Shown one piece after another: positions 1 to 58,645 of a stretch of 58,645 nucleotides of DNA. A program made the translations under genes and the position numbers. The notes beneath the pieces were generated by a model. It made no database searches. It was not told where the DNA came from and was given only the letters and a program-made list of their open reading frames with translations. The DNA is taken from NCBI GenBank assembly GCA_021736985.1, contig JAIPEW010000019.1, positions 1 to 58,645 of the forward strand. Direction: 5' to 3'. Positions within the stretch are counted from its first letter, which is position 1; each line of letters begins with the position of its first letter. The stretch is from Clostridiales bacterium (GTDB lineage: Bacteria; Bacillota; Desulfotomaculia; Desulfotomaculales; VENG01).

Positions 1-46
1 CGGCAACACGTGCTTTCCACATCTTTTGCCGTTCGGCTCTCGTCAT
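1..46 (-). CDS. IS66-family accessory protein TnpA, N-terminal fragment
   Basis: An ATG at 46-44, with GGAGGTG (63-57) ten bases upstream, opens a frame that runs off the window edge. The 15 visible residues, MTRAERQKMWKARVA, match the usual N-terminus of the small IS66 TnpA/OrfA-type protein (M-T-K/R-A-E-R...W...RV). In IS66 elements this gene comes first, before tnpB (the IS66 Orf2 type) and tnpC, the DDE transposase. Only the start is present here, so nothing can be said about integrity. Confidence 0.6.
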   Translation of the reverse strand, partial: MTRAERQKMWKARVA

Positions 47-137
47 TAAGGAAATCCACCTCCAACAATATTGTTTCTGAGGTATATTATCCTATAAATC
101 CGGGGGGATTACTATGTGGGTTATGTTTGACGCTTAC
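1..137 (-). mobile_element. End of an IS66-family insertion sequence (partial)
   Basis: On the minus strand the sequence that directly follows the truncated last CRISPR repeat begins GTAAGCGTC (137 down to 129), the terminal motif typical of IS66-family elements. About 90 bases further in is an SD-preceded start codon for an IS66 TnpA-like protein. The element continues past the left edge, so its other end and target duplication are not visible. The junction falls exactly one base before the end of a CRISPR repeat. Family assignment rests on the end motif plus the TnpA N-terminus. Confidence 0.72.
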
Positions 138-5205
<5,068 letters not shown>

Positions 5206-5375
5206 CTTTGCCTGCTGCAACCCCACATTTGTAGGGGCCTCGCAAGCTCTTATACGCGAACCTAATTTTAAATCTGTTTTTTGGGGAAAATAAATTTTAT
5301 AAATACTTTACAAATAAGCTAATATTACCCCTTGCGATTCTCCAAGCTTTTTATGTCCACTTATGGTTCGCACTT
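5206..5375 (-). promoter_or_regulatory. CRISPR leader
   Basis: This AT-rich 170-base stretch lies between the cas2 stop and the first (newest) repeat, which is where transcription and spacer integration start. It contains two 7-base inverted pairs: TCGCAAG (5240-5246) with CTTGCGA (5331-5337), and GCGAACC (5256-5262) with GGTTCGC (5365-5371). It also contains an imperfect direct repeat, CAAGCTCTTAT at 5243 and CAAGCTTTTTAT at about 5344. These could be protein-binding or integration-guiding sites, but their function is not shown by sequence alone. Confidence 0.8.
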
Positions 5376-5666
5376 TTATACAAGCATTGTATCTTCAGGA
5401 TCAAAAACATACTTAGTACCTACATGTTCCACTCTTCTCTTCCAATTACTACCAAGATTATAATAACGTATACTATCTTTTTCTTCATTAATTATTTCTT
5501 CCAATTTATTTTTTAATATAACAAACTGTGCAGGTTCTAATAAACATTCAAACACCGAGTTTTGAACTCTTTGTCCATAATTAACACATTGCTTAGCAAC
5601 TTTTCGCAATCTTTTTCTACCTGCTGCGGTCGTAGTATTAACGTCATAAGTTATTAACATCATCAT
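5376..5666 (-). CDS. cas2: CRISPR-associated endonuclease Cas2 (type I-C)
   Basis: This 96-residue protein has the usual Cas2 length. It opens with the ferredoxin-like beta strand LITYDVNT, which carries the conserved Asp, and continues with the C-V-N-Y-G-x-R-V-Q-x-S-V-F-E segment typical of Cas2. Cas2 dimers bridge two Cas1 dimers in the spacer-integration complex. It is the last gene of the cas operon, 17 bases after cas1 and directly before the leader. The start is one of three consecutive ATGs behind a GGGGGG stretch, so the exact first residue is uncertain by one or two. Confidence 0.96.
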   Translation of the reverse strand: MMMLITYDVNTTTAAGRKRLRKVAKQCVNYGQRVQNSVFECLLEPAQFVILKNKLEEIINEEKDSIRYYNLGSNWKRRVEHVGTKYVFDPEDTMLV

Positions 5667-5683
5667 ACTCTATTATCCCCCCT

Positions 5684-6715
5684 TTATTTCCAAACAAACG
5701 GCGGGTAACTATCTAAATCCCCTCTTAAATGTCTTGATAACAATAATGCTTGTGCATAAGGCAACAACCCTACAGGTATCTTTTTTCCCAAGAATGGATG
5801 AGTTATCTCTTCTCTTTTTCTTTTTTGCCATGCCTCAATTAATGTTTTCCTGGCATTTTCTTTCATAATTATGCCTCCAGATTCTTTTACAACAAAACCT
5901 TTACTATTAACTTGTCGTCTATTAATAAGGCTCAATGCCATCCTGTCTGCCATATACGGTCTCAATTCTTCCATTAAATCTAAAGCAAGCCCGGCACGTC
6001 CGGGGCGATCACGATGCAAAAAACCTACATAAGAATCTAATCCAACAGTTTCTAATGCAGACCTTGTTTCATGTAAAAGGAGACTGTACAAAAATGATAA
6101 TAATGTATTAACATTATCCTTTGGTGGTCTGCGATTCCTTCCATGCATATAAAAATAATCTTTTTGATAGAGAATTAATTGGTCTAATACTGAAAAATAA
6201 TGCCTGGCGGATTCCCCTTCTATACCCCGAATTTCTTCGAGCGGTAGCTCTTTAGCAAGTTGTAATACGTTTTGTGCAAGAAGTTTGCACACTTGTTCTA
6301 CTTCAGACGTTTGACTCTTTTTTTCATAATCTCGCAAAAAACGCCGGAGTACAGTCCTACAATTAGCAAGTTTCCCGGTAATGAACATTGATGCTAGTTT
6401 TGCAGAATCAATATTAGAGTCAGCTAACCTATATTGTTTCCTTCTCAAGAACACATTTCCCTTAGGAACTCCGTGCAACGTAGCCTGATGTCTACCATGC
6501 ACAGTCAAAAATGATACAGTTACCTGCTTTTGAACACACATCCCCATTAATGCCGGGCTTGCGCCCATATAACCGAACGTAACAATACCCTCTAAATAAT
6601 GAATAGGAGTTCTAAAAACTTCTCCTTCATGAACCTTTACTACAATATTTTCCCCGTCTTTTGCTAAATAGGCATCAGGGTTTGTAACGTAAAGAACATT
6701 CAACATTTTCCTCAT
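5684..6715 (-). CDS. cas1: CRISPR-associated endonuclease/integrase Cas1 (type I-C)
   Basis: At 343 residues it matches the Csd-type Cas1 length. The N-terminal beta-rich part contains VLYVTNPDAYLAKDGENIVV. The helical catalytic part contains the conserved GLDSYVGFLHRDRPGRAGLA region and ALSLINRRQ, with the metal-binding Glu/His/Asp neighbourhood in place. Cas1 catalyses spacer integration at the leader-repeat junction with Cas2. The ATG has GGAGG about nine bases upstream. It sits between cas4 (19-base gap) and cas2, the standard I-C order. No truncation or frameshift is seen, so adaptation is probably functional. Confidence 0.97.
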   Translation of the reverse strand: MRKMLNVLYVTNPDAYLAKDGENIVVKVHEGEVFRTPIHYLEGIVTFGYMGASPALMGMCVQKQVTVSFLTVHGRHQATLHGVPKGNVFLRRKQYRLADSNIDSAKLASMFITGKLANCRTVLRRFLRDYEKKSQTSEVEQVCKLLAQNVLQLAKELPLEEIRGIEGESARHYFSVLDQLILYQKDYFYMHGRNRRPPKDNVNTLLSFLYSLLLHETRSALETVGLDSYVGFLHRDRPGRAGLALDLMEELRPYMADRMALSLINRRQVNSKGFVVKESGGIIMKENARKTLIEAWQKRKREEITHPFLGKKIPVGLLPYAQALLLSRHLRGDLDSYPPFVWK

Positions 6716-6734
6716 GCCATAATCCTCCGGTTAT

Positions 6735-7403
6735 TTATTCTTTCATGCTTACATATATATTTTTTAAATATGATTTTATTTTTTGGTTACCCCTGGATAA
6801 TTCCGGAACACATATACTTCTCAAAGAACAATTTTTACACCTTTTATCTTTTACCGGAGGTGGAGTTTTTCCGATCTCAAATAGCCAGTGCATTCTATCA
6901 GACAAATCTTTAACTCTAGTCCTTAAACACTCGTTAAACTCGACCTTATGCCTGTGCTTAGTCTCTCCATAATATAAATACCCGTAATCAATAACAATGG
7001 CTAGCATTTCCTCCAGGCAAATACTTTGAGCACACAACTGAACATCATCCCTGTCATCGGGTTTTGGCTTCCCTCGCTTATATTCTACAATATTATATCT
7101 TACACTAGATTCCTCTTTACTCATTTTTTGAAGCTCAATAACATCAGCAACACCATATAAACCAAGATTTTTTGACACCAGGGGAACCGACCTTACTAAT
7201 TTGACATTACCACGAGTTTCTGTTAAATACGGATCATCCGCCTTTTGATGCAAATTTCTTCCTTCTGCAGTTCGTGCATTCTCAATCCACTGACCTTCAA
7301 TATGAATAAGCCCCCATTGTCTTTCACAAAACGCAAAATGCTGAATACCGGATAAAGAAAGATAGTCTTTCTCTTTATATACTTTTTCATTTTTATCTTT
7401 CAA
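6735..7403 (-). CDS. cas4: CRISPR-associated exonuclease Cas4
   Basis: This 222-residue RecB-like nuclease trims prespacers and defines PAM and orientation during adaptation. Visible hallmarks are a Cys near residue 26 (FAFCERQW), the nuclease segment with EYKRGKP near residue 107 followed by the DDVQLCAQ helix, and a C-terminal cysteine cluster KRCKNCSLRSIC. Together these cysteines form the usual Fe-S site. Translation probably starts at TTG 7403 (AAAGGG upstream), overlapping the cas7 stop by 11 bases and suggesting translational coupling. Confidence 0.95.
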   Translation of the reverse strand: MKDKNEKVYKEKDYLSLSGIQHFAFCERQWGLIHIEGQWIENARTAEGRNLHQKADDPYLTETRGNVKLVRSVPLVSKNLGLYGVADVIELQKMSKEESSVRYNIVEYKRGKPKPDDRDDVQLCAQSICLEEMLAIVIDYGYLYYGETKHRHKVEFNECLRTRVKDLSDRMHWLFEIGKTPPPVKDKRCKNCSLRSICVPELSRGNQKIKSYLKNIYVSMKE

Positions 7404-8265
7404 TTAACTTTACCCTTTCTGGTACATCTTCATAATTTATGTTCACTTTATAGTCAATATATGAGCGAGGTGGACAAGTTGGTTCTTTTCTTGAAACAGT
7501 AACAAGATCAAACAGTTTATGCGCCGGTGCATTCCCAAGGGTTGTCTCGTGTTCAAAAACAATTAACTTTCTAGCAGACATTTTCCCCCTGGCTGCCGAC
7601 CGATCATGGTCAAACATGTTTACCAGCGCTTCCCACAATAATTCAAGATCAGCCTGGTCAAACCCCGACTTTTCAGCCAGGTTAGCAGAAATAAACCCTT
7701 CAACTCTGTACAATGCATAAGGGACTATATGCTTTCTTCCCATCTCCCTGTCCTTCTTTTCTGCATCTTTTTCATTCGTGACTGCCATCCTAGTTATTGT
7801 AACCTCCTGCTGAACAATAGGGTCAATACTGCGAGCAAAATTAACTTGCACAGGTCCATGTACTTGCCCGCAATTAACTTCAGTAGTCATAACCGCACCA
7901 AAAGTACGAATATCAAAAAAATTTTTATACATAAAAGATTTAATTTTTTTTGCATCTTCCTCTTTCTTTGGTAATTTTTTATTTTCCGGTTCTATCCCAG
8001 CAGAACTATATGCCTTCTTGTGCTGGGCATTTAATACTGCTCCTTCACGGACATAAATATCATATCCTTCTATTCCGCCTTTTGCTATATCTACATAGTT
8101 CCTGATTTTTCTTTTTAAGCAAACATCAGTAACCAACCCTAAACCGGTTTCTGCATCAATTCGCGGCATATTACCTGCATCGGGATCGCCATTAGGATTA
8201 CCATTCTCCACGTCGAACAATAATACAAATTCATACCTATTTTTTATGGCTTCAGACATTATCAA
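7393..8265 (-). CDS. cas7: Type I-C Cascade backbone protein Cas7 (Csd2)
   Basis: About 290 residues, the usual size for Csd2. Recognisable features are the N-terminal YEFVLLFDVENGNPNGDPD segment, typical of Cas7/Csd2, and the central RTFGAVMTTEVNCGQVHGPV segment. Cas7 forms the crRNA-binding filament of Cascade. The start may be TTG 8265 or, more likely, ATG 8259, with AAAGGAG about 11 bases upstream; the difference is two residues. It overlaps the cas8c stop by a few bases, a sign of tight coupling. Confidence 0.96.
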   Translation of the reverse strand: MIMSEAIKNRYEFVLLFDVENGNPNGDPDAGNMPRIDAETGLGLVTDVCLKRKIRNYVDIAKGGIEGYDIYVREGAVLNAQHKKAYSSAGIEPENKKLPKKEEDAKKIKSFMYKNFFDIRTFGAVMTTEVNCGQVHGPVQVNFARSIDPIVQQEVTITRMAVTNEKDAEKKDREMGRKHIVPYALYRVEGFISANLAEKSGFDQADLELLWEALVNMFDHDRSAARGKMSARKLIVFEHETTLGNAPAHKLFDLVTVSRKEPTCPPRSYIDYKVNINYEDVPERVKLIER

Positions 8266-10067
8266 ACACTCTCCTTTTTATCCTTTTTTGTATACAACGC
8301 CTGGCGCTGGTGATAATAACCGAGCATAAATTGCCCTTGTTCCTCCACGTTTAGGTGAGCAGGAAAGCCGTCAATCCCAGAAATAATTTCCTCTATGCAC
8401 TTATCCATATATCCCCCGTATTCCGCCTTAGAAATATGGTGTTGAGCTAATTTCAATAAAATTGGAAAGACTGAAACGGGTGTAGCAGAAGCAGACCCAA
8501 AATACTTTTCCCGGATAGTTGATTTAATACCAGGATTAGCACCCTCCTGCACTTTTTCCAGTAAAGAAAACAAACGACCTAATAAATAACCACGGTTACG
8601 ATTTTGTTCATTCAGTGCCACAGTCAACTTCACCTCATCTTCTTTATTATAAAAACGGTTAAACCTGTTCAGGTATGCCTTTATCACAGCAGCACGTACA
8701 TAATTAACTTCCCGGTCAGCCCTGATACGCGAAATTATCGCATTATACAAAGAGCGGGGATAAGGTGTCCCGGTTAAAATAGACCGCATCAAAATTCCAC
8801 CAAGCAAGGGCGGAATTTTCCTGGTATCTTTTTGGGGAGCAGTCTCCTTTAAAATCATACCTATTGAAATAAAACCAGGTTCCCTGTCATATCTTTTTAT
8901 CATTGCCATATCAGAGTGATGGCGGCTAAGCCTTTTTATAAAATTCCCGTAACGATCTACATGCCAAAATCTCACTGCCAGACGGCTATCATTAGGGGCT
9001 AAACCTAGAATGTAAAAATTAACATTCTCATTAATCCCTTCCAAATCCGTGTTGATGGGTTTACCAACTTTAATCGTGTTAAATATGTCATGCAGTAATT
9101 TTACTGTTTGTGGCTCCCTAACTGTATGATTAGAATCATCTTTCTCTTTTTTCCTATTTTTATCACTATCTTCCGGTACCGGGTAAAGCAAGGCTCCCAA
9201 CAGGTCTTCTTCCAAACCGTTTACCGAAGACTCTGCCCAGAATACCGTGGTAGTATCACCTACCTTTATACGGTGCTTACTGCTGCCCAACAAGTAGTTA
9301 AGTGCAGTAGTATATCCAAAAACAGCTTCCTCACTAATTGGCGCGTTAAAACTTTGTTCCTTCCCATAGGATGTAAATGCATTGCAATTAAAAGAAACCA
9401 GTGAAGCACCACTGGGATGTGCTCCTGACACACCCTTTATGCTGGGATGAAGACGGGCTATCCCCGTGGCTTTTCCAGTAACAAGGCACTGCATTTTAAT
9501 TTCAGACAAATGGTTCAACCTATACTTGTCCCATGCTTCTTTGACTGCCTTTCGTTCATGAATAAAACCATCTGATCCTGATAATTTAAAGACAATGTTG
9601 CTTCCTTCGGCCAGATCATCAAAATACCTGGCAATTACGGGATGTTCCCCAGCATTTTCAATATCCCATTTATGGAGAAAAGTTAAGAAAACAATCGCGC
9701 CTTCATCTTCCACGCCTGCCAGAATTTCTTCTTGCTTTCTAACAAAAACCTCAAAACACTCCCGGAGTCTTTCTTTCTTTTCTTTTTTATTTTTTCGGCT
9801 CACCCCTAATGCATAAGTACAGTTATCACACATGAAATTGGCTGAAATACCCGACGTTTTTTTTGCTTGTTCCGGTACGTCCATTTCTCTTGCTACAATT
9901 TTCTTTCGGCTTTCTGCTCTCAAATCAATAATGTCCAGCAAGTTGCCATCCCCGGACAATACCAGGCTGTGTCCTACTTTTGCCTTATTAAATCCCGGCT
10001 CGCTCACCCCGGAATCCTGTTCATTTAACAATGTCTCGTAATACCTGTACAGCGCATTAACAATCAT
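8262..10067 (-). CDS. cas8c: Type I-C Cascade large subunit Cas8c (Csd1)
   Basis: At 601 residues this fits Csd1/Cas8c, the large subunit that recognises the PAM. In many I-C systems an internal start within this gene yields the small Cas11 subunit. The N-terminus (MIVNALYRYYETL) and the zinc-ribbon-like CDNC near residue 80 match the family, as does QCLVTGKATGIARLHPSIKG in the middle. The C-terminal helical part (from about residue 480) would be the Cas11-like region; I did not identify a clear internal start. It overlaps the cas5 stop by four bases (ATGA). Confidence 0.95.
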   Translation of the reverse strand: MIVNALYRYYETLLNEQDSGVSEPGFNKAKVGHSLVLSGDGNLLDIIDLRAESRKKIVAREMDVPEQAKKTSGISANFMCDNCTYALGVSRKNKKEKKERLRECFEVFVRKQEEILAGVEDEGAIVFLTFLHKWDIENAGEHPVIARYFDDLAEGSNIVFKLSGSDGFIHERKAVKEAWDKYRLNHLSEIKMQCLVTGKATGIARLHPSIKGVSGAHPSGASLVSFNCNAFTSYGKEQSFNAPISEEAVFGYTTALNYLLGSSKHRIKVGDTTTVFWAESSVNGLEEDLLGALLYPVPEDSDKNRKKEKDDSNHTVREPQTVKLLHDIFNTIKVGKPINTDLEGINENVNFYILGLAPNDSRLAVRFWHVDRYGNFIKRLSRHHSDMAMIKRYDREPGFISIGMILKETAPQKDTRKIPPLLGGILMRSILTGTPYPRSLYNAIISRIRADREVNYVRAAVIKAYLNRFNRFYNKEDEVKLTVALNEQNRNRGYLLGRLFSLLEKVQEGANPGIKSTIREKYFGSASATPVSVFPILLKLAQHHISKAEYGGYMDKCIEEIISGIDGFPAHLNVEEQGQFMLGYYHQRQALYTKKDKKESV

Positions 10068-10738
10068 CCAGCCACCCCATTTTCCATCGAAGGTATTTCA
10101 ATCACACCATCTTTCATGGTAGCTCTGAAAAATACCGGGTTCATTCCACTTTCATAATTAATGTCCAGGAGCATCCACCCCAGGTCTTTTTCCCCTTCCC
10201 CGCCGTATATAGATTGAGGCAGAATCTCATCACTTTCAATCAGCCGGAACATAGCAGGGAATTCTCTACATCCCAGGTAAGGTTGCTTAAAACACTGTCC
10301 CTGCCTGGCCCTGCGGGAAAACATCGCATAATGCTTTTCCCGTGCATCTTCATTTTCTGATTCTCCCGACATTTCGAAATGTGCTTCTATAACATAGGAC
10401 ACATCTCGTAAAAGAAGTGCAGCTCTTTGCTGACGATTTTGATTTTCTGACGCATACATACACAATTCAACTGTTTTTCCCTTTAAAGCCTTCTTGACAT
10501 TACCTACGGAGATCTTACTTCCTACTTCGTTACGACGCACATTATCAAATTTTATTTCATTAAGTACATGAATTTTATCCACAACCCATTTAATAGATGG
10601 TTTCCAGTGAACAGCCTCCAGTATTCCTCTCGCAGCAGAAGGCGTCATAACATCATAACTTACCCTTTCCACCTTCATTTCCGGCCGAGTAAAACATGCA
10701 TATTCCCCCCAAACCAAAAGACAGATACCGTATCCCAT
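10064..10738 (-). CDS. cas5c: Type I-C Cas5 (Cas5d), crRNA-processing Cascade subunit
   Basis: A 224-residue RAMP protein. In subtype I-C, Cas5 replaces Cas6: it cuts the pre-crRNA and stays bound to the 5' handle. The start Y-G-I-x-L-L-V-W-G-E-Y-A-C-F-T-R-P-E and the VSYDVMTPSAARGILEAVHWKP block are diagnostic of Cas5d. The start was moved to ATG 10738 because GGAGG lies seven bases upstream. A TTG two codons earlier is less well placed. Spacing from cas3 is short and the gene overlaps cas8c. Confidence 0.95.
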   Translation of the reverse strand: MGYGICLLVWGEYACFTRPEMKVERVSYDVMTPSAARGILEAVHWKPSIKWVVDKIHVLNEIKFDNVRRNEVGSKISVGNVKKALKGKTVELCMYASENQNRQQRAALLLRDVSYVIEAHFEMSGESENEDAREKHYAMFSRRARQGQCFKQPYLGCREFPAMFRLIESDEILPQSIYGGEGEKDLGWMLLDINYESGMNPVFFRATMKDGVIEIPSMENGVAG

Positions 10739-10760
10739 TAACAATCCTCCTTCCTTATTT

Positions 10761-12968
10761 CTAAATTATCAAAGTATCATTTGTTAACATGGTTTCTGTA
10801 ATAGGCAGCAACCCGGTTTCTTTGCTGTAGTAATTATTGAATATTTCCTCTTTTAATACATAAAACCGGCCAGCAATAGACTCCAAAGCCCCGCAAGTAA
10901 ATAATTCTTGCAATTCTTTTTCATATACGCATACACCATATTTCTGAAGTCTCCTGGCATACATTCCAGGGAAAAAACTATTTTCCGCTTCCACCAGCAA
11001 ATTACGGCAATGTTTATCTCTGGGAATAACAATCATAATCGTATTATCATCAATCAATTTAAATTTCCTTGCAATAGTCCTAAAAGGAAACTTCAATTGC
11101 CTTTTCTGTTCCCTGATCTCCGCTAAAATACCCTCTTTATCCAATAAATCAGCATCAACTTCATACAATGAAGTGAAATATTTTTCAACAGCTTCAAGAG
11201 TCAATGGATCATCATAAGATTCCAGGACCATACCACCTAAAGAAGCAGTTCGGCTCAACCATCCCCTGGGCATGCCATGTTTTTCCGGCCAAAATACATA
11301 TGCTTGTCCATCTTGATACAGACCTTCCCTGTTACATCGGCCTGCCGACTGTGCTATGGAATCAATACCTGCCATGCTCCGGTAAACCACTGGAAAATCA
11401 ATATCTACCCCTGCTTCAATTAATTGCGTAGAAATAACTCTACATATCTTGCCTGATTTTAGTCTTTCCTTTACTGCATCCAAGACTGCTGTTCTATGTA
11501 CCGGACACATCCTTGTACTTAAATGAAACGTTCCCTCACCCTGGATTCTGTCATACAATATACGGGCATGTTTTTTAGAGTTTACAATACATAATACCTG
11601 GCGATGATTAACGAGCTTTTCAACTAATTCATTATCATAAACTTGTCCCATGTTGTTTACTTTTACTCGTTTAAATGCTTTATATAAATTTTGGGGTTCA
11701 TTAATAATTTCAACAGGAGCAATACTCTCCGGCAAAAACTTTTTAATTGCCGGTTGTGTAGCTGTGCATAATACTACTGTGGCTTTGTAATTAGCAACCA
11801 ATTCCATTACTGCGTTTAAACACGGTTTTAAAAAACCTGTTGTAATCATTTGCGCTTCATCAATAATAATTACGCTGTTGGCAATATTATGGATTTTTCT
11901 GCACTTTGAGCTTCTAGCCCCAAAAAGAGATTCAAAAAATTGAATATTGGTTGTTACAACAAGAGGTATATCCCAGTTCTCGGCAGCCAATTTTAACTTT
12001 TCGTTTATATCCAGTATATATTCAGCTTCACTTTCTACCATGTCCTCACGTAAATAAGAGAAATTACTATGGTGTTCAAGAACGCTTTCTTCACCAAGGA
12101 CTTTTTTAAATACCGCAGCATTCTGTTCAATAATACTAGTATACGGTATCACATATATCACGCGTTTCTTTCCATGCTTTACAGCATGCCTTAACGCGAA
12201 ACTCAAGGATGATAATGTCTTACCTCCACCCGTAGGAACAGTTAATGTAAAAAGGCCCGGTTCAAACTCCGCTTTTTCCCGGCAGTTAGCAAGGATTTCT
12301 GCCCGTTTTTTATTAATGGGCAAATCTAAAGCACCTGCACATAGATTATCAAGATACTGGTCTAAAAATAGTAACAATTCATTAAGAGAATAATACCTAC
12401 CACGTTTAATAGCTTTTTCCGAACTTACAGCTTTTTCTGTATCCAAAAAATCTGCATCAACCAGGCACGAATAAAGAAACCTGGTAAGGAATTGAACGCT
12501 AAACCCTGCCCCCGTTACAGGTTCTATACCGGGAAAAGTTAGGTCATCTTTAGACGGGATTTCTATTTCTTTGAAAAACGCGCTGTAATCATTTAACTTT
12601 TTACTCAACCTAGCTTCAAGAGATGCTTCATCTGCCGCACTTCCCCAATCAGGCAACCCACAATGGTGCCCCGATATTACATATGCCAATATTCTCCCGA
12701 CCGGACCATACCGTTTTTCTATCTCTACAGCACCGGGAGTAGAGTGATCAATTTTGGCACCATATCCTTCAAGACGTTTTTGAAACTCTAAAGTATATTT
12801 ACCCATATCATGAAACAGCCCCGCTGCAAAAGCAAGTTTCTCCATACCTACTTCCTTTGAAAAAGAACTTGCAATAACACTGGTATCATTTAAATGCGAT
12901 TTTAGTAAATGCCACTGGCTTCTGTCTTTTTCTTTATCTGAATGTGCATAAAAAATAATAATAACCAC
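10761..12968 (-). CDS. cas3: CRISPR-associated helicase/nuclease Cas3 (HD fused)
   Basis: A 735-residue protein with an N-terminal HD nuclease and a C-terminal superfamily 2 helicase, the effector that degrades target DNA recruited by Cascade. The HD signature is LFHDMGKY at residues 51-58. Walker A is TVPTGGGKT at about 243-251. Walker B is the DEAQ box at 370-373. Helicase motif VI is QSAGRCNREG at about 540. It is the first gene of the operon, which fits the need for Cas3 to be made with Cascade. The start given is GTG 12968; its SD (AAGGGGG) is uncomfortably close, so a nearby alternative start is possible. Confidence 0.96.
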   Translation of the reverse strand: MVIIIFYAHSDKEKDRSQWHLLKSHLNDTSVIASSFSKEVGMEKLAFAAGLFHDMGKYTLEFQKRLEGYGAKIDHSTPGAVEIEKRYGPVGRILAYVISGHHCGLPDWGSAADEASLEARLSKKLNDYSAFFKEIEIPSKDDLTFPGIEPVTGAGFSVQFLTRFLYSCLVDADFLDTEKAVSSEKAIKRGRYYSLNELLLFLDQYLDNLCAGALDLPINKKRAEILANCREKAEFEPGLFTLTVPTGGGKTLSSLSFALRHAVKHGKKRVIYVIPYTSIIEQNAAVFKKVLGEESVLEHHSNFSYLREDMVESEAEYILDINEKLKLAAENWDIPLVVTTNIQFFESLFGARSSKCRKIHNIANSVIIIDEAQMITTGFLKPCLNAVMELVANYKATVVLCTATQPAIKKFLPESIAPVEIINEPQNLYKAFKRVKVNNMGQVYDNELVEKLVNHRQVLCIVNSKKHARILYDRIQGEGTFHLSTRMCPVHRTAVLDAVKERLKSGKICRVISTQLIEAGVDIDFPVVYRSMAGIDSIAQSAGRCNREGLYQDGQAYVFWPEKHGMPRGWLSRTASLGGMVLESYDDPLTLEAVEKYFTSLYEVDADLLDKEGILAEIREQKRQLKFPFRTIARKFKLIDDNTIMIVIPRDKHCRNLLVEAENSFFPGMYARRLQKYGVCVYEKELQELFTCGALESIAGRFYVLKEEIFNNYYSKETGLLPITETMLTNDTLII

Positions 12969-13051
12969 CCCCTTCCAATATGCATAAACCTGTAGATAAC
13001 AACCTATAAAAAATTTGAGTACATCCCCAGTTTGGAAACCAGCAAGCTAAG

Positions 13052-13068
13052 TAACTAGATACTAGTTA
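13052..13068. promoter_or_regulatory. Operator-like palindrome upstream of the cas operon
   Basis: TAACTAG-ATA-CTAGTTA is a perfect 7-base inverted repeat with a 3-base centre, about 85 bases before cas3. The rest of 12969-13188 is AT-rich with no convincing gene, so the operon promoter must lie here. I cannot fix its -35/-10 with confidence. Binding of a regulator, for example one of the XRE proteins nearby, is inference only. Confidence 0.35.
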
Positions 13069-13188
13069 TATCAACTAATAATGTAAAATTTTTAATATTA
13101 ATACCTTAGCAAAAAATTTAGACATATTATTGTCCAAATCTTATAAACAACACAATTTTTTATAAAACGACTTTTTTTGCAAAACAAT

Positions 13189-13231
13189 AAAAAATGGGGT
13201 ATCTTTTATAATAAAAGGTACCCCATTTTTT
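13189..13231. terminator. Strong bidirectional terminator-like palindrome
   Basis: A near-perfect palindrome of 43 bases with 21-base arms and one G-T pair: AAAAAATGGGGTA on the left and TACCCCATTTTTT on the right. The A and T tracts make it intrinsic-terminator-like on both strands. It would end leftward transcription from the Spo0E and XRE genes and so insulate the cas operon from them. The remaining sequence to 13362 is AT-rich with nothing recognisable. Confidence 0.8.
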
Positions 13232-13362
13232 ATTAACTTTTTTAATTTATAGCTATTATTCTTTTTAATATTCATATTTGAATATTTTCGATATTTATTG
13301 TTATTTTCCTTTTTTATAACAAAGAAGGTTTTTTTGCAGCTTTTTTATAAGTAATTCACAAC

Positions 13363-13539
13363 TTATTCTTCCCCGCGAACATGATTCAATTTTTGAAATG
13401 CTGCTATATATTCATCCAACTCTTGACTTATCTTGATTGTTTCATTATTCATACTAAACTGTAAAGATACGGATAGATTTAAATGACATCTTAACTCTTC
13501 TATTTTCTTTTCTAAATAAGAAAATTCTTCACTTCTCAT
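13363..13539 (-). CDS. Spo0E-family aspartyl-phosphate phosphatase
   Basis: A 58-residue all-helical protein with the family signature ISQELDEYI (S-Q-x-L-D) in the second helix. Spo0E-like proteins dephosphorylate Spo0A~P and so restrain sporulation. The start was set at ATG 13539 because GGGGAG lies seven bases upstream; a longer frame from 13557 has no such signal. It is followed by the 13189-13231 terminator. Its place between an XRE regulator and the cas operon is probably incidental, but it supports an endospore-forming host. Confidence 0.85.
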   Translation of the reverse strand: MRSEEFSYLEKKIEELRCHLNLSVSLQFSMNNETIKISQELDEYIAAFQKLNHVRGEE

Positions 13540-13630
13540 AATTAAGCTCCCCGGCAATAATAAATAGACAATACTGTTTGATAAGTTATACTATAAGGTA
13601 AAGGATAAAACTTGGTAATTTTTTAACTTG

Positions 13631-13828
13631 CTATTTATTGAGTTTAGGAGAAAAATAAAATTCAATATCTAAAACTGTTAAAATATTTTGCATATTTTTA
13701 AATGATGGAATTCTTCGTCCAGTTTCAATATCCCAAATGAATTGATAAGAAAGACCTGTTTTTTTAGCTACATCTCTAAGACTCAGTTTTTTGGATAACC
13801 TGGCCTCATGAATGGTTCTACTCAACAT
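13631..13828 (-). CDS. Small XRE-family HTH regulator
   Basis: A 65-residue protein consisting almost only of a helix-turn-helix of the Cro/C1 type: SLRDVAKKTGLSYQFIWDIE at about residues 16-35, then GRRIPSFKNMQNILTVLDI. The ATG has AAAGGGG about eight bases upstream. It is divergent from a second XRE gene at 14020, and both share the unusual recognition-helix ending W-D-I-E-x-G-R-R. They look like paralogues and probably bind similar sites. Targets are unknown. Confidence 0.85.
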   Translation of the reverse strand: MLSRTIHEARLSKKLSLRDVAKKTGLSYQFIWDIETGRRIPSFKNMQNILTVLDIEFYFSPKLNK

Positions 13829-13853
13829 ATGTACAACCCCTTTACAGAGATTG

Positions 13854-13997
13854 TATGCTATTTGCGGTCATAATTCAATACGAAGTATGCATTATATGTA
13901 GATATATGATAAATTTAACTGCGGAATTTTTACGTTAAATTTTTTTTGCATAAAATTTCTGCTATTTGCGCATTGATTGCTGTCTGCATATAGCATA
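13854..13997. promoter_or_regulatory. Three operator-like copies of TATGCTATTTGCGG between the divergent XRE genes
   Basis: The divergent intergenic region has TATGCTATTTGCGG at 13854-13867 (plus strand). TCTGCTATTTGCGC follows at 13959-13972, sharing GCTATTTGCG exactly. On the minus strand TATGCTATATGCAG lies at 13984-13997. One copy is close to each start codon. Three related sites between two related HTH genes is the usual layout of autoregulatory operators. Promoters must lie here, but I do not see a clean consensus pair. Confidence 0.55.
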
Positions 13998-14019
13998 TAA
14001 TCATCTTGGAGGTTGACTT

Positions 14020-14616
14020 ATGCAAAAAAAATTTTTTCCTTACATCTTAAGAAAATTAAGAGAAGATAATAAGATAACACTTGAAGAATTAGCTCTCGAC
14101 CTGGGAATATCAAAATCTTTGCTTTGGGATATTGAAAAAGGCAGGCGAAGAGTACATTCAGAATTGCTTAAAACAATTGCTGATTACTTTAATATAACAA
14201 CCGATTACCTTTTAGGCCGTTCATCAATAATGTATTTAAATGAACTTAATTTAGACAGTAATTCGTATAATAAAATACTGAAAAATACATATCCCCGTAT
14301 TTTAGAACTCGTTGAACAAGCATCCAAACTCTCTGAAGATTTACAGGAACTCCTGGCTCATCACTGGGAATGGGCTCTTGATATTGTTCTCCAACACGAT
14401 AAATACTATGATTCTGAATATAATATAAATAATCTTGTAGCTGAAAGAAAAGACAAAAAATATAACCCTGATCTTGAAAAATTAATTCCTCGAAATGAAG
14501 TTAACCTGGTAAATGCTATAAACAAAATATCAGTAATTATAGCGGAGCATAATTTGAAAAAAGAAGATATCACGCATTTAATGCAAAAAACAATTGATTA
14601 TTATAATAAACCATAA
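14020..14616 (+). CDS. XRE-family HTH regulator with C-terminal helical domain
   Basis: A 198-residue protein. Residues about 8-65 form a Cro/C1-type HTH (ITLEELALDLGISKSLLWDI then EKGRRRVHSELLKTIADYF), followed by TTDYLLGR as in many phage-type repressors. The rest is a charged helical domain with no recognised signature, perhaps for dimerisation. GGAGG lies about six bases before the ATG. It points away from the cas operon and is divergent from its small paralogue. Which genes it controls is not visible. Confidence 0.8.
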   Translation: MQKKFFPYILRKLREDNKITLEELALDLGISKSLLWDIEKGRRRVHSELLKTIADYFNITTDYLLGRSSIMYLNELNLDSNSYNKILKNTYPRILELVEQASKLSEDLQELLAHHWEWALDIVLQHDKYYDSEYNINNLVAERKDKKYNPDLEKLIPRNEVNLVNAINKISVIIAEHNLKKEDITHLMQKTIDYYNKP

Positions 14617-14633
14617 TAATGTAAAACTATTTC

Positions 14634-17045
14634 TTACCTACCTGTTCTTACATTTATTGTTCTCCCGCCCGTGCTTATAATAACTGCCCCGTCCTGGTCT
14701 GTCCGGTAAACCCTGGTGCCCATATTATGAAATGTTTCTATCAAGCCTTTATCCGGAAAACCAAAGTTATTATTCTCACCGACGGAGATCACTGCAATCT
14801 TTGGTTTTACTTTTTTTATAAATTCCGGGGTATAATAACTGCTGCCGTGGTGCGGCACTTTTAATATGTCTACTGTTTTTAAACCGCTATTTTTTACCAG
14901 GTAAGATTGCATTTCTTCTTCTATATCACCTGTTAACAGAATATCGGCATCACCGTATGAAATAAGCATAACAAGGGAGTTATTATTGGGATCTGATCTG
15001 GACCCTTTAAAAGGCGTTTCCGGGGGCCCCAAAAACAACACTTTTACTTTCTCATCCAACAACAACTTATCTCCCGCAGCCGCCAGGTTTACAGGCAGTC
15101 CCTTCTCCACGGCCTTGTTTAAAATATTTTTAATTTCTGGTTCTTTCAATGTATCCGCAGGTATTGAAGGAATAACCAGTCGTTTTGCCCCTATTTCATC
15201 TAAAACTGACTCAGCCCCGCCGGCATGATCCTCGTGAAAATGTGTTAATGCAAGAACATCCAGGCAGTTAATACCTAACCTTTTTAAATAAGGTACTACA
15301 ACGTAATCCCCGGCTCCCGGCTCCCCGTTCAATTCACCCCGCCATCCACCGGCATCAACTAGCATATTCTCTCCCCGGGGAGTATGCACCAGTATACTGT
15401 CTCCCTGGCCCACATCAATAATATGAACCTTCAACTTGTCTTCCTGCTGCCCCAGTATAAAAAAGAAAGTACATAAAATTAAAAAAGCAAAAGCTATGTA
15501 AAATTTATATGGACTAACCGCTGAAAATAGCTTTTTACAATCTGACCATTCTACTGTTACTATTAAAACAGCATACCATAAAATTACTCCCCACCATGGC
15601 CACGAAGGAAAATAATAGTAAGCAAGGGGGATCTCCTGCACATGGCAAACCAGCCATACCAGTGCACCTATTAATATTCCTGTACCAGCATTTATTAAAT
15701 TCGCTGCAAAGGGAATTAATAGTCCTGCAAGACCTGCCGTAAATCCCATGAAAAGAATAATACTCAGCGCAGGTAGGGCCAGCAGGTTAGTTAAAACAGC
15801 AATAAACGAAACTATATTAAAATAATTTATTATTACTGGAAGCGTAGCCAGTTGAGCAGCCAGGGTAACTTGTACAACGGGGATAACCTGGCGGGGAACA
15901 AATCTTATAAGTTCCAGCTTGCTCCCTATATACGGGCTTAAATACAATATCCCCCAGGTCGCTGCAAATGATAATTGAAAGCTGGCCTCGTACAACTGCA
16001 GCGGGTCAAAGAGCAATATCACCAGCGCTGCAGCAGCTAAAGTTGTAGGCCAATCCCGGTCTCTTCTAAGCCTGTGGGCCCACAAAAGCATAACCGCCAT
16101 TATAACCGCACGCGTAACAGCCGGGCCAAAACCTGTCATAGCAGCGTAAAATAAAAGAAGAGGTGCAGACCAAAAAGGCAGTCGGGAAGCTGAAACCCCC
16201 AGGAAGTTAAATATTATAAACAGCCCGCCTAAAATTATCCCCACATGTACACCGCTTACACAGAGAACATGTGCTAAACCGGATCTTGAAAAGACATCCT
16301 CTATGTGCTTGGGGATTTCTCCTCGGGCCCCGAACATCATCCCGTTTAACACAGAACTATGCACCGGTGATAGAGTTTCCCTGTTTAATTCCATAATTTT
16401 GCCGCGCAAAAAAGACGCGCCTTTATTTATTCCCGGAAAAGAACCGCTTATTTTAGCAATATCATCTTTACTTACATACATTACTGCTACAACATTGCGC
16501 CTTTTCAAATATTCTCTGTAATCAAATTCTCCCGGGTTACCACTGCTTGGCGGTCGGCGCAGCACCCCCTTTACTCTCACCCGGTCCCCGTAAGAATACC
16601 CATTTTCTTTACCGCGCACTTTTGCCAGCACCTGGCCTGAAATTTCTTTCTTTTTTCTTCCAATGTTTATCTCTTCAATTTGCAATATATAATCCATAGA
16701 ATCTGCACGGTAAACAGGCGCCTTATTTATCTCTCCTTCAATAGTAACGTAATGATTGCAGTATTTTAAAAGACTGCAGTCAACTTTTTCGCAAGCAATG
16801 GTACTCCAAAACATCCCCAGGCACAAAACAAGCAGGTATACCAACCAGTTAGCAGCTTGATATTGTTTTAAAAGAGATATTGCGGCAAATATTAAAATCA
16901 ACACACATGCTGTGAACATAAAAAACAGCCCGGGATTAATTACCCCGGACAAAATTATCCCTGCTGTAAAAATTAGCACTAAAACCAGTAGATATCGCTT
17001 AAATTTAATCTTTTCTTGCAGATAATTAATGAACTGATATTTCAT
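14634..17045 (-). CDS. comEC: ComEC/Rec2-family DNA uptake channel
   Basis: An 803-residue polytopic membrane protein, full-length for the family. The N-terminal part (about 1-200) has several membrane segments and the soluble DUF4131 region. The middle (about 220-520) is the competence domain, with VLCVSGVHVGI and GFGPAVTRAVIMA. The C-terminus (about 545-800) is a metallo-beta-lactamase-like domain with VGQGDSILV, HFHEDHAGG and LKVPHHGSS. ComEC carries single-stranded DNA across the membrane during transformation. It overlaps comEA by 20 bases, so the two are co-translated. No pilus genes are in the window. Confidence 0.95.
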   Translation of the reverse strand: MKYQFINYLQEKIKFKRYLLVLVLIFTAGIILSGVINPGLFFMFTACVLILIFAAISLLKQYQAANWLVYLLVLCLGMFWSTIACEKVDCSLLKYCNHYVTIEGEINKAPVYRADSMDYILQIEEINIGRKKKEISGQVLAKVRGKENGYSYGDRVRVKGVLRRPPSSGNPGEFDYREYLKRRNVVAVMYVSKDDIAKISGSFPGINKGASFLRGKIMELNRETLSPVHSSVLNGMMFGARGEIPKHIEDVFSRSGLAHVLCVSGVHVGIILGGLFIIFNFLGVSASRLPFWSAPLLLFYAAMTGFGPAVTRAVIMAVMLLWAHRLRRDRDWPTTLAAAALVILLFDPLQLYEASFQLSFAATWGILYLSPYIGSKLELIRFVPRQVIPVVQVTLAAQLATLPVIINYFNIVSFIAVLTNLLALPALSIILFMGFTAGLAGLLIPFAANLINAGTGILIGALVWLVCHVQEIPLAYYYFPSWPWWGVILWYAVLIVTVEWSDCKKLFSAVSPYKFYIAFAFLILCTFFFILGQQEDKLKVHIIDVGQGDSILVHTPRGENMLVDAGGWRGELNGEPGAGDYVVVPYLKRLGINCLDVLALTHFHEDHAGGAESVLDEIGAKRLVIPSIPADTLKEPEIKNILNKAVEKGLPVNLAAAGDKLLLDEKVKVLFLGPPETPFKGSRSDPNNNSLVMLISYGDADILLTGDIEEEMQSYLVKNSGLKTVDILKVPHHGSSYYTPEFIKKVKPKIAVISVGENNNFGFPDKGLIETFHNMGTRVYRTDQDGAVIISTGGRTINVRTGR

Positions 17046-17694
17046 CCTTAATTTCCTCGTAAGTTTTTTTACCTATACCAGAAACATTTTTAATATCTTC
17101 CTTTGATAAAAATTTACCGCTGCCCTTCCTGTAATCAATAATCTTTCCAGCCAGAACAGGCCCAATGCCCGGCAATTCCTCCAGCTGGCTTGAACTGGCA
17201 GTATTTATATTTATCGATCCACCGCCTGAACCTGCGGCACTGGAAAACACGCCTTGCGATTGGTTTAAAGGCACGCTTGCAATATCACAACTCCCAGACT
17301 CTTTAATTTTTTTATAATCTTCTTCTGAATAGACCTTTACCTGTGTACCATCCGGCAGCGGTGCAGCCAGGTTTAAAAGATCCAGGCGGGCACTTTTTAA
17401 AGGAACTGCAGCTTCTACTGCATCAACTACCCTGGCACCCTGCAGCAGTTCATGAACACCGGGATTTTTAACTGCACCTACTACATGTACCATTATTTTA
17501 GGCCGGGGCTTCTCACTGTTTTCTCCTGCAGCCCCTGAGTCATTTACCTCATTTTGATTCTCCTCTACTGCATCTATAAAATCTCCCTGGGCAGGCAAGT
17601 CATTGTTATTGCTTATACACGCCAGCTTATATCCCCCGCCGAATAATATTAAGGCAGCAGCAAGCAAAATCACAACAAGTTTTTTCCTGTCCAA
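17026..17694 (-). CDS. comEA: ComEA-family DNA-binding competence protein
   Basis: A 222-residue membrane-anchored DNA receptor. Residues 5-28 form a single N-terminal membrane segment. Residues about 65-125 form a SLBB-like domain (MVHVVGAVKNPGVHEL). Residues about 160-220 hold two helix-hairpin-helix motifs, INTASSSQLEELPGIGPVLA and DIKNVSGIGKKTYEEI. ComEA binds incoming double-stranded DNA and passes it to ComEC, encoded just downstream. The start is TTG 17694 with AAGAAGGTG upstream. Confidence 0.94.
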   Translation of the reverse strand: MDRKKLVVILLAAALILFGGGYKLACISNNNDLPAQGDFIDAVEENQNEVNDSGAAGENSEKPRPKIMVHVVGAVKNPGVHELLQGARVVDAVEAAVPLKSARLDLLNLAAPLPDGTQVKVYSEEDYKKIKESGSCDIASVPLNQSQGVFSSAAGSGGGSININTASSSQLEELPGIGPVLAGKIIDYRKGSGKFLSKEDIKNVSGIGKKTYEEIKDEISVH

Positions 17695-17744
17695 GTTAAA
17701 TACACCTTCTTAATCCTATTAATCAGAAAACTTTGTTTGTGCCA

Positions 17745-17919
17745 GGCCGGTGGTACTCTCCGCTCCCTACTCCAGCACATAAAATTGTCCGAGCTCAATC
17801 GGCTTCGGGCGCCGGTAAACTCGCTCCCTCCGGTCGCTCAAACATACACAGGTACTTTTCCTCGGCCTCATTCGCTCTTCAAATACAACTCCGCACATCC
17901 GCTCCAAGTACCACCGGCC
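17745..17919. repeat. Dispersed intergenic repeat, type B (complete copy with terminal inverted repeats)
   Basis: The copy is bounded by perfect 13-base inverted ends, GGCCGGTGGTACT (17745-17757) and AGTACCACCGGCC (17907-17919). It fills most of the 340-base gap between comEA and the UPF0182 gene. Its left part (CTCCGCTCCCTACTCCAGCA and on through GAGCTCAA) reappears inverted at about 43221-43283 and 47687-47740. The adjacent flank CTTTGTTTGTGCCA is also shared with those copies. No protein is encoded. It resembles a small non-autonomous mobile element or a structured-RNA repeat. Confidence 0.8.
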
Positions 17920-18034
17920 TTGACCAGGTTACAGCAAGAGTTTTTATACTCCGGTGTAAGCCAGAGTATATAGAAGTTTAATTGGAATAAATTTTGACTG
18001 CTGTATGGTAAATCCTTCTTATTTTTTTGATTTT

Positions 18035-20770
18035 CTATTTTTTGTTATCGAGTTTGTCTAATACTTCTTTAAACTCTTGTATTTTTTCTCCGTAGCCCTG
18101 CCAGTCTCCTTCCTTTTGTTTATCAAGCGCTTCTGTATACAGCTGGTTAGCTTCTTCTATTAATTCTACCAGTTCTTTTTCCATCTTTTCTACACCAGTT
18201 TCTTCTTTTGCGCCTGCTTCTTTATTTTCTCCTGTCTCTTTACTATCCTCACTGGTATCTGCCCCGAATATTTTTTGCAGTGCTATATCCAGAGAAGGCT
18301 CCATGACAATCTGATCCCCGTGGGCAACTATAACCCGGCGCAGCTCGGGAAGCTTACCATCAGAGGACTGTAAATACAGGGGTTCTACATACAGCAAGGA
18401 GTCCTTAATTGGCATTACAATAAGATTACCTCTTATAACAGAAGAACTCCTCTGGTCCCACAGCGAAATCTGCTTAGATATTTCACCATCCTGGTTTATC
18501 CTGGATTCAACCTGCATGGGCCCGTAAACCAGCTCCTGCTTGGGAAAACGGTAAACCAATAACTTACCATAGTTCTCCCCGTCAGAGCGTGCAGCAAGCC
18601 ATGCAATCATATTCTTTTTATTTTTCGGAGTAAACGGCATGATCAGGGTAAATTCCGTATCTTGTTCCCCGGAAATTTTAGTTAGTGTATAGTAAGGTTC
18701 CATGGTCGTTTCATTCCTGCCATATTGCTCAGTCGGCAGATTCCACTGGTCTTCCTTGTTATAAAACATTTCTACATCCTGCATGTGGTAAACAGAATAT
18801 TTATCGGCCTGTACTTTATACATATCTACCGGGTACCTGACATGACTTCTTAAATCCTCCGGCATTTCATCCAGCGGTTTAAATAAATCCGGAAAAATCT
18901 TTCCGTACGTTTGTAAAATCGGCTCATCCGGTTCCGCGGAATAAAAATCAACATTTCCCGAGTAAGCATCCACCACTACTTTAACAGAATTACGGATGTA
19001 ATTTTCCCTTCCACCGAACGGTTCTGAATAAGGAAACATGTTAGTGGTGGTATACGCATCCCACATCCAGTACAGTTTACCTTCACTCACTACGATATAA
19101 GGATCACCGTCATATTTTAAAAAAGGGGCAATATGGGGCACTCTTTCTTTAATGTTGCGCCGCATAAGCACCTGGCTTTTATTTTCAATGTCCGATGCCA
19201 CGAAAAACCTGTAATCACGCAAGACAAAAGCCAGTATACCTCTTCTGAATACAGAATTTACTTTTATACCACCGTCCCCTTCATATTCTGTATACGCATT
19301 ACCCTCTCCCCTGGGGTAATCAAACTCCATGGCACCTGTATCTACAACAACAAAGTCGTCGGTGGATTCACCGTAATATATTTGAGGTCTATCCACCTGC
19401 AAACCTGTATTTCCCACCGGCGGTATATCTTTAAGGAAAAACTCAGGTAATCCTTCATCACGTACTTCATTTACCGGGCTCACTGCTACTCCGAACCCGT
19501 GCGTGTATTTTAATCGCTGGTTTATCCAGGTTTTAGCCCTTTCCGATAGTTTACCCTGGTTCATTTCCCTGGCCGCCAGCATAACCTGCCTGTATTCCCC
19601 GTCTACCATGTACCTGTCAATATCTATATTGTTAAACTGGTAATAAAGGCGCATTTCTTGTAATTGACTGTAAGTATCCTTCAGGGGCCTGGGATCCCAG
19701 AGGCGAATATTATTTATTATTTCTTCGTTTTGATTTATGTCTTCCCGGTTAAGGGTTTTTCCGGCAGGAAACTCTCTGTTTTCAATTTTATCCAGGTTAT
19801 AAGCCATCCGTGTATATTTAATATTATTCTCAATATAAGGGCTTTCTTTTACCAGTTCGTTAGGGCTCACAATAAATTTCTGTATTGCTGCAGGATATAT
19901 ACTCCCCACTACAATAGAAACAATTATCAATGCCCCTACACTGTACAAAACAAAACGAAAGCGCCGCATAAAAATATTAACAAGTACCACTACGGCAATT
20001 ATTAACGAGATTACAAAGAGTATTTTCAATGCCAGCAAACGGGCGTGTATATCTGTATACCCCGCCCCATAAACAGCGCCGCCTTCAGAAAACAGTAGCT
20101 GGTATTGATCCAGCTTATAACCCCATGCTTTTATCACAAAGAATACGGCTGCAATTGCTGAAAGGTGATATCTAGCGGTTACAGACTTAAATAATTTGTC
20201 AAAACCTCCGCGCAGTAAATCAATAAGAAAGTATACAGCTACTGCTGCCAGTGCTGATATTATTGTAACTCCTATTAATAATTGATATATTAGCTGGTAA
20301 AAAGGCAGTTTAAACACGTAAAAGCCTATATCTTTTTGAAATACTGGTTCTGAAATGTTAAAAGCTGTTGCGTTCAGGTACTGCTGTAATACTATCCAAT
20401 CACCTTTAACCACTGTACCTACAAATACCGCCAGCAGCAAACTAACTAAAATATATACCAGGGTCAAAACCTTAGGGGTTACATATTTTTCCCATTCCGG
20501 CTCTATTATCCCGTCTTGCTGCATAGAATAATTGTCCAGGGACTTTATAAGCGGTCTTTTGGTGATAAATAAATTAATAAATAATACAGCAAAAATAACT
20601 ATCCCGATTAACGCGCAAAAACCCAGTTCTGAGAACAATATTTTGTAAAATACAGAACTGTATCCTACAGAATCAAACCATAACAAGTCCACATAGAGCC
20701 CGGTACCCCATCTTAAAAAAACAAAGACCAGTATAACCAGGAATATTACTGTATATAAAAGCTTTCGCAC
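18035..20770 (-). CDS. UPF0182-family large membrane protein
   Basis: 911 residues, the usual size for UPF0182 (COG1615). The N-terminal third has about seven membrane segments, including the family-typical LRWGTGLYVDLLWFDSVGYS at residues 20-39. A large extracytoplasmic domain of about 500 residues follows, with conserved blocks such as YTHGFGVAVSPVNEV. The C-terminal tail is highly charged and repetitive (Glu/Lys, about 845-911). Function of the family is unknown. GTG 20770 has GAGGGGG upstream. It stands alone, flanked by repeat elements on both sides. Confidence 0.93.
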   Translation of the reverse strand: MRKLLYTVIFLVILVFVFLRWGTGLYVDLLWFDSVGYSSVFYKILFSELGFCALIGIVIFAVLFINLFITKRPLIKSLDNYSMQQDGIIEPEWEKYVTPKVLTLVYILVSLLLAVFVGTVVKGDWIVLQQYLNATAFNISEPVFQKDIGFYVFKLPFYQLIYQLLIGVTIISALAAVAVYFLIDLLRGGFDKLFKSVTARYHLSAIAAVFFVIKAWGYKLDQYQLLFSEGGAVYGAGYTDIHARLLALKILFVISLIIAVVVLVNIFMRRFRFVLYSVGALIIVSIVVGSIYPAAIQKFIVSPNELVKESPYIENNIKYTRMAYNLDKIENREFPAGKTLNREDINQNEEIINNIRLWDPRPLKDTYSQLQEMRLYYQFNNIDIDRYMVDGEYRQVMLAAREMNQGKLSERAKTWINQRLKYTHGFGVAVSPVNEVRDEGLPEFFLKDIPPVGNTGLQVDRPQIYYGESTDDFVVVDTGAMEFDYPRGEGNAYTEYEGDGGIKVNSVFRRGILAFVLRDYRFFVASDIENKSQVLMRRNIKERVPHIAPFLKYDGDPYIVVSEGKLYWMWDAYTTTNMFPYSEPFGGRENYIRNSVKVVVDAYSGNVDFYSAEPDEPILQTYGKIFPDLFKPLDEMPEDLRSHVRYPVDMYKVQADKYSVYHMQDVEMFYNKEDQWNLPTEQYGRNETTMEPYYTLTKISGEQDTEFTLIMPFTPKNKKNMIAWLAARSDGENYGKLLVYRFPKQELVYGPMQVESRINQDGEISKQISLWDQRSSSVIRGNLIVMPIKDSLLYVEPLYLQSSDGKLPELRRVIVAHGDQIVMEPSLDIALQKIFGADTSEDSKETGENKEAGAKEETGVEKMEKELVELIEEANQLYTEALDKQKEGDWQGYGEKIQEFKEVLDKLDNKK

Positions 20771-20812
20771 AAATAAATACCCCCTCGCTTTTTAATTCAA
20801 AAAACTCTCTAA

Positions 20813-20900
20813 AGACTATGGCCAGGGCCGGTGGATTTCCGGAAGGTAGCAGAGTCTGGGTGCGTTGCCTAGCCCGTCATTTGCGAAATATAATGTGGGA
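20813..20900 (-). repeat. Dispersed intergenic repeat, type A (right-hand part)
   Basis: Read on the minus strand, this matches the right part of the type A element at 47763-47950 almost base for base: ACTCCGCTACCTTCCGGAAA, TCCACCGGCCC, and the GCAAATGACGGGCTA block. The GGCCGGTGG end lies at about 20825. The rest of the gap (20901-21147) holds no convincing gene and is not shared with the other copies. One 20-base stretch at 20943 (AACAGCTCACCGCTTACCCC) resembles the hairpin arm at 32847. Confidence 0.8.
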
Positions 20901-21147
20901 GGTGAGCAGGAAACCCGTGGGCATTAAATTAGAAAACTCCACAACAGCTCACCGCTTACCCCATATGAGCGATTTGAACTCAACAGCTGCCAAACTTAGC
21001 AAAGACCAAAGTGGCGAATGGGGCAGAAACCCTTTAAGCCTAAGCTTCAGTTTGGCCTGCGAAGTGAATGAAGCAAATAGGGTAGCGAGTGAGTGTCAGT
21101 TTTCATTTTCGTGTGGACAGACGGTCATGGAAATTTGTTCGATAATA

Positions 21148-21825
21148 TTACAAGTATCTCTCTATAACCATATCCTCTTTTAAACTTTCCAACAGCTCGT
21201 CCTGTACCGACTGAACTTTTTGTTGTTTTAACATATTTTCTATTTGAGACTTAAGGTTTTCATAATTACCAATTTCTTTTGATGATTGCTCTTTCACTTG
21301 GTCATAATAATTCCTGGTTTCCTTCTCGGAAACAGATATCTCTTCTTCCGGTACTGCATTCTCAATATATTTTTCAATTTTTAGTTGTTCTGACATATCT
21401 TGCTTAAGTTTTTCTACTGTAATATCATTGTTTTTAAGGACTTTATTGAACTGTTCTTCCCCTCCAAATTGAGCTTCCATTTGATCAAATTGACTTTTTA
21501 CCTCTTCATTCTTAATGCTTATTCCTTCTTTATCTGCCTCTTGCAAAAGAACAGTTTTATCAATCATTTCTTCTAAAACTTGCTTTTCAAGCTCTGCCAA
21601 TGCTGCTTCATTCTCTTCAGAATCCAAATCCTTTCCCTGCTGCTTATATTGAGATTTTACCTGTTCCATTTGACTTTCCAGCTCATCCCGGTATAATATT
21701 TGGCCATTAACCACGGCTACTTTCTCTACACTATTATTAACTTTATTTTCATTAGCTTCCTCACCGCAACCCGCCATAGCCAAAATTAACAATCCTGTAC
21801 AAACCAATAAAATAATTTTTCGCAA
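21148..21825 (-). CDS. SurA/PrsA-type N-terminal-domain lipoprotein
   Basis: A 225-residue secreted lipoprotein. A signal peptide with lipobox L-A-M-A-G-C lies at residues 15-20. It is followed by VAVVNGQILYRDELESQMEQ, the SurA_N-type chaperone fold that in PrsA and SurA precedes a prolyl isomerase domain. Here the isomerase domain is absent: after about residue 160 there is only a long charged helix. It may be a chaperone-only foldase for exported proteins. TTG 21825 follows AAGGGG. Confidence 0.8.
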   Translation of the reverse strand: MRKIILLVCTGLLILAMAGCGEEANENKVNNSVEKVAVVNGQILYRDELESQMEQVKSQYKQQGKDLDSEENEAALAELEKQVLEEMIDKTVLLQEADKEGISIKNEEVKSQFDQMEAQFGGEEQFNKVLKNNDITVEKLKQDMSEQLKIEKYIENAVPEEEISVSEKETRNYYDQVKEQSSKEIGNYENLKSQIENMLKQQKVQSVQDELLESLKEDMVIERYL

Positions 21826-22160
21826 TCAAATTCTTCCCCTTTATAAATTTATTTTTCTTACACATACTAACGTCAACCACGGCAAACACCCGATCCACTC
21901 TACGTATTTATAGCGGTAATTAGACAACACAAAAGTATTGAGTCACCACTTGTGTTCTTGAATTTTTAAAGTATGTTTTCTACCTTTCTTCAGTGCCCAC
22001 TTGTCCCCCCCTTATAGTTGAATTTCCAGCTTAATCATAATATAAAAGTTGTATTATGGTAAATAATATTTAACTTTTTAGTAACAGGACCAAAATAATC
22101 ATAAATAAGAAGAAACCCTGCTTTTATTTTAGGATTCCTTCTTCACAACTCAATATAATA
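21826..22160. other. Intergenic gap without a recognised gene
   Basis: This 335-base AT-rich stretch contains upstream signals for the lipoprotein gene. Its right end (about 22110-22143) carries an imperfect hairpin, AGAAACCC with AGGATTCCTTCTT, that could terminate the leftward gene ending at 22161. No small gene or repeat of the window's dispersed families is visible. Confidence 0.5.
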
Positions 22161-22658
22161 TTAGTGATACTGTTCTCCTTCAGAATCCAGCGACTCCTCA
22201 AAAAGTTTCAATATTAATTTCAAATCTTCAGATTCATCATTTTCCACTTTTTCTCGCGCTTCCTTTACCAGCCTGTCCAGGCCTGTAAAGGCGTTGTGAA
22301 TAACCACTGCCCTTGGTTCTCCGTCCTCACTTCCCGCTGTTCCATCCTGATCGCCGAGCAAGCGCTCATCTGTCATAATCACAAGGTATCCCGTAGATAG
22401 TATAGAAGGCAGACAATCCCAGTGATAAGGGTAAAGGCCTATGTTTACTATTTCTCCTGAATCAAATTCTAAATACAATAATACCATATAATTGGAATCA
22501 TCATCCTGTTCAAGGTTCCATATAAACCGGTACTGTACCTGTTCGTCATTATGGAAACGTTCCATAACATTATTTAATTTTTCCGCCAGGGAAGTTAGCA
22601 TCATTATCACTGCCATCTCTGATCTGCCAACAAAATCAGGGATATATACTTTATCCAA
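22161..22658 (-). CDS. Hypothetical acidic protein
   Basis: About 165 residues, soluble and acidic. Helical stretches (MAVIMMLTSLAEKLNNVMER) surround a probable beta-rich middle (YMVLLYLEFDSGEIVNIGLY). The C-terminal part is charged, ending in EESLDSEGEQYH. I do not recognise a family. The start was set at TTG 22658 because GGGAG is seven bases upstream; a longer ATG frame from 22685 lacks a good SD. It is divergent from the spore peptide gene at 22797. Confidence 0.6.
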   Translation of the reverse strand: MDKVYIPDFVGRSEMAVIMMLTSLAEKLNNVMERFHNDEQVQYRFIWNLEQDDDSNYMVLLYLEFDSGEIVNIGLYPYHWDCLPSILSTGYLVIMTDERLLGDQDGTAGSEDGEPRAVVIHNAFTGLDRLVKEAREKVENDESEDLKLILKLFEESLDSEGEQYH

Positions 22659-22796
22659 TTTTTCACTCCCTTTTATTTTACACATGATATAGTTACCACT
22701 TCGTTTTAATTATTAATTATACCTTCTACGGATATACTTTAACCAGAAAACTTTAATACGCGAGCAATTAAATAAGAAATAAAAAGGAGAGTTTAA

Positions 22797-22940
22797 ATGA
22801 AATATAAGAATAAGCCGGTTACAGCACCGGGAGATAAAGATTACTTAAAAAAAGAAGCCAATAAAAAAGAAAAGAAAAATGACAATTACACGCGGGTAAC
22901 CAGATTATCTTATGACGAAGTAGATGCAAGCCCGGATTAA
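22797..22940 (+). CDS. DUF3787 / CDIF630_02480-type spore surface peptide
   Basis: A 47-residue, very lysine-rich peptide. AAGGAGA is six bases before the ATG and a clean terminator follows the stop. The core K-P-V-T-A-P and the tail NYTRVTRLSYDEVDASPD match my recollection of a small family annotated as spore surface protein in Clostridia. The lack of hydrophobic segments and high charge fit a coat or crust peptide. Confidence 0.75.
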   Translation: MKYKNKPVTAPGDKDYLKKEANKKEKKNDNYTRVTRLSYDEVDASPD

Positions 22941-22951
22941 TAGCAAAAACA

Positions 22952-22980
22952 ATACCCCGGGTAAATTACCCGGGGTATTT
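22952..22980 (+). terminator. Rho-independent terminator after the spore peptide gene
   Basis: TACCCCGGGTAA and TTACCCGGGGTA form a perfect 12-base stem with almost no loop, followed by T-rich sequence. It begins 12 bases after the stop at 22940. It can also serve the leftward gene ending at 23022 only weakly, as the upstream A tract is short. Confidence 0.85.
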
Positions 22981-23021
22981 ATATAAAAACTGCCGTTCGT
23001 TTGCCGGTAAAGTACTTTATA

Positions 23022-23474
23022 TTAGATCTCACTTCTAAAAAACGGTACTCTCTTTTTTATCCTTCTAAAAACAGCAAAGTGATAAGTAAAAGCAATTATT
23101 ATATACCAGAAGAACACTCCAATTCCATCACCTAAAACCCACAGGTTAACACCAAACCTGATTACATCCTGGTTATACATATGCTGGAAAACTCCCAGCG
23201 CCAGGACATGAAGTGCTAGTTCTGTTACTGCTTCACAGTACAGCGCTGCAAAATACTTGTGCAGTGCCTCGTTACCCTGTTTTTGGAAGGCAGAATACAT
23301 AGCCCTGTCTCCAACTTTTTCAGCCTCTATGGATAATTCACTACAGCGTTTAATTTCCTTTGACCAGCTATTCATTTCTTTATCTTTTCCAATAAGCCTG
23401 GATAAAACAGCAGATATTAAACTTATTAAACAAGCTGTTAATGCAATAGTTACACTAGGAGCCATTTTATCCAC
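23022..23474 (-). CDS. Small membrane protein, possibly DUF106/EMC3-like (Oxa1 superfamily)
   Basis: 150 residues. Hydrophobic segment 1 is residues about 5-24. A charged helical hairpin, SKEIKRCSELSIEAEKVGDR, follows at about 38-57. Two further membrane segments (about 72-95 and 112-135) precede a basic tail. This layout (membrane segment, cytosolic coiled coil, two more membrane segments) resembles the DUF106/EMC3-TMCO1 insertases, but the similarity is weak. The start may be GTG 23474 or ATG 23465, the latter better spaced from GAAGG. Confidence 0.45.
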   Translation of the reverse strand: MDKMAPSVTIALTACLISLISAVLSRLIGKDKEMNSWSKEIKRCSELSIEAEKVGDRAMYSAFQKQGNEALHKYFAALYCEAVTELALHVLALGVFQHMYNQDVIRFGVNLWVLGDGIGVFFWYIIIAFTYHFAVFRRIKKRVPFFRSEI

Positions 23475-23502
23475 TACCTTCTTTAATTAGTTATGTTATA
23501 TA

Positions 23503-24498
23503 TTATATGCCCAAACCGAGAGCTTGCCAGACTCCCATGAACCTGAGACCGTAGAACAACAGTACAGCAGCTAACAACCACCGCAGATACTTCTCTTTAT
23601 AGAACTTGGAGAATACTGGGCCCAAGTACGAACCGCCAGCAACACCAACAAGGAAGAATCCAGCCCAGAGTAAATCCGGGGTTGCGCCTTTCATTAGATA
23701 ACTTATAATAGCAACAGATGCGTTAACCAGCACAATCAAAATAGATGTACCGGAAACCATGAACATGGGCAGAACAAAGATTGATGCCAAATAAGGAACC
23801 AACATAAAACCGCCGCCCAGGCCAAACATAGAAGCGATAATTGCGATAACAAATCCTCCAGCTGCTGCGACCATGGGGTTAATGGAAAATTCCTGTCCCC
23901 AGAAAGTAAAGTTTAAACTTTTAATATTAAAATTGGTAACTTTAAATCCTTCTGTAGTTAAAGCATCCCAGTTACCGCTTGCTTTCATCTTCTTGATGTT
24001 TTCTTCAAAGTTCTTGGAAACTTCATTCAACTTTTGACGCTTGCTTCTGTAAACACTGGTAGTTTCATAAGCAAGGCGCAAACCAATAATAAAGGTAATT
24101 ATTCCAAACCAGAACTTATACATAGCTAACGACATGGGAATTTGAGGTCCAACAATCGAACCGAATACAACACCTGCTGCGACTGCCATTGCCAGTGGAA
24201 TAGCAACCCTTTTTTCTTTAAAATACTTCGGTACTGCAATTATAGGAGATAAAATAACTGCCATCAAGTTATGAGTTTTAATTGTATTCTTAGTTTGAGC
24301 ATTTGCAGCTGCCTCTGAAGCACCCTGTGCCATCAAATGCTTCGGCATAACCTTGTCCAACTTAAAGATGGTAACCTGTCCAATAAGTGTTAAACAAGCA
24401 CCAGCAGCACCAACTGTTGAAAAAACATAACCAGTTAGTATACCCCATAATATAATACCAATAGGGTTAACTTCTAGTCCTGAAGTAGGAAAAAACAT
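23503..24498 (-). CDS. TauE/SafE-family anion (sulfite/organosulfonate) exporter
   Basis: A 331-residue polytopic protein with the TauE/SafE repeat pattern: GILTGYVFSTVGAAGACLTL at residues 19-38, and GGFVIAIIASMFGLGGGFMLVPYL near 215-238 as the second half. The family exports sulfite, sulfonates or sulfoacetate. A central soluble loop of about 60 residues (about 150-210) is longer than usual. It lies 44 bases after the DUF169 gene, so the two form an operon. In sulfur-metabolising Clostridia this pairing is common; the substrate is not identified. Confidence 0.88.
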   Translation of the reverse strand: MFFPTSGLEVNPIGIILWGILTGYVFSTVGAAGACLTLIGQVTIFKLDKVMPKHLMAQGASEAAANAQTKNTIKTHNLMAVILSPIIAVPKYFKEKRVAIPLAMAVAAGVVFGSIVGPQIPMSLAMYKFWFGIITFIIGLRLAYETTSVYRSKRQKLNEVSKNFEENIKKMKASGNWDALTTEGFKVTNFNIKSLNFTFWGQEFSINPMVAAAGGFVIAIIASMFGLGGGFMLVPYLASIFVLPMFMVSGTSILIVLVNASVAIISYLMKGATPDLLWAGFFLVGVAGGSYLGPVFSKFYKEKYLRWLLAAVLLFYGLRFMGVWQALGLGI

Positions 24499-24542
24499 AT
24501 AGTGACCCCCTCTTGCTATTTTTTCTTGTACTTACTTAAAAA

Positions 24543-25349
24543 TTACTCAGCATCCTTGAATTTGACCATTGGGCACTTCTTGCAAACATCCATACCTGGA
24601 AATTCCTGATGTGCAGCACCCAGCATAGAAGGACCATTATAATCATAAGTACGCTTAACTAACTGTTTTGCAACAGTGTAGATTTTAGTCCCGGGGATAA
24701 ACACGTTAACTTCAGTTTGCTCAGTCTTTCCTGAAGTATAACTCCCGGCACACATTGTGTTCATGTTTATGCTGTCATCAAGATAACAACCCGTAACACC
24801 GGCACAAACGGCAGAGTTTACTGTATGTTTAAATGTTAATGGATGCTCTTTGCAGGCACCCACATAATCATTTGCGATATGATATGCTTGTAATGAGTTT
24901 GTTACAAAAAATACTACGCTGGGCTCAAAATTTGCCTTACCCAGGGGAGCAACGGCAAAGCCTTTTAATTTTCCTACGGGCATTCTGGGCTTGCTCCACA
25001 AGCATTCTTTGGCCCAATCCCAGTCGTTAGTATATTTAACATGACCTTCAACCTCTTCATCACTAGGCTCTCTATAACCAAATACTGTCTTTGCATTGCC
25101 GCACAATAGATTGTCTTCTGTAGCTTTTACTATGTAACTATTGAAACGTGCAGCCAGTGCTATTTGACAGAAAGTCATTTTCGGGCCCGGTACTTTTTCT
25201 GCTTTAAAATTCTTATATTCCTCTTCATCAAAAAAGAACTTCACAGCTACAGGATGATAGTTCAACCTGTAAAGATACTCAAAAGAATCCTGAATTTCAG
25301 TTTTAGTCAACTCATCCTTTTTAGCTAAAGTTTCGACATCTAATAACAT
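24543..25349 (-). CDS. DUF169-family protein
   Basis: 268 residues. The Y-H-P-V-A-V-K-F-F-F-D motif near the N-terminus, several conserved cysteines (CQIALAARF, LCGNAKTVFG, GVTGCYLDDS) and the C-terminal CKKCPMVKF are typical of DUF169. Members are found near sulfur and redox genes, but biochemical roles are unclear. The start was set to ATG 25349 behind AAGGAGG; an upstream in-frame ATG at 25397 has no SD. It is the first gene of an operon with the TauE-like exporter. Confidence 0.88.
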   Translation of the reverse strand: MLLDVETLAKKDELTKTEIQDSFEYLYRLNYHPVAVKFFFDEEEYKNFKAEKVPGPKMTFCQIALAARFNSYIVKATEDNLLCGNAKTVFGYREPSDEEVEGHVKYTNDWDWAKECLWSKPRMPVGKLKGFAVAPLGKANFEPSVVFFVTNSLQAYHIANDYVGACKEHPLTFKHTVNSAVCAGVTGCYLDDSINMNTMCAGSYTSGKTEQTEVNVFIPGTKIYTVAKQLVKRTYDYNGPSMLGAAHQEFPGMDVCKKCPMVKFKDAE

Positions 25350-25520
25350 ATTAATAGCCTCCTTACTCCTTGCTATAAATTTAACAAGCAAATACAAAAA
25401 AAACCTATTTAATTCTGATTTCCCTACCCTCCTTAAAAAAAATTTGATTATTAAATTTAATTATCTTGACTCTTTATTTTACTTATAGTAATAGGTTATC
25501 AATTTCACAAGATACAATAA

Positions 25521-25556
25521 GTCAGCAAGATGACAATCTTTTGTCATCTTGCTGAC
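25521..25556. promoter_or_regulatory. Perfect 16-base hairpin/operator upstream of the DUF169-TauE operon
   Basis: GTCAGCAAGATGACAA and TTGTCATCTTGCTGAC pair perfectly with a TCTT loop. The site is about 170 bases before the DUF169 start and about 115 bases past the regulator stop. It is separate from the regulator's own terminator and has no T tract on the minus strand, so it is not an obvious terminator for that gene. It could be an operator for the neighbouring Crp/Fnr regulator, or a regulatory RNA hairpin. Confidence 0.5.
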
Positions 25557-25640
25557 ATCTTTTTGTTACAGAGACGACAAAAACTTACAACGAGATGTTA
25601 TATAATATAATATATTTAACTTTTTTAGACATTCTTAAGG

Positions 25641-25669
25641 TAAAAAAAAACGATAGTTTTAAACTACCG
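25641..25669 (-). terminator. Terminator of the Crp/Fnr-family gene
   Basis: Read on the minus strand, CGGTAGTTT and AAACTATCG form a 9-base stem followed by a run of nine T, starting almost at the stop codon. Confidence 0.8.
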
Positions 25670-25670
25670 C

Positions 25671-26357
25671 TTAAATTATCCACTTAGTTAATTTATCCGG
25701 GTCAGTAATCCTTATCGTTCGTCCTTCATAGGCAATGCTTTTTTCTTGTTTAAAAGTATTAAGCAGCGAAGTAACCGTTTGCCTTGATGTACCGACCATA
25801 CTGGCAATTTCTTCATGAGTTAGCTGAACATCCAAAATAATACCGTTATTAGTTACTTTACCGCAGCGTTCACTTATCTTCATTAAGGCTAATGCCAGCC
25901 TGCCGGGAGCCTGCCAGCACACCATTTCATGTATAATTCCTTCGGCCTCACGCATTCTGGCTGCAAGTATTTTGGATATTTTAATCGCTAAAAAAGGCTG
26001 CTTGGCCAATAATTCTTCAAACTGTTTTTTTCTCAAGACCACCATGGACACATCATTTATGGTTCCTGCAAAACAAGTACGCTCTACGCTAAGCATTGTC
26101 TCTGCAAGACCCATCATTTCACCTGGGCTGCGTATGCTGCCTACAGTAACTCTTCTGCCATCAAGGGACAAACGATATATCTTGACCCAACCGCTTTCAA
26201 TAAGATAAACGCGGTCAGCAATATCTCCTGCAGCAAATAATACATGCCCTTTAGGGTAATGAACTGTAGAACCTGCTTCTCTAATAATCATTTTATCAAT
26301 GTCATCAATTGCAGGCACAACTTCAATACTTGTACTTTCAGCCTTAATTGTATCCAC
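25671..26357 (-). CDS. Crp/Fnr-family transcription regulator
   Basis: 228 residues. The N-terminal cyclic-nucleotide-binding fold (about 20-140) includes HYPKGHVLFAAGDIADRVYL and SPGEMMGLAETMLS. The C-terminal winged HTH carries LTHEEIASMVGTSRQTVTSL at about 178-197. The N-terminal cysteines of Fe-S FNR proteins are missing, so it probably senses a small ligand instead. GTG 26357 is preceded by GGGGG. It lies directly upstream of, and in the same direction as, the DUF169-TauE pair, with a large palindrome between. Control of that operon is likely but inferred. Confidence 0.9.
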   Translation of the reverse strand: MDTIKAESTSIEVVPAIDDIDKMIIREAGSTVHYPKGHVLFAAGDIADRVYLIESGWVKIYRLSLDGRRVTVGSIRSPGEMMGLAETMLSVERTCFAGTINDVSMVVLRKKQFEELLAKQPFLAIKISKILAARMREAEGIIHEMVCWQAPGRLALALMKISERCGKVTNNGIILDVQLTHEEIASMVGTSRQTVTSLLNTFKQEKSIAYEGRTIRITDPDKLTKWII

Positions 26358-26719
26358 GTAAATTACCCCCTAAAAAAACCGCTTTTATTTAATGTTTTGT
26401 ATTTTTTACAAAACATAACAAATAGGTACAAATTAATACACTTCTAATTTATTTTATCATAACAAATTGTAAAATTCAATATAAGCCATACTTATAAAAC
26501 TTAATTTACGATATTACTTTTTAAAAAGACAAGTATATATATTATAATAAGTGATACCTGGCATAAGAGGCTTACCAATTTAACCTCGGAATACTTTATT
26601 TTAAAAAACCTAAAATTACAAACATACACGTTTTAATATTTTATGATAATAAACTACATTCTTAAACCCAAAAACGATTATAAATTTAAAAGCTATTTCA
26701 TATTTAAAACAAGCTAATA
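26358..26719. other. Long AT-rich intergenic region
   Basis: About 360 bases of very AT-rich DNA between the Crp/Fnr gene start and the nitroreductase terminator. It must hold the regulator's promoter. I see no gene, no dispersed-repeat copy and no clear RNA structure. Confidence 0.5.
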
Positions 26720-26760
26720 AAAAATAACAAAAAGCAATAAAAAAACTTTTTGTTATTTTT
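26720..26760. terminator. Terminator after the nitroreductase gene
   Basis: AAAAATAACAAAAAG and CTTTTTGTTATTTTT form a perfect 15-base stem about 17 bases after the stop. The stem is AT-rich but flanked by A and T tracts, so it can work in both directions. Confidence 0.65.
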
Positions 26761-26776
26761 AAGCAAATATAAATTA

Positions 26777-27295
26777 TTAATTTTTATACTCTACTACTTC
26801 ATTTAAAGGCTTACGCTTAAAACCTTCGTCAATTTTCTCCGGATATCCTAAGGGAATTAAAGCTGCGGGACGCCGCCCGGCAGGCATGTTTAAAACCTGC
26901 TTTACTTTTTCTTCTTCAAATGCACCTACCCAACAAGTACCTAAATCCATGGAAACAGCTGCAAGCATTATATTTTCTACAGCTGCTGCACTATCTTGAA
27001 TGCAGTATAAATATCTTCCCCGGTCTCCGTACTTAGCAGCACTCACTTCTGGGTCAACACAAACTGCTATTACCACCGGGGCATCATTAACAAATTTCTG
27101 CCCGAGTGATGCTGCACTCAGAGCATCTTTTATACTTTTATCTTTTATCACATAAAAATACCAGGGCTGTGCGTTACCTGCGGTAGGGGCTTTTATCGCA
27201 GCATCCAGGAGTTTCTGTATATTCTCATCAATAATTGAATCAGGTTTAAACTTCCTAACCGATTTTCTGGAGTTAATTGCTTCTAAAATTTCCAC
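26777..27295 (-). CDS. Nitroreductase-family flavoprotein
   Basis: About 172 residues. The N-terminal S-R-K-S-V-R-K-F FMN-binding signature, the KAPTAGNAQPWYFYV block and the AAVSMDLGTCWVGAFEEEKV segment are all typical of FMN-dependent nitroreductases. These dimeric enzymes reduce nitro groups, quinones or flavins with NAD(P)H. Start GTG 27295 was preferred because AAAGGAG is nine bases upstream. The longer frame from 27361 adds 22 basic residues absent from the family. Confidence 0.9.
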   Translation of the reverse strand: MEILEAINSRKSVRKFKPDSIIDENIQKLLDAAIKAPTAGNAQPWYFYVIKDKSIKDALSAASLGQKFVNDAPVVIAVCVDPEVSAAKYGDRGRYLYCIQDSAAAVENIMLAAVSMDLGTCWVGAFEEEKVKQVLNMPAGRRPAALIPLGYPEKIDEGFKRKPLNEVVEYKN

Positions 27296-27532
27296 TATGA
27301 ATTTCTCCTTTAAACGTTTCTTTAAAATATTTATACCCGTATTCACATCATATTTATACAATCATAGCATAAGTTTTGCCCGCGAACATTTACCCACAAA
27401 CAGCATGTCCAGAACTGGATGAATTCGCTAATGACCATCACTAATGAACAAAAGTTTTTGAATTATATGTTGTTATAAAATAATTTTTGATTTACACTAT
27501 TAACCATAAGAATAGAGAAAGGAGAAATATAA

Positions 27533-27862
27533 ATGATACCGGAAGAAATTAAAATAAGTAAGACGCAAATAATAAAGATTTACCAGGAACCCCAAAATAA
27601 TATATCTACTGAAAACAATTGGGTAGCCTTTATAGGGGAAGACAAGGAAAACACCGAGGAACAAGCCATTTATATCAACAGCGACAACGGGCCGCTAACT
27701 CAAATGCAGGGCTTTTTACATAGGCTTATGGAGCTGGGATGTTTAGTGCTGGACCAGAAAAAACTCATGGAAGATGATTATGCACTGGGGCAGCTTGCAG
27801 CATACATGGTAATGCTCATAAACAATAATAAGCTCGATCTAAACATAGAAAGCCAGGAATAA
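27533..27862 (+). CDS. Hypothetical small protein
   Basis: 109 residues, acidic, no signal peptide or membrane segment. The end is helical (GQLAAYMVMLINNNKLDL). It has its own AAAGGAG site and a strong terminator, so it is a real monocistronic gene. I do not recognise a family. It is convergent with the PTS-like gene and divergent from the nitroreductase. Confidence 0.65.
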   Translation: MIPEEIKISKTQIIKIYQEPQNNISTENNWVAFIGEDKENTEEQAIYINSDNGPLTQMQGFLHRLMELGCLVLDQKKLMEDDYALGQLAAYMVMLINNNKLDLNIESQE

Positions 27863-27873
27863 CTAATCTATTA

Positions 27874-27907
27874 TAAAGTCCCCACATAAACAGTGCGGGG
27901 ACTTTTC
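27874..27907 (+). terminator. Rho-independent terminator
   Basis: AAAGTCCCC and GGGGACTTT form a 9-base stem with a 13-base loop followed by TTCT, 12 bases after the stop at 27862. Confidence 0.85.
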
Positions 27908-27935
27908 TCTGTTTTCACTTGTTGGATAAAATATT

Positions 27936-27990
27936 GATAAGGCGCTGTCAGAAGAGTTTTCATACTCTGTTATGAGTAAAAAACTAGTTT
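27936..27990 (-). repeat. Dispersed intergenic repeat, type A (left-hand part)
   Basis: On the minus strand it reads TTTTTTACTCATAACAGAGT then ATGAAAACTCTTCTGACAGC. This matches the left part of the type A element (GCTTTTTGCTCACAACAGAG, AATGAAAACTTTTTTTGACAGC) at 47763. It abuts the stop of the PTS-like gene. Confidence 0.7.
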
Positions 27991-27991
27991 T

Positions 27992-29032
27992 TTAAAGATC
28001 AAGTTTTAAATCACCCTGCTCAATCTTTTTTAACTTCCACAATACCGCTGCTGCTATCCCTGCAATTACAGAGGGAACAATAAAATGCAGTATAATTATT
28101 TTCCAAAATACACTGGCCGTAAATCCCATGGCAGTAACCGTGCCAAATTGTCCTACAAGACCGGCGGTTCCCATTCCTGATCCTATAGGTATATTTTTAA
28201 GTTGGAAAACCGTAGTAGCTATAGGGCCCGCAGCAGCTCCGGCAAGAGTAGGCGGTAATAATATCCAGGGATTGCGTACTATATTAGAGATTTGCAGCAT
28301 AGAAGTTCCCAACCCCTGGGCTAACAATCCCCCGATGCCGTTTTCCCGGTAACTTATAGTCGCAAAACCAATCATCTGGGCAGCACAACCTGCAGCTGCT
28401 GCTCCCGCGGCCAGACCATCCAGGCCCATCATTATACCCAGTGCAGCACTGCTTATCGGTGCCGTTAAAGCCAACCCCATAAGTACAGCTACTAAAATCC
28501 CCATAGGGATAGGCTGCAGCTCAGTAGCCCAAACGATCAAGTCACCTAAAGATTTCATACCAGCGTCAATAGCGGGCCCCACGGTACTGGCCGCTGCAAA
28601 CCCGGCTAAAATAGTAGTCACCGGGGTTACAATAATATCCAATGGTGTCTCCTTGGAAACCAGCTTTCCAAGTTCCACACCTATAACAGCACTTACAAAA
28701 CTACCAGCAGGTCCTCCCAGGGATGCACCGGCAGCACCCGTTACAACTGAAGCAAACATAACCAGTGGGGGCGCCTGCAAGCCGTAAGCCACAGCCACAC
28801 CAATAGCAGGACCCATTAAATCCATGGCTGTACTCCCGGCATCTACCAGGAAACTAACGCCCAACTTCTCTCCCATTACCTTCATAATAAGGCCAATTAT
28901 AAGCGAAGCAAAAAGTCCCAGGGCCATTGAACCCAGGGCCTTAATCAAGTAACGATCTACAGAAATAACTATATTTTTGCGGTGCAAGAAAGAAGCAATA
29001 CCGCCTTGACGAGATTCATCCTGTTCATTCAC
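27992..29032 (-). CDS. PTS_EIIC_2-type membrane protein
   Basis: 346 residues with about ten hydrophobic segments rich in Gly and Ala. An example is GPAIGVAVAYGLQAPPLVMF at about 74-93; the GTAGLVGQFGTVTAMGF block lies near the C-terminus. The pattern fits the PTS_EIIC_2 family, putative sugar-specific IIC components. No EIIA, EIIB, HPr or sugar enzyme is nearby, so it may work as an orphan transporter. GTG 29032 has GGGGG upstream. Confidence 0.8.
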   Translation of the reverse strand: MNEQDESRQGGIASFLHRKNIVISVDRYLIKALGSMALGLFASLIIGLIMKVMGEKLGVSFLVDAGSTAMDLMGPAIGVAVAYGLQAPPLVMFASVVTGAAGASLGGPAGSFVSAVIGVELGKLVSKETPLDIIVTPVTTILAGFAAASTVGPAIDAGMKSLGDLIVWATELQPIPMGILVAVLMGLALTAPISSAALGIMMGLDGLAAGAAAAGCAAQMIGFATISYRENGIGGLLAQGLGTSMLQISNIVRNPWILLPPTLAGAAAGPIATTVFQLKNIPIGSGMGTAGLVGQFGTVTAMGFTASVFWKIIILHFIVPSVIAGIAAAVLWKLKKIEQGDLKLDL

Positions 29033-29103
29033 TTTAAAATACCCCCGTAAAAATTTTAAGCAGAAAACGCTGTTTTAAAATGCAGTTAAGACCAGCAAAC
29101 ACA

Positions 29104-29226
29104 AAAAGCCAGTGGATTTCCGGAAGGTAGAGGAGTCTGGGTCGCGTTGCTCTGCCCTTTGCCCCGGCGCTCCACCTGGTTGCCAAGAGAGTTTTCATAC
29201 TTCGTTGTGAACAAAAAGCTCGAAGC
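29104..29226 (-). repeat. Dispersed intergenic repeat, type A (short full-length copy)
   Basis: Read on the minus strand it contains GAGCTTTTTGTTCACAACGA, GCCGGGGCAAAGGGCAGAG, ACCCAGACTCCTCTACCTTC and CGGAAATCCACTGGC. All are in the same order as the element at 36062-36187 and 47763-47950. It lacks the roughly 50-base middle segment of the 47763 copy. Confidence 0.8.
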
Positions 29227-29267
29227 TTAATACAAAATATTACTACACTGGGGGATAATTTTCCTCC

Positions 29268-31418
29268 TCAAACACGTAAACTTAAATTAATTCGCTGCCT
29301 GTCTATATCCACCGCAATCACTTTTACCTCTACAACATCCCCTACAGCTACGACATCCATAGGATGTTTAATATAGTGCTCACTCATTTGCGAAATGTGA
29401 AGCAGCCCATCTACTTTTACACCTATATCTATAAATGCCCCGAAGTCAACTACATTGCGAACGGTACCCTTTAACTGCATTCCTTCCCTTAAATCTTTCA
29501 ACTCCAGTACATCTGTCCTAAACACCGGCGCAGGTAGATCCTCTCGAGGGTCTCTCCCAGGCCTATTTAAGCTTTCTGTTATATCCCGCAGAGTGGGTAC
29601 ACCGCCTCCCGTTCGGGATGAGACTTCCTCCAGATCTATATCATCCAGTTTCTGTTTTAATGTACTTGTTCCTATATCACCCGTAGACGCACCGACCATG
29701 GACAGCAAATTTGAGGTTAGATTATATGATTCCGGGTGTATTGGCGTATTATCAAGGGGATTATCTCCGCTAAGCCGTAAGAAACCGGCAGACTGTTCAA
29801 AAGTTTTTGGACCAAGTCTCGGTACTTTTTTTAACTCTTCCCGGTTATTAAAAATACCGTTTTTATCCCGGTAAAATACTATTTTCTCTGCCACCGGCTG
29901 GTTTATTCCAGATACATAACGTAATAATTCACTGGAAGCAGTATTAAGATCCACCCCTGCGTAATTTACTGCCGATTCTACAACTTTAGTCAACTGTTCC
30001 TCCAGCCTTTTACGGGCTATATCGTGCTGGTACTGTCCCACCCCCAGGGCCCGGGGTTCAATCTTTACCAGCTCGGCCAGCGGGTCCTGAAGCCTGCGGG
30101 CTATAGACACTGCACTGCGCTCAGACACGTCCAGCTGCGGAAATTCACGGGCAGCTTTTTCAGAAGCAGAATAAACGCTGGCCCCGTCCTCGCTAACAAT
30201 AACGTACTTTAAATCATTTTTTACCCCTGACTTAATAAAGTCTGCTGTAAACTGCTCAGTTTCCCTGGACGCCGTTCCATTTCCAATTGCTATAACATCA
30301 ATGTCATAACGGCCAATCAAGTCCTTAAAAACTTCCACTGCACCTGAAACATCTTCGTGGGGCGGCGTAGGATATATCACTCCTGTTTCCAGGAGCTTAC
30401 CTGTTCTATCTACAACTGCCCACTTACATCCTGTACGGTAAGCAGGGTCTACTCCTAAAACTACCATGCCTTTTACCGGTGACTGTAATAAAAGCTGCCT
30501 TAAATTTTGAGAAAACACCTTTACTGCCCGGGTTTCTCCCCTTTCAGTCAATTCCGCCCTTATATCCCTTTCAATGGCCGGCGCTAGAAGGCGACTGTAT
30601 CCATCTTTTACAGCTTCAGCAACAAGAGCAGAGGCAGCATAATCTTCTTTTACCCACTGATATTTTAAATAATTAAGGATTTTTTCTTCTTCAGTCCTGA
30701 TATGTACCCGCAGATATCCCTCGCGCTCACCCCGGTTAATAGCCAGAATCCTGTGCGGAACAATAGAACTTATGTTTTCCTCGTACCCGTAGTACATCTC
30801 ATAAACAGAACTGGCTTCACTTTTCCTGGACTGCACAGACGAAAGCTGCCCCTTTTTATAAGTAAAATTCCTGACCCAATCCCGTACACCGGGATCATCA
30901 GCTACTATTTCTGCAATTATATCGGAAGCCCCTTTTAAAGCATCGGAAACCGAATTTACCTCTTTTTCTTCATCAATATATTTTGCTGCTTCTTCTTCCG
31001 GGTTTTTTTGCTCCATTCCATCCAAAAAACAGCGCGCCAGGGGTTCCAGCCCTTTTTCCCTGGCGATACCGGCCCGGGTACGACGCTTCTGCCGGTACGG
31101 GCGATATATATCTTCGACTTCCCTGAGTTTTGCTGATTTTAGAATTTTTTCTTTTAAATCTCCAGTCAATTTTCCTTGCTCATCTATAAGGCGAATTATC
31201 TCTTCCTTTCGCCGGGATAGATTTCGCAAATACTGCACCCTTGACTCAATATCACGCAGCTGCACTTCATCAAGCTCACCCGTAACTTCCTTGCGATACC
31301 TGGCAATAAAAGGCACAGTACTGCCTTCGTCAAGTAAATTAATTACATTCTCAATTTTACCGGCAGCTATATTTATCTCTGATGCAACCTGCTCGCTTAT
31401 AAATTTAATATTATCCAG
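29268..31418 (-). CDS. tex: Tex-family RNA-binding transcriptional accessory protein, probable CTG start
   Basis: About 716 residues in the family's usual order: N-terminal helical Tex domain (VPFIARYRKEVTG, KLREVEDIYRPYRQKRRTRA), a YqgF/RNase H-like fold (GVDPAYRTGCKWAVVD), helix-hairpin-helix motifs (VSGINQPVAEKIV, VPRLGPKTFEQ) and a C-terminal S1 domain (GTVRNVVDFGAFIDIGVKVD). Reading from the first conventional start (GTG 31316) would lose about 34 N-terminal residues. The upstream frame encodes the expected family N-terminus, ending NVINLLDEGST. The only plausible initiator with correct spacing from GGAGGT (31433-31428) is CTG at 31418. Confidence 0.93.
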   Translation of the reverse strand: MDNIKFISEQVASEINIAAGKIENVINLLDEGSTVPFIARYRKEVTGELDEVQLRDIESRVQYLRNLSRRKEEIIRLIDEQGKLTGDLKEKILKSAKLREVEDIYRPYRQKRRTRAGIAREKGLEPLARCFLDGMEQKNPEEEAAKYIDEEKEVNSVSDALKGASDIIAEIVADDPGVRDWVRNFTYKKGQLSSVQSRKSEASSVYEMYYGYEENISSIVPHRILAINRGEREGYLRVHIRTEEEKILNYLKYQWVKEDYAASALVAEAVKDGYSRLLAPAIERDIRAELTERGETRAVKVFSQNLRQLLLQSPVKGMVVLGVDPAYRTGCKWAVVDRTGKLLETGVIYPTPPHEDVSGAVEVFKDLIGRYDIDVIAIGNGTASRETEQFTADFIKSGVKNDLKYVIVSEDGASVYSASEKAAREFPQLDVSERSAVSIARRLQDPLAELVKIEPRALGVGQYQHDIARKRLEEQLTKVVESAVNYAGVDLNTASSELLRYVSGINQPVAEKIVFYRDKNGIFNNREELKKVPRLGPKTFEQSAGFLRLSGDNPLDNTPIHPESYNLTSNLLSMVGASTGDIGTSTLKQKLDDIDLEEVSSRTGGGVPTLRDITESLNRPGRDPREDLPAPVFRTDVLELKDLREGMQLKGTVRNVVDFGAFIDIGVKVDGLLHISQMSEHYIKHPMDVVAVGDVVEVKVIAVDIDRQRINLSLRV

Positions 31419-31488
31419 GACTACAGCACCTCCATAGTTATAATTTTAAAACTCTGTTTAAAAGCAATCAACATTCTATAAAAAAGAG

Positions 31489-31536
31489 CCGGTGGATTTC
31501 CGGAAAAAGCGAAGTCTCCTGGAAGAAACCACCGGG
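31489..31536. repeat. Short palindromic relative of the type A/B repeats
   Basis: A 48-base element with CCGGTGG (31490-31496) and CCACCGG (31529-31535) as inverted ends. The first part, GCCGGTGGATTTCCGGAA, is identical to the type A end. It appears to be a deleted copy retaining both termini. It lies in the 328-base gap between tex and gapA; the rest of that gap carries the gapA promoter. Confidence 0.7.
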
Positions 31537-31685
31537 CCTCACCCAACTATCAGAAAAGTTTATTGCAATTTATTTATAAACAGCACTTTAACAAATCTTT
31601 TGAGAATAGACAAAGTATATTTTTATATTTTTGTTAAATAAACCTTTATTTTCTTCTTAAATCCAAGGATTTATTGCATAAAAAA

Positions 31686-31714
31686 TTGACAAAATAAAAG
31701 TAATCGCCAATAAT
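31686..31714 (+). promoter_or_regulatory. Sigma-A-type promoter of gapA
   Basis: TTGACA (31686-31691), a 17-base spacer, then AATAAT (31709-31714), about 30 bases before the GAAAGGAG site and start codon of gapA. Confidence 0.7.
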
Positions 31715-31746
31715 TAAGGCTTTTAATTTGAAAGGAGTGTTTTTAC

Positions 31747-32835
31747 TTGACAGTTAAAGTAGGTATTAACGGTTTCGGGCGCATAGGCCGAAATGTTTTC
31801 CGGACTGCTATAAACAACCCTGAAGTTGAGATAACAGCTGTTAACGACCTCACAGATGCTGAAACACTGGCACACCTTCTTAAATATGATTCTGTTCACG
31901 GGGTCTTAAATGCAGATATACAGGCTAAGCAGGGCGAATTCTCGGTAAACGGAAAAAAGATACAAGTACTTGCAGAAAAAGACCCTGCCGCCCTTCCCTG
32001 GGATAATCTAGGTGTTGACATAGTAATAGAATCTACAGGACAATTCACTCAAAGAGATGCTGCAGCAAAACACCTGGAAGCCGGTGCTAAAAAAGTAGTA
32101 ATTAGCGCACCGGGAAAACAGGTAGATGCCACTATTGTAATGGGAGTAAATCATAAAAATTACGACCCCTCAAAACATCATGTGGTTTCCAATGCGTCCT
32201 GCACGACCAACTGCCTGGCCCCTGTGGCCAAAGTTATTAATGATTCTTTTGGGATAGAAAGCGGAGTTATGACTACCACTCACTCTTATACAAACGACCA
32301 GCAGATACTGGACCTGCCTCATAAGGATTTGCGCCGGGCCCGTGCAGCAAACATGTCTCTTATCCCCACTACAACTGGGGCCGCCAAGGCAGTAGGCCAG
32401 GTAATGCCGGAACTCGACGGGCGCCTGGATGGCTTCGCTGTACGTGTTCCAACACCATGCGTATCACTGGTAGATTTCGTTGCCGTTGTAAATAAAAAAA
32501 CATCACGGGATGAAGTTAATGAAACCATGAATAATTCCTCCAGGCATGAATTAAAAGGTATTTTAACCTGCAGCGACGCACCCCTGGTTTCAAAAGATTA
32601 TTACAGTGATCCCCACTCTTCCATAGTAGATACTATATCTACCATGGTAATGGATGACAACCTGGTAAAAGTGCTGGCATGGTATGATAATGAATGGGGT
32701 TATTCCTGCCGGGTACTTGACCTGGTAATGTACATGGCAAAAAAAGAATCCGGTAATATAACTCAAATAACATGGACAGGCATGAAAAGAGAAAACAAAT
32801 ATCAAAATGTTGCCATAGCATATGCTTCCCGGTAA
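31747..32835 (+). CDS. gap: Type I glyceraldehyde-3-phosphate dehydrogenase
   Basis: 362 residues. The NAD-binding GINGFGRIGRNVFR is at 6-19 and the catalytic SNASCTTNCLAP has Cys at about 152. A Y-D-N-E-W-G-Y-S block is near the C-terminus. Asp34 at the end of the second beta strand suggests preference for NAD. It converts glyceraldehyde-3-phosphate to 1,3-bisphosphoglycerate in glycolysis. The start is TTG behind GAAAGGAG. The protein runs about 25 residues beyond the usual end (last residues NVAIAYASR). No other glycolytic gene follows. Confidence 0.95.
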   Translation: MTVKVGINGFGRIGRNVFRTAINNPEVEITAVNDLTDAETLAHLLKYDSVHGVLNADIQAKQGEFSVNGKKIQVLAEKDPAALPWDNLGVDIVIESTGQFTQRDAAAKHLEAGAKKVVISAPGKQVDATIVMGVNHKNYDPSKHHVVSNASCTTNCLAPVAKVINDSFGIESGVMTTTHSYTNDQQILDLPHKDLRRARAANMSLIPTTTGAAKAVGQVMPELDGRLDGFAVRVPTPCVSLVDFVAVVNKKTSRDEVNETMNNSSRHELKGILTCSDAPLVSKDYYSDPHSSIVDTISTMVMDDNLVKVLAWYDNEWGYSCRVLDLVMYMAKKESGNITQITWTGMKRENKYQNVAIAYASR

Positions 32836-32850
32836 AAAACTTTTATAACA

Positions 32851-32905
32851 GCTCACCGGTTACCCCTGCTAGTTTTATTTGCCCGCTGTAGGTTAACCGG
32901 TGAGC
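32851..32905. repeat. Long hairpin between gapA and the deacetylase gene
   Basis: GCTCACCGGTTA (32851-32862) and TAACCGGTGAGC (32894-32905) are perfect 12-base inverted repeats with a 31-base loop. There is no T run after either arm, so it is not a standard terminator. The left arm resembles a stretch at 20943-20963. It may belong to another small repeat family. Confidence 0.6.
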
Positions 32906-32933
32906 CCGAGCAAACAAATAGGAGGAACACAAC

Positions 32934-33842
32934 TTGAGAAAACACTTAATAACATTCCTAGCAATATCCATTGTATTAAATTTATGCCTGGCAGGAACCA
33001 GCTTTTTCACTTCTGCCGGTAACTACAGCAATGATATTGAAAAACAAGATACCACCCAGTTAGAACAATTAAAAATAAGAATTGAACAATTAAAAAAAGA
33101 AAAACAACTGCTAAAAGAAAGGCTGGATAAACTGCAATCAGCAACTCCTCTGGAAACAGATGACGACAAAATTTACAACTGGTATTTTATGCGTAAAGAA
33201 GGACATACACCTCCTACTACAGAACCCTTGTACCTGGAAATGATAAAAAACAGGGGTCACTTTTTAGGAGATACCAATAAGAAAAAGATCTTTCTCACTT
33301 TTGATGAGGGATATGAAAACGGGTATACAGTTAAAATACTGAACACACTGAAAAACAACAATGTCCAGGCAGCATTTTTTGTTACCGGCAGTTACGTTAA
33401 AAAAAATCCTGAATTAGTAAAGAGAATGGCTGATGAGGGGCACATCATAGGAAATCACAGCAATACACACCCGAGTATGCCCCAGTTAAGTGATAAAGAA
33501 ATCAAGCAGGAACTTTCTACAGTGAGCAGCATGGTAGAAGATTTAACTGGAAACGGTACCCATTTTTTTCGCCCTCCTCGTGGACAATTTAATTCCAGGG
33601 TGTTAAAATTAGCAGATGAACAGGGATACAGTACTATTTTTTGGAGCATGGCATACAGAGACTGGATTACAGATGACCAGCCGGGAGAAGAAACTGCTTA
33701 TAATTTTGTAACTGACAACATCCATAATGGTGCTGTAATTCTCCTGCACGCTGTTTCTCAATCAAACGCTGCTGCACTTGACAATATTATAAAAGAATTA
33801 AAAAAACAGGGATATTCCTTCGCCTCCCTGAATCATATCTAG
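32934..33842 (+). CDS. PdaA-like polysaccharide deacetylase
   Basis: 302 residues. A signal/anchor segment lies at about 5-25 and a short coiled coil at about 40-70. A NodB-type deacetylase domain (about 115-300) follows, with catalytic TFDEGYENGY at 122-131 and the zinc ligands in GNHSNTHPS (H175, H179). The D-E-G-Y form and the HTPPTTEPLY block are typical of PdaA, which deacetylates N-acetylmuramic acid to make the muramic delta-lactam of the spore cortex. The start is TTG behind GGAGG. Confidence 0.88.
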   Translation: MRKHLITFLAISIVLNLCLAGTSFFTSAGNYSNDIEKQDTTQLEQLKIRIEQLKKEKQLLKERLDKLQSATPLETDDDKIYNWYFMRKEGHTPPTTEPLYLEMIKNRGHFLGDTNKKKIFLTFDEGYENGYTVKILNTLKNNNVQAAFFVTGSYVKKNPELVKRMADEGHIIGNHSNTHPSMPQLSDKEIKQELSTVSSMVEDLTGNGTHFFRPPRGQFNSRVLKLADEQGYSTIFWSMAYRDWITDDQPGEETAYNFVTDNIHNGAVILLHAVSQSNAAALDNIIKELKKQGYSFASLNHI

Positions 33843-33848
33843 TTTTTG

Positions 33849-33876
33849 ACCCCTTCTATTATCTAAGAAGGGGTTT
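33849..33876 (+). terminator. Terminator after the deacetylase gene
   Basis: ACCCCTTCT and AGAAGGGGT form a 9-base stem with an 8-base loop followed by TT, six bases after the stop. Confidence 0.75.
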
Positions 33877-33899
33877 ATTAAGGGATAGGGGTATATATT

Positions 33900-35096
33900 A
33901 TGAAAAAAGTTACGATCATTTTTATTCTTGTTTTTTCCTTATTTGCTCAACCATCATGTACATGGGCTAATAATAGCAGTACTGGCGGGCAATACATGGT
34001 GCTGAAAAAAGAGTTAAACAATATAATTAAAGAAGAAAAAGGGACTTACGGCATATACCTTGTTGACCTAAAATCAGGAAAATGGTTGGGCATTAATCAG
34101 AAAAACATTTTCCACGCTGCCAGCACAATAAAATTACCTCTCAACTTGTACTTGCACCGGAAAATAGCCCGTGGAGAAATCACCCCCGGTAAAAACCTAA
34201 CATTTAAAGAGAAACATTTTGAAAAAAGTAGCGTAATAAAAAAAGAAGCACTGGGTACTGAATACAGTATTAAAAAACTATCTAAATATTCCATTATATA
34301 CAGTGATAACATTGCTACTAACATGCTTCTACACTACCTGGGAAGTGCAAACTTAAAGAATTTCATGCGGGCCCTTGGCGGCACAGTGGTAAGTTACAAA
34401 GAAAATATCACCTGCCCCAGGGATATGGCACTTTACATGCAGGAAACGCGAAAATTTACTAACCAGTATCCCGAACAGGGAAGCAAGCTAATTGGTTACT
34501 TATCAAACAGTATCTTTAACAACCGCATACCACGGCCGCTACCCCAGGATATTAAAATTGCTCATAAAATTGGCAACTGGCCTCCAACAGGTACTTATAA
34601 CGACGTGGGTTACGTAAAACACCCTGAAAGGCCCTATATTATATCAATACTCAGTAAAAATACTTCCGGGATGCAGACAGCTTTTAAAACTATTCAAAAA
34701 ATATCTAAAAGAGTTTATGAATATCAAAACTCCCTTAACAAAATAGACATATCCTTTAACGGAAAACCTTTAAATACTGACACGCCCCCTGTAATAAAAA
34801 ATGAGCGGGTACTTGTACCCATAAGGTTTATATGTGATGTACTGGATGCAAAAATACACTGGGACGAAGCCAGCAGCAAAGTAATCATTACCATGCCTAC
34901 CCGAAAAATTATTCTAAAAATAGGTGAAAAAAAAGCTGTAGTTAATAAAACTACATTGCTTCTTGATACACCGCCAGTATTATACAACGGCAGAACCATG
35001 GTACCTGTAAGATTTGTAAGTGAATCTTTAAATACAGTGGTAAAATGGAATAATGAAAATAAAACTGTTAAATTATCAACAAAAGGTGATGCGTAA
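33900..35096 (+). CDS. Secreted beta-lactamase-fold protein with C-terminal copper-amine-oxidase-like domain
   Basis: 398 residues. Signal peptide is about 1-23. Residues about 35-270 form a class A beta-lactamase-like domain with S75-x-x-K78 (STIK), SDN at 135-137 and K-I-G at 223-225 in place of K-T-G. Residues about 285-393 are a copper amine oxidase N-terminal (stalk) domain with two paired repeats (VLVPIRFICDVLDAKIHWDE and MVPVRFVSESLNTVVKW). That domain is common in exported clostridial proteins and often cell-wall associated. The protein may act on peptidoglycan rather than antibiotics. Confidence 0.85.
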   Translation: MKKVTIIFILVFSLFAQPSCTWANNSSTGGQYMVLKKELNNIIKEEKGTYGIYLVDLKSGKWLGINQKNIFHAASTIKLPLNLYLHRKIARGEITPGKNLTFKEKHFEKSSVIKKEALGTEYSIKKLSKYSIIYSDNIATNMLLHYLGSANLKNFMRALGGTVVSYKENITCPRDMALYMQETRKFTNQYPEQGSKLIGYLSNSIFNNRIPRPLPQDIKIAHKIGNWPPTGTYNDVGYVKHPERPYIISILSKNTSGMQTAFKTIQKISKRVYEYQNSLNKIDISFNGKPLNTDTPPVIKNERVLVPIRFICDVLDAKIHWDEASSKVIITMPTRKIILKIGEKKAVVNKTTLLLDTPPVLYNGRTMVPVRFVSESLNTVVKWNNENKTVKLSTKGDA

Positions 35097-36053
35097 ATGG
35101 AACGCTACAACACATATTCACAGCATCTAAAAAATAAATTCGGACAAAAAGTATACAAACTCCCTATCAACCTGCCCGGAACCTGTCCAAATCGAGACGG
35201 CACAATTAGTACTGGAGGATGTATATTTTGCGACGAACAGGGCTCTGGTTTTGATGCCCTGCCCAATACTATGGCTGTTAAAGAACAGATTAGCAATAAT
35301 AAGACCTTTTTTGCAAACAGGTTTAAAGCTAAAAAATTCATAGCTTATTTCCAGGCATTCACTAATACTTATGTTTCACTGGATAAATTCAAAGAAAACA
35401 TGAGAGCAGCTGCAGAAGAAGATGATATCGTGGGGATATCAGTATCTACACGTCCCGACTGCATTTCTGACCCCTACCTGGACTTCCTGGCCAGCCTGCA
35501 AAATGAATACAACCTGGATATAAATATAGAGCTTGGCCTGCAAACTGCCAATTACCATACCCTGGTCAAAGTAAACCGCGGGCATACCCTGGCCGAGTTT
35601 ATAGATGCAGTTAACCGCATAAAAAAACGCGGGTTTGAAATTTGCACACACTTAATACTAAACCTGCCCTGGGATAAAATGCTGGACGCCGTAGAATGTG
35701 CCAAATTAGTATCTGCTCTGGAAATAGAGTACGTTAAACTCCACTCCCTTTATGTAGTTAATAATACCATCATGGGGGACATGTACCAGAAAGGTGAAAT
35801 TACAATTGTTTCCTTGCAAGAGTATGCCAGCAGGGTAGTAAATTTCCTGGAACACCTGCACCCGGACATAGTAATACAACGCCTTGCCGGCAAGGGCCCG
35901 GCAGACAAAGTATTATTTTCCAACTGGAACCTCAGCTGGTGGCAGGTAAAACAAGAAATAGAAAACCTAATGGAATCCAGGAATACCTATCAAGGTAAGT
36001 ACTGTACTTTACCGGCAAAACAACAACCTGCTTATCTTAAACCCCAAAGCTGA
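35097..36053 (+). CDS. TIGR01212-family (YhcC-like) radical SAM protein
   Basis: 318 residues. Iron-sulfur cysteines lie in GTCPNRDGTISTGGCIFCD (C30, C42, C45), the wider-spaced signature of this family. Downstream blocks such as GLQTANYHTLVKVNRGHT and THLILNLPWD also fit. The substrate of the family is not settled. It begins directly after the stop of the preceding gene (TAA then ATG), so the two are probably co-transcribed. Confidence 0.9.
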   Translation: MERYNTYSQHLKNKFGQKVYKLPINLPGTCPNRDGTISTGGCIFCDEQGSGFDALPNTMAVKEQISNNKTFFANRFKAKKFIAYFQAFTNTYVSLDKFKENMRAAAEEDDIVGISVSTRPDCISDPYLDFLASLQNEYNLDINIELGLQTANYHTLVKVNRGHTLAEFIDAVNRIKKRGFEICTHLILNLPWDKMLDAVECAKLVSALEIEYVKLHSLYVVNNTIMGDMYQKGEITIVSLQEYASRVVNFLEHLHPDIVIQRLAGKGPADKVLFSNWNLSWWQVKQEIENLMESRNTYQGKYCTLPAKQQPAYLKPQS

Positions 36054-36061
36054 TAAAAAAT

Positions 36062-36187
36062 TAACCACCCATGAGCTTTTTACTCACAACGTAGAATGAA
36101 ACATCTTCTGACAGCTAAGTGAGGGCCGGGGCAAAGGCTAAGCAGCGCACCCGGACTCCGCTACCTTCCGGAACCCCCCCGGCCCTT
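36062..36187 (+). repeat. Dispersed intergenic repeat, type A (full copy)
   Basis: The order is GAGCTTTTTACTCACAACG, then GAGGGCCGGGGCAAAGGCTA, CGCACCCGGACTCCGCTACC, TTCCGGAA and CCGGCCC. This matches the copies at 29104 (reverse) and 47763. It fills the gap between the convergent radical SAM and murJ genes. Confidence 0.8.
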
Positions 36188-36228
36188 TAATTTTAGCGGG
36201 AATTTTCTTATTAATATAACAGTAAAAA

Positions 36229-37743
36229 TTATTTTTTCAATAAGCTGCGAAAGTCTTCTACGCGCAAAATAAACAGCAGACCGGCATAAATTATCCCGCC
36301 TACTCCCAGCGTCACGGTAAGCCCCCATATCTGCTTTGACAGGGCAACTTCAGCTGCATACAAACCCAACCAGCTGCTAACCCCCACGATAACTATACCA
36401 AAAACTGCTGCCGCTGCAGCGATTTTCCCAACCGGCTTTAATAAATCTCTCCAATTAAAATCTTCAAGCCTTCTATGCAACAAAATCATAAACAATATCG
36501 CCGCAACAAATGCTGATACGGTATTACCAAGGGCTAATCCAATATGCTGCATACTGCCAACAAGTATCAAGTCCAGCAGCAGGTTAATTCCCAGTGCGCA
36601 CCCCATTATCTTAAACGGAATCACAGCCTCCTGCAAACTTAAAAAAGTATATATCATTAATTGATTTGCCGATAGGGCAATCACAGATAACGCGTACACT
36701 TCAAGCGCTCCTGCCGTAGCAGCAGTAGCAGACGCATCAAATGCTCCCCGCTCGAACAACAACCTTACCACGGGACGATCCAGAGTCAATAAAAGTATTG
36801 CTGCAGGAAAACCGAGCAGTGCAACCAGGCGCATCCCTTTTGCAGTATTTTCCCTCAAGGAATTCATATCACCGCGGCCGGCAGCAGAAGCCAGGTACGG
36901 GAAAAGTACGGTTGAAACTGCTGCTACAAAAAGGCCGTAAGGAAGTTCCCTTATCCGGTCAGCAAAATTCAAAGCCGCTATACTCCCGCCGCTAAGCTGC
37001 GACCCCAGCCAGCGATCCAGGAATATATATCCCTTGGTACTCAGGGTAGTCAGAATAACCGGCACTGCCAGCACAAATATCCTGCGCACACCGGAATCCC
37101 GGAAATTTAACCTGGGCTTTAAAGTAAATCCATAATTCCAGAGCTTTGTCCTCTGCACAAGGTAAAAAACAAGAGTCCCACCCAACATACACCAGGCAAG
37201 TCCTACTGCACCTTTTTGTACAAAAAAGAAAAGAAGCAATATAAAAACAATATTCTGCAAAGCAGGTGCTGCAGCAGGAACAGTAAAATGCTTGTACGCA
37301 TTTAATGCAGCTTTTACCAGGTAACCCATAGTTAAAAAAGCTAACCCGGGAAGCATTATCCTGGTACACAGCACGGCCAGGGATTTTGTATCTGCAGTAA
37401 ATCCCGGGGCCAACACTTCCACCAGCTGCGGGGCAAATATAATACCTGCAGCAGAAAATAAAACTATTCCTCCTCCGTAAATTGCAAAAAAAGTAGATGC
37501 AAGCTGCTTTTCATTTTGTTTTCCCAATCTTTCTGTAAAAACAGGTAAAAAAGAATTACCCCCAGAAGTACCGAGTATATATGATAGAATAAAAGGTATA
37601 GTAGAAGCCACAACATAGGCGTCTGACTGGGGGGTAGCCCCCAGGTAAGCAGCAACAACTTGCTCTCTTACAAAACCTAAAACTCTGCTTGTGATAAACA
37701 ATAAAAATAATACAGAAGAAGTCTTAAAAATAGAAGTAGGCAT
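36229..37743 (-). CDS. murJ: MurJ-type lipid II flippase
   Basis: 504 residues with about 14 membrane segments and the MVF/MATE-type fold. The N-terminal block ITSRVLGFVREQVVAAYLGA and the SGGNSFLPVFTERL segment are characteristic. The conserved LPYGLFVAAVSTVLFPYLA block is in the middle. It exports lipid-linked peptidoglycan precursors. It stands alone here, convergent with the radical SAM gene. The ATG has AGGG upstream. Confidence 0.93.
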   Translation of the reverse strand: MPTSIFKTSSVLFLLFITSRVLGFVREQVVAAYLGATPQSDAYVVASTIPFILSYILGTSGGNSFLPVFTERLGKQNEKQLASTFFAIYGGGIVLFSAAGIIFAPQLVEVLAPGFTADTKSLAVLCTRIMLPGLAFLTMGYLVKAALNAYKHFTVPAAAPALQNIVFILLLFFFVQKGAVGLAWCMLGGTLVFYLVQRTKLWNYGFTLKPRLNFRDSGVRRIFVLAVPVILTTLSTKGYIFLDRWLGSQLSGGSIAALNFADRIRELPYGLFVAAVSTVLFPYLASAAGRGDMNSLRENTAKGMRLVALLGFPAAILLLTLDRPVVRLLFERGAFDASATAATAGALEVYALSVIALSANQLMIYTFLSLQEAVIPFKIMGCALGINLLLDLILVGSMQHIGLALGNTVSAFVAAILFMILLHRRLEDFNWRDLLKPVGKIAAAAAVFGIVIVGVSSWLGLYAAEVALSKQIWGLTVTLGVGGIIYAGLLFILRVEDFRSLLKK

Positions 37744-37846
37744 ACTGATCCCTTCATCTTAATGTGTTATGTTTAGCTCGGCCAATAATACTCATTTATC
37801 CAGGCTTTGTCAATATTATAATATTAAATACGGGGGTAATATTTTT

Positions 37847-38584
37847 ATGTTTCCTCAAACTCACGTACACTTTGTTCAAAAAGTGCTGGGAAGAATATCA
37901 AATGCAGCTGCACTAGGCAGCATTTTCCCAGACACAATAGTTAGCTCTGAAGTAACGCATAAAAAAGCTCACAGCGCAGGAAATATTTTAATACAAAACA
38001 ACTGCGTATTCCCGGAAAACATGCGGGATTTTACCCTGGGCGCAGTTACCCACGGTAATAGCCCCCCGGGTTTAGATTATTACGGGGATGAGCATTACCC
38101 GGGATGCGAGCGGGGATACTGCTTTGAAATAGGTCGTGATTTTATTGAATCTACCATCAGAGCGTGTAATATCCCGGAGCATATGGGATGGTGGAAATCG
38201 CACAACATAGTTGAAATGGGAGTAGAACTTTATGTAAGCAGCAGGGGCCCTTACGGAGAAATTATCAGGGAAGCCTGCAGTAATGATGAATTAATTAATT
38301 ATCTCGCGCAGGTACTACCAAACGAACTCTGCCCGGATACTTCTTTCCTAAAAAGTAGAATAAAACGCTTTCCATATTATATTGAAGTACACAACGTTAC
38401 TCCCAAAAACCTGGCTCATAAGTATAAAATACAAACATATTCCAAGCACGGGATTATAATAATCCCTGAAGAGGTCGCCCGGCTAATTTCTGCTGCAGCT
38501 GAAATTATCTCCAACGACATAGAAGAATTTTTTGATTTTGTAGAGCAAAAAATGCAGCCTCACCTGCAGCCGCTAATGCAATAA
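37847..38584 (+). CDS. Putative zinc-dependent phospholipase C-like protein
   Basis: 245 residues. The N-terminal THVHFVQKVLGR, the LGSIFPD block, THKKAHSAGN and LGAVTHGNSPPGLDYYGD follow the spacing of His and Asp ligands in the zinc-dependent phospholipase C/S1-nuclease superfamily. This is pattern recognition only and the substrate is unknown. ATG 37847 has CGGGGG upstream; an upstream ATG at 37769 has none. No signal peptide is seen. Confidence 0.5.
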   Translation: MFPQTHVHFVQKVLGRISNAAALGSIFPDTIVSSEVTHKKAHSAGNILIQNNCVFPENMRDFTLGAVTHGNSPPGLDYYGDEHYPGCERGYCFEIGRDFIESTIRACNIPEHMGWWKSHNIVEMGVELYVSSRGPYGEIIREACSNDELINYLAQVLPNELCPDTSFLKSRIKRFPYYIEVHNVTPKNLAHKYKIQTYSKHGIIIIPEEVARLISAAAEIISNDIEEFFDFVEQKMQPHLQPLMQ

Positions 38585-38624
38585 GTAAAAAATCGTGCCA
38601 GGCACGATTTTTTACTTATTGCAT
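38576..38624. terminator. Bidirectional terminator palindrome overlapping a stop codon
   Basis: A perfect 49-base palindrome with 24-base arms around one central A: it starts ATGCAATAAGTAAAAAATCG and ends CGATTTTTTACTTATTGCAT. It includes the last two sense codons and the TAA of the upstream gene, and separates it from the convergent kinase gene ending at 38641. A closely related design occurs at 43315-43346. Confidence 0.85.
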
Positions 38625-38640
38625 ATAGTACCACCTTTTT

Positions 38641-39288
38641 TTAATTTGAGCAGTTAACTGTTTCTCTTATTTCATTCCACTTGTTTTTAACAGTACTAAT
38701 AATGTACTGCCTGTGTTCCTCGTACTTTACAAAATCAAGATTATTTGCATCTATCGTCATGATGTTTCCCAGCTTATAATTATAGTAATTCTCCTCGTAA
38801 AACTGGTGAAGCTTTCGCCAGTACCCATCTTCCACTTCCAATTCATCCTTACGACCGCGATGTTTTATCCTGCGTATAGCTTCCTCAGCATCCACCCTGA
38901 GATAAATTATCAACCTGGGCGGGTCAAGATGCTCAATCATGTTATACAACAGGCTGTGATAAACATTATATTCTTCAGGTGTCATGTAATCTATTTCCCT
39001 GTACATGCGGGCAAAAATATTGTCCGAATAAACAGAGCGGTCCATAATCCCGCTACCCAGCTCAGCAGCTTCTTTATACTGCCTGAACCTGTGGTTAAGA
39101 AAATTGATCTGCATGGGAAAACACCAGCGCTCGCGATCATGAAAAAACTTGTGCAGCAAATTATTTTCGTCTTCAAATATTTCAGTAAAGGGAACCAGGT
39201 CCATCTCATCGGCAAGTATTTTTACCAGTGTTGATTTCCCTACGCCAGTCATACCATCTACAACCAGCTGTACCTGATTTCCGTTCAA
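38641..39288 (-). CDS. Deoxynucleoside kinase
   Basis: 215 residues of the dNK family. The P-loop is DGMTGVGKST near the N-terminus. The substrate-binding DRSVYSDNIFARMY block and the lid sequence RIKHRGRKDELEV are present. It phosphorylates deoxynucleosides in nucleotide salvage. The start was set to TTG 39288, eight bases after GGAAGG; a GTG three codons earlier is too close to the SD. Specificity cannot be read from sequence. Confidence 0.88.
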   Translation of the reverse strand: MNGNQVQLVVDGMTGVGKSTLVKILADEMDLVPFTEIFEDENNLLHKFFHDRERWCFPMQINFLNHRFRQYKEAAELGSGIMDRSVYSDNIFARMYREIDYMTPEEYNVYHSLLYNMIEHLDPPRLIIYLRVDAEEAIRRIKHRGRKDELEVEDGYWRKLHQFYEENYYNYKLGNIMTIDANNLDFVKYEEHRQYIISTVKNKWNEIRETVNCSN

Positions 39289-39452
39289 AACAATCACCTT
39301 CCTAGTTTAAATTTATTAACAACTTAGAATCTTCTTCTAGGTTGTCTTTGAATTTCCTTCCCAATACAGTATAAATAATAATTAATAGTAATATTTACCA
39401 GCGATTGAATATATACTATATAAAAAACATTAACCTGAAAAAGGAGAATTTC

Positions 39453-42335
39453 ATGCAAGCCCTGAATGAATTCCTTTCTTTAACTAAACAGCTCGAGACT
39501 AAAAGTGAATACTCCCCCTGTGTGATAGCAGTAGTCGGTTCTTTTAATGCCGGGAAGTCAACTTTAATAAACAAGCTGCTGCAGCAAAATATCTCCCCCG
39601 TTGAAACACTACCGACCACATCTATTCAGATCATTATAAAATACGGGCAAGATTTTACAGCCAGGGCTAAAAATACTAAAAAAACAATTTGTTTTCCGGT
39701 ACCGGAAAAAATGCTTTCTTTTTTAAAAAACAATACAGTATATAATTACAATAATATAGAAATAGCCCTGCCCCATCCTCTGCTGAAAAAATGCACACTT
39801 ATAGACACACCGGGAATAGATTCAACTTCAAATAATAATATTGAATCAGTTTTAAATACTGCCATCAATGCAAATAAAATAATTTACCTTTTTCACCAGA
39901 GGGGAATAGACAAAACTAATAGACAATTTTTAAGTAAACTGAACAACAAAAGAAAACTTAAACAGAAAGACATATCTTTCTGGATAAACTGCAACATGGG
40001 AAAAGTTGACGGTACTTCACTGGATAATACAAAAGAAGCATTACAAAATATCCTCGGGTGGCAGCCTGAAACGTATCTCATAAATACTTTACAAAAAGAT
40101 AGTACAAATATTCTAAGCAAATTTCTAGAGATAAGTATTTCACGTGACCGCGTTAAAGAAATAAGTTCTTGCTACAAAAATATAGACTACAAGTTACCCT
40201 CGCGGCTTAAGAAAAACCTGCAGGTAAAAAGTGACGCGCTTTTTTTAGATTCCTTCTGGCAGGTAAAAAAAGACGCGGAAAAAATACTCCTTGCACGTAA
40301 TATTTTAAATGATTTACCACCAGTTGAAAGCAAAATGAATAAAATGTTAGCTAATAGCCAGGGAAAATACCTGTTCGCAGGTAATGATGCGCAGGGCCCG
40401 GGGCATTATCGCTACAAATCCCCGGGAATACCGGAAATTAAGAACTCAATGTCCCGGCTGGCCAGCAAAATGATGCACGACAGGCAGTTAAAAAAAATAA
40501 TCTCTCCCGGTGAAATTGGTAAATGGATAGGACAATTAAACCGGGAAGAATTCAAGATAACTGCAGTAGGCGGTTTCTCTTCAGGAAAAAGTACATTTTT
40601 TAACGCCATAATGGGAGAAAACATATTACCTGTTGAAAACCGCCCCACTACTGCCTGTATAACATATTTAAGTTACGGGCCCGAGCGAAAAGCTGTTATT
40701 AACCTGCATTCACGTATATCACTTAACCTGTTCAAACATGTAAATACACAGGCTGAAATATGCCTACAGGAAATACAAGCAGTAGAAGAATGGTTAAGTA
40801 CAAACTTACTTGAACAAATATCAATGGATGCAGGCAAAGGAATGCAAAAAACATCTAAAAACGAATTATTAAAAGAAATAAACCGCGTAAAAAAAATCTT
40901 TTCCGCTGGCCTACGCACCGGAAAACTGGATAACAGGCAGGCAGGCAAAATTTTTCAGCCTGTTCCTGCCTGGAAAATTAAGACTGCTGCTCCTATCCAG
41001 AAAGTAACCCTGGCATTTAAAGAAAAAAATCCATTTGAATTGAACCTGGATAATCAGGAGATTAAAAACAAATTTATGTATTTTACAACATCCAGGGAAG
41101 CATTTCGTATCAAAGACATTCATATTACTCATCCTGCTGATTTTTTAAAGCTGGCTACTTTTATTGACACTCCCGGCCTGGACTCCGTTTTTGATCAACA
41201 CGGTGCCCTGGTCACTGATTTTTTACAAAAGAGTGACAGCTACTTGTTTTTCTTAAATGGAAAACACGTGCTTAATCATAATGATTCCAGTTTCTTGCTG
41301 GAAACCTTCAACACGCGCCTGCAAGATTTTTTAAGTACCCGGGATGATGTCACCCGGGAGATCAACAAATTTTACTTTATTATAAATTTTGCCGACGTGC
41401 TTACTCCTCGAGAAAGACAGAAAGTAAAAATCTACGTGCAAAAAGTGCTGTCCAATAACTTTAAACACAATAATGTACATGCATCCAGTTTGCAGGTAAT
41501 TTTACTTTCGCCGCTGCATGTGCTGCAGGGGAAAGATAAGAAAGAATTTAACAAGTTCTTAAATCAAGTACGCTGCAGCATTTGGAATTACCGGGGCAAG
41601 GACTACTTACTAAATCATCTTCGAAAATTAAAAAACATGGTAAAAATACCGGTACAGGATGAAACCGGCCCCAGCACTAATCCTCCTTACAAATTTACTG
41701 CAGCAGATGATTTAATCTCTAAAACCTTGATAATAAAAAATGAAATAAATGATTGCTTTAATAAAGCTGCCGCGCAGATTAACCATTTTAACAAAGCAGA
41801 ACAGTTCAAGAATTACAACCGGGGATATCCAGCTGAGATAGACACAGACACGCTTGTAAAAGATCACTTTACGTGGATTAATTCCTTAAATAATAGATTA
41901 AAACAGCTGTTCATTGATACAAATAACCAAATTTACAAGAAATGTGCAGACTGGCTTTCTACAATAAATATTTCTACGAATCCTAATTGCATACCTCCAC
42001 CATTACCTGAAATAACTGCATCACCGGCTATAACAAAAATGGAAGAGATTTTATCCGAAAATAAAAATTTTTATGGGAAAATAAAAATCAAAGATACGCG
42101 GCTTAAATTCCTAGAAATCCTGGATGAAGAAAAAAACAATCTTGTAAAGGCAGTAGATATGTGGAATTTAGAAACAGTGAAATACCAGAAGAATTTATTA
42201 ACCAATTATACTGCAGCGATAAAAAATAATTTTTATCCTACTTTTTCTTCAGAAGTATTAAGACAAGATGAAAAAGAAGCATTGAATCGCTACCTTTCAG
42301 AATTAAATTCCATAGAAAACATGTTAATAAATTGA
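39453..42335 (+). CDS. Bacterial dynamin-like protein with two tandem GTPase domains
   Basis: 960 residues with two separate dynamin-type GTPase modules. Module 1 has the P-loop GSFNAGKST at residues 29-37 and LIDTPGIDST. Module 2 has GGFSSGKST at about 373-381, TTACITYL and FIDTPGLDSV. Helical stalk-like regions follow each. The tandem layout is like Bacillus DynA, which fuses membranes and tolerates membrane stress and phage. No membrane segment is obvious, so it may associate peripherally. ATG 39453 follows AAAAGGAG. It heads a four-gene cluster with three tiny coiled-coil genes. Confidence 0.88.
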   Translation: MQALNEFLSLTKQLETKSEYSPCVIAVVGSFNAGKSTLINKLLQQNISPVETLPTTSIQIIIKYGQDFTARAKNTKKTICFPVPEKMLSFLKNNTVYNYNNIEIALPHPLLKKCTLIDTPGIDSTSNNNIESVLNTAINANKIIYLFHQRGIDKTNRQFLSKLNNKRKLKQKDISFWINCNMGKVDGTSLDNTKEALQNILGWQPETYLINTLQKDSTNILSKFLEISISRDRVKEISSCYKNIDYKLPSRLKKNLQVKSDALFLDSFWQVKKDAEKILLARNILNDLPPVESKMNKMLANSQGKYLFAGNDAQGPGHYRYKSPGIPEIKNSMSRLASKMMHDRQLKKIISPGEIGKWIGQLNREEFKITAVGGFSSGKSTFFNAIMGENILPVENRPTTACITYLSYGPERKAVINLHSRISLNLFKHVNTQAEICLQEIQAVEEWLSTNLLEQISMDAGKGMQKTSKNELLKEINRVKKIFSAGLRTGKLDNRQAGKIFQPVPAWKIKTAAPIQKVTLAFKEKNPFELNLDNQEIKNKFMYFTTSREAFRIKDIHITHPADFLKLATFIDTPGLDSVFDQHGALVTDFLQKSDSYLFFLNGKHVLNHNDSSFLLETFNTRLQDFLSTRDDVTREINKFYFIINFADVLTPRERQKVKIYVQKVLSNNFKHNNVHASSLQVILLSPLHVLQGKDKKEFNKFLNQVRCSIWNYRGKDYLLNHLRKLKNMVKIPVQDETGPSTNPPYKFTAADDLISKTLIIKNEINDCFNKAAAQINHFNKAEQFKNYNRGYPAEIDTDTLVKDHFTWINSLNNRLKQLFIDTNNQIYKKCADWLSTINISTNPNCIPPPLPEITASPAITKMEEILSENKNFYGKIKIKDTRLKFLEILDEEKNNLVKAVDMWNLETVKYQKNLLTNYTAAIKNNFYPTFSSEVLRQDEKEALNRYLSELNSIENMLIN

Positions 42336-42367
42336 TATATCAGTAATTCACAAGGAGGGATATAATT

Positions 42368-42562
42368 TTGGAGAATGCCAGGGCACTTGATGAAAGACTG
42401 CGACGCATTATCAAAGAAATCAGCAGCAGTACAGGGAGTGAGATAAAAAAAGACTTGTTTAGTGAGTTAACTTCAAGCATGGAGAAAACATATAAGGAAC
42501 AGGCTGAAATACAAGCGCAGAACACCCTTCGGACCCTGCGCCAGGTAATAAAAAAAGTTTAA
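42368..42562 (+). CDS. Small helical protein 1 of the dynamin operon
   Basis: 64 residues, entirely charged helix with no membrane segment. The core RLRRIIKEISSSTGSEIKKD is followed by a second amphipathic helix rich in Glu and Gln. TTG start with AGGAGGG upstream. It lies 32 bases after the dynamin-like gene, in the same operon. I recognise no family; a direct role with the dynamin-like protein is inferred from position. Confidence 0.65.
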   Translation: MENARALDERLRRIIKEISSSTGSEIKKDLFSELTSSMEKTYKEQAEIQAQNTLRTLRQVIKKV

Positions 42563-42579
42563 AAAGGGAGGACTAATTA

Positions 42580-42864
42580 ATGATACCACAAAAAGAAAAT
42601 ACAAAAGAAAGTACTCAAGATATACTCCTGGAGATTGTACAAGGTATAAAAGAAAAATTCATTCTGCCGCTAGCAAATGAAAACAAAAGAATATATTCTA
42701 CCCTGGAAAAATTTCAAAACGAAGAAAAAAAAGAGATGGAAGAACTAAAAAAAAGGATAGAAAACATGGAAAGAAAAGTTGAAAATAATCCCGCTACTGT
42801 ACTATCAGCAATAAGAGATGCAATCAACCAGAGTCACGGGGGTAATAACGATGGCTCAAGCTGA
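42580..42864 (+). CDS. Small coiled-coil protein 2 of the dynamin operon
   Basis: 94 residues. A helical N-terminus (DILLEIVQGIKEKFILPLAN) is followed by a strongly charged coiled coil (about 40-70) and a polar tail ending in Gly/Asn/Ser. AAAGGGAGG lies upstream of the ATG. Its I-L-P-x-x-N-E-N-K-R-I-Y segment resembles the next protein's V-I-P-S-E-K-R-F, suggesting the two are related by duplication. It overlaps the next gene by 14 bases. Confidence 0.65.
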   Translation: MIPQKENTKESTQDILLEIVQGIKEKFILPLANENKRIYSTLEKFQNEEKKEMEELKKRIENMERKVENNPATVLSAIRDAINQSHGGNNDGSS

Positions 42865-43108
42865 TAATATTGAGTCAATAATAAGTTCCCTGGCCGCATC
42901 TATAAACCAGAACCTGGTTATACCTTCAGAAAAAAGATTTAAAGAAATCGACAACCAGGCACAGCATACAGAAAAAAAAATTTATAGTTATTTAAATGAA
43001 ATTGAAAGCAGCCTGGATGAATTGCGGACAGCCCATAAAAGGCTGGGAATATTGTGCATTTGTTTGAGCATTGCCTTCATAGTAAATATTATTGTACAGT
43101 TACTCTGA
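42851..43108 (+). CDS. Small coiled-coil protein 3 with C-terminal membrane anchor
   Basis: 85 residues: soluble coiled-coil part (about 10-65), then a single C-terminal membrane segment (LGILCICLSIAFIVNIIVQL), a tail-anchor layout. ATG 42851 follows GGGGGT and lies inside the previous gene's end, pointing to translational coupling. It could be the membrane receptor that recruits the soluble dynamin-like GTPase. That role is inference. Confidence 0.68.
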   Translation: MAQADNIESIISSLAASINQNLVIPSEKRFKEIDNQAQHTEKKIYSYLNEIESSLDELRTAHKRLGILCICLSIAFIVNIIVQLL

Positions 43109-43110
43109 TT

Positions 43111-43170
43111 AAACTCCCACGAGCCTATGACTCACAACGAGGTATGAAAACTTTTTCAGCAACCTGGTAA
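43111..43170 (+). repeat. Dispersed intergenic repeat, type A (left-hand part), joined to a type B copy
   Basis: CCCACGAGCCTATGACTCAC and AACGAGGTATGAAAACTTTT match the left end of the type A element. The sequence then passes straight into a type B element at 43174. Confidence 0.75.
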
Positions 43171-43173
43171 ATA

Positions 43174-43283
43174 CCGGTGGTACTCAGAGCGGGCATACGG
43201 AGACACATTCAAAGAGCGAATGAGGCCGGTTGAGCTCGGACAATTTTATGTGCCGGAGTCGGGAGCAGAGAGTACCACCGGCC
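43174..43283 (-). repeat. Dispersed intergenic repeat, type B (short complete copy)
   Basis: Inverted ends CCGGTGGTACT (43174-43184) and AGTACCACCGG (43271-43281). The right half (GAGCTCGGACAATTTTATGT, CGGGAGCAGAGAGTACCACC) is the reverse of the 17745 copy. The outer flank (GCAAAAACAAAGTTTT) is also shared. The two complete copies differ in length, 110 versus 175 bases, by internal sequence. Confidence 0.82.
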
Positions 43284-43314
43284 TAGCAAAAACAAAGTTT
43301 TGGAATTAACTTCT

Positions 43315-43346
43315 AATAAGTAAAGGTGGTACCACCTTTACTTATT
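43315..43346. terminator. Perfect 32-base palindrome at the HAD gene stop
   Basis: AATAAGTAAAGGTGGT and ACCACCTTTACTTATT are perfect 16-base arms. On the minus strand the stop codon TAA of the phosphatase gene lies inside the first arm. The arms share AATAAGTAAA with the palindrome at 38576-38624. It probably terminates the leftward gene, although T tracts are short. Confidence 0.65.
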
Positions 43347-44094
43347 CTATAGTTATATCTGCCACTGAATCTAATACGACATCTGCCTCAGATGACAGCT
43401 GTTCTTTACCGCACACCCCGGTAAGTACGCCCAGTGACGCAATAGTACCGGCATTTTTCCCCATGCATACATCTGTAATATTGTCTCCCACAATAATTGT
43501 TTCCCGCGGGCTAACTTGCATCAATTCACAGGCAAACAGAGCCATATCAGGTGCCGGCTTAGTTTCTTTAACCCGATCAGCACCAACTACAACATCAAAA
43601 TATGTAGAAATCCCCAGAGAAATCAATGCATCATCTGCCCGGCGGGTTACATCTGCCGTTACTACACCCATTTTAACATTTTTATCTTTTAATCTTTTTA
43701 AAACATCTGCCAATCCCGGTACGGGGTGAGTCATTGACGCCCAGTCTAGTTCAGCTTCTGAAGCCAGGACTGTATTAATAAAGGTTTGCCTGATCTCTTC
43801 AAATTCTCCGCCATACCTGCATAAATAAGCTGCAGTAGAATCCTTCACCTTTTCCATTCTGCCTGATGCCATGTCACCGTTGGGATCTATCCATTTGTCC
43901 TGTAAATTCACCCCTACTGCATGTTCAAGTTCTTTAAATACGCCCTGGTTTAATTCATATCTATTGATTAAAGAATTGAAAACATAATCCAACCAGTTCA
44001 ACCACATACCTTTAAAATCAATTAAAGTACCGTCCTTATCAAAAAGAACAGCTCGGCAACCAGTATAATAATTTCCCCCACATAGTAATTTCAT
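43342..44094 (-). CDS. HAD-family phosphatase (phosphoglycolate-phosphatase-like)
   Basis: 250 residues. Motif I is FDKDGTLIDF at 18-27. Motif II is the VVTADVT region at about 146-152. Motif III/IV is KPAPDMALFA followed by IIVGDNITDVCMGKNAG. The helical cap (about 30-110) is of the Gph type. It hydrolyses a small phosphorylated metabolite, not identifiable here. Single gene with its own promoter region. Confidence 0.88.
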   Translation of the reverse strand: MKLLCGGNYYTGCRAVLFDKDGTLIDFKGMWLNWLDYVFNSLINRYELNQGVFKELEHAVGVNLQDKWIDPNGDMASGRMEKVKDSTAAYLCRYGGEFEEIRQTFINTVLASEAELDWASMTHPVPGLADVLKRLKDKNVKMGVVTADVTRRADDALISLGISTYFDVVVGADRVKETKPAPDMALFACELMQVSPRETIIVGDNITDVCMGKNAGTIASLGVLTGVCGKEQLSSEADVVLDSVADITIE

Positions 44095-44264
44095 ATAATC
44101 CCCCCTTCAAGTAAGTTAACACACATGTCAAATAAATAAAATTCATATTCCCCCGGCAGAAGTATAACTTAAGGCAGACAGGAATACTCTTTTAAGGCTC
44201 GTTTGAGCAATATCTATTATTTTATTTATAAACCGGTCTTCTGAAGTAATTATTAAACGAACAT

Positions 44265-44305
44265 AAAAATAGACCTTCACATATATTATGCGAAGGTCTA
44301 TTTTT
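44265..44305 (-). terminator. Terminator of the acyl-CoA synthetase gene
   Basis: AAAAATAGACCTTC and GAAGGTCTATTTTT form a perfect 14-base stem with a 13-base loop, 24 bases after the stop. A and T tracts make it effective in both directions. Confidence 0.85.
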
Positions 44306-44328
44306 AATTATATAAAGAACCAGTGAAA

Positions 44329-46431
44329 TTATTCTAGTGAAATTTTCACATCAAGAGCAGATACACCATCGGTATATGCAAATATCGGGTTTACATCCAT
44401 TTCCTTAATTTCGGAGAAATCTCTTACCAGACATGCTACACGATAAATAGTGTCTACCAGTGCTTCCATATCTGCGGGAGGATCACCGCGGTAACCTTTA
44501 AGCAGTTTGTAGCACTTTGTCTCTTGAATCATTTCTCTTATTTCTTTATTGTTAATACCCATAGCCAACCTGAAAGAAACATCCTTGATCAAGTTTACAT
44601 ATATTCCACCCATTCCGAAAGCAATCATGGGACCAAACTGGGCATCCTTGGTCATACCGATTATTAACTCAGTACCCTTGGGCATCATACTTTGTACTTC
44701 TACACCGCTTACCGGTGTATCAGGTAGAGCTTTCTTTACATTATCCATTATTTCATTATAGCCCTGCTTTACTTCTTCTGCTGAATTCAGACCAACTTTA
44801 ACTCCTCCCACATCAGTCTTGTGCATTATATCAGGAGAAGCGATTTTAAGTACTACGGGATATCCAAGCTTATCCCCGGCAGCAGCAGCTTCATCTGCTG
44901 TTGTAGTCAATGAAATTTTAGCAGCAGGAATTCCATAAGCTTCTGCTACAGCAGAAGTTTCACTTCCCAGGAGAACCTTGCGATTATCCTGTTTTACATT
45001 GTTGAATATATCCTTAACTGCATCTTTATTTACCTGAACAGGTACCTCTTTTTCTTCGTTCAATAGATTTTCCTTGTACTTGCTGTATTGTACCATACCT
45101 CTTATAGAATTAACTGCAGGCTCGGGGAAAGTATAAGTCGGGATACCTGCATTTGAAAGCATGTTAAATGCATCTCCGAGACTTTCGCCACCCAGCATAG
45201 CAGCAAAGTAAGCTATTTTAGGATTCTTTTGTTTTACATCTATCAAAGCTTGTGATGTTTTTTCAAACTCGGTTACTGCTGTAGGGCACATGAGATTGAT
45301 AACACTGTGCACGTTAGGATCTGCACTGACACTCTTCAGCGCATAATCAAAGCGATCAGCCTTGGCGTCACCCATAACATCAACCGGGTTATTCAAGCCA
45401 GCCTCGGGAGGCATGTTATTTTTCAGGTCTTCGCTGGTCTTATCTTCAAAACGTGCAACTGTCAACCCGTTACCTTCCACATGGTCTGTAGTGATAATGC
45501 CAGGACCTCCGGAGTTAGTAACAATAGCTACCTTATCACCCTCGGGAAGCGGAGAATTCGAGAATGCAATAGCTAAATCAAAAAGCTCGGTCATGCTGTT
45601 AGCACGGATAATACCACACTGTTTAAATGCAGTATCATAAGCAAGATCGCTGCCGGCAAGGGCCCCGGTATGAGAAGATGCAGCCTGGGCACCGGCCTGG
45701 CTGACACCGGACTTAACCAGAACAACAGGCTTTTTCTTAACTGCCTCTTTAGCAACTTTAAAGAAACGCTCACCATCTGTTATATCTTCAATATAGCAAA
45801 TTATAACATTAGTATCAGGATCATCAGCAGCTTCTTCTATAAAATCAATTTCAGAAAGGCTGCCCTTGTTTCCCAGGCTTACCATTTTGGAAAAGCCAAG
45901 GCCTACAGATAAACTCCAGTCTAGAATAGCAATACTCATAGCACCACTTTGAGACAAAAATGCAATATTCCCCTTGTTGGGATAAGCTCCCGAGAATGAA
46001 GCATTCAAAGGGGTGTGAGTATCCATAACACCTACGCAGTTAGGTCCTACCATGTTCATGCCGTACTGGCTACATATAGAAGTTAATCTATTTTCCAATT
46101 CCTTGCCTTCATCACCAATTTCCTTAAAACCTGCAGTTACAACTACCAGATTTTTAACACCGGCTTTACCGCAATCTTCAGCAGCATCACAAGCCGCACG
46201 TGCAGGAACAGAAACTATAGCCAGGTCAACTTGATCAGGAACCTCACTTACAGAAGGATATCCAGTTAATCCTTCAATTTCTTTGTCCTTTGGATTAATG
46301 GGATAAATCTTACCTTGATAACCACTATCCAACAAGTTGCGTATAATTGAATAGCCAATCTTGCCAGGTTTCTTAGACGCCCCTACTACTGCCACAGCCG
46401 AGGGCTTAAACATACTTTCTAATCCAGCCAT
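44329..46431 (-). CDS. ADP-forming acyl-CoA (acetyl-CoA) synthetase, fused subunits
   Basis: 700 residues. The N-terminal CoA-binding domain has AVAVVGASKKPGKIGYSIIR at about 12-31. A succinyl-CoA-ligase-like region carries the phosphohistidine loop SHTGALAGSD. The C-terminal ATP-grasp domain has VVLKIASPDIMHKTDVGGVK near 545. These enzymes convert acyl-CoA, ADP and phosphate to the acid, CoA and ATP, conserving energy in anaerobes. Subunits alpha and beta are fused in the usual order. Substrate range is not readable. Confidence 0.92.
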   Translation of the reverse strand: MAGLESMFKPSAVAVVGASKKPGKIGYSIIRNLLDSGYQGKIYPINPKDKEIEGLTGYPSVSEVPDQVDLAIVSVPARAACDAAEDCGKAGVKNLVVVTAGFKEIGDEGKELENRLTSICSQYGMNMVGPNCVGVMDTHTPLNASFSGAYPNKGNIAFLSQSGAMSIAILDWSLSVGLGFSKMVSLGNKGSLSEIDFIEEAADDPDTNVIICYIEDITDGERFFKVAKEAVKKKPVVLVKSGVSQAGAQAASSHTGALAGSDLAYDTAFKQCGIIRANSMTELFDLAIAFSNSPLPEGDKVAIVTNSGGPGIITTDHVEGNGLTVARFEDKTSEDLKNNMPPEAGLNNPVDVMGDAKADRFDYALKSVSADPNVHSVINLMCPTAVTEFEKTSQALIDVKQKNPKIAYFAAMLGGESLGDAFNMLSNAGIPTYTFPEPAVNSIRGMVQYSKYKENLLNEEKEVPVQVNKDAVKDIFNNVKQDNRKVLLGSETSAVAEAYGIPAAKISLTTTADEAAAAGDKLGYPVVLKIASPDIMHKTDVGGVKVGLNSAEEVKQGYNEIMDNVKKALPDTPVSGVEVQSMMPKGTELIIGMTKDAQFGPMIAFGMGGIYVNLIKDVSFRLAMGINNKEIREMIQETKCYKLLKGYRGDPPADMEALVDTIYRVACLVRDFSEIKEMDVNPIFAYTDGVSALDVKISLE

Positions 46432-46568
46432 TCTTTCACCCCTTATATTTAAAGATTACTTATTTACTTAACTTATTATAGGTATAATTAGAAAAATAGT
46501 AAATAAATTAATTAAAAGTCATCCAATTAGCAATTATAGAAATCTTTTACACTTTTCAGATTTTTTTA

Positions 46569-46597
46569 AAAATAACACAAATTAAACACTTTGTCAA
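46569..46597 (-). promoter_or_regulatory. Candidate promoter of the acyl-CoA synthetase gene
   Basis: On the minus strand TTGACA (46597-46592), a 17-base spacer and TATTTT (46574-46569), about 140 bases before the start. The long untranslated part is AT-rich with no clear structure. Confidence 0.5.
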
Positions 46598-46679
46598 TAT
46601 AAATATATTATACTTAATCCCGTCATGCAGGAATTAGAGTCACTTTATAATCCTTAAAAATAACATATATATTTTAAAT

Positions 46680-46880
46680 TTATACTTTTTTAGGAATTAT
46701 AAGCCACGCTATAATATATACCAGTATGCCGGGAAAGGCTGCTGAAAAAATCGATATTAAAATATAAGAAAGCCTGATCACAGCAGGGCTTATACCAAAA
46801 TATTCTCCTATGCCGCCGCAAACTCCTCCCAGCATACAGTTATGGCTGGAACGCGCAAACCTTTTTATTTGTCTTGCCAT
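46680..46880 (-). CDS. PspC-domain membrane protein
   Basis: 66 residues, just the PspC domain: GVCGGIGEYFGISPAVIRL at about 19-37 and a membrane segment ending VYIIAWLIIPKK. Such proteins sense or protect membrane integrity, though stand-alone Gram-positive members are poorly known. ATG follows AGGAGG. It lies 37 bases after the rhomboid gene, so the two form an operon. Confidence 0.9.
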   Translation of the reverse strand: MARQIKRFARSSHNCMLGGVCGGIGEYFGISPAVIRLSYILISIFSAAFPGILVYIIAWLIIPKKV

Positions 46881-46917
46881 GAAGAAACCTCCTGTTTATA
46901 CCTTGTAATTTCACTAA

Positions 46918-47604
46918 TTATGTTAATGCCTTCTGCCGCTGCGAAGAAAGACCCAGCAGCTTTACAATAAGCGCACCGGCCATAAATCCTCCTATATGTG
47001 CCCACCAGGCCACCGTACCTGCCGTACCACCCAGGGATGCTACCCCGCTGAACAGCTGCATCAAAAACCATATAGCTATAAATATTACTGCAGGCACTTC
47101 TAACACCGTAAGGAAAAAAAATATTGGTACCAGTGATAATATCCTGGAACGGGGGAAAAGCAAAAAGTAACCTCCCAGCACTCCGGCTATTGCCCCGCTT
47201 GCACCAATAACAGGTACAGTAGAAGCAGGGTTAATTATTACATGTGCTAAACCGGCAATAATTCCCGTCCCGAGGTAAAAAAATAAAAAATTAAAATGGC
47301 CCAGGCGATCTTCTATATTATCACCAAAAATCCACAAATACAGCATGTTGCTTATTATATGAAGCCAACCCCCGTGCATAAACATAGATGTAAAAAAAGG
47401 TATTACTGCAGGCAGGAGAGATAAGTTCACAAACAATGAATTTAATGTTTCTGCGGGAACTATTCCAAAAATATAAAAGAGCTGGTTCAGCTGGTATCTC
47501 TGCAGGGTAAGCTGTAATAAAAAAATTATAACATTTATAATAATAATTGATACACTTACTACAGGAAAAGATTTCGGGCGTACACTATCCCGAAGCGGTA
47601 TCAA
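46918..47604 (-). CDS. Rhomboid-family intramembrane serine protease
   Basis: 228 residues, six or more membrane segments. MFMHGGWLHIISNMLYLW forms the first catalytic block. The active Ser is in GASGAIAGV (about 136) and the catalytic His in WWAHIGGF (about 203). It cleaves membrane proteins within the bilayer. The start was set to TTG 47604 (protein beginning M-I-P-L-R-D, as usual for the family), eight bases after AAAGGGGG. The frame extends upstream to 47658 without a better signal. Confidence 0.88.
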   Translation of the reverse strand: MIPLRDSVRPKSFPVVSVSIIIINVIIFLLQLTLQRYQLNQLFYIFGIVPAETLNSLFVNLSLLPAVIPFFTSMFMHGGWLHIISNMLYLWIFGDNIEDRLGHFNFLFFYLGTGIIAGLAHVIINPASTVPVIGASGAIAGVLGGYFLLFPRSRILSLVPIFFFLTVLEVPAVIFIAIWFLMQLFSGVASLGGTAGTVAWWAHIGGFMAGALIVKLLGLSSQRQKALT

Positions 47605-47686
47605 AGTCACCGCCCCCTTTGATTTTAAAAAATAAAACCTGAATAGTAGTTTAGCCATATACTAGCAAGATTATTATATCCTTTTA

Positions 47687-47740
47687 TTGAGCTCAGACAA
47701 TTTTATGTGCCGGAGTAGGAAGCGGAGAGTACTACCGGCC
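47687..47740 (-). repeat. Dispersed intergenic repeat, type B (half copy)
   Basis: TTGAGCTCAGACAATTTTAT through GAGAGTACTACCGGCC is the same end as in the copies at 17745 and 43174, followed by the shared flank TGGCACAAACAAAGTTTTCT. The other inverted end is missing, so this is a truncated copy. It stands 22 bases before a full type A copy. Confidence 0.78.
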
Positions 47741-47762
47741 TGGCACAAACAAAGTTTTCTGC

Positions 47763-47950
47763 TTAAACCCCCACGAGCTTTTTGCTCACAACAGAGAATG
47801 AAAACTTTTTTTGACAGCCAGGTGAGTGCCGGGGCAAAGGGCAGAGGTGTCACACTTCCCGCCTCCCACATCACACTTCGCAAATGACGGGCTATGCAGC
47901 GCACCCAGACTCCGCTACCTTCCGGAAATCCACCGGCCCTGGTCATAGTT
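47763..47950 (+). repeat. Dispersed intergenic repeat, type A (longest copy)
   Basis: The reference copy for this family: CACGAGCTTTTTGCTCACAA, AGTGCCGGGGCAAAGGGCAG, TCACACTTCGCAAATGACGG, CAGCGCACCCAGACTCCGCT, CCTTCCGGAAATCCACCGGC. It ends with CCTGGTCATAGTTTT. Near-identical right half at 50545-50655 and, inverted, at 20813-20900. No protein is encoded. Confidence 0.85.
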
Positions 47951-47985
47951 TTTACGTAGTTTTCGAATTAAAACTTTAATGTAAT

Positions 47986-48031
47986 AAAAAGAGAGATCGG
48001 CATCTATAATTAATGTCCATCCCTCTTTTTT
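47986..48031 (-). terminator. Terminator of hisG
   Basis: On the minus strand AAAAAGAGGGAT and ATCTCTCTTTTT can pair with a 21-base loop (one G-T), followed by ATT, about nine bases after the stop. Confidence 0.7.
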
Positions 48032-48039
48032 ATAGAAAA

Positions 48040-48912
48040 TTAAATGATGACTTTATTAAGCGGGTATTCAATAATATCCTGGGCCCCGCAGCGCCTGAGC
48101 TCTGGAATTAAATCCCTTGCCTGTCTCTCATCCAGCACCACTTCCACTGCCATCCAGTCATTATTCATCAACTGGGAAACAGTCGGGTGTTTCATAGCCG
48201 GCAGCACACACAGCACTTCTTCCAGGCTATCTTTAGGAAGATTCATCTTGAGACCGGCCTTTGTTTCTGCCTGCAGTGCTCCCTGGAGCAAAACATTTAA
48301 GTTTTGCAGTTTATCCTTTTTCCACTGGTCTTCCCAGGCATCTATGTTAGCATGTATTTTGGTAGTCGATTCTAGTATGGTATCTATAACCCTTAATTTA
48401 TTTGCTTTTAACGAACTGCCCGTTTCAGTCAAATCTGCAATGGCGTCAACCAGTTCCGGTACTTTTACTTCCGTAGCACCGTGAGAATATTCTACTACGG
48501 CATCAATTCCTTTTTCCTCTAAATAATGCCTGGTAATACTCACCAGCTCGGTAGCTATACGCTTACCCTGCAGATCTTGTATATCTTTAATACTGCTGTC
48601 CTGAGCTACTGCAATTACCAGGCGTATAGAGTTGTTTGTCTGCTTGGAATAAGCTAAATCAGCTACATGAACTACACCGGCCCCCGTTTCTTTTATCCAA
48701 TCCAAGCCGCTTATGCCAGCATCTAGAACTCCTTCACTGACATATCGTGGTATTTCCCTGGCGCGCATAAGTATTACTTCCAATTCCGAATCATCTATGG
48801 ATGGAAAATAAGACCGGTTGCGCACGCTTATATTAAAACCAGCCTTTTTAAACAATTGAAAAGTAGAATCCTGCAGGCTTCCCTTGGGAAGTCCTAAACG
48901 CAGTTTGGGCAA
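48040..48912 (-). CDS. hisG: ATP phosphoribosyltransferase, long form
   Basis: 290 residues, the long HisG with a C-terminal regulatory domain. LRLGLPKGSLQDSTFQLF at 4-21 and the ISGLDWIKETGAGV block are in the catalytic part. The GKRIATELVSITRHYLEEKG segment and ATEVKVPELVDAIADLTETG loop bind PRPP. It performs the first step of histidine synthesis. The long form does not need HisZ. No other his gene is adjacent. TTG 48912 follows GGAGG. Confidence 0.93.
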   Translation of the reverse strand: MPKLRLGLPKGSLQDSTFQLFKKAGFNISVRNRSYFPSIDDSELEVILMRAREIPRYVSEGVLDAGISGLDWIKETGAGVVHVADLAYSKQTNNSIRLVIAVAQDSSIKDIQDLQGKRIATELVSITRHYLEEKGIDAVVEYSHGATEVKVPELVDAIADLTETGSSLKANKLRVIDTILESTTKIHANIDAWEDQWKKDKLQNLNVLLQGALQAETKAGLKMNLPKDSLEEVLCVLPAMKHPTVSQLMNNDWMAVEVVLDERQARDLIPELRRCGAQDIIEYPLNKVII

Positions 48913-49055
48913 AGATAATACCTCCTTTGTATTTCATCTCGTTACTTATTTAGCATACTAAAGAATAGATTTAATAATTAGTATAATAGCTCTTCTAACC
49001 CCGTGTCAAGGACTGGAGTACAAAGCACTGGATAATATCAAATACGGTATGAACT

Positions 49056-50477
49056 TTAATGTTTATCATCAAAACGCTTCTCCTGGTCTAAAAATACCTT
49101 TATCCAGTTCTCATTCCGGTAACGCCAGAAAGTCAATAAAGCACGTATAATCTGGTCGCTGGCCATTGCAAGCCATACCCCTACAAGGTGAAGATTAAAA
49201 TAAAATCCCAGAATTATAGATAGAGTAAGACGAACGCCCCAGTTTCCAATTGTAGTTATGTAAAGAACCCATTTAGTATCTCCTGCCCCGCGAAGGGCCC
49301 CTGCCAGCACCTGTACAACAGCAAGGGCAGGTTGAGTAACAGCAATAATTTTAAGACAGTATGCAGTGAGATTTATAACCTGTGGATCTGTTGTATATAG
49401 ACTTGCAATTGTCTTTCCCATAAAAAAAAATACTGAACCAATAAATAGAGAAAAAATTAAGGTCAACCTGGTAGCTAAATAACCAATTCTTGCAGCTCTT
49501 CTTTGATCTCCCGCTCCCAGGCTTTGACCTACCAGTGCAGTTGCAGACAGGGCAAAACCAAAACCGGGCATGAAACTCAAAGACAAGATACTCATAGCCA
49601 CCTGGTTTGCTGCAAGAGTAACAGTTCCCCAGGAAGCAATTATAACACTGTAAATAAGTTGTGATCCCTGGCGCACAAAATTTTCCCCGCTTGCCGGGAG
49701 TCCTATATTAAGCAGCTTTTTTATAATATTCCAGTTCAAGTGAAACCGGTCAAAAACCAGCTTTACAGGCCCTCTCCCTTTTATTAATAAACACAGGGAA
49801 GTAACACCGCCAATAGCCCTTGATAACCCCTGTGCCAGCCCCGCACCTTTAACACCCAAAACAGGAAAAGGACCAATACCGTTAACCAGCAAATAAATAA
49901 GTATTAAGTTAATTAGATTAACTTCTATCATTATATACAGGGGGGTTTTCATATCCCCTGCTCCTTGAAAAACAGCATTATTAAAAAAAACCAGAAAGCC
50001 TATAGTCATAGGCAGCAAAGCCATTCGCAAATAGCCTGTGCAAAGCCTTACCAGCTTTGCATCAACATCTTCCTGCAAAATTAAGAGCCCTTTTATTAAA
50101 ACAGGTGCCAGTATCCAACCTGCCAGTGCTATTATCAACCCCCCGGCAAAACTCAAGAAAAGTGCCTGCTGTATTGTACACTGCACCTGCTCATCATCAC
50201 CGGCACCAACATATCTTGCAACCAGTGCCGTCACACCCACACTCAATGCCATCAGCACGGCAATCATAATAAATAAAAATCGGTTGCCTACGCCAACAGC
50301 AGCAATAGCCTGCGGGCCCAGGTGACCTACCATGATAAGCGCCATTATTGATACTATAGACTGCATACCCAATCTTAATACTGCCGGTACGGCCAGTGAA
50401 ATAATTTTACGCGTAAGGTTTTCCTGGTTAATATATATCACCTTACAATTTTTTTTGTCATGCTTATAAGAATACAC
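49056..50477 (-). CDS. MATE-family multidrug/sodium antiporter
   Basis: 473 residues and about 12 membrane segments in two related halves: LRLGMQSIVSIMALIMVGHL and VGVGNRFLFIMIAVLMALSV in the first, LGAGDQRRAARIGYLATRLT in the second. It exports cationic drugs or metabolites. The N-terminal start is uncertain: GTG 50477 lacks a good SD, and AAGGTG lies inside the predicted first codons, so the real protein may begin about 15 residues later. Confidence 0.9.
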   Translation of the reverse strand: MYSYKHDKKNCKVIYINQENLTRKIISLAVPAVLRLGMQSIVSIMALIMVGHLGPQAIAAVGVGNRFLFIMIAVLMALSVGVTALVARYVGAGDDEQVQCTIQQALFLSFAGGLIIALAGWILAPVLIKGLLILQEDVDAKLVRLCTGYLRMALLPMTIGFLVFFNNAVFQGAGDMKTPLYIMIEVNLINLILIYLLVNGIGPFPVLGVKGAGLAQGLSRAIGGVTSLCLLIKGRGPVKLVFDRFHLNWNIIKKLLNIGLPASGENFVRQGSQLIYSVIIASWGTVTLAANQVAMSILSLSFMPGFGFALSATALVGQSLGAGDQRRAARIGYLATRLTLIFSLFIGSVFFFMGKTIASLYTTDPQVINLTAYCLKIIAVTQPALAVVQVLAGALRGAGDTKWVLYITTIGNWGVRLTLSIILGFYFNLHLVGVWLAMASDQIIRALLTFWRYRNENWIKVFLDQEKRFDDKH

Positions 50478-50487
50478 ATTTTTGGTG

Positions 50488-50655
50488 AACTACCACAAGC
50501 TTCTTGCCCGCAACGGAAAAAGGAAAAGTCTACGCAGCAAACTTCCTCAAATTGTCACACTTCCCACCTCCCACATCACACTTCGCAAATGACGGGCTAT
50601 GCAGCGCACCCAGACTCCGCTACCTTCCGGAAATCCACCGGCCCTGGCCATAGTT
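50488..50655 (+). repeat. Dispersed intergenic repeat, type A (diverged left, conserved right)
   Basis: The left part (ACTACCACAAGCTTCTTGCC) is diverged. From TTGTCACACTTCCCACCTCC through ATCCACCGGCCCTGGCCATA it is nearly identical to the 47763 copy. It fills the gap between the MATE and BON genes. Confidence 0.82.
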
Positions 50656-50725
50656 TTCAGGAAGTTTTCTATTTAAAACTCAATTACTAACGTAGAATAA
50701 AAACTTTTTAGCAGATAATTCATTA

Positions 50726-51235
50726 TCAATCTTCCTTGTCATTGTTAACCTGGTGATGAAAAATAAATTCGGGATCGCCCGTGTCATATTCCCGGGGTGA
50801 AATTTTTACCTGGTTCACAACACCCTTCACCCCCCTGGCTTTTGCAGCATCCTGTACCGCAGCATCTACTTCATCCTCTGTACTGGCATTTCCCTGCAGG
50901 TAAGCCCTGCCGCCTGCTACTTCCCCGACACCAACATCTTTAGTATCCACCCGCGGATCTGCCTGCAGTTCATCGGTTACTTCCATAACCGTCCCCGGAT
51001 CAGTAACAGCACCATCGGTACTGAGAACCAGGTTATTTTCCAGCCCGCGCACACCATCAATACTTTTAATCATTTTTTCAGCCCTTTTGCTGTCAGCAAG
51101 CGTATCCACAACTCCGGAAACCTGAACATGGCCTTTCCGGGCCCGGGCTTCAAGGCCATACCCATTGAATTCCTTATGATTATCAAGTTTTGCTTGAATC
51201 CGGTTTTCTATAGAACGATCCTTTTCTGAAGGCAA
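50726..51235 (-). CDS. BON-domain protein (two BON domains)
   Basis: About 169 residues. The first BON domain is about 10-80, with YGLEARARKGHVQVSGVVDT. The second is about 90-150, with GRAYLQGNASTEDEVDAAVQ. There is no signal peptide. BON domains bind membranes or ligands and are often stress-related. The start was moved to TTG 51235, eight bases after GGAG; a GTG three codons earlier overlaps the SD. It follows leuS on the same strand after a terminator. Confidence 0.85.
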   Translation of the reverse strand: MPSEKDRSIENRIQAKLDNHKEFNGYGLEARARKGHVQVSGVVDTLADSKRAEKMIKSIDGVRGLENNLVLSTDGAVTDPGTVMEVTDELQADPRVDTKDVGVGEVAGGRAYLQGNASTEDEVDAAVQDAAKARGVKGVVNQVKISPREYDTGDPEFIFHHQVNNDKED

Positions 51236-51310
51236 AAAGCCCACTCCTTTTCTTTAATCTAATATATATTATTTCCCGGGCACAATAATATATTAAATTT
51301 AAAATATGTA

Positions 51311-51336
51311 AAAAACCGCCCGTAAAGGCGGCTGAA
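51311..51336 (-). terminator. Terminator of leuS
   Basis: On the minus strand GCCGCC, TTTACG, GGCGGT then TTTTT: a short GC-rich stem and T run immediately after the leuS stop. Confidence 0.85.
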
Positions 51337-51339
51337 TTT

Positions 51340-53817
51340 TTACTTTACAACTATATTGACTAATTTTTTAGGTACAGCAATTAATTTAGCTATATTTTTT
51401 CCTTCTGTCAATTCTTTTATTTTAGGTAATTCAAGGGCTTTTTCTTTCAAGGCCTCCTGGCTAGTATCCACCGGCACCAGCATTTTTTCCCTGACTTTTC
51501 CGTTAATCTGTACTACTACAGTCACTTCTTCTTCTACAATAGCTGCCTGGTCGTAATCAGGCCAGGGCTGGCGGTGAATACTTTCATCGTAACCTATATA
51601 CTTCCACAGTTCTTCGGTAATATGCGGGGCAAAAGGCGCTAACAACAGCAGCACTGTTTCTACACCTTCTCTTAAAACAGCATGATCCCGGTCGCTCTCG
51701 GGAAGATCTTTAAACTGGTTAAGAGAATTTACCAGTTCCATTACTGCACTCACAGCAGTATTAAAGTTAAACCGCTGGGATAGGTCATCTTTTACTTTCT
51801 TCCTGGTCTGGTGATTAATACGGTGTATCTCCTTATTAACCCCGGTTAATTCTCCCTGTGGAGAAGACGGTGCATTTTCAATACTTTCTTCTACAGAAGT
51901 TACCAGGCGCCAGATTCGTTTTAAAAAGCGGTGACAACCCTCTACGGCCCTGTCACTCCATTCAAGATCACGCTCAGGCGGAGCGGCAAATAGGATAAAC
52001 ATCCTTGCAGTATCTGCACCATATCTATCTAATATATCTTCGGGACTGACCACGTTACCCTTGGATTTGCTCATTTTAGTACCGTCTTTTAAAACCATTC
52101 CCTGGGTAAGTAAATTCATAAAAGGCTCATCATTTTTCAAATATCCCATGTCATAAAAAACCTTGGTAAAAAAACGGCTGTATAAAAGGTGTAATATAGC
52201 GTGTTCTACACCACCGATATATTGATCCACGGGCAGCCAGTATGCAGCTTTATCTTGATCCCAGGCATTTTTTTCATCCCTGGGACTGGTATAACGATAA
52301 TAATACCAGGAAGAACAGACAAAAGTATCCATAGTATCAGTTTCCCTGCGGGCCCTGGCCCCACAAACCGGACAAGTGGTATATATAAAATCCTCGTTTG
52401 AATTTAAAGGATTTTTCCCTACCTGTTCAAGCTGCACATCCAGCGGCAAAACTACCGGCAGGTCTTCTTCCGGGACAGGGACAGTACCACAGTGATCGCA
52501 ATAAATTATGGGAATAGGAGCTCCCCAGTACCTCTGGCGGGATATAAGCCAATCCCGCAGGCGATAATTCACATGGCCTTTACCCAGGTTGTTATCTTCC
52601 AGGTATTTTATAACTTTGCTTATACCTTCCTGGTTGGGAACACCGTTGAAGGGCCCCGAGTTTACCATTACACCTTCCCCGGTATAAGCTTCTTTCAACT
52701 CGTAATCCCCTTCCTGGCTCTTAGGACGTATAACTTCCCGTATGGACAAGTTATACTTGGTTGCAAATTCAAAGTCCCTCTGGTCATGGGCAGGAACACC
52801 CATGACCGCACCGGTACCATATTCCATCAAAACATAATTGGCAACCAGCACGGGCACTTTTTCCCCGTTAACAGGGTTAGTACAATAAGCCCCGGTAACC
52901 AGCCCCTCTTTTTCTGCCTCGCCAGACGTGCGAGCCATTTCACTCAAATTTCTAATTTTCTCTACAAAAGCCCGGACTTTTTCAGCTTCGGGCTTGTCCT
53001 GGATTAATTTTCCCACTAACGGGTGCTCCGGAGCAAGCACCATATATGTAACACCATAAACAGTATCAGGCCTGGTAGTAAAAACAGTTATTTCGTCCCC
53101 GGTTTCAGCTTCAAACTTAATTTCTGATCCTTCACTGCGGCCTATCCAGTTTTCCTGCATCGTTTTTACCTTATCAGGCCAGCCCGTTAACTTATCCAGA
53201 TCATTCAGCAGGCGCTCAGCATAATCAGTGATCTTTAAAAACCACTGTTCAAGGTCACGCCTTTCTACAGGAGTATCGCAGCGTTCACAGCACCCTTCTT
53301 TAACCTGTTCATTAGCCAGTACCGTAGCACAGGACGGGCACCAATTTACTGCTGCCTTACCCTTATAAGCAAAACCATTTTTATAAAGCTGCAAAAAAAG
53401 CCACTGGCTCCATTTGTAGTAACCGGGATGACAGGTTGCTACTTCCCTGTTCCAGTCGTAGCTGAATCCCATCTGTTTAAGCTGGCTGCGCATGGCATTA
53501 ATATTATCCCATGTCCACTGGTATGGAGATTCGGCACCATGCTTCATGGCTGCATTCTCAGCCGGGAGTCCAAAAGCGTCCCATCCCATGGGATGAATCA
53601 CATGGTAACCCTGCATGGTATTAAAACGGGCAACCACATCTCCTATGGAATAATTGCGTAGGTGTCCCATGTGCAGCTTACCCGATGGATAAGGAAACAT
53701 CTCAAGGCAGTAATATTTAGGTTTATCACTATAATCAGGTATAGAATAAATATCTTCTGCTTCCCAGCGTTCCTGGCATTCTTTTTCGATTTCCTTGAAG
53801 TTGTAATATTCTTTCAC
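51340..53817 (-). CDS. leuS: Leucyl-tRNA synthetase
   Basis: 825 residues, full-length bacterial LeuRS. The class I HIGH motif appears as HMGH at 49-52 and KMSKS as [12 protein letters not shown] near 580. The zinc-type cysteines are in [20 protein letters not shown]. The editing domain includes [20 protein letters not shown]. It charges tRNA-Leu. Start GTG 53817 fits the family N-terminus, but its best SD is 35 bases away across a hairpin (see 53827-53859). It follows an acyl-CoA ligase gene, and a Leu-type T-box lies upstream of both. Confidence 0.96.
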
Positions 53818-53826
53818 GATAATATA

Positions 53827-53859
53827 CCGGTTTCATACAGAAACCGGCAGGACACCTCC
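53827..53859 (-). promoter_or_regulatory. leuS ribosome binding site separated from its start by a hairpin
   Basis: On the minus strand GGAGGTG (53859-53853) is followed by a perfect hairpin (GAAACCGG at 53840-53847 and CCGGTTTC at 53827-53834 on the plus strand), and GTG comes nine bases later at 53817. The SD-start distance is 35 bases, but only 14 if the hairpin is folded and skipped. Confidence 0.6.
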
Positions 53860-53887
53860 TTATTTAATGCAGTTAAATTTTATAATT

Positions 53888-53925
53888 AAACTTCTACAAG
53901 CTTTTTGCTCACAACAGAATTTTAA
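53888..53925 (+). repeat. Remnant of the type A repeat
   Basis: ACTTCTACAAGCTTTTTGCT then CACAACAGAATTTTAATG corresponds to the left part of type A. Nothing of the right part remains. Confidence 0.6.
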
Positions 53926-53982
53926 TGAATACACAGTTTATCATAATGTACTAGAAAATACAATAATTATGCACGATACTGC

Positions 53983-55647
53983 TTAAGCTGTTTCGGTTTC
54001 ACCAGATTCTTCTATCCCAAGAATTTCTTTAGCCTGTTCTTTTAACTTGTATTTTTGTATTTTCCCATTAGCAGTAGTAGGATAGCTATTTACAAAATGT
54101 ATATACCTGGGAATTTTATAGCGTGCTATATTTCCTTCGCAATACTCTTTTATACCTTCAACAGTAAGCTCCGTGCCTTCCCTTAACTGAATAAAGGCCA
54201 TCACTTCTTCACCGTATTTTAAACTCGGAACACCTATAACCTGCACATCTTTTATACCCCGGTGCGTATATAAAAATTCTTCAATCTCCCGCGGGTAAAT
54301 ATTTTCACCGCCGCGGATTATCATATCTTTTAAACGCCCGGTAACTGTTATATAACCATAAACATCCATAATACCCAGGTCACCAGTATGCAGCCAACCG
54401 TCCTCGTCTACGGCAACAGCTGTTGCTTCAGGCATTTTATAGTACCCTTTCATAACATTATAGCCGCGAGCACAAATTTCTCCCTTTTGTCCACAGGAAA
54501 GTTCCTCTCGCGTTGAGGGATCGGAAATTTTCACCTCTATACCCGGGAGCGCCTTCCCCACAGTACTGACCCTTGCTTCCAGAGAATCCTGGGTACGCGT
54601 CATCGTTATTCCCGGTGCTGCCTCTGTCTGCCCGTAGGTTATAACAATCTCATTCATGCCCATTTTTTCAACTACTGCATTCATAACTTCCCTGGGACAC
54701 GGAGAACCAGCCATTATACCTGTTCTTAGTGAAGACATATCATAATAGTTGTTCTTTAATATTTCCAACTCAGTTATAAACATAGTAGGCACGCCGTGCA
54801 GGGCGGTGCACTTTTCTGCTTCCACGGTTTCCAGTACCCTGGTAGGATTAAAAGACTCCAGGGGAACCATGGTGCTTCCCCATGAAACGCAGCTCAAGGT
54901 ACCCAGCACACAGCCAAAGCAGTGGAAAAACGGTACGGGGATACACATACGATCTTCCGGGCCCAGGTTCATGCACTGGCCTATGCTTATACCATTTCCT
55001 ACAAGGTTTTTATGAGTTAATAACACTCCCTTGGGAAAACCCGTTGTACCAGATGTATACTGCATATTCGCCACATCATTTACATCCAGGCAAGCCTGCC
55101 TTTCTTTTAAGTCCTCATCAGGTACAGTCTCGCCCATTTTTAGAATATCCCGCCAGTTGTACATTCCCGGATGTTTTTCATCCCCCATGTAGACAACATT
55201 TTTTAACGACGGCAGTTTTTGAGAACATAAATTACCGGGCTCAGAACTGCTTAACTCCGAGCACACTTTATTAATCATTTCCAAAAAATCATTTTCCCTG
55301 GTCCCCGATGTCAACATCAGCATTACGGAATCAGAATGCTTTAACAGGTATTCGATCTCAAAAACCCGGTAATGCGTATTTGCAGTAACTAAGACAGCTC
55401 CCATTTTAGCTGCTGCAAACTGCATAACTGCCCATTCCGGAACATTTGTGGACCATACAACTACATGATCTCCCCGCTTTACTCCCAGGGCCATGAGACC
55501 TTTTGCCGCGGTATTGCACTCTTCTTTAAACTGCCAGTAGGTGTAGCGCAAATTCAAATCCTTGTAAACAAGCGCTTCATTTTCTGGATATTTTTCAGCA
55601 ATAACATCCAGCAGCCTACCTACAGTTAAATTAGCATAGTTTTTCAT
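53983..55647 (-). CDS. AMP-forming fatty-acyl-CoA synthetase / CoA ligase
   Basis: 554 residues. The AMP-binding signature is YTSGTTGFPKGVLLTHKNL near 197-215, then the YGQTEAAPGITMT motif near 350. The hinge and C-terminal domain carry GRLKDMIIRGGENIYPREIE, and the catalytic Lys lies in TANGKIQKYKLKE. It activates a carboxylic acid, probably medium- or long-chain, to its CoA ester. ATG follows GGGGAGG. It sits between the T-box leader and leuS, which is an unusual position for such a gene. Confidence 0.92.
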   Translation of the reverse strand: MKNYANLTVGRLLDVIAEKYPENEALVYKDLNLRYTYWQFKEECNTAAKGLMALGVKRGDHVVVWSTNVPEWAVMQFAAAKMGAVLVTANTHYRVFEIEYLLKHSDSVMLMLTSGTRENDFLEMINKVCSELSSSEPGNLCSQKLPSLKNVVYMGDEKHPGMYNWRDILKMGETVPDEDLKERQACLDVNDVANMQYTSGTTGFPKGVLLTHKNLVGNGISIGQCMNLGPEDRMCIPVPFFHCFGCVLGTLSCVSWGSTMVPLESFNPTRVLETVEAEKCTALHGVPTMFITELEILKNNYYDMSSLRTGIMAGSPCPREVMNAVVEKMGMNEIVITYGQTEAAPGITMTRTQDSLEARVSTVGKALPGIEVKISDPSTREELSCGQKGEICARGYNVMKGYYKMPEATAVAVDEDGWLHTGDLGIMDVYGYITVTGRLKDMIIRGGENIYPREIEEFLYTHRGIKDVQVIGVPSLKYGEEVMAFIQLREGTELTVEGIKEYCEGNIARYKIPRYIHFVNSYPTTANGKIQKYKLKEQAKEILGIEESGETETA

Positions 55648-55705
55648 TTATCTTCCTCCCCGGGAAATTTCATTTTGATCCCTAAGGTGTATTACAAAAA
55701 AAGAT

Positions 55706-55742
55706 TAAAAAGACCCCTCATCCCTGGAAGGGACGAGAGGTC
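55706..55742 (-). terminator. T-box-controlled terminator
   Basis: On the minus strand GACCTCTCGTCCCT and AGGGATGAGGGGTC form a 14-base stem with two G-T pairs and a 3-base loop, then TTTTT. It starts just after the T-box sequence, with which the antiterminator would compete. Confidence 0.93.
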
Positions 55743-55780
55743 TTTCTCGCGGTACCACCCTTGTTGGTAAAGCTTAATCC

Positions 55781-55856
55781 TGGTGGAGATGAGGGGGCTC
55801 GAACCCCTGGCTTCCTGAATGCCATTCAGGCGCTCTCCCAGCTGAGCTACATCCCC
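55781..55856 (-). tRNA. tRNA-Ala, anticodon GGC
   Basis: 76 bases with encoded CCA. Acceptor GGGGATG pairs with CATCTCC and includes the G3-U70 wobble that identifies tRNA-Ala. The D arm is GCTCAGCTGGGAGAGC. The anticodon stem CCTGA/TCAGG encloses loop ATGGCAT, anticodon GGC at 34-36. The T arm is AGGGGTTCGAGCCCCCT. All standard positions are filled, so it looks functional. It has no separate promoter or terminator: it lies inside the T-box leader transcript, so the only visible promoter is that of the riboswitch. Confidence 0.96.
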
Positions 55857-56048
55857 ATTTTATTCTTTACCCACTTGAAGCTATAACGGGCACCAACCGG
55901 CCCGGAATATTTATAGTTCCTCCGGGCAACTCCAGGACGAGTTCAACAACTTGGCTGACCGCCTCGCACCAGCCGGCGGTTCTCTGGCAGTTACGCTGTT
56001 TACTACTTCCCTTCACAGCTTTAAATGTTTTTCAATATCGTAACATGT

Positions 56049-56077
56049 ATTTTACTATACCCCAAAAACAATGTCAA
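56049..56077 (-). promoter_or_regulatory. Sigma-A promoter of the T-box/tRNA/ligase/leuS transcript
   Basis: On the minus strand TTGACA (56077-56072), a 17-base spacer, TAAAAT (56054-56049). Nearly consensus; the predicted start is near 56042, just upstream of T-box stem I. Confidence 0.85.
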
Positions 56078-56094
56078 CAAAGCAGCGGTGAAAT

Positions 56095-56451
56095 TTAACC
56101 GTTAACTCGAAATCCCGTTACTTCTGTATCTCCCCATAAACGTTCCAGGTTGTAGAACTTGCGTTCACTTTCCTCGAATATATGAACCACCACATCACCA
56201 TAATCCAGCAATATCCATCGCCCCTGGTTATACCCTTCTTTACTGCGAGGGCTTAAACCTCTTTCATAAAGTTTTTTCTCGATTTCACTTGCAATGGACT
56301 GTACATGTGTTGTAGACCTTCCGTTAATAAGAACGAAATAATCAGCCATGATTGATACATTGCCAATATCTAATACAGTTATATCATATGCCTTTTTATT
56401 TTCGGCAGCCTCAACGACAGTGCTGGCCAGTGCCTGCGGCTTCAAATCCAA
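56095..56451 (-). CDS. rsfS: Ribosomal silencing factor RsfS
   Basis: 118 residues with the family core: DYFVLINGRSTTHVQSIASE in the N-terminal half and WILLDYGDVVVHIFEESER followed by FYNLERLWGD at the C-terminus. RsfS binds uL14 and blocks subunit joining when nutrients are low. TTG start eight bases after GGAGG. Its place after yqeK and nadD is the conserved Firmicute order, where leuS often follows directly; here the T-box and ligase intervene. Confidence 0.95.
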   Translation of the reverse strand: MDLKPQALASTVVEAAENKKAYDITVLDIGNVSIMADYFVLINGRSTTHVQSIASEIEKKLYERGLSPRSKEGYNQGRWILLDYGDVVVHIFEESERKFYNLERLWGDTEVTGFRVNG

Positions 56452-56522
56452 ACAGCAGTCCTCCTTAAAAATTTGTATAGTATATTATTCTCCTTATTGC
56501 ATAATGTTCCTTCTATAAGATA

Positions 56523-57098
56523 TTAACTATTTTGTATTATATCCAGAAGTACACTGTTTCTTGCACAGCATAAATAAGGATGCAGCAGCATTTTTTTATT
56601 CAAGGAGAACTTAATGCTGTTGTCAAGGCAGGCCAGGGCGCCCTCATTCAAGTCAGTAAAAGCTTTTTCCCTGAGCTCTTCCACTCCGGGAAAATCCCTG
56701 CCGCGTTCTATTTTATCAGAAATATATATGATCTTGTCCAGCATTTCAAATACTTCTGCTCCCGTTGTATGCGCAGATATAGCCTTTAAAATTTGTGTAT
56801 CATGAATACCAAAAGATTTACTTGCTATCACTGCCCCTACGGGCCCGTGCAAAAGAATAGGTGCTTTTTCTTCCATGTCACCTATTTTTATACCTTCTTG
56901 CCGGGCAATTTCCAACAACCTTTCTTCACTAAAATCCCTGGCACAGTCATGCAGCAGCGCGGCAAGAGAAACCCGGCCCCGGTCAAAACCATATTTAGCC
57001 GCAAGCTCAACTGCTGTATCCCGGGTTCTGAGTGAATGTTTAAGGCGCTTTGGAGTTATTAAACTGGCTAGTTTTTCTAAAATCTCTTTTTCCTGCAA
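56523..57098 (-). CDS. yqeK: YqeK-family HD-domain hydrolase
   Basis: 191 residues. The HD motif is LLHDCARDF, with RLKHSLRTRDTAVELAAKYG before it and HGPVGAVIASKSFG and AISAHTTG after, as in the YqeK (Ap4A-cleaving symmetric hydrolase) family. The start was set at TTG 57098, nine bases after GGAGG and five bases past the nadD stop. A longer frame reaches back into nadD without an SD. Confidence 0.92.
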   Translation of the reverse strand: MQEKEILEKLASLITPKRLKHSLRTRDTAVELAAKYGFDRGRVSLAALLHDCARDFSEERLLEIARQEGIKIGDMEEKAPILLHGPVGAVIASKSFGIHDTQILKAISAHTTGAEVFEMLDKIIYISDKIERGRDFPGVEELREKAFTDLNEGALACLDNSIKFSLNKKMLLHPYLCCARNSVLLDIIQNS

Positions 57099-57102
57099 TA
57101 TT

Positions 57103-57741
57103 TCAATCCTCCCGGCAGTACAACTTGCTGTTTGATATAAACTTTTCCACTCGTTCAGGCAGTAAATACTTAATTGGCTTACCGTTAAACACCCGGTTCC
57201 TGATATCAGTAGATGATATGGCAAGCGCAGGAACTTCCATGGTATAAATATTATTTATATACTCGCGTGAAAGAGAACTCAACCTGTGCTCCAGGCTCTC
57301 CAACGCATAACCGGGACGTGTAGCAGCAATAAAAGTACAAGTACTTAATATCTCTTCGACATTTTTCCAGGTAAGTATTTGCAGTACAGCATCAGCACCT
57401 GTTATAAAATAAATATCTGCCGATGGCTGGAGTTCCTGTACTTTTCTTACAGTATCTATAGTGTAAGAAACTCCATCACTTTCGGTTTCTAAAGCAGAAG
57501 TTTCAAAATGCGCGTTGGATTGGACTGCATTTTTTACCATAGCCAGGCGGTGTACCGGGTCTGTTATCTGCTCGCTTGTCTTGTGCGGGGGTCTTCCCGA
57601 TGGAATAAAAATAACACGGTCCAACTGGAACTCGTGCCTGGCTCCCTCTGCTGCCACCAGGTGACCGTAATGAACAGGATCAAAAGTACCTCCCATGATA
57701 GCAAGACGCTTAATGTCTTTTGCCCTCATCCATGATTCCAT
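57103..57741 (-). CDS. nadD: Nicotinate-nucleotide adenylyltransferase
   Basis: 212 residues. The nucleotidyltransferase motif MGGTFDPVHYGHLVAAEGAR is near the N-terminus. The C-terminal IS-S-T-D-I-R-N-R block (about 180-188) is the second signature. It makes deamido-NAD from nicotinate mononucleotide in NAD synthesis. ATG 57741 follows GAGG by seven bases; an upstream ATG at 57756 is less well placed. First gene of the nadD-yqeK-rsfS group. Confidence 0.94.
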   Translation of the reverse strand: MESWMRAKDIKRLAIMGGTFDPVHYGHLVAAEGARHEFQLDRVIFIPSGRPPHKTSEQITDPVHRLAMVKNAVQSNAHFETSALETESDGVSYTIDTVRKVQELQPSADIYFITGADAVLQILTWKNVEEILSTCTFIAATRPGYALESLEHRLSSLSREYINNIYTMEVPALAISSTDIRNRVFNGKPIKYLLPERVEKFISNSKLYCRED

Positions 57742-57936
57742 ATAAATACCTCGCATAAAAAAGTTAGTTACTTCGTTAATTCTACAAGATAAGACTTCAT
57801 TTGTTAATAATTACTTTACAATCTTATTGCTAAAATAATAAATTCAATTATTGCAGTCTTCTATAGGACCTTTCAGGGCAAAAATAATAGGCTCCTGGGA
57901 CAAACTCCGGAACCTGTACTTTTGATTTATTGTTAT

Positions 57937-58149
57937 TTAGGAATTATAATAAATATTTTTCTTTTCTTTGAGTTTTTCTATATCATCTATTACCTCATCC
58001 CCGGTATTTTCATTGTTCTCCTCCTCAATCCCTGCCGGCACTGCTTCTATATATAACAAATTAGCTCCGCAATACGGGCACTCCCATTCTGCTCCTGGAG
58101 CAGCCGAATAAGAGTTTCCCCCGCAGAAAGGACATCTTTTTTTATGCAT
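57937..58149 (-). CDS. Small zinc-ribbon protein
   Basis: 70 residues. Two CxxC knuckles, KRCPFCGGNS at 4-13 and WECPYCGANLLY at 22-33, form one zinc ribbon. The rest is an acidic tail ending in KLKEKKNIYYNS. GGAGG lies upstream of the ATG. Function unknown; such proteins often bind nucleic acid or act as metal-binding adaptors. Confidence 0.75.
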   Translation of the reverse strand: MHKKRCPFCGGNSYSAAPGAEWECPYCGANLLYIEAVPAGIEEENNENTGDEVIDDIEKLKEKKNIYYNS

Positions 58150-58507
58150 GGTTAAATACCTCCAAATAAAGTATTACCTCAATAGCATTTTACTACCACT
58201 AAAGTACCGGGTGAAGTAATAAAAAAGTAGAGATTTGTAATATTTTGCGGTCTTGATATTATGCCCTTATATTAACCCCCCATGAGCTTCTTGCTTATAA
58301 CATAGTATGAAAACTCTTCTGGCGAAAGTTTTCGAATTTCATAAGAAGTATATATTTTTACAATATGATAATAAAAGCTAAGAGATTATCCTTAAAGGTT
58401 TTCTGAGCATATTGTACTATATCCAAAAAACTGCTGTTTGTCAGATATAAAAATTTATTTATCTTATTTTTGAAGGGAATATATAAAAAAAAGAAGAATT
58501 ATACATA
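58150..58507. other. Intergenic region with a type A repeat part
   Basis: About 360 bases without a gene. A type A left-hand copy lies at 58274-58340. The remainder is AT-rich and abuts the IS200/IS605-type end. Confidence 0.5.
58274..58340 (+). repeat. Dispersed intergenic repeat, type A (left-hand part)
   Basis: AACCCCCCATGAGCTTCTTG, then CTTATAACATAGTATGAAAA and CTCTTCTGGC, matching the start of the type A element. The right part with the CCGGTGG-type end is missing. Confidence 0.7.
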
Positions 58508-58645
58508 GTGACATACTCCCCTACCTACGCTAACGCTTAGAGGTGGGGGCTTCTTGGGACGTACTAGCTAACGCCAGTATAATTACCAAGCTAACCCCGT
58601 TTGCCCAACGGTTCTTAATTATTGATTAGGCTATGCCAAGCAAGT
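58508..58645 (-). mobile_element. Right end of an IS200/IS605-type (TnpB) element (partial)
   Basis: GTGACATACTCCCC, a hairpin (CCTACCTACGCTAACGCTTA with GAGGTGGGGG), then CTTCTTGGGA is the recurring right-end signature of TnpB-carrying IS200/IS605 elements. Read on the minus strand, the element ends at GGGGAGTATGTCAC near 58508. The tnpB gene and the other end therefore lie to the right, beyond the window. The structured RNA (reRNA) of such elements would be transcribed leftward and take its guide from the flank just left of 58508. Confidence 0.65.

Follow-up and report, generated by a model that had tools for sequence, protein, structure and literature searches.

Organisation of the leader locus

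The window analysed here, a stretch of 58,645 nucleotides (contig JAIPEW010000019.1) from a Clostridiales bacterium of the class Desulfotomaculia, carries on its minus strand a leader in which a T-box riboswitch encloses a tRNA-Ala(GGC) gene. The genes rsfS, yqeK and nadD are located upstream of this leader, and a fatty-acid-CoA ligase family gene and leuS follow it. The locus comprises the following features, in the order of transcription:

56077-56049 (-), sigma-A-type promoter of the leader/tRNA transcript, TTGACA-17-TAAAAT, 11 of 12 matches
56025-55726 (-), T-box riboswitch RF00230, cmscan score 126.7 bits, gathering score 93, E-value 9e-28
55939..55941 (-), specifier codon CUC (leucine) in stem I, from the alignment
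55872..55876 (-), AAGUG, the 5' purine motif (RRRxG) of the T-box discriminator, from the sequence and common to the carriers in the alignment
55871-55865 (-), 5' strand of stem III, GGUAAAG, from cmscan, the fold and covariation
55856-55781 (-), tRNA-Ala(GGC), 76 nt including CCA, called by ARAGORN
55772-55766 (-), 3' strand of stem III, CUUUACC, from cmscan, the fold and covariation
55765-55764 (-), conserved AA directly 3' of stem III, from the sequence
55727..55761 (-), predicted antiterminator, from alignment to the 3' part of RF00230
55757-55754 (-), T-box bulge UGGU in the antiterminator, from the RF00230 alignment
55747-55707 (-), predicted intrinsic terminator of 19 pairs and a U run, 3' of the tRNA, from the fold and terminator prediction
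53983..55647 (-), fatty-acid-CoA ligase family gene, the first gene of the regulated unit in the window clade, best model NF009233 with 760 bits, under its cut-off of 832
51340..53817 (-), leuS, leucyl-tRNA synthetase, the second gene downstream, TIGR00396 with 1124.6 bits, cut-off 548.4

In the cmscan alignment the T-box covers positions 1-219 of the RF00230 model completely and the tRNA is placed as an insertion within the stem III loop; the tRNA itself is matched at 55856-55784 (-) with 64.2 bits (gathering score 29). The preliminary description of this DNA had recognised the T-box as complete and Leu-sensing, had placed a tRNA-Ala(GGC) gene between the sensing part and the switching part, and had proposed a covariance scan of the region; the RF00230 score, the ARAGORN call and the CUC specifier confirm this organisation, and both models score well above gathering. 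The encoded CCA, the G3-U70 pair and A73 are all present in the tRNA. In the minimum-energy fold of the whole leader (-129 kcal/mol, z -4.0), stem III closes around the cloverleaf and is followed by the 19-bp terminator.

The CUC specifier agrees with the leuS gene downstream, specifier and synthetase both being those of leucine, and the window genome also encodes tRNA-Leu(GAG), which reads CUC. The same codon was found in all 30 aligned leaders, as well as in diverse loci read one by one. A GCC triplet that follows CUC in many leaders was considered as a second, alanine specifier and rejected, since the window has GUC instead and GCC is also present in tRNA-free siblings.

In all 30 aligned leaders of the order, the best promoter 5' of stem I has a score of 11-12 of 12, and no internal promoter before the tRNA scoring more than 7 of 12 was found in these leaders, for which reason a separate tRNA transcript from an internal promoter was rejected. 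An extra-strong promoter as a sign of tRNA demand was also discarded, because the other T-box promoters of the window genome score 8-12. Elsewhere, at G000:C4:104276-104646 (L006, L013), RF00230 matches twice side by side, which may reflect two T-boxes in tandem or a partial duplication.

The tRNA gene in the loop of stem III

The tRNA fills the loop of an intact stem III and does not replace the stem. The discriminator of the window reads AAGUG-GGUAAAG-[tRNA]-CUUUACC-AA, and RRRxG-stem III-AA is the discriminator motif of T-boxes (PMC7583486). Covariation was analysed in 56 distinct flank pairs from carriers of the arrangement, which were anchored on this motif and not on pairing. All seven pairs of stem III have changes on both sides, the double-change cells number 62 as compared with 23.7 in shuffles, and 80% of the cells pair, versus 34-50% with the strand slid. 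The earlier suggestion that the tRNA sits exactly where stem III normally does needs correction: the stem itself is present and covarying, with the tRNA in its loop.

The tRNA is located between the sensor and the switch in the carriers examined, and the linkers around it vary in length among carriers, from 0 to 25 and from 0 to 17 nt. Exchange of the tRNA body at a fixed site is seen between loci L051 and L061, whose tRNAs are 76% identical and whose 3' flanks are 100% identical. The body is thus replaceable and the switch tolerates different ones, which together with the variable linkers speaks against the tRNA acting in switching in a sequence-specific way. The stem III loop may simply be the one loop where inserts are tolerated.

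The nested tRNA-Ala has the appearance of a functional gene, with a cloverleaf, a GGC anticodon, G3-U70 and CCA. The G3-U70 pair is present in 115 of 115 nested tRNAs. Among the 30 leaders of the order found by DNA similarity, U(-1) occurs in 28, and 24 have A(-2)U(-1), the dinucleotide that suits RNase P of E. coli best (PMC9433436), as compared with 15 of all 50 tRNAs of the window genome. CCA is encoded in all 30 of these loci; its frequency among pattern matches is no evidence, as the search patterns demanded it.

In the window genome (100% complete, 50 tRNAs) the only tRNA-Ala(GGC) found is the one nested in the T-box, and tRNA-Ala(UGC) adjoins tRNA-Ile, as in rRNA operons. A GGC-tRNA pattern, which divergent copies may escape, gave a single credible match, located at the T-box, in 40 of 41 carrier genomes, the remaining one (G008) having a second GGC copy; the other matches of this pattern look like long variable arms or chance. 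As the sole GGC tRNA gene found in the window genome and in these 40 carriers, the tRNA must mature from the riboswitch transcript. A tRNA pseudogene or a structural insert as the main reading was rejected on account of the single-copy status and the conserved processing features.

These data also bear on the proposal that the unprocessed tRNA-Ala is no ordinary tRNA gene, but serves its own T-box as ligand or structural part, with its ACCA end paired to the UGGU bulge. The two sequences are indeed complementary, and the local concentration of such a ligand would be high. However, the CCA in the transcript is 3'-extended, with linkers of 0 to 17 nt, and such an end should mimic a charged tRNA and would not stabilise the antiterminator, judging from the steric mechanism (PMC7583486). 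Besides, the GGC anticodon does not match the CUC specifier, no other GGC gene was found in nearly all of these genomes, and the tRNA is retained where the T-box was lost (see below). Both variants of this idea had been put forward in the preliminary description; the pairing in cis finds no support and a purely structural role is disfavoured, so that we regard a cis-acting tRNA as very improbable.

Distribution of the arrangement and its variants in relatives

A search in related genomes, which had also been suggested, was performed with a pattern comprising any tRNA 3' half with CCA, 0-30 nt, and then the T-box core, in which alanine was not demanded. Of 398 genomes sampled evenly across the phylum Bacillota, 76 have the nested arrangement (1/398 with the reversed-pattern control), and slightly different forms of the pattern detected it in 43 of 113 genomes of the class Desulfotomaculia (reversed control 0/113) and in 17 of 151 Chloroflexota (control 0). 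These counts are lower bounds because a tRNA without CCA is also found inside a T-box (L300). Further carriers among the matches listed belong to Coprothermobacterota, Caldisericota and Armatimonadota, and include an Actinomycetota MAG, Ktedonobacteria, Sphaerobacter, Syntrophomonas wolfei, Thermosyntropha, Desulfofundulus and others. Although the pattern was not alanine-specific, the tRNA called by ARAGORN at the T-box core was always Ala(GGC). The nesting extends over a large part of the phylum and into several other phyla.

Conservation and the reversed-pattern controls led us to reject a chance overlap of the T-box and tRNA models. Matches outside these groups among those listed, mostly in Proteobacteria and actinomycetes, are without the T-box core and were assigned to chance. 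Pattern matches in viral contigs are also without the core motif, and a mobile-element or viral origin was dismissed.

In most carriers the start of LeuRS is 54-315 nt downstream of the leader. In the window clade the ligase gene intervenes and leuS begins at about +2000; about 30 loci have a related fatty-acid-CoA ligase gene after the leader. Some loci have additional peculiarities. In L107, L136 and L143 (Coprothermobacterota, Caldisericota) stem I is very short and the tRNA is still in stem III. In L104, L078 and L300 (Ktedonobacteria and a relative) a tRNA-Ala(CGC) gene is located upstream of the T-box containing tRNA-Ala(GGC). Group II intron domains (RF02001, RF01998) lie directly 3' of the T-box/tRNA leader in L226 (1695-1993), and in L155 (Symbiobacterium) just a tRNA-Ala 3' half precedes the T-box core, as a degraded or misassembled copy.

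Several relatives contain only parts of the arrangement. Six relatives in the order of the window share the leader, but their stem III is of the ordinary kind with a short loop and lacks the tRNA. In two others, G007 (L285) and G018 (L288), and in one member of the Chloroflexota, G511 (L301), the T-box is absent and tRNA-Ala(GGC) is located directly upstream of leuS. The promoter abuts the tRNA in G007 and G018, and an rsfS-like gene was read upstream in the sequence of G007, as in the window. The riboswitch thus appears to be dispensable, while the tRNA does not. At L221 (G465:C47) stems I and II have apparently been lost, and stem III, tRNA-Ala and the antiterminator/terminator are kept; it is a possible intermediate of T-box loss. 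Finally, in L302 and L307 (Chloroflexota) tandem tRNA-Ala(CGC) and tRNA-Ala(GGC) genes are situated just 5' of a leuS-linked T-box, not inside it, and the stem III region of these loci contains short GTTTGAACGTT-like repeats. Empty loop, nested tRNA, lost stem I and lost T-box form a natural series, making the evolution of the element directly comparable between species.

Alternatively, the nesting may be neutral hitchhiking: the tRNA of an ancient tRNA-Ala(GGC)-leuS gene pair either became enclosed by the T-box or inserted itself into it, and the layout, without any regulatory meaning, is frozen because the tRNA is single-copy. The adjacency of tRNA and leuS without a T-box in G007, G018 and G511, the tRNA-Ala genes that immediately precede the T-box in L302 and L307, and the occurrence of the leader with and without the tRNA within one order all speak for this history. 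It does not alone explain why the tRNA occupies the loop of stem III with the pairing kept, though this is perhaps the only tolerant site. We consider it a serious candidate, with a probability somewhat short of even; it chiefly concerns history and in part coincides with the explanation that we prefer, a transcript with two functions. In a LeuRS tree meant to distinguish vertical descent from transfer, in which sampling is biased towards carriers and from which no ancestral state is claimed, the carrier label needs 12 changes and shows clustering.

Proposed function of the leader and comparison with known systems

The leader is probably a bifunctional primary transcript, being both riboswitch and pre-tRNA, in which the switch would decide during transcription and processing would then free the tRNA; the processing and its timing are deduced from the layout. 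Stems I and II would be transcribed first, followed by the 5' strand of stem III, the tRNA, the 3' strand of stem III and the antiterminator/terminator. Binding of uncharged tRNA-Leu(GAG) to stem I would decide the outcome while the RNA is being made, as in any T-box, and the decision would be a normal one because the nested tRNA is expected to fold as an independent domain atop stem III. The decision point would be reached about 75 nt past the 3' end of the tRNA. RNase P at the 5' end and 3' nucleases could release mature tRNA-Ala from terminated and read-through RNA alike.

Since the tRNA precedes the terminator, it is present in both terminated and read-through transcripts and should be made either way. 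The preliminary description had concluded that the supply of tRNA-Ala becomes tied to a Leu-sensing leader, which this position does not support: leuS would be regulated by leucine, and tRNA-Ala output would be largely independent of leucine status, assuming equal processing of the two kinds of RNA. It had further been argued that excision of the tRNA splits the riboswitch. The halves would indeed be separated covalently, but the kept stem III helix could hold them together. A cut after the decision would be harmless to regulation, and an earlier cut by RNase P may be bridged by stem III acting as a splint. The persistence of the arrangement may be explained by the nested gene being the sole gene for a GGC-anticodon tRNA-Ala. 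The 3' trailer with its terminator may slow 3' maturation, which counts against the bifunctional transcript.

The location of the tRNA between sensor and switch in the carriers examined, the deep conservation of this layout across phyla and the near-optimal RNase P leader dinucleotides could also indicate a coupled device. Here cleavage by RNase P or at the 3' end would serve as a timer or as an irreversible off-step cutting the sensor from the switch, or would provide a stabilised 5' end on the read-through leuS mRNA, and the capacity for tRNA-Ala processing would feed into leuS expression. However, the tRNA body is replaceable, the linker lengths (0-25 and 0-17 nt) are not conserved, siblings with otherwise ordinary T-boxes have an empty loop, stem III could keep the halves paired after the cut, and the position may simply be the one insert-tolerant loop; such a device is unlikely. 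There is likewise only a small chance that the leader is a processing-coupled dual RNA kept since early in several phyla, in which tRNA excision is linked to the riboswitch through a timer, an irreversible cut or stabilisation of the leuS mRNA 5' end, and tRNA-Ala(GGC) maturation and leucine sensing influence each other.

The leader shares with the transcriptional long-stem-I T-boxes (RF00230) upstream of leuS the stem I with CUC, the IIA/B region, RRRxG-stem III-AA, the UGGU bulge, the predicted antiterminator/terminator and the leuS gene downstream. Unlike in these, the stem III loop holds an entire tRNA gene of another amino-acid specificity. tRNA genes occur in mRNA or rRNA operons, as exemplified by tRNA-Ile/Ala in rRNA spacers. 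There, too, the tRNA is cut from a longer transcript with another job, whereas here it interrupts a structured regulatory RNA, inside a hairpin needed for regulation. The nested tRNA resembles known precursors cleaved by bacterial RNase P (PMC9433436) in its U(-1), A(-2)U(-1) and encoded CCA; its leader and trailer differ in that they pair with each other as stem III, a few nucleotides away from the tRNA ends, and in that each half belongs to a riboswitch.

No mention of a tRNA inside a T-box was found in the T-box papers PMC7583486, PMC7778990 and PMC2494555, and no description of one in the open-access papers searched. An earlier mention in subscription T-box surveys is possible. A single-copy tRNA in a riboswitch means that one RNA must stay intact until the decision, yet be cut to free a tRNA essential for translation. 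It allows one to examine in a natural system whether T-box decisions are complete by the time the RNA is processed, what insert size is tolerated in stem III, and how RNase P acts on nascent structured RNA.

The arrangement also has a consequence for annotation, because T-box surveys would register a large stem III insert and tRNA surveys an isolated tRNA gene, the nesting being visible in neither. Among the distant leaders scanned, 13 of 19 fall below the RF00230 gathering score and were recognised only by the core motif, the specifier and the tRNA.
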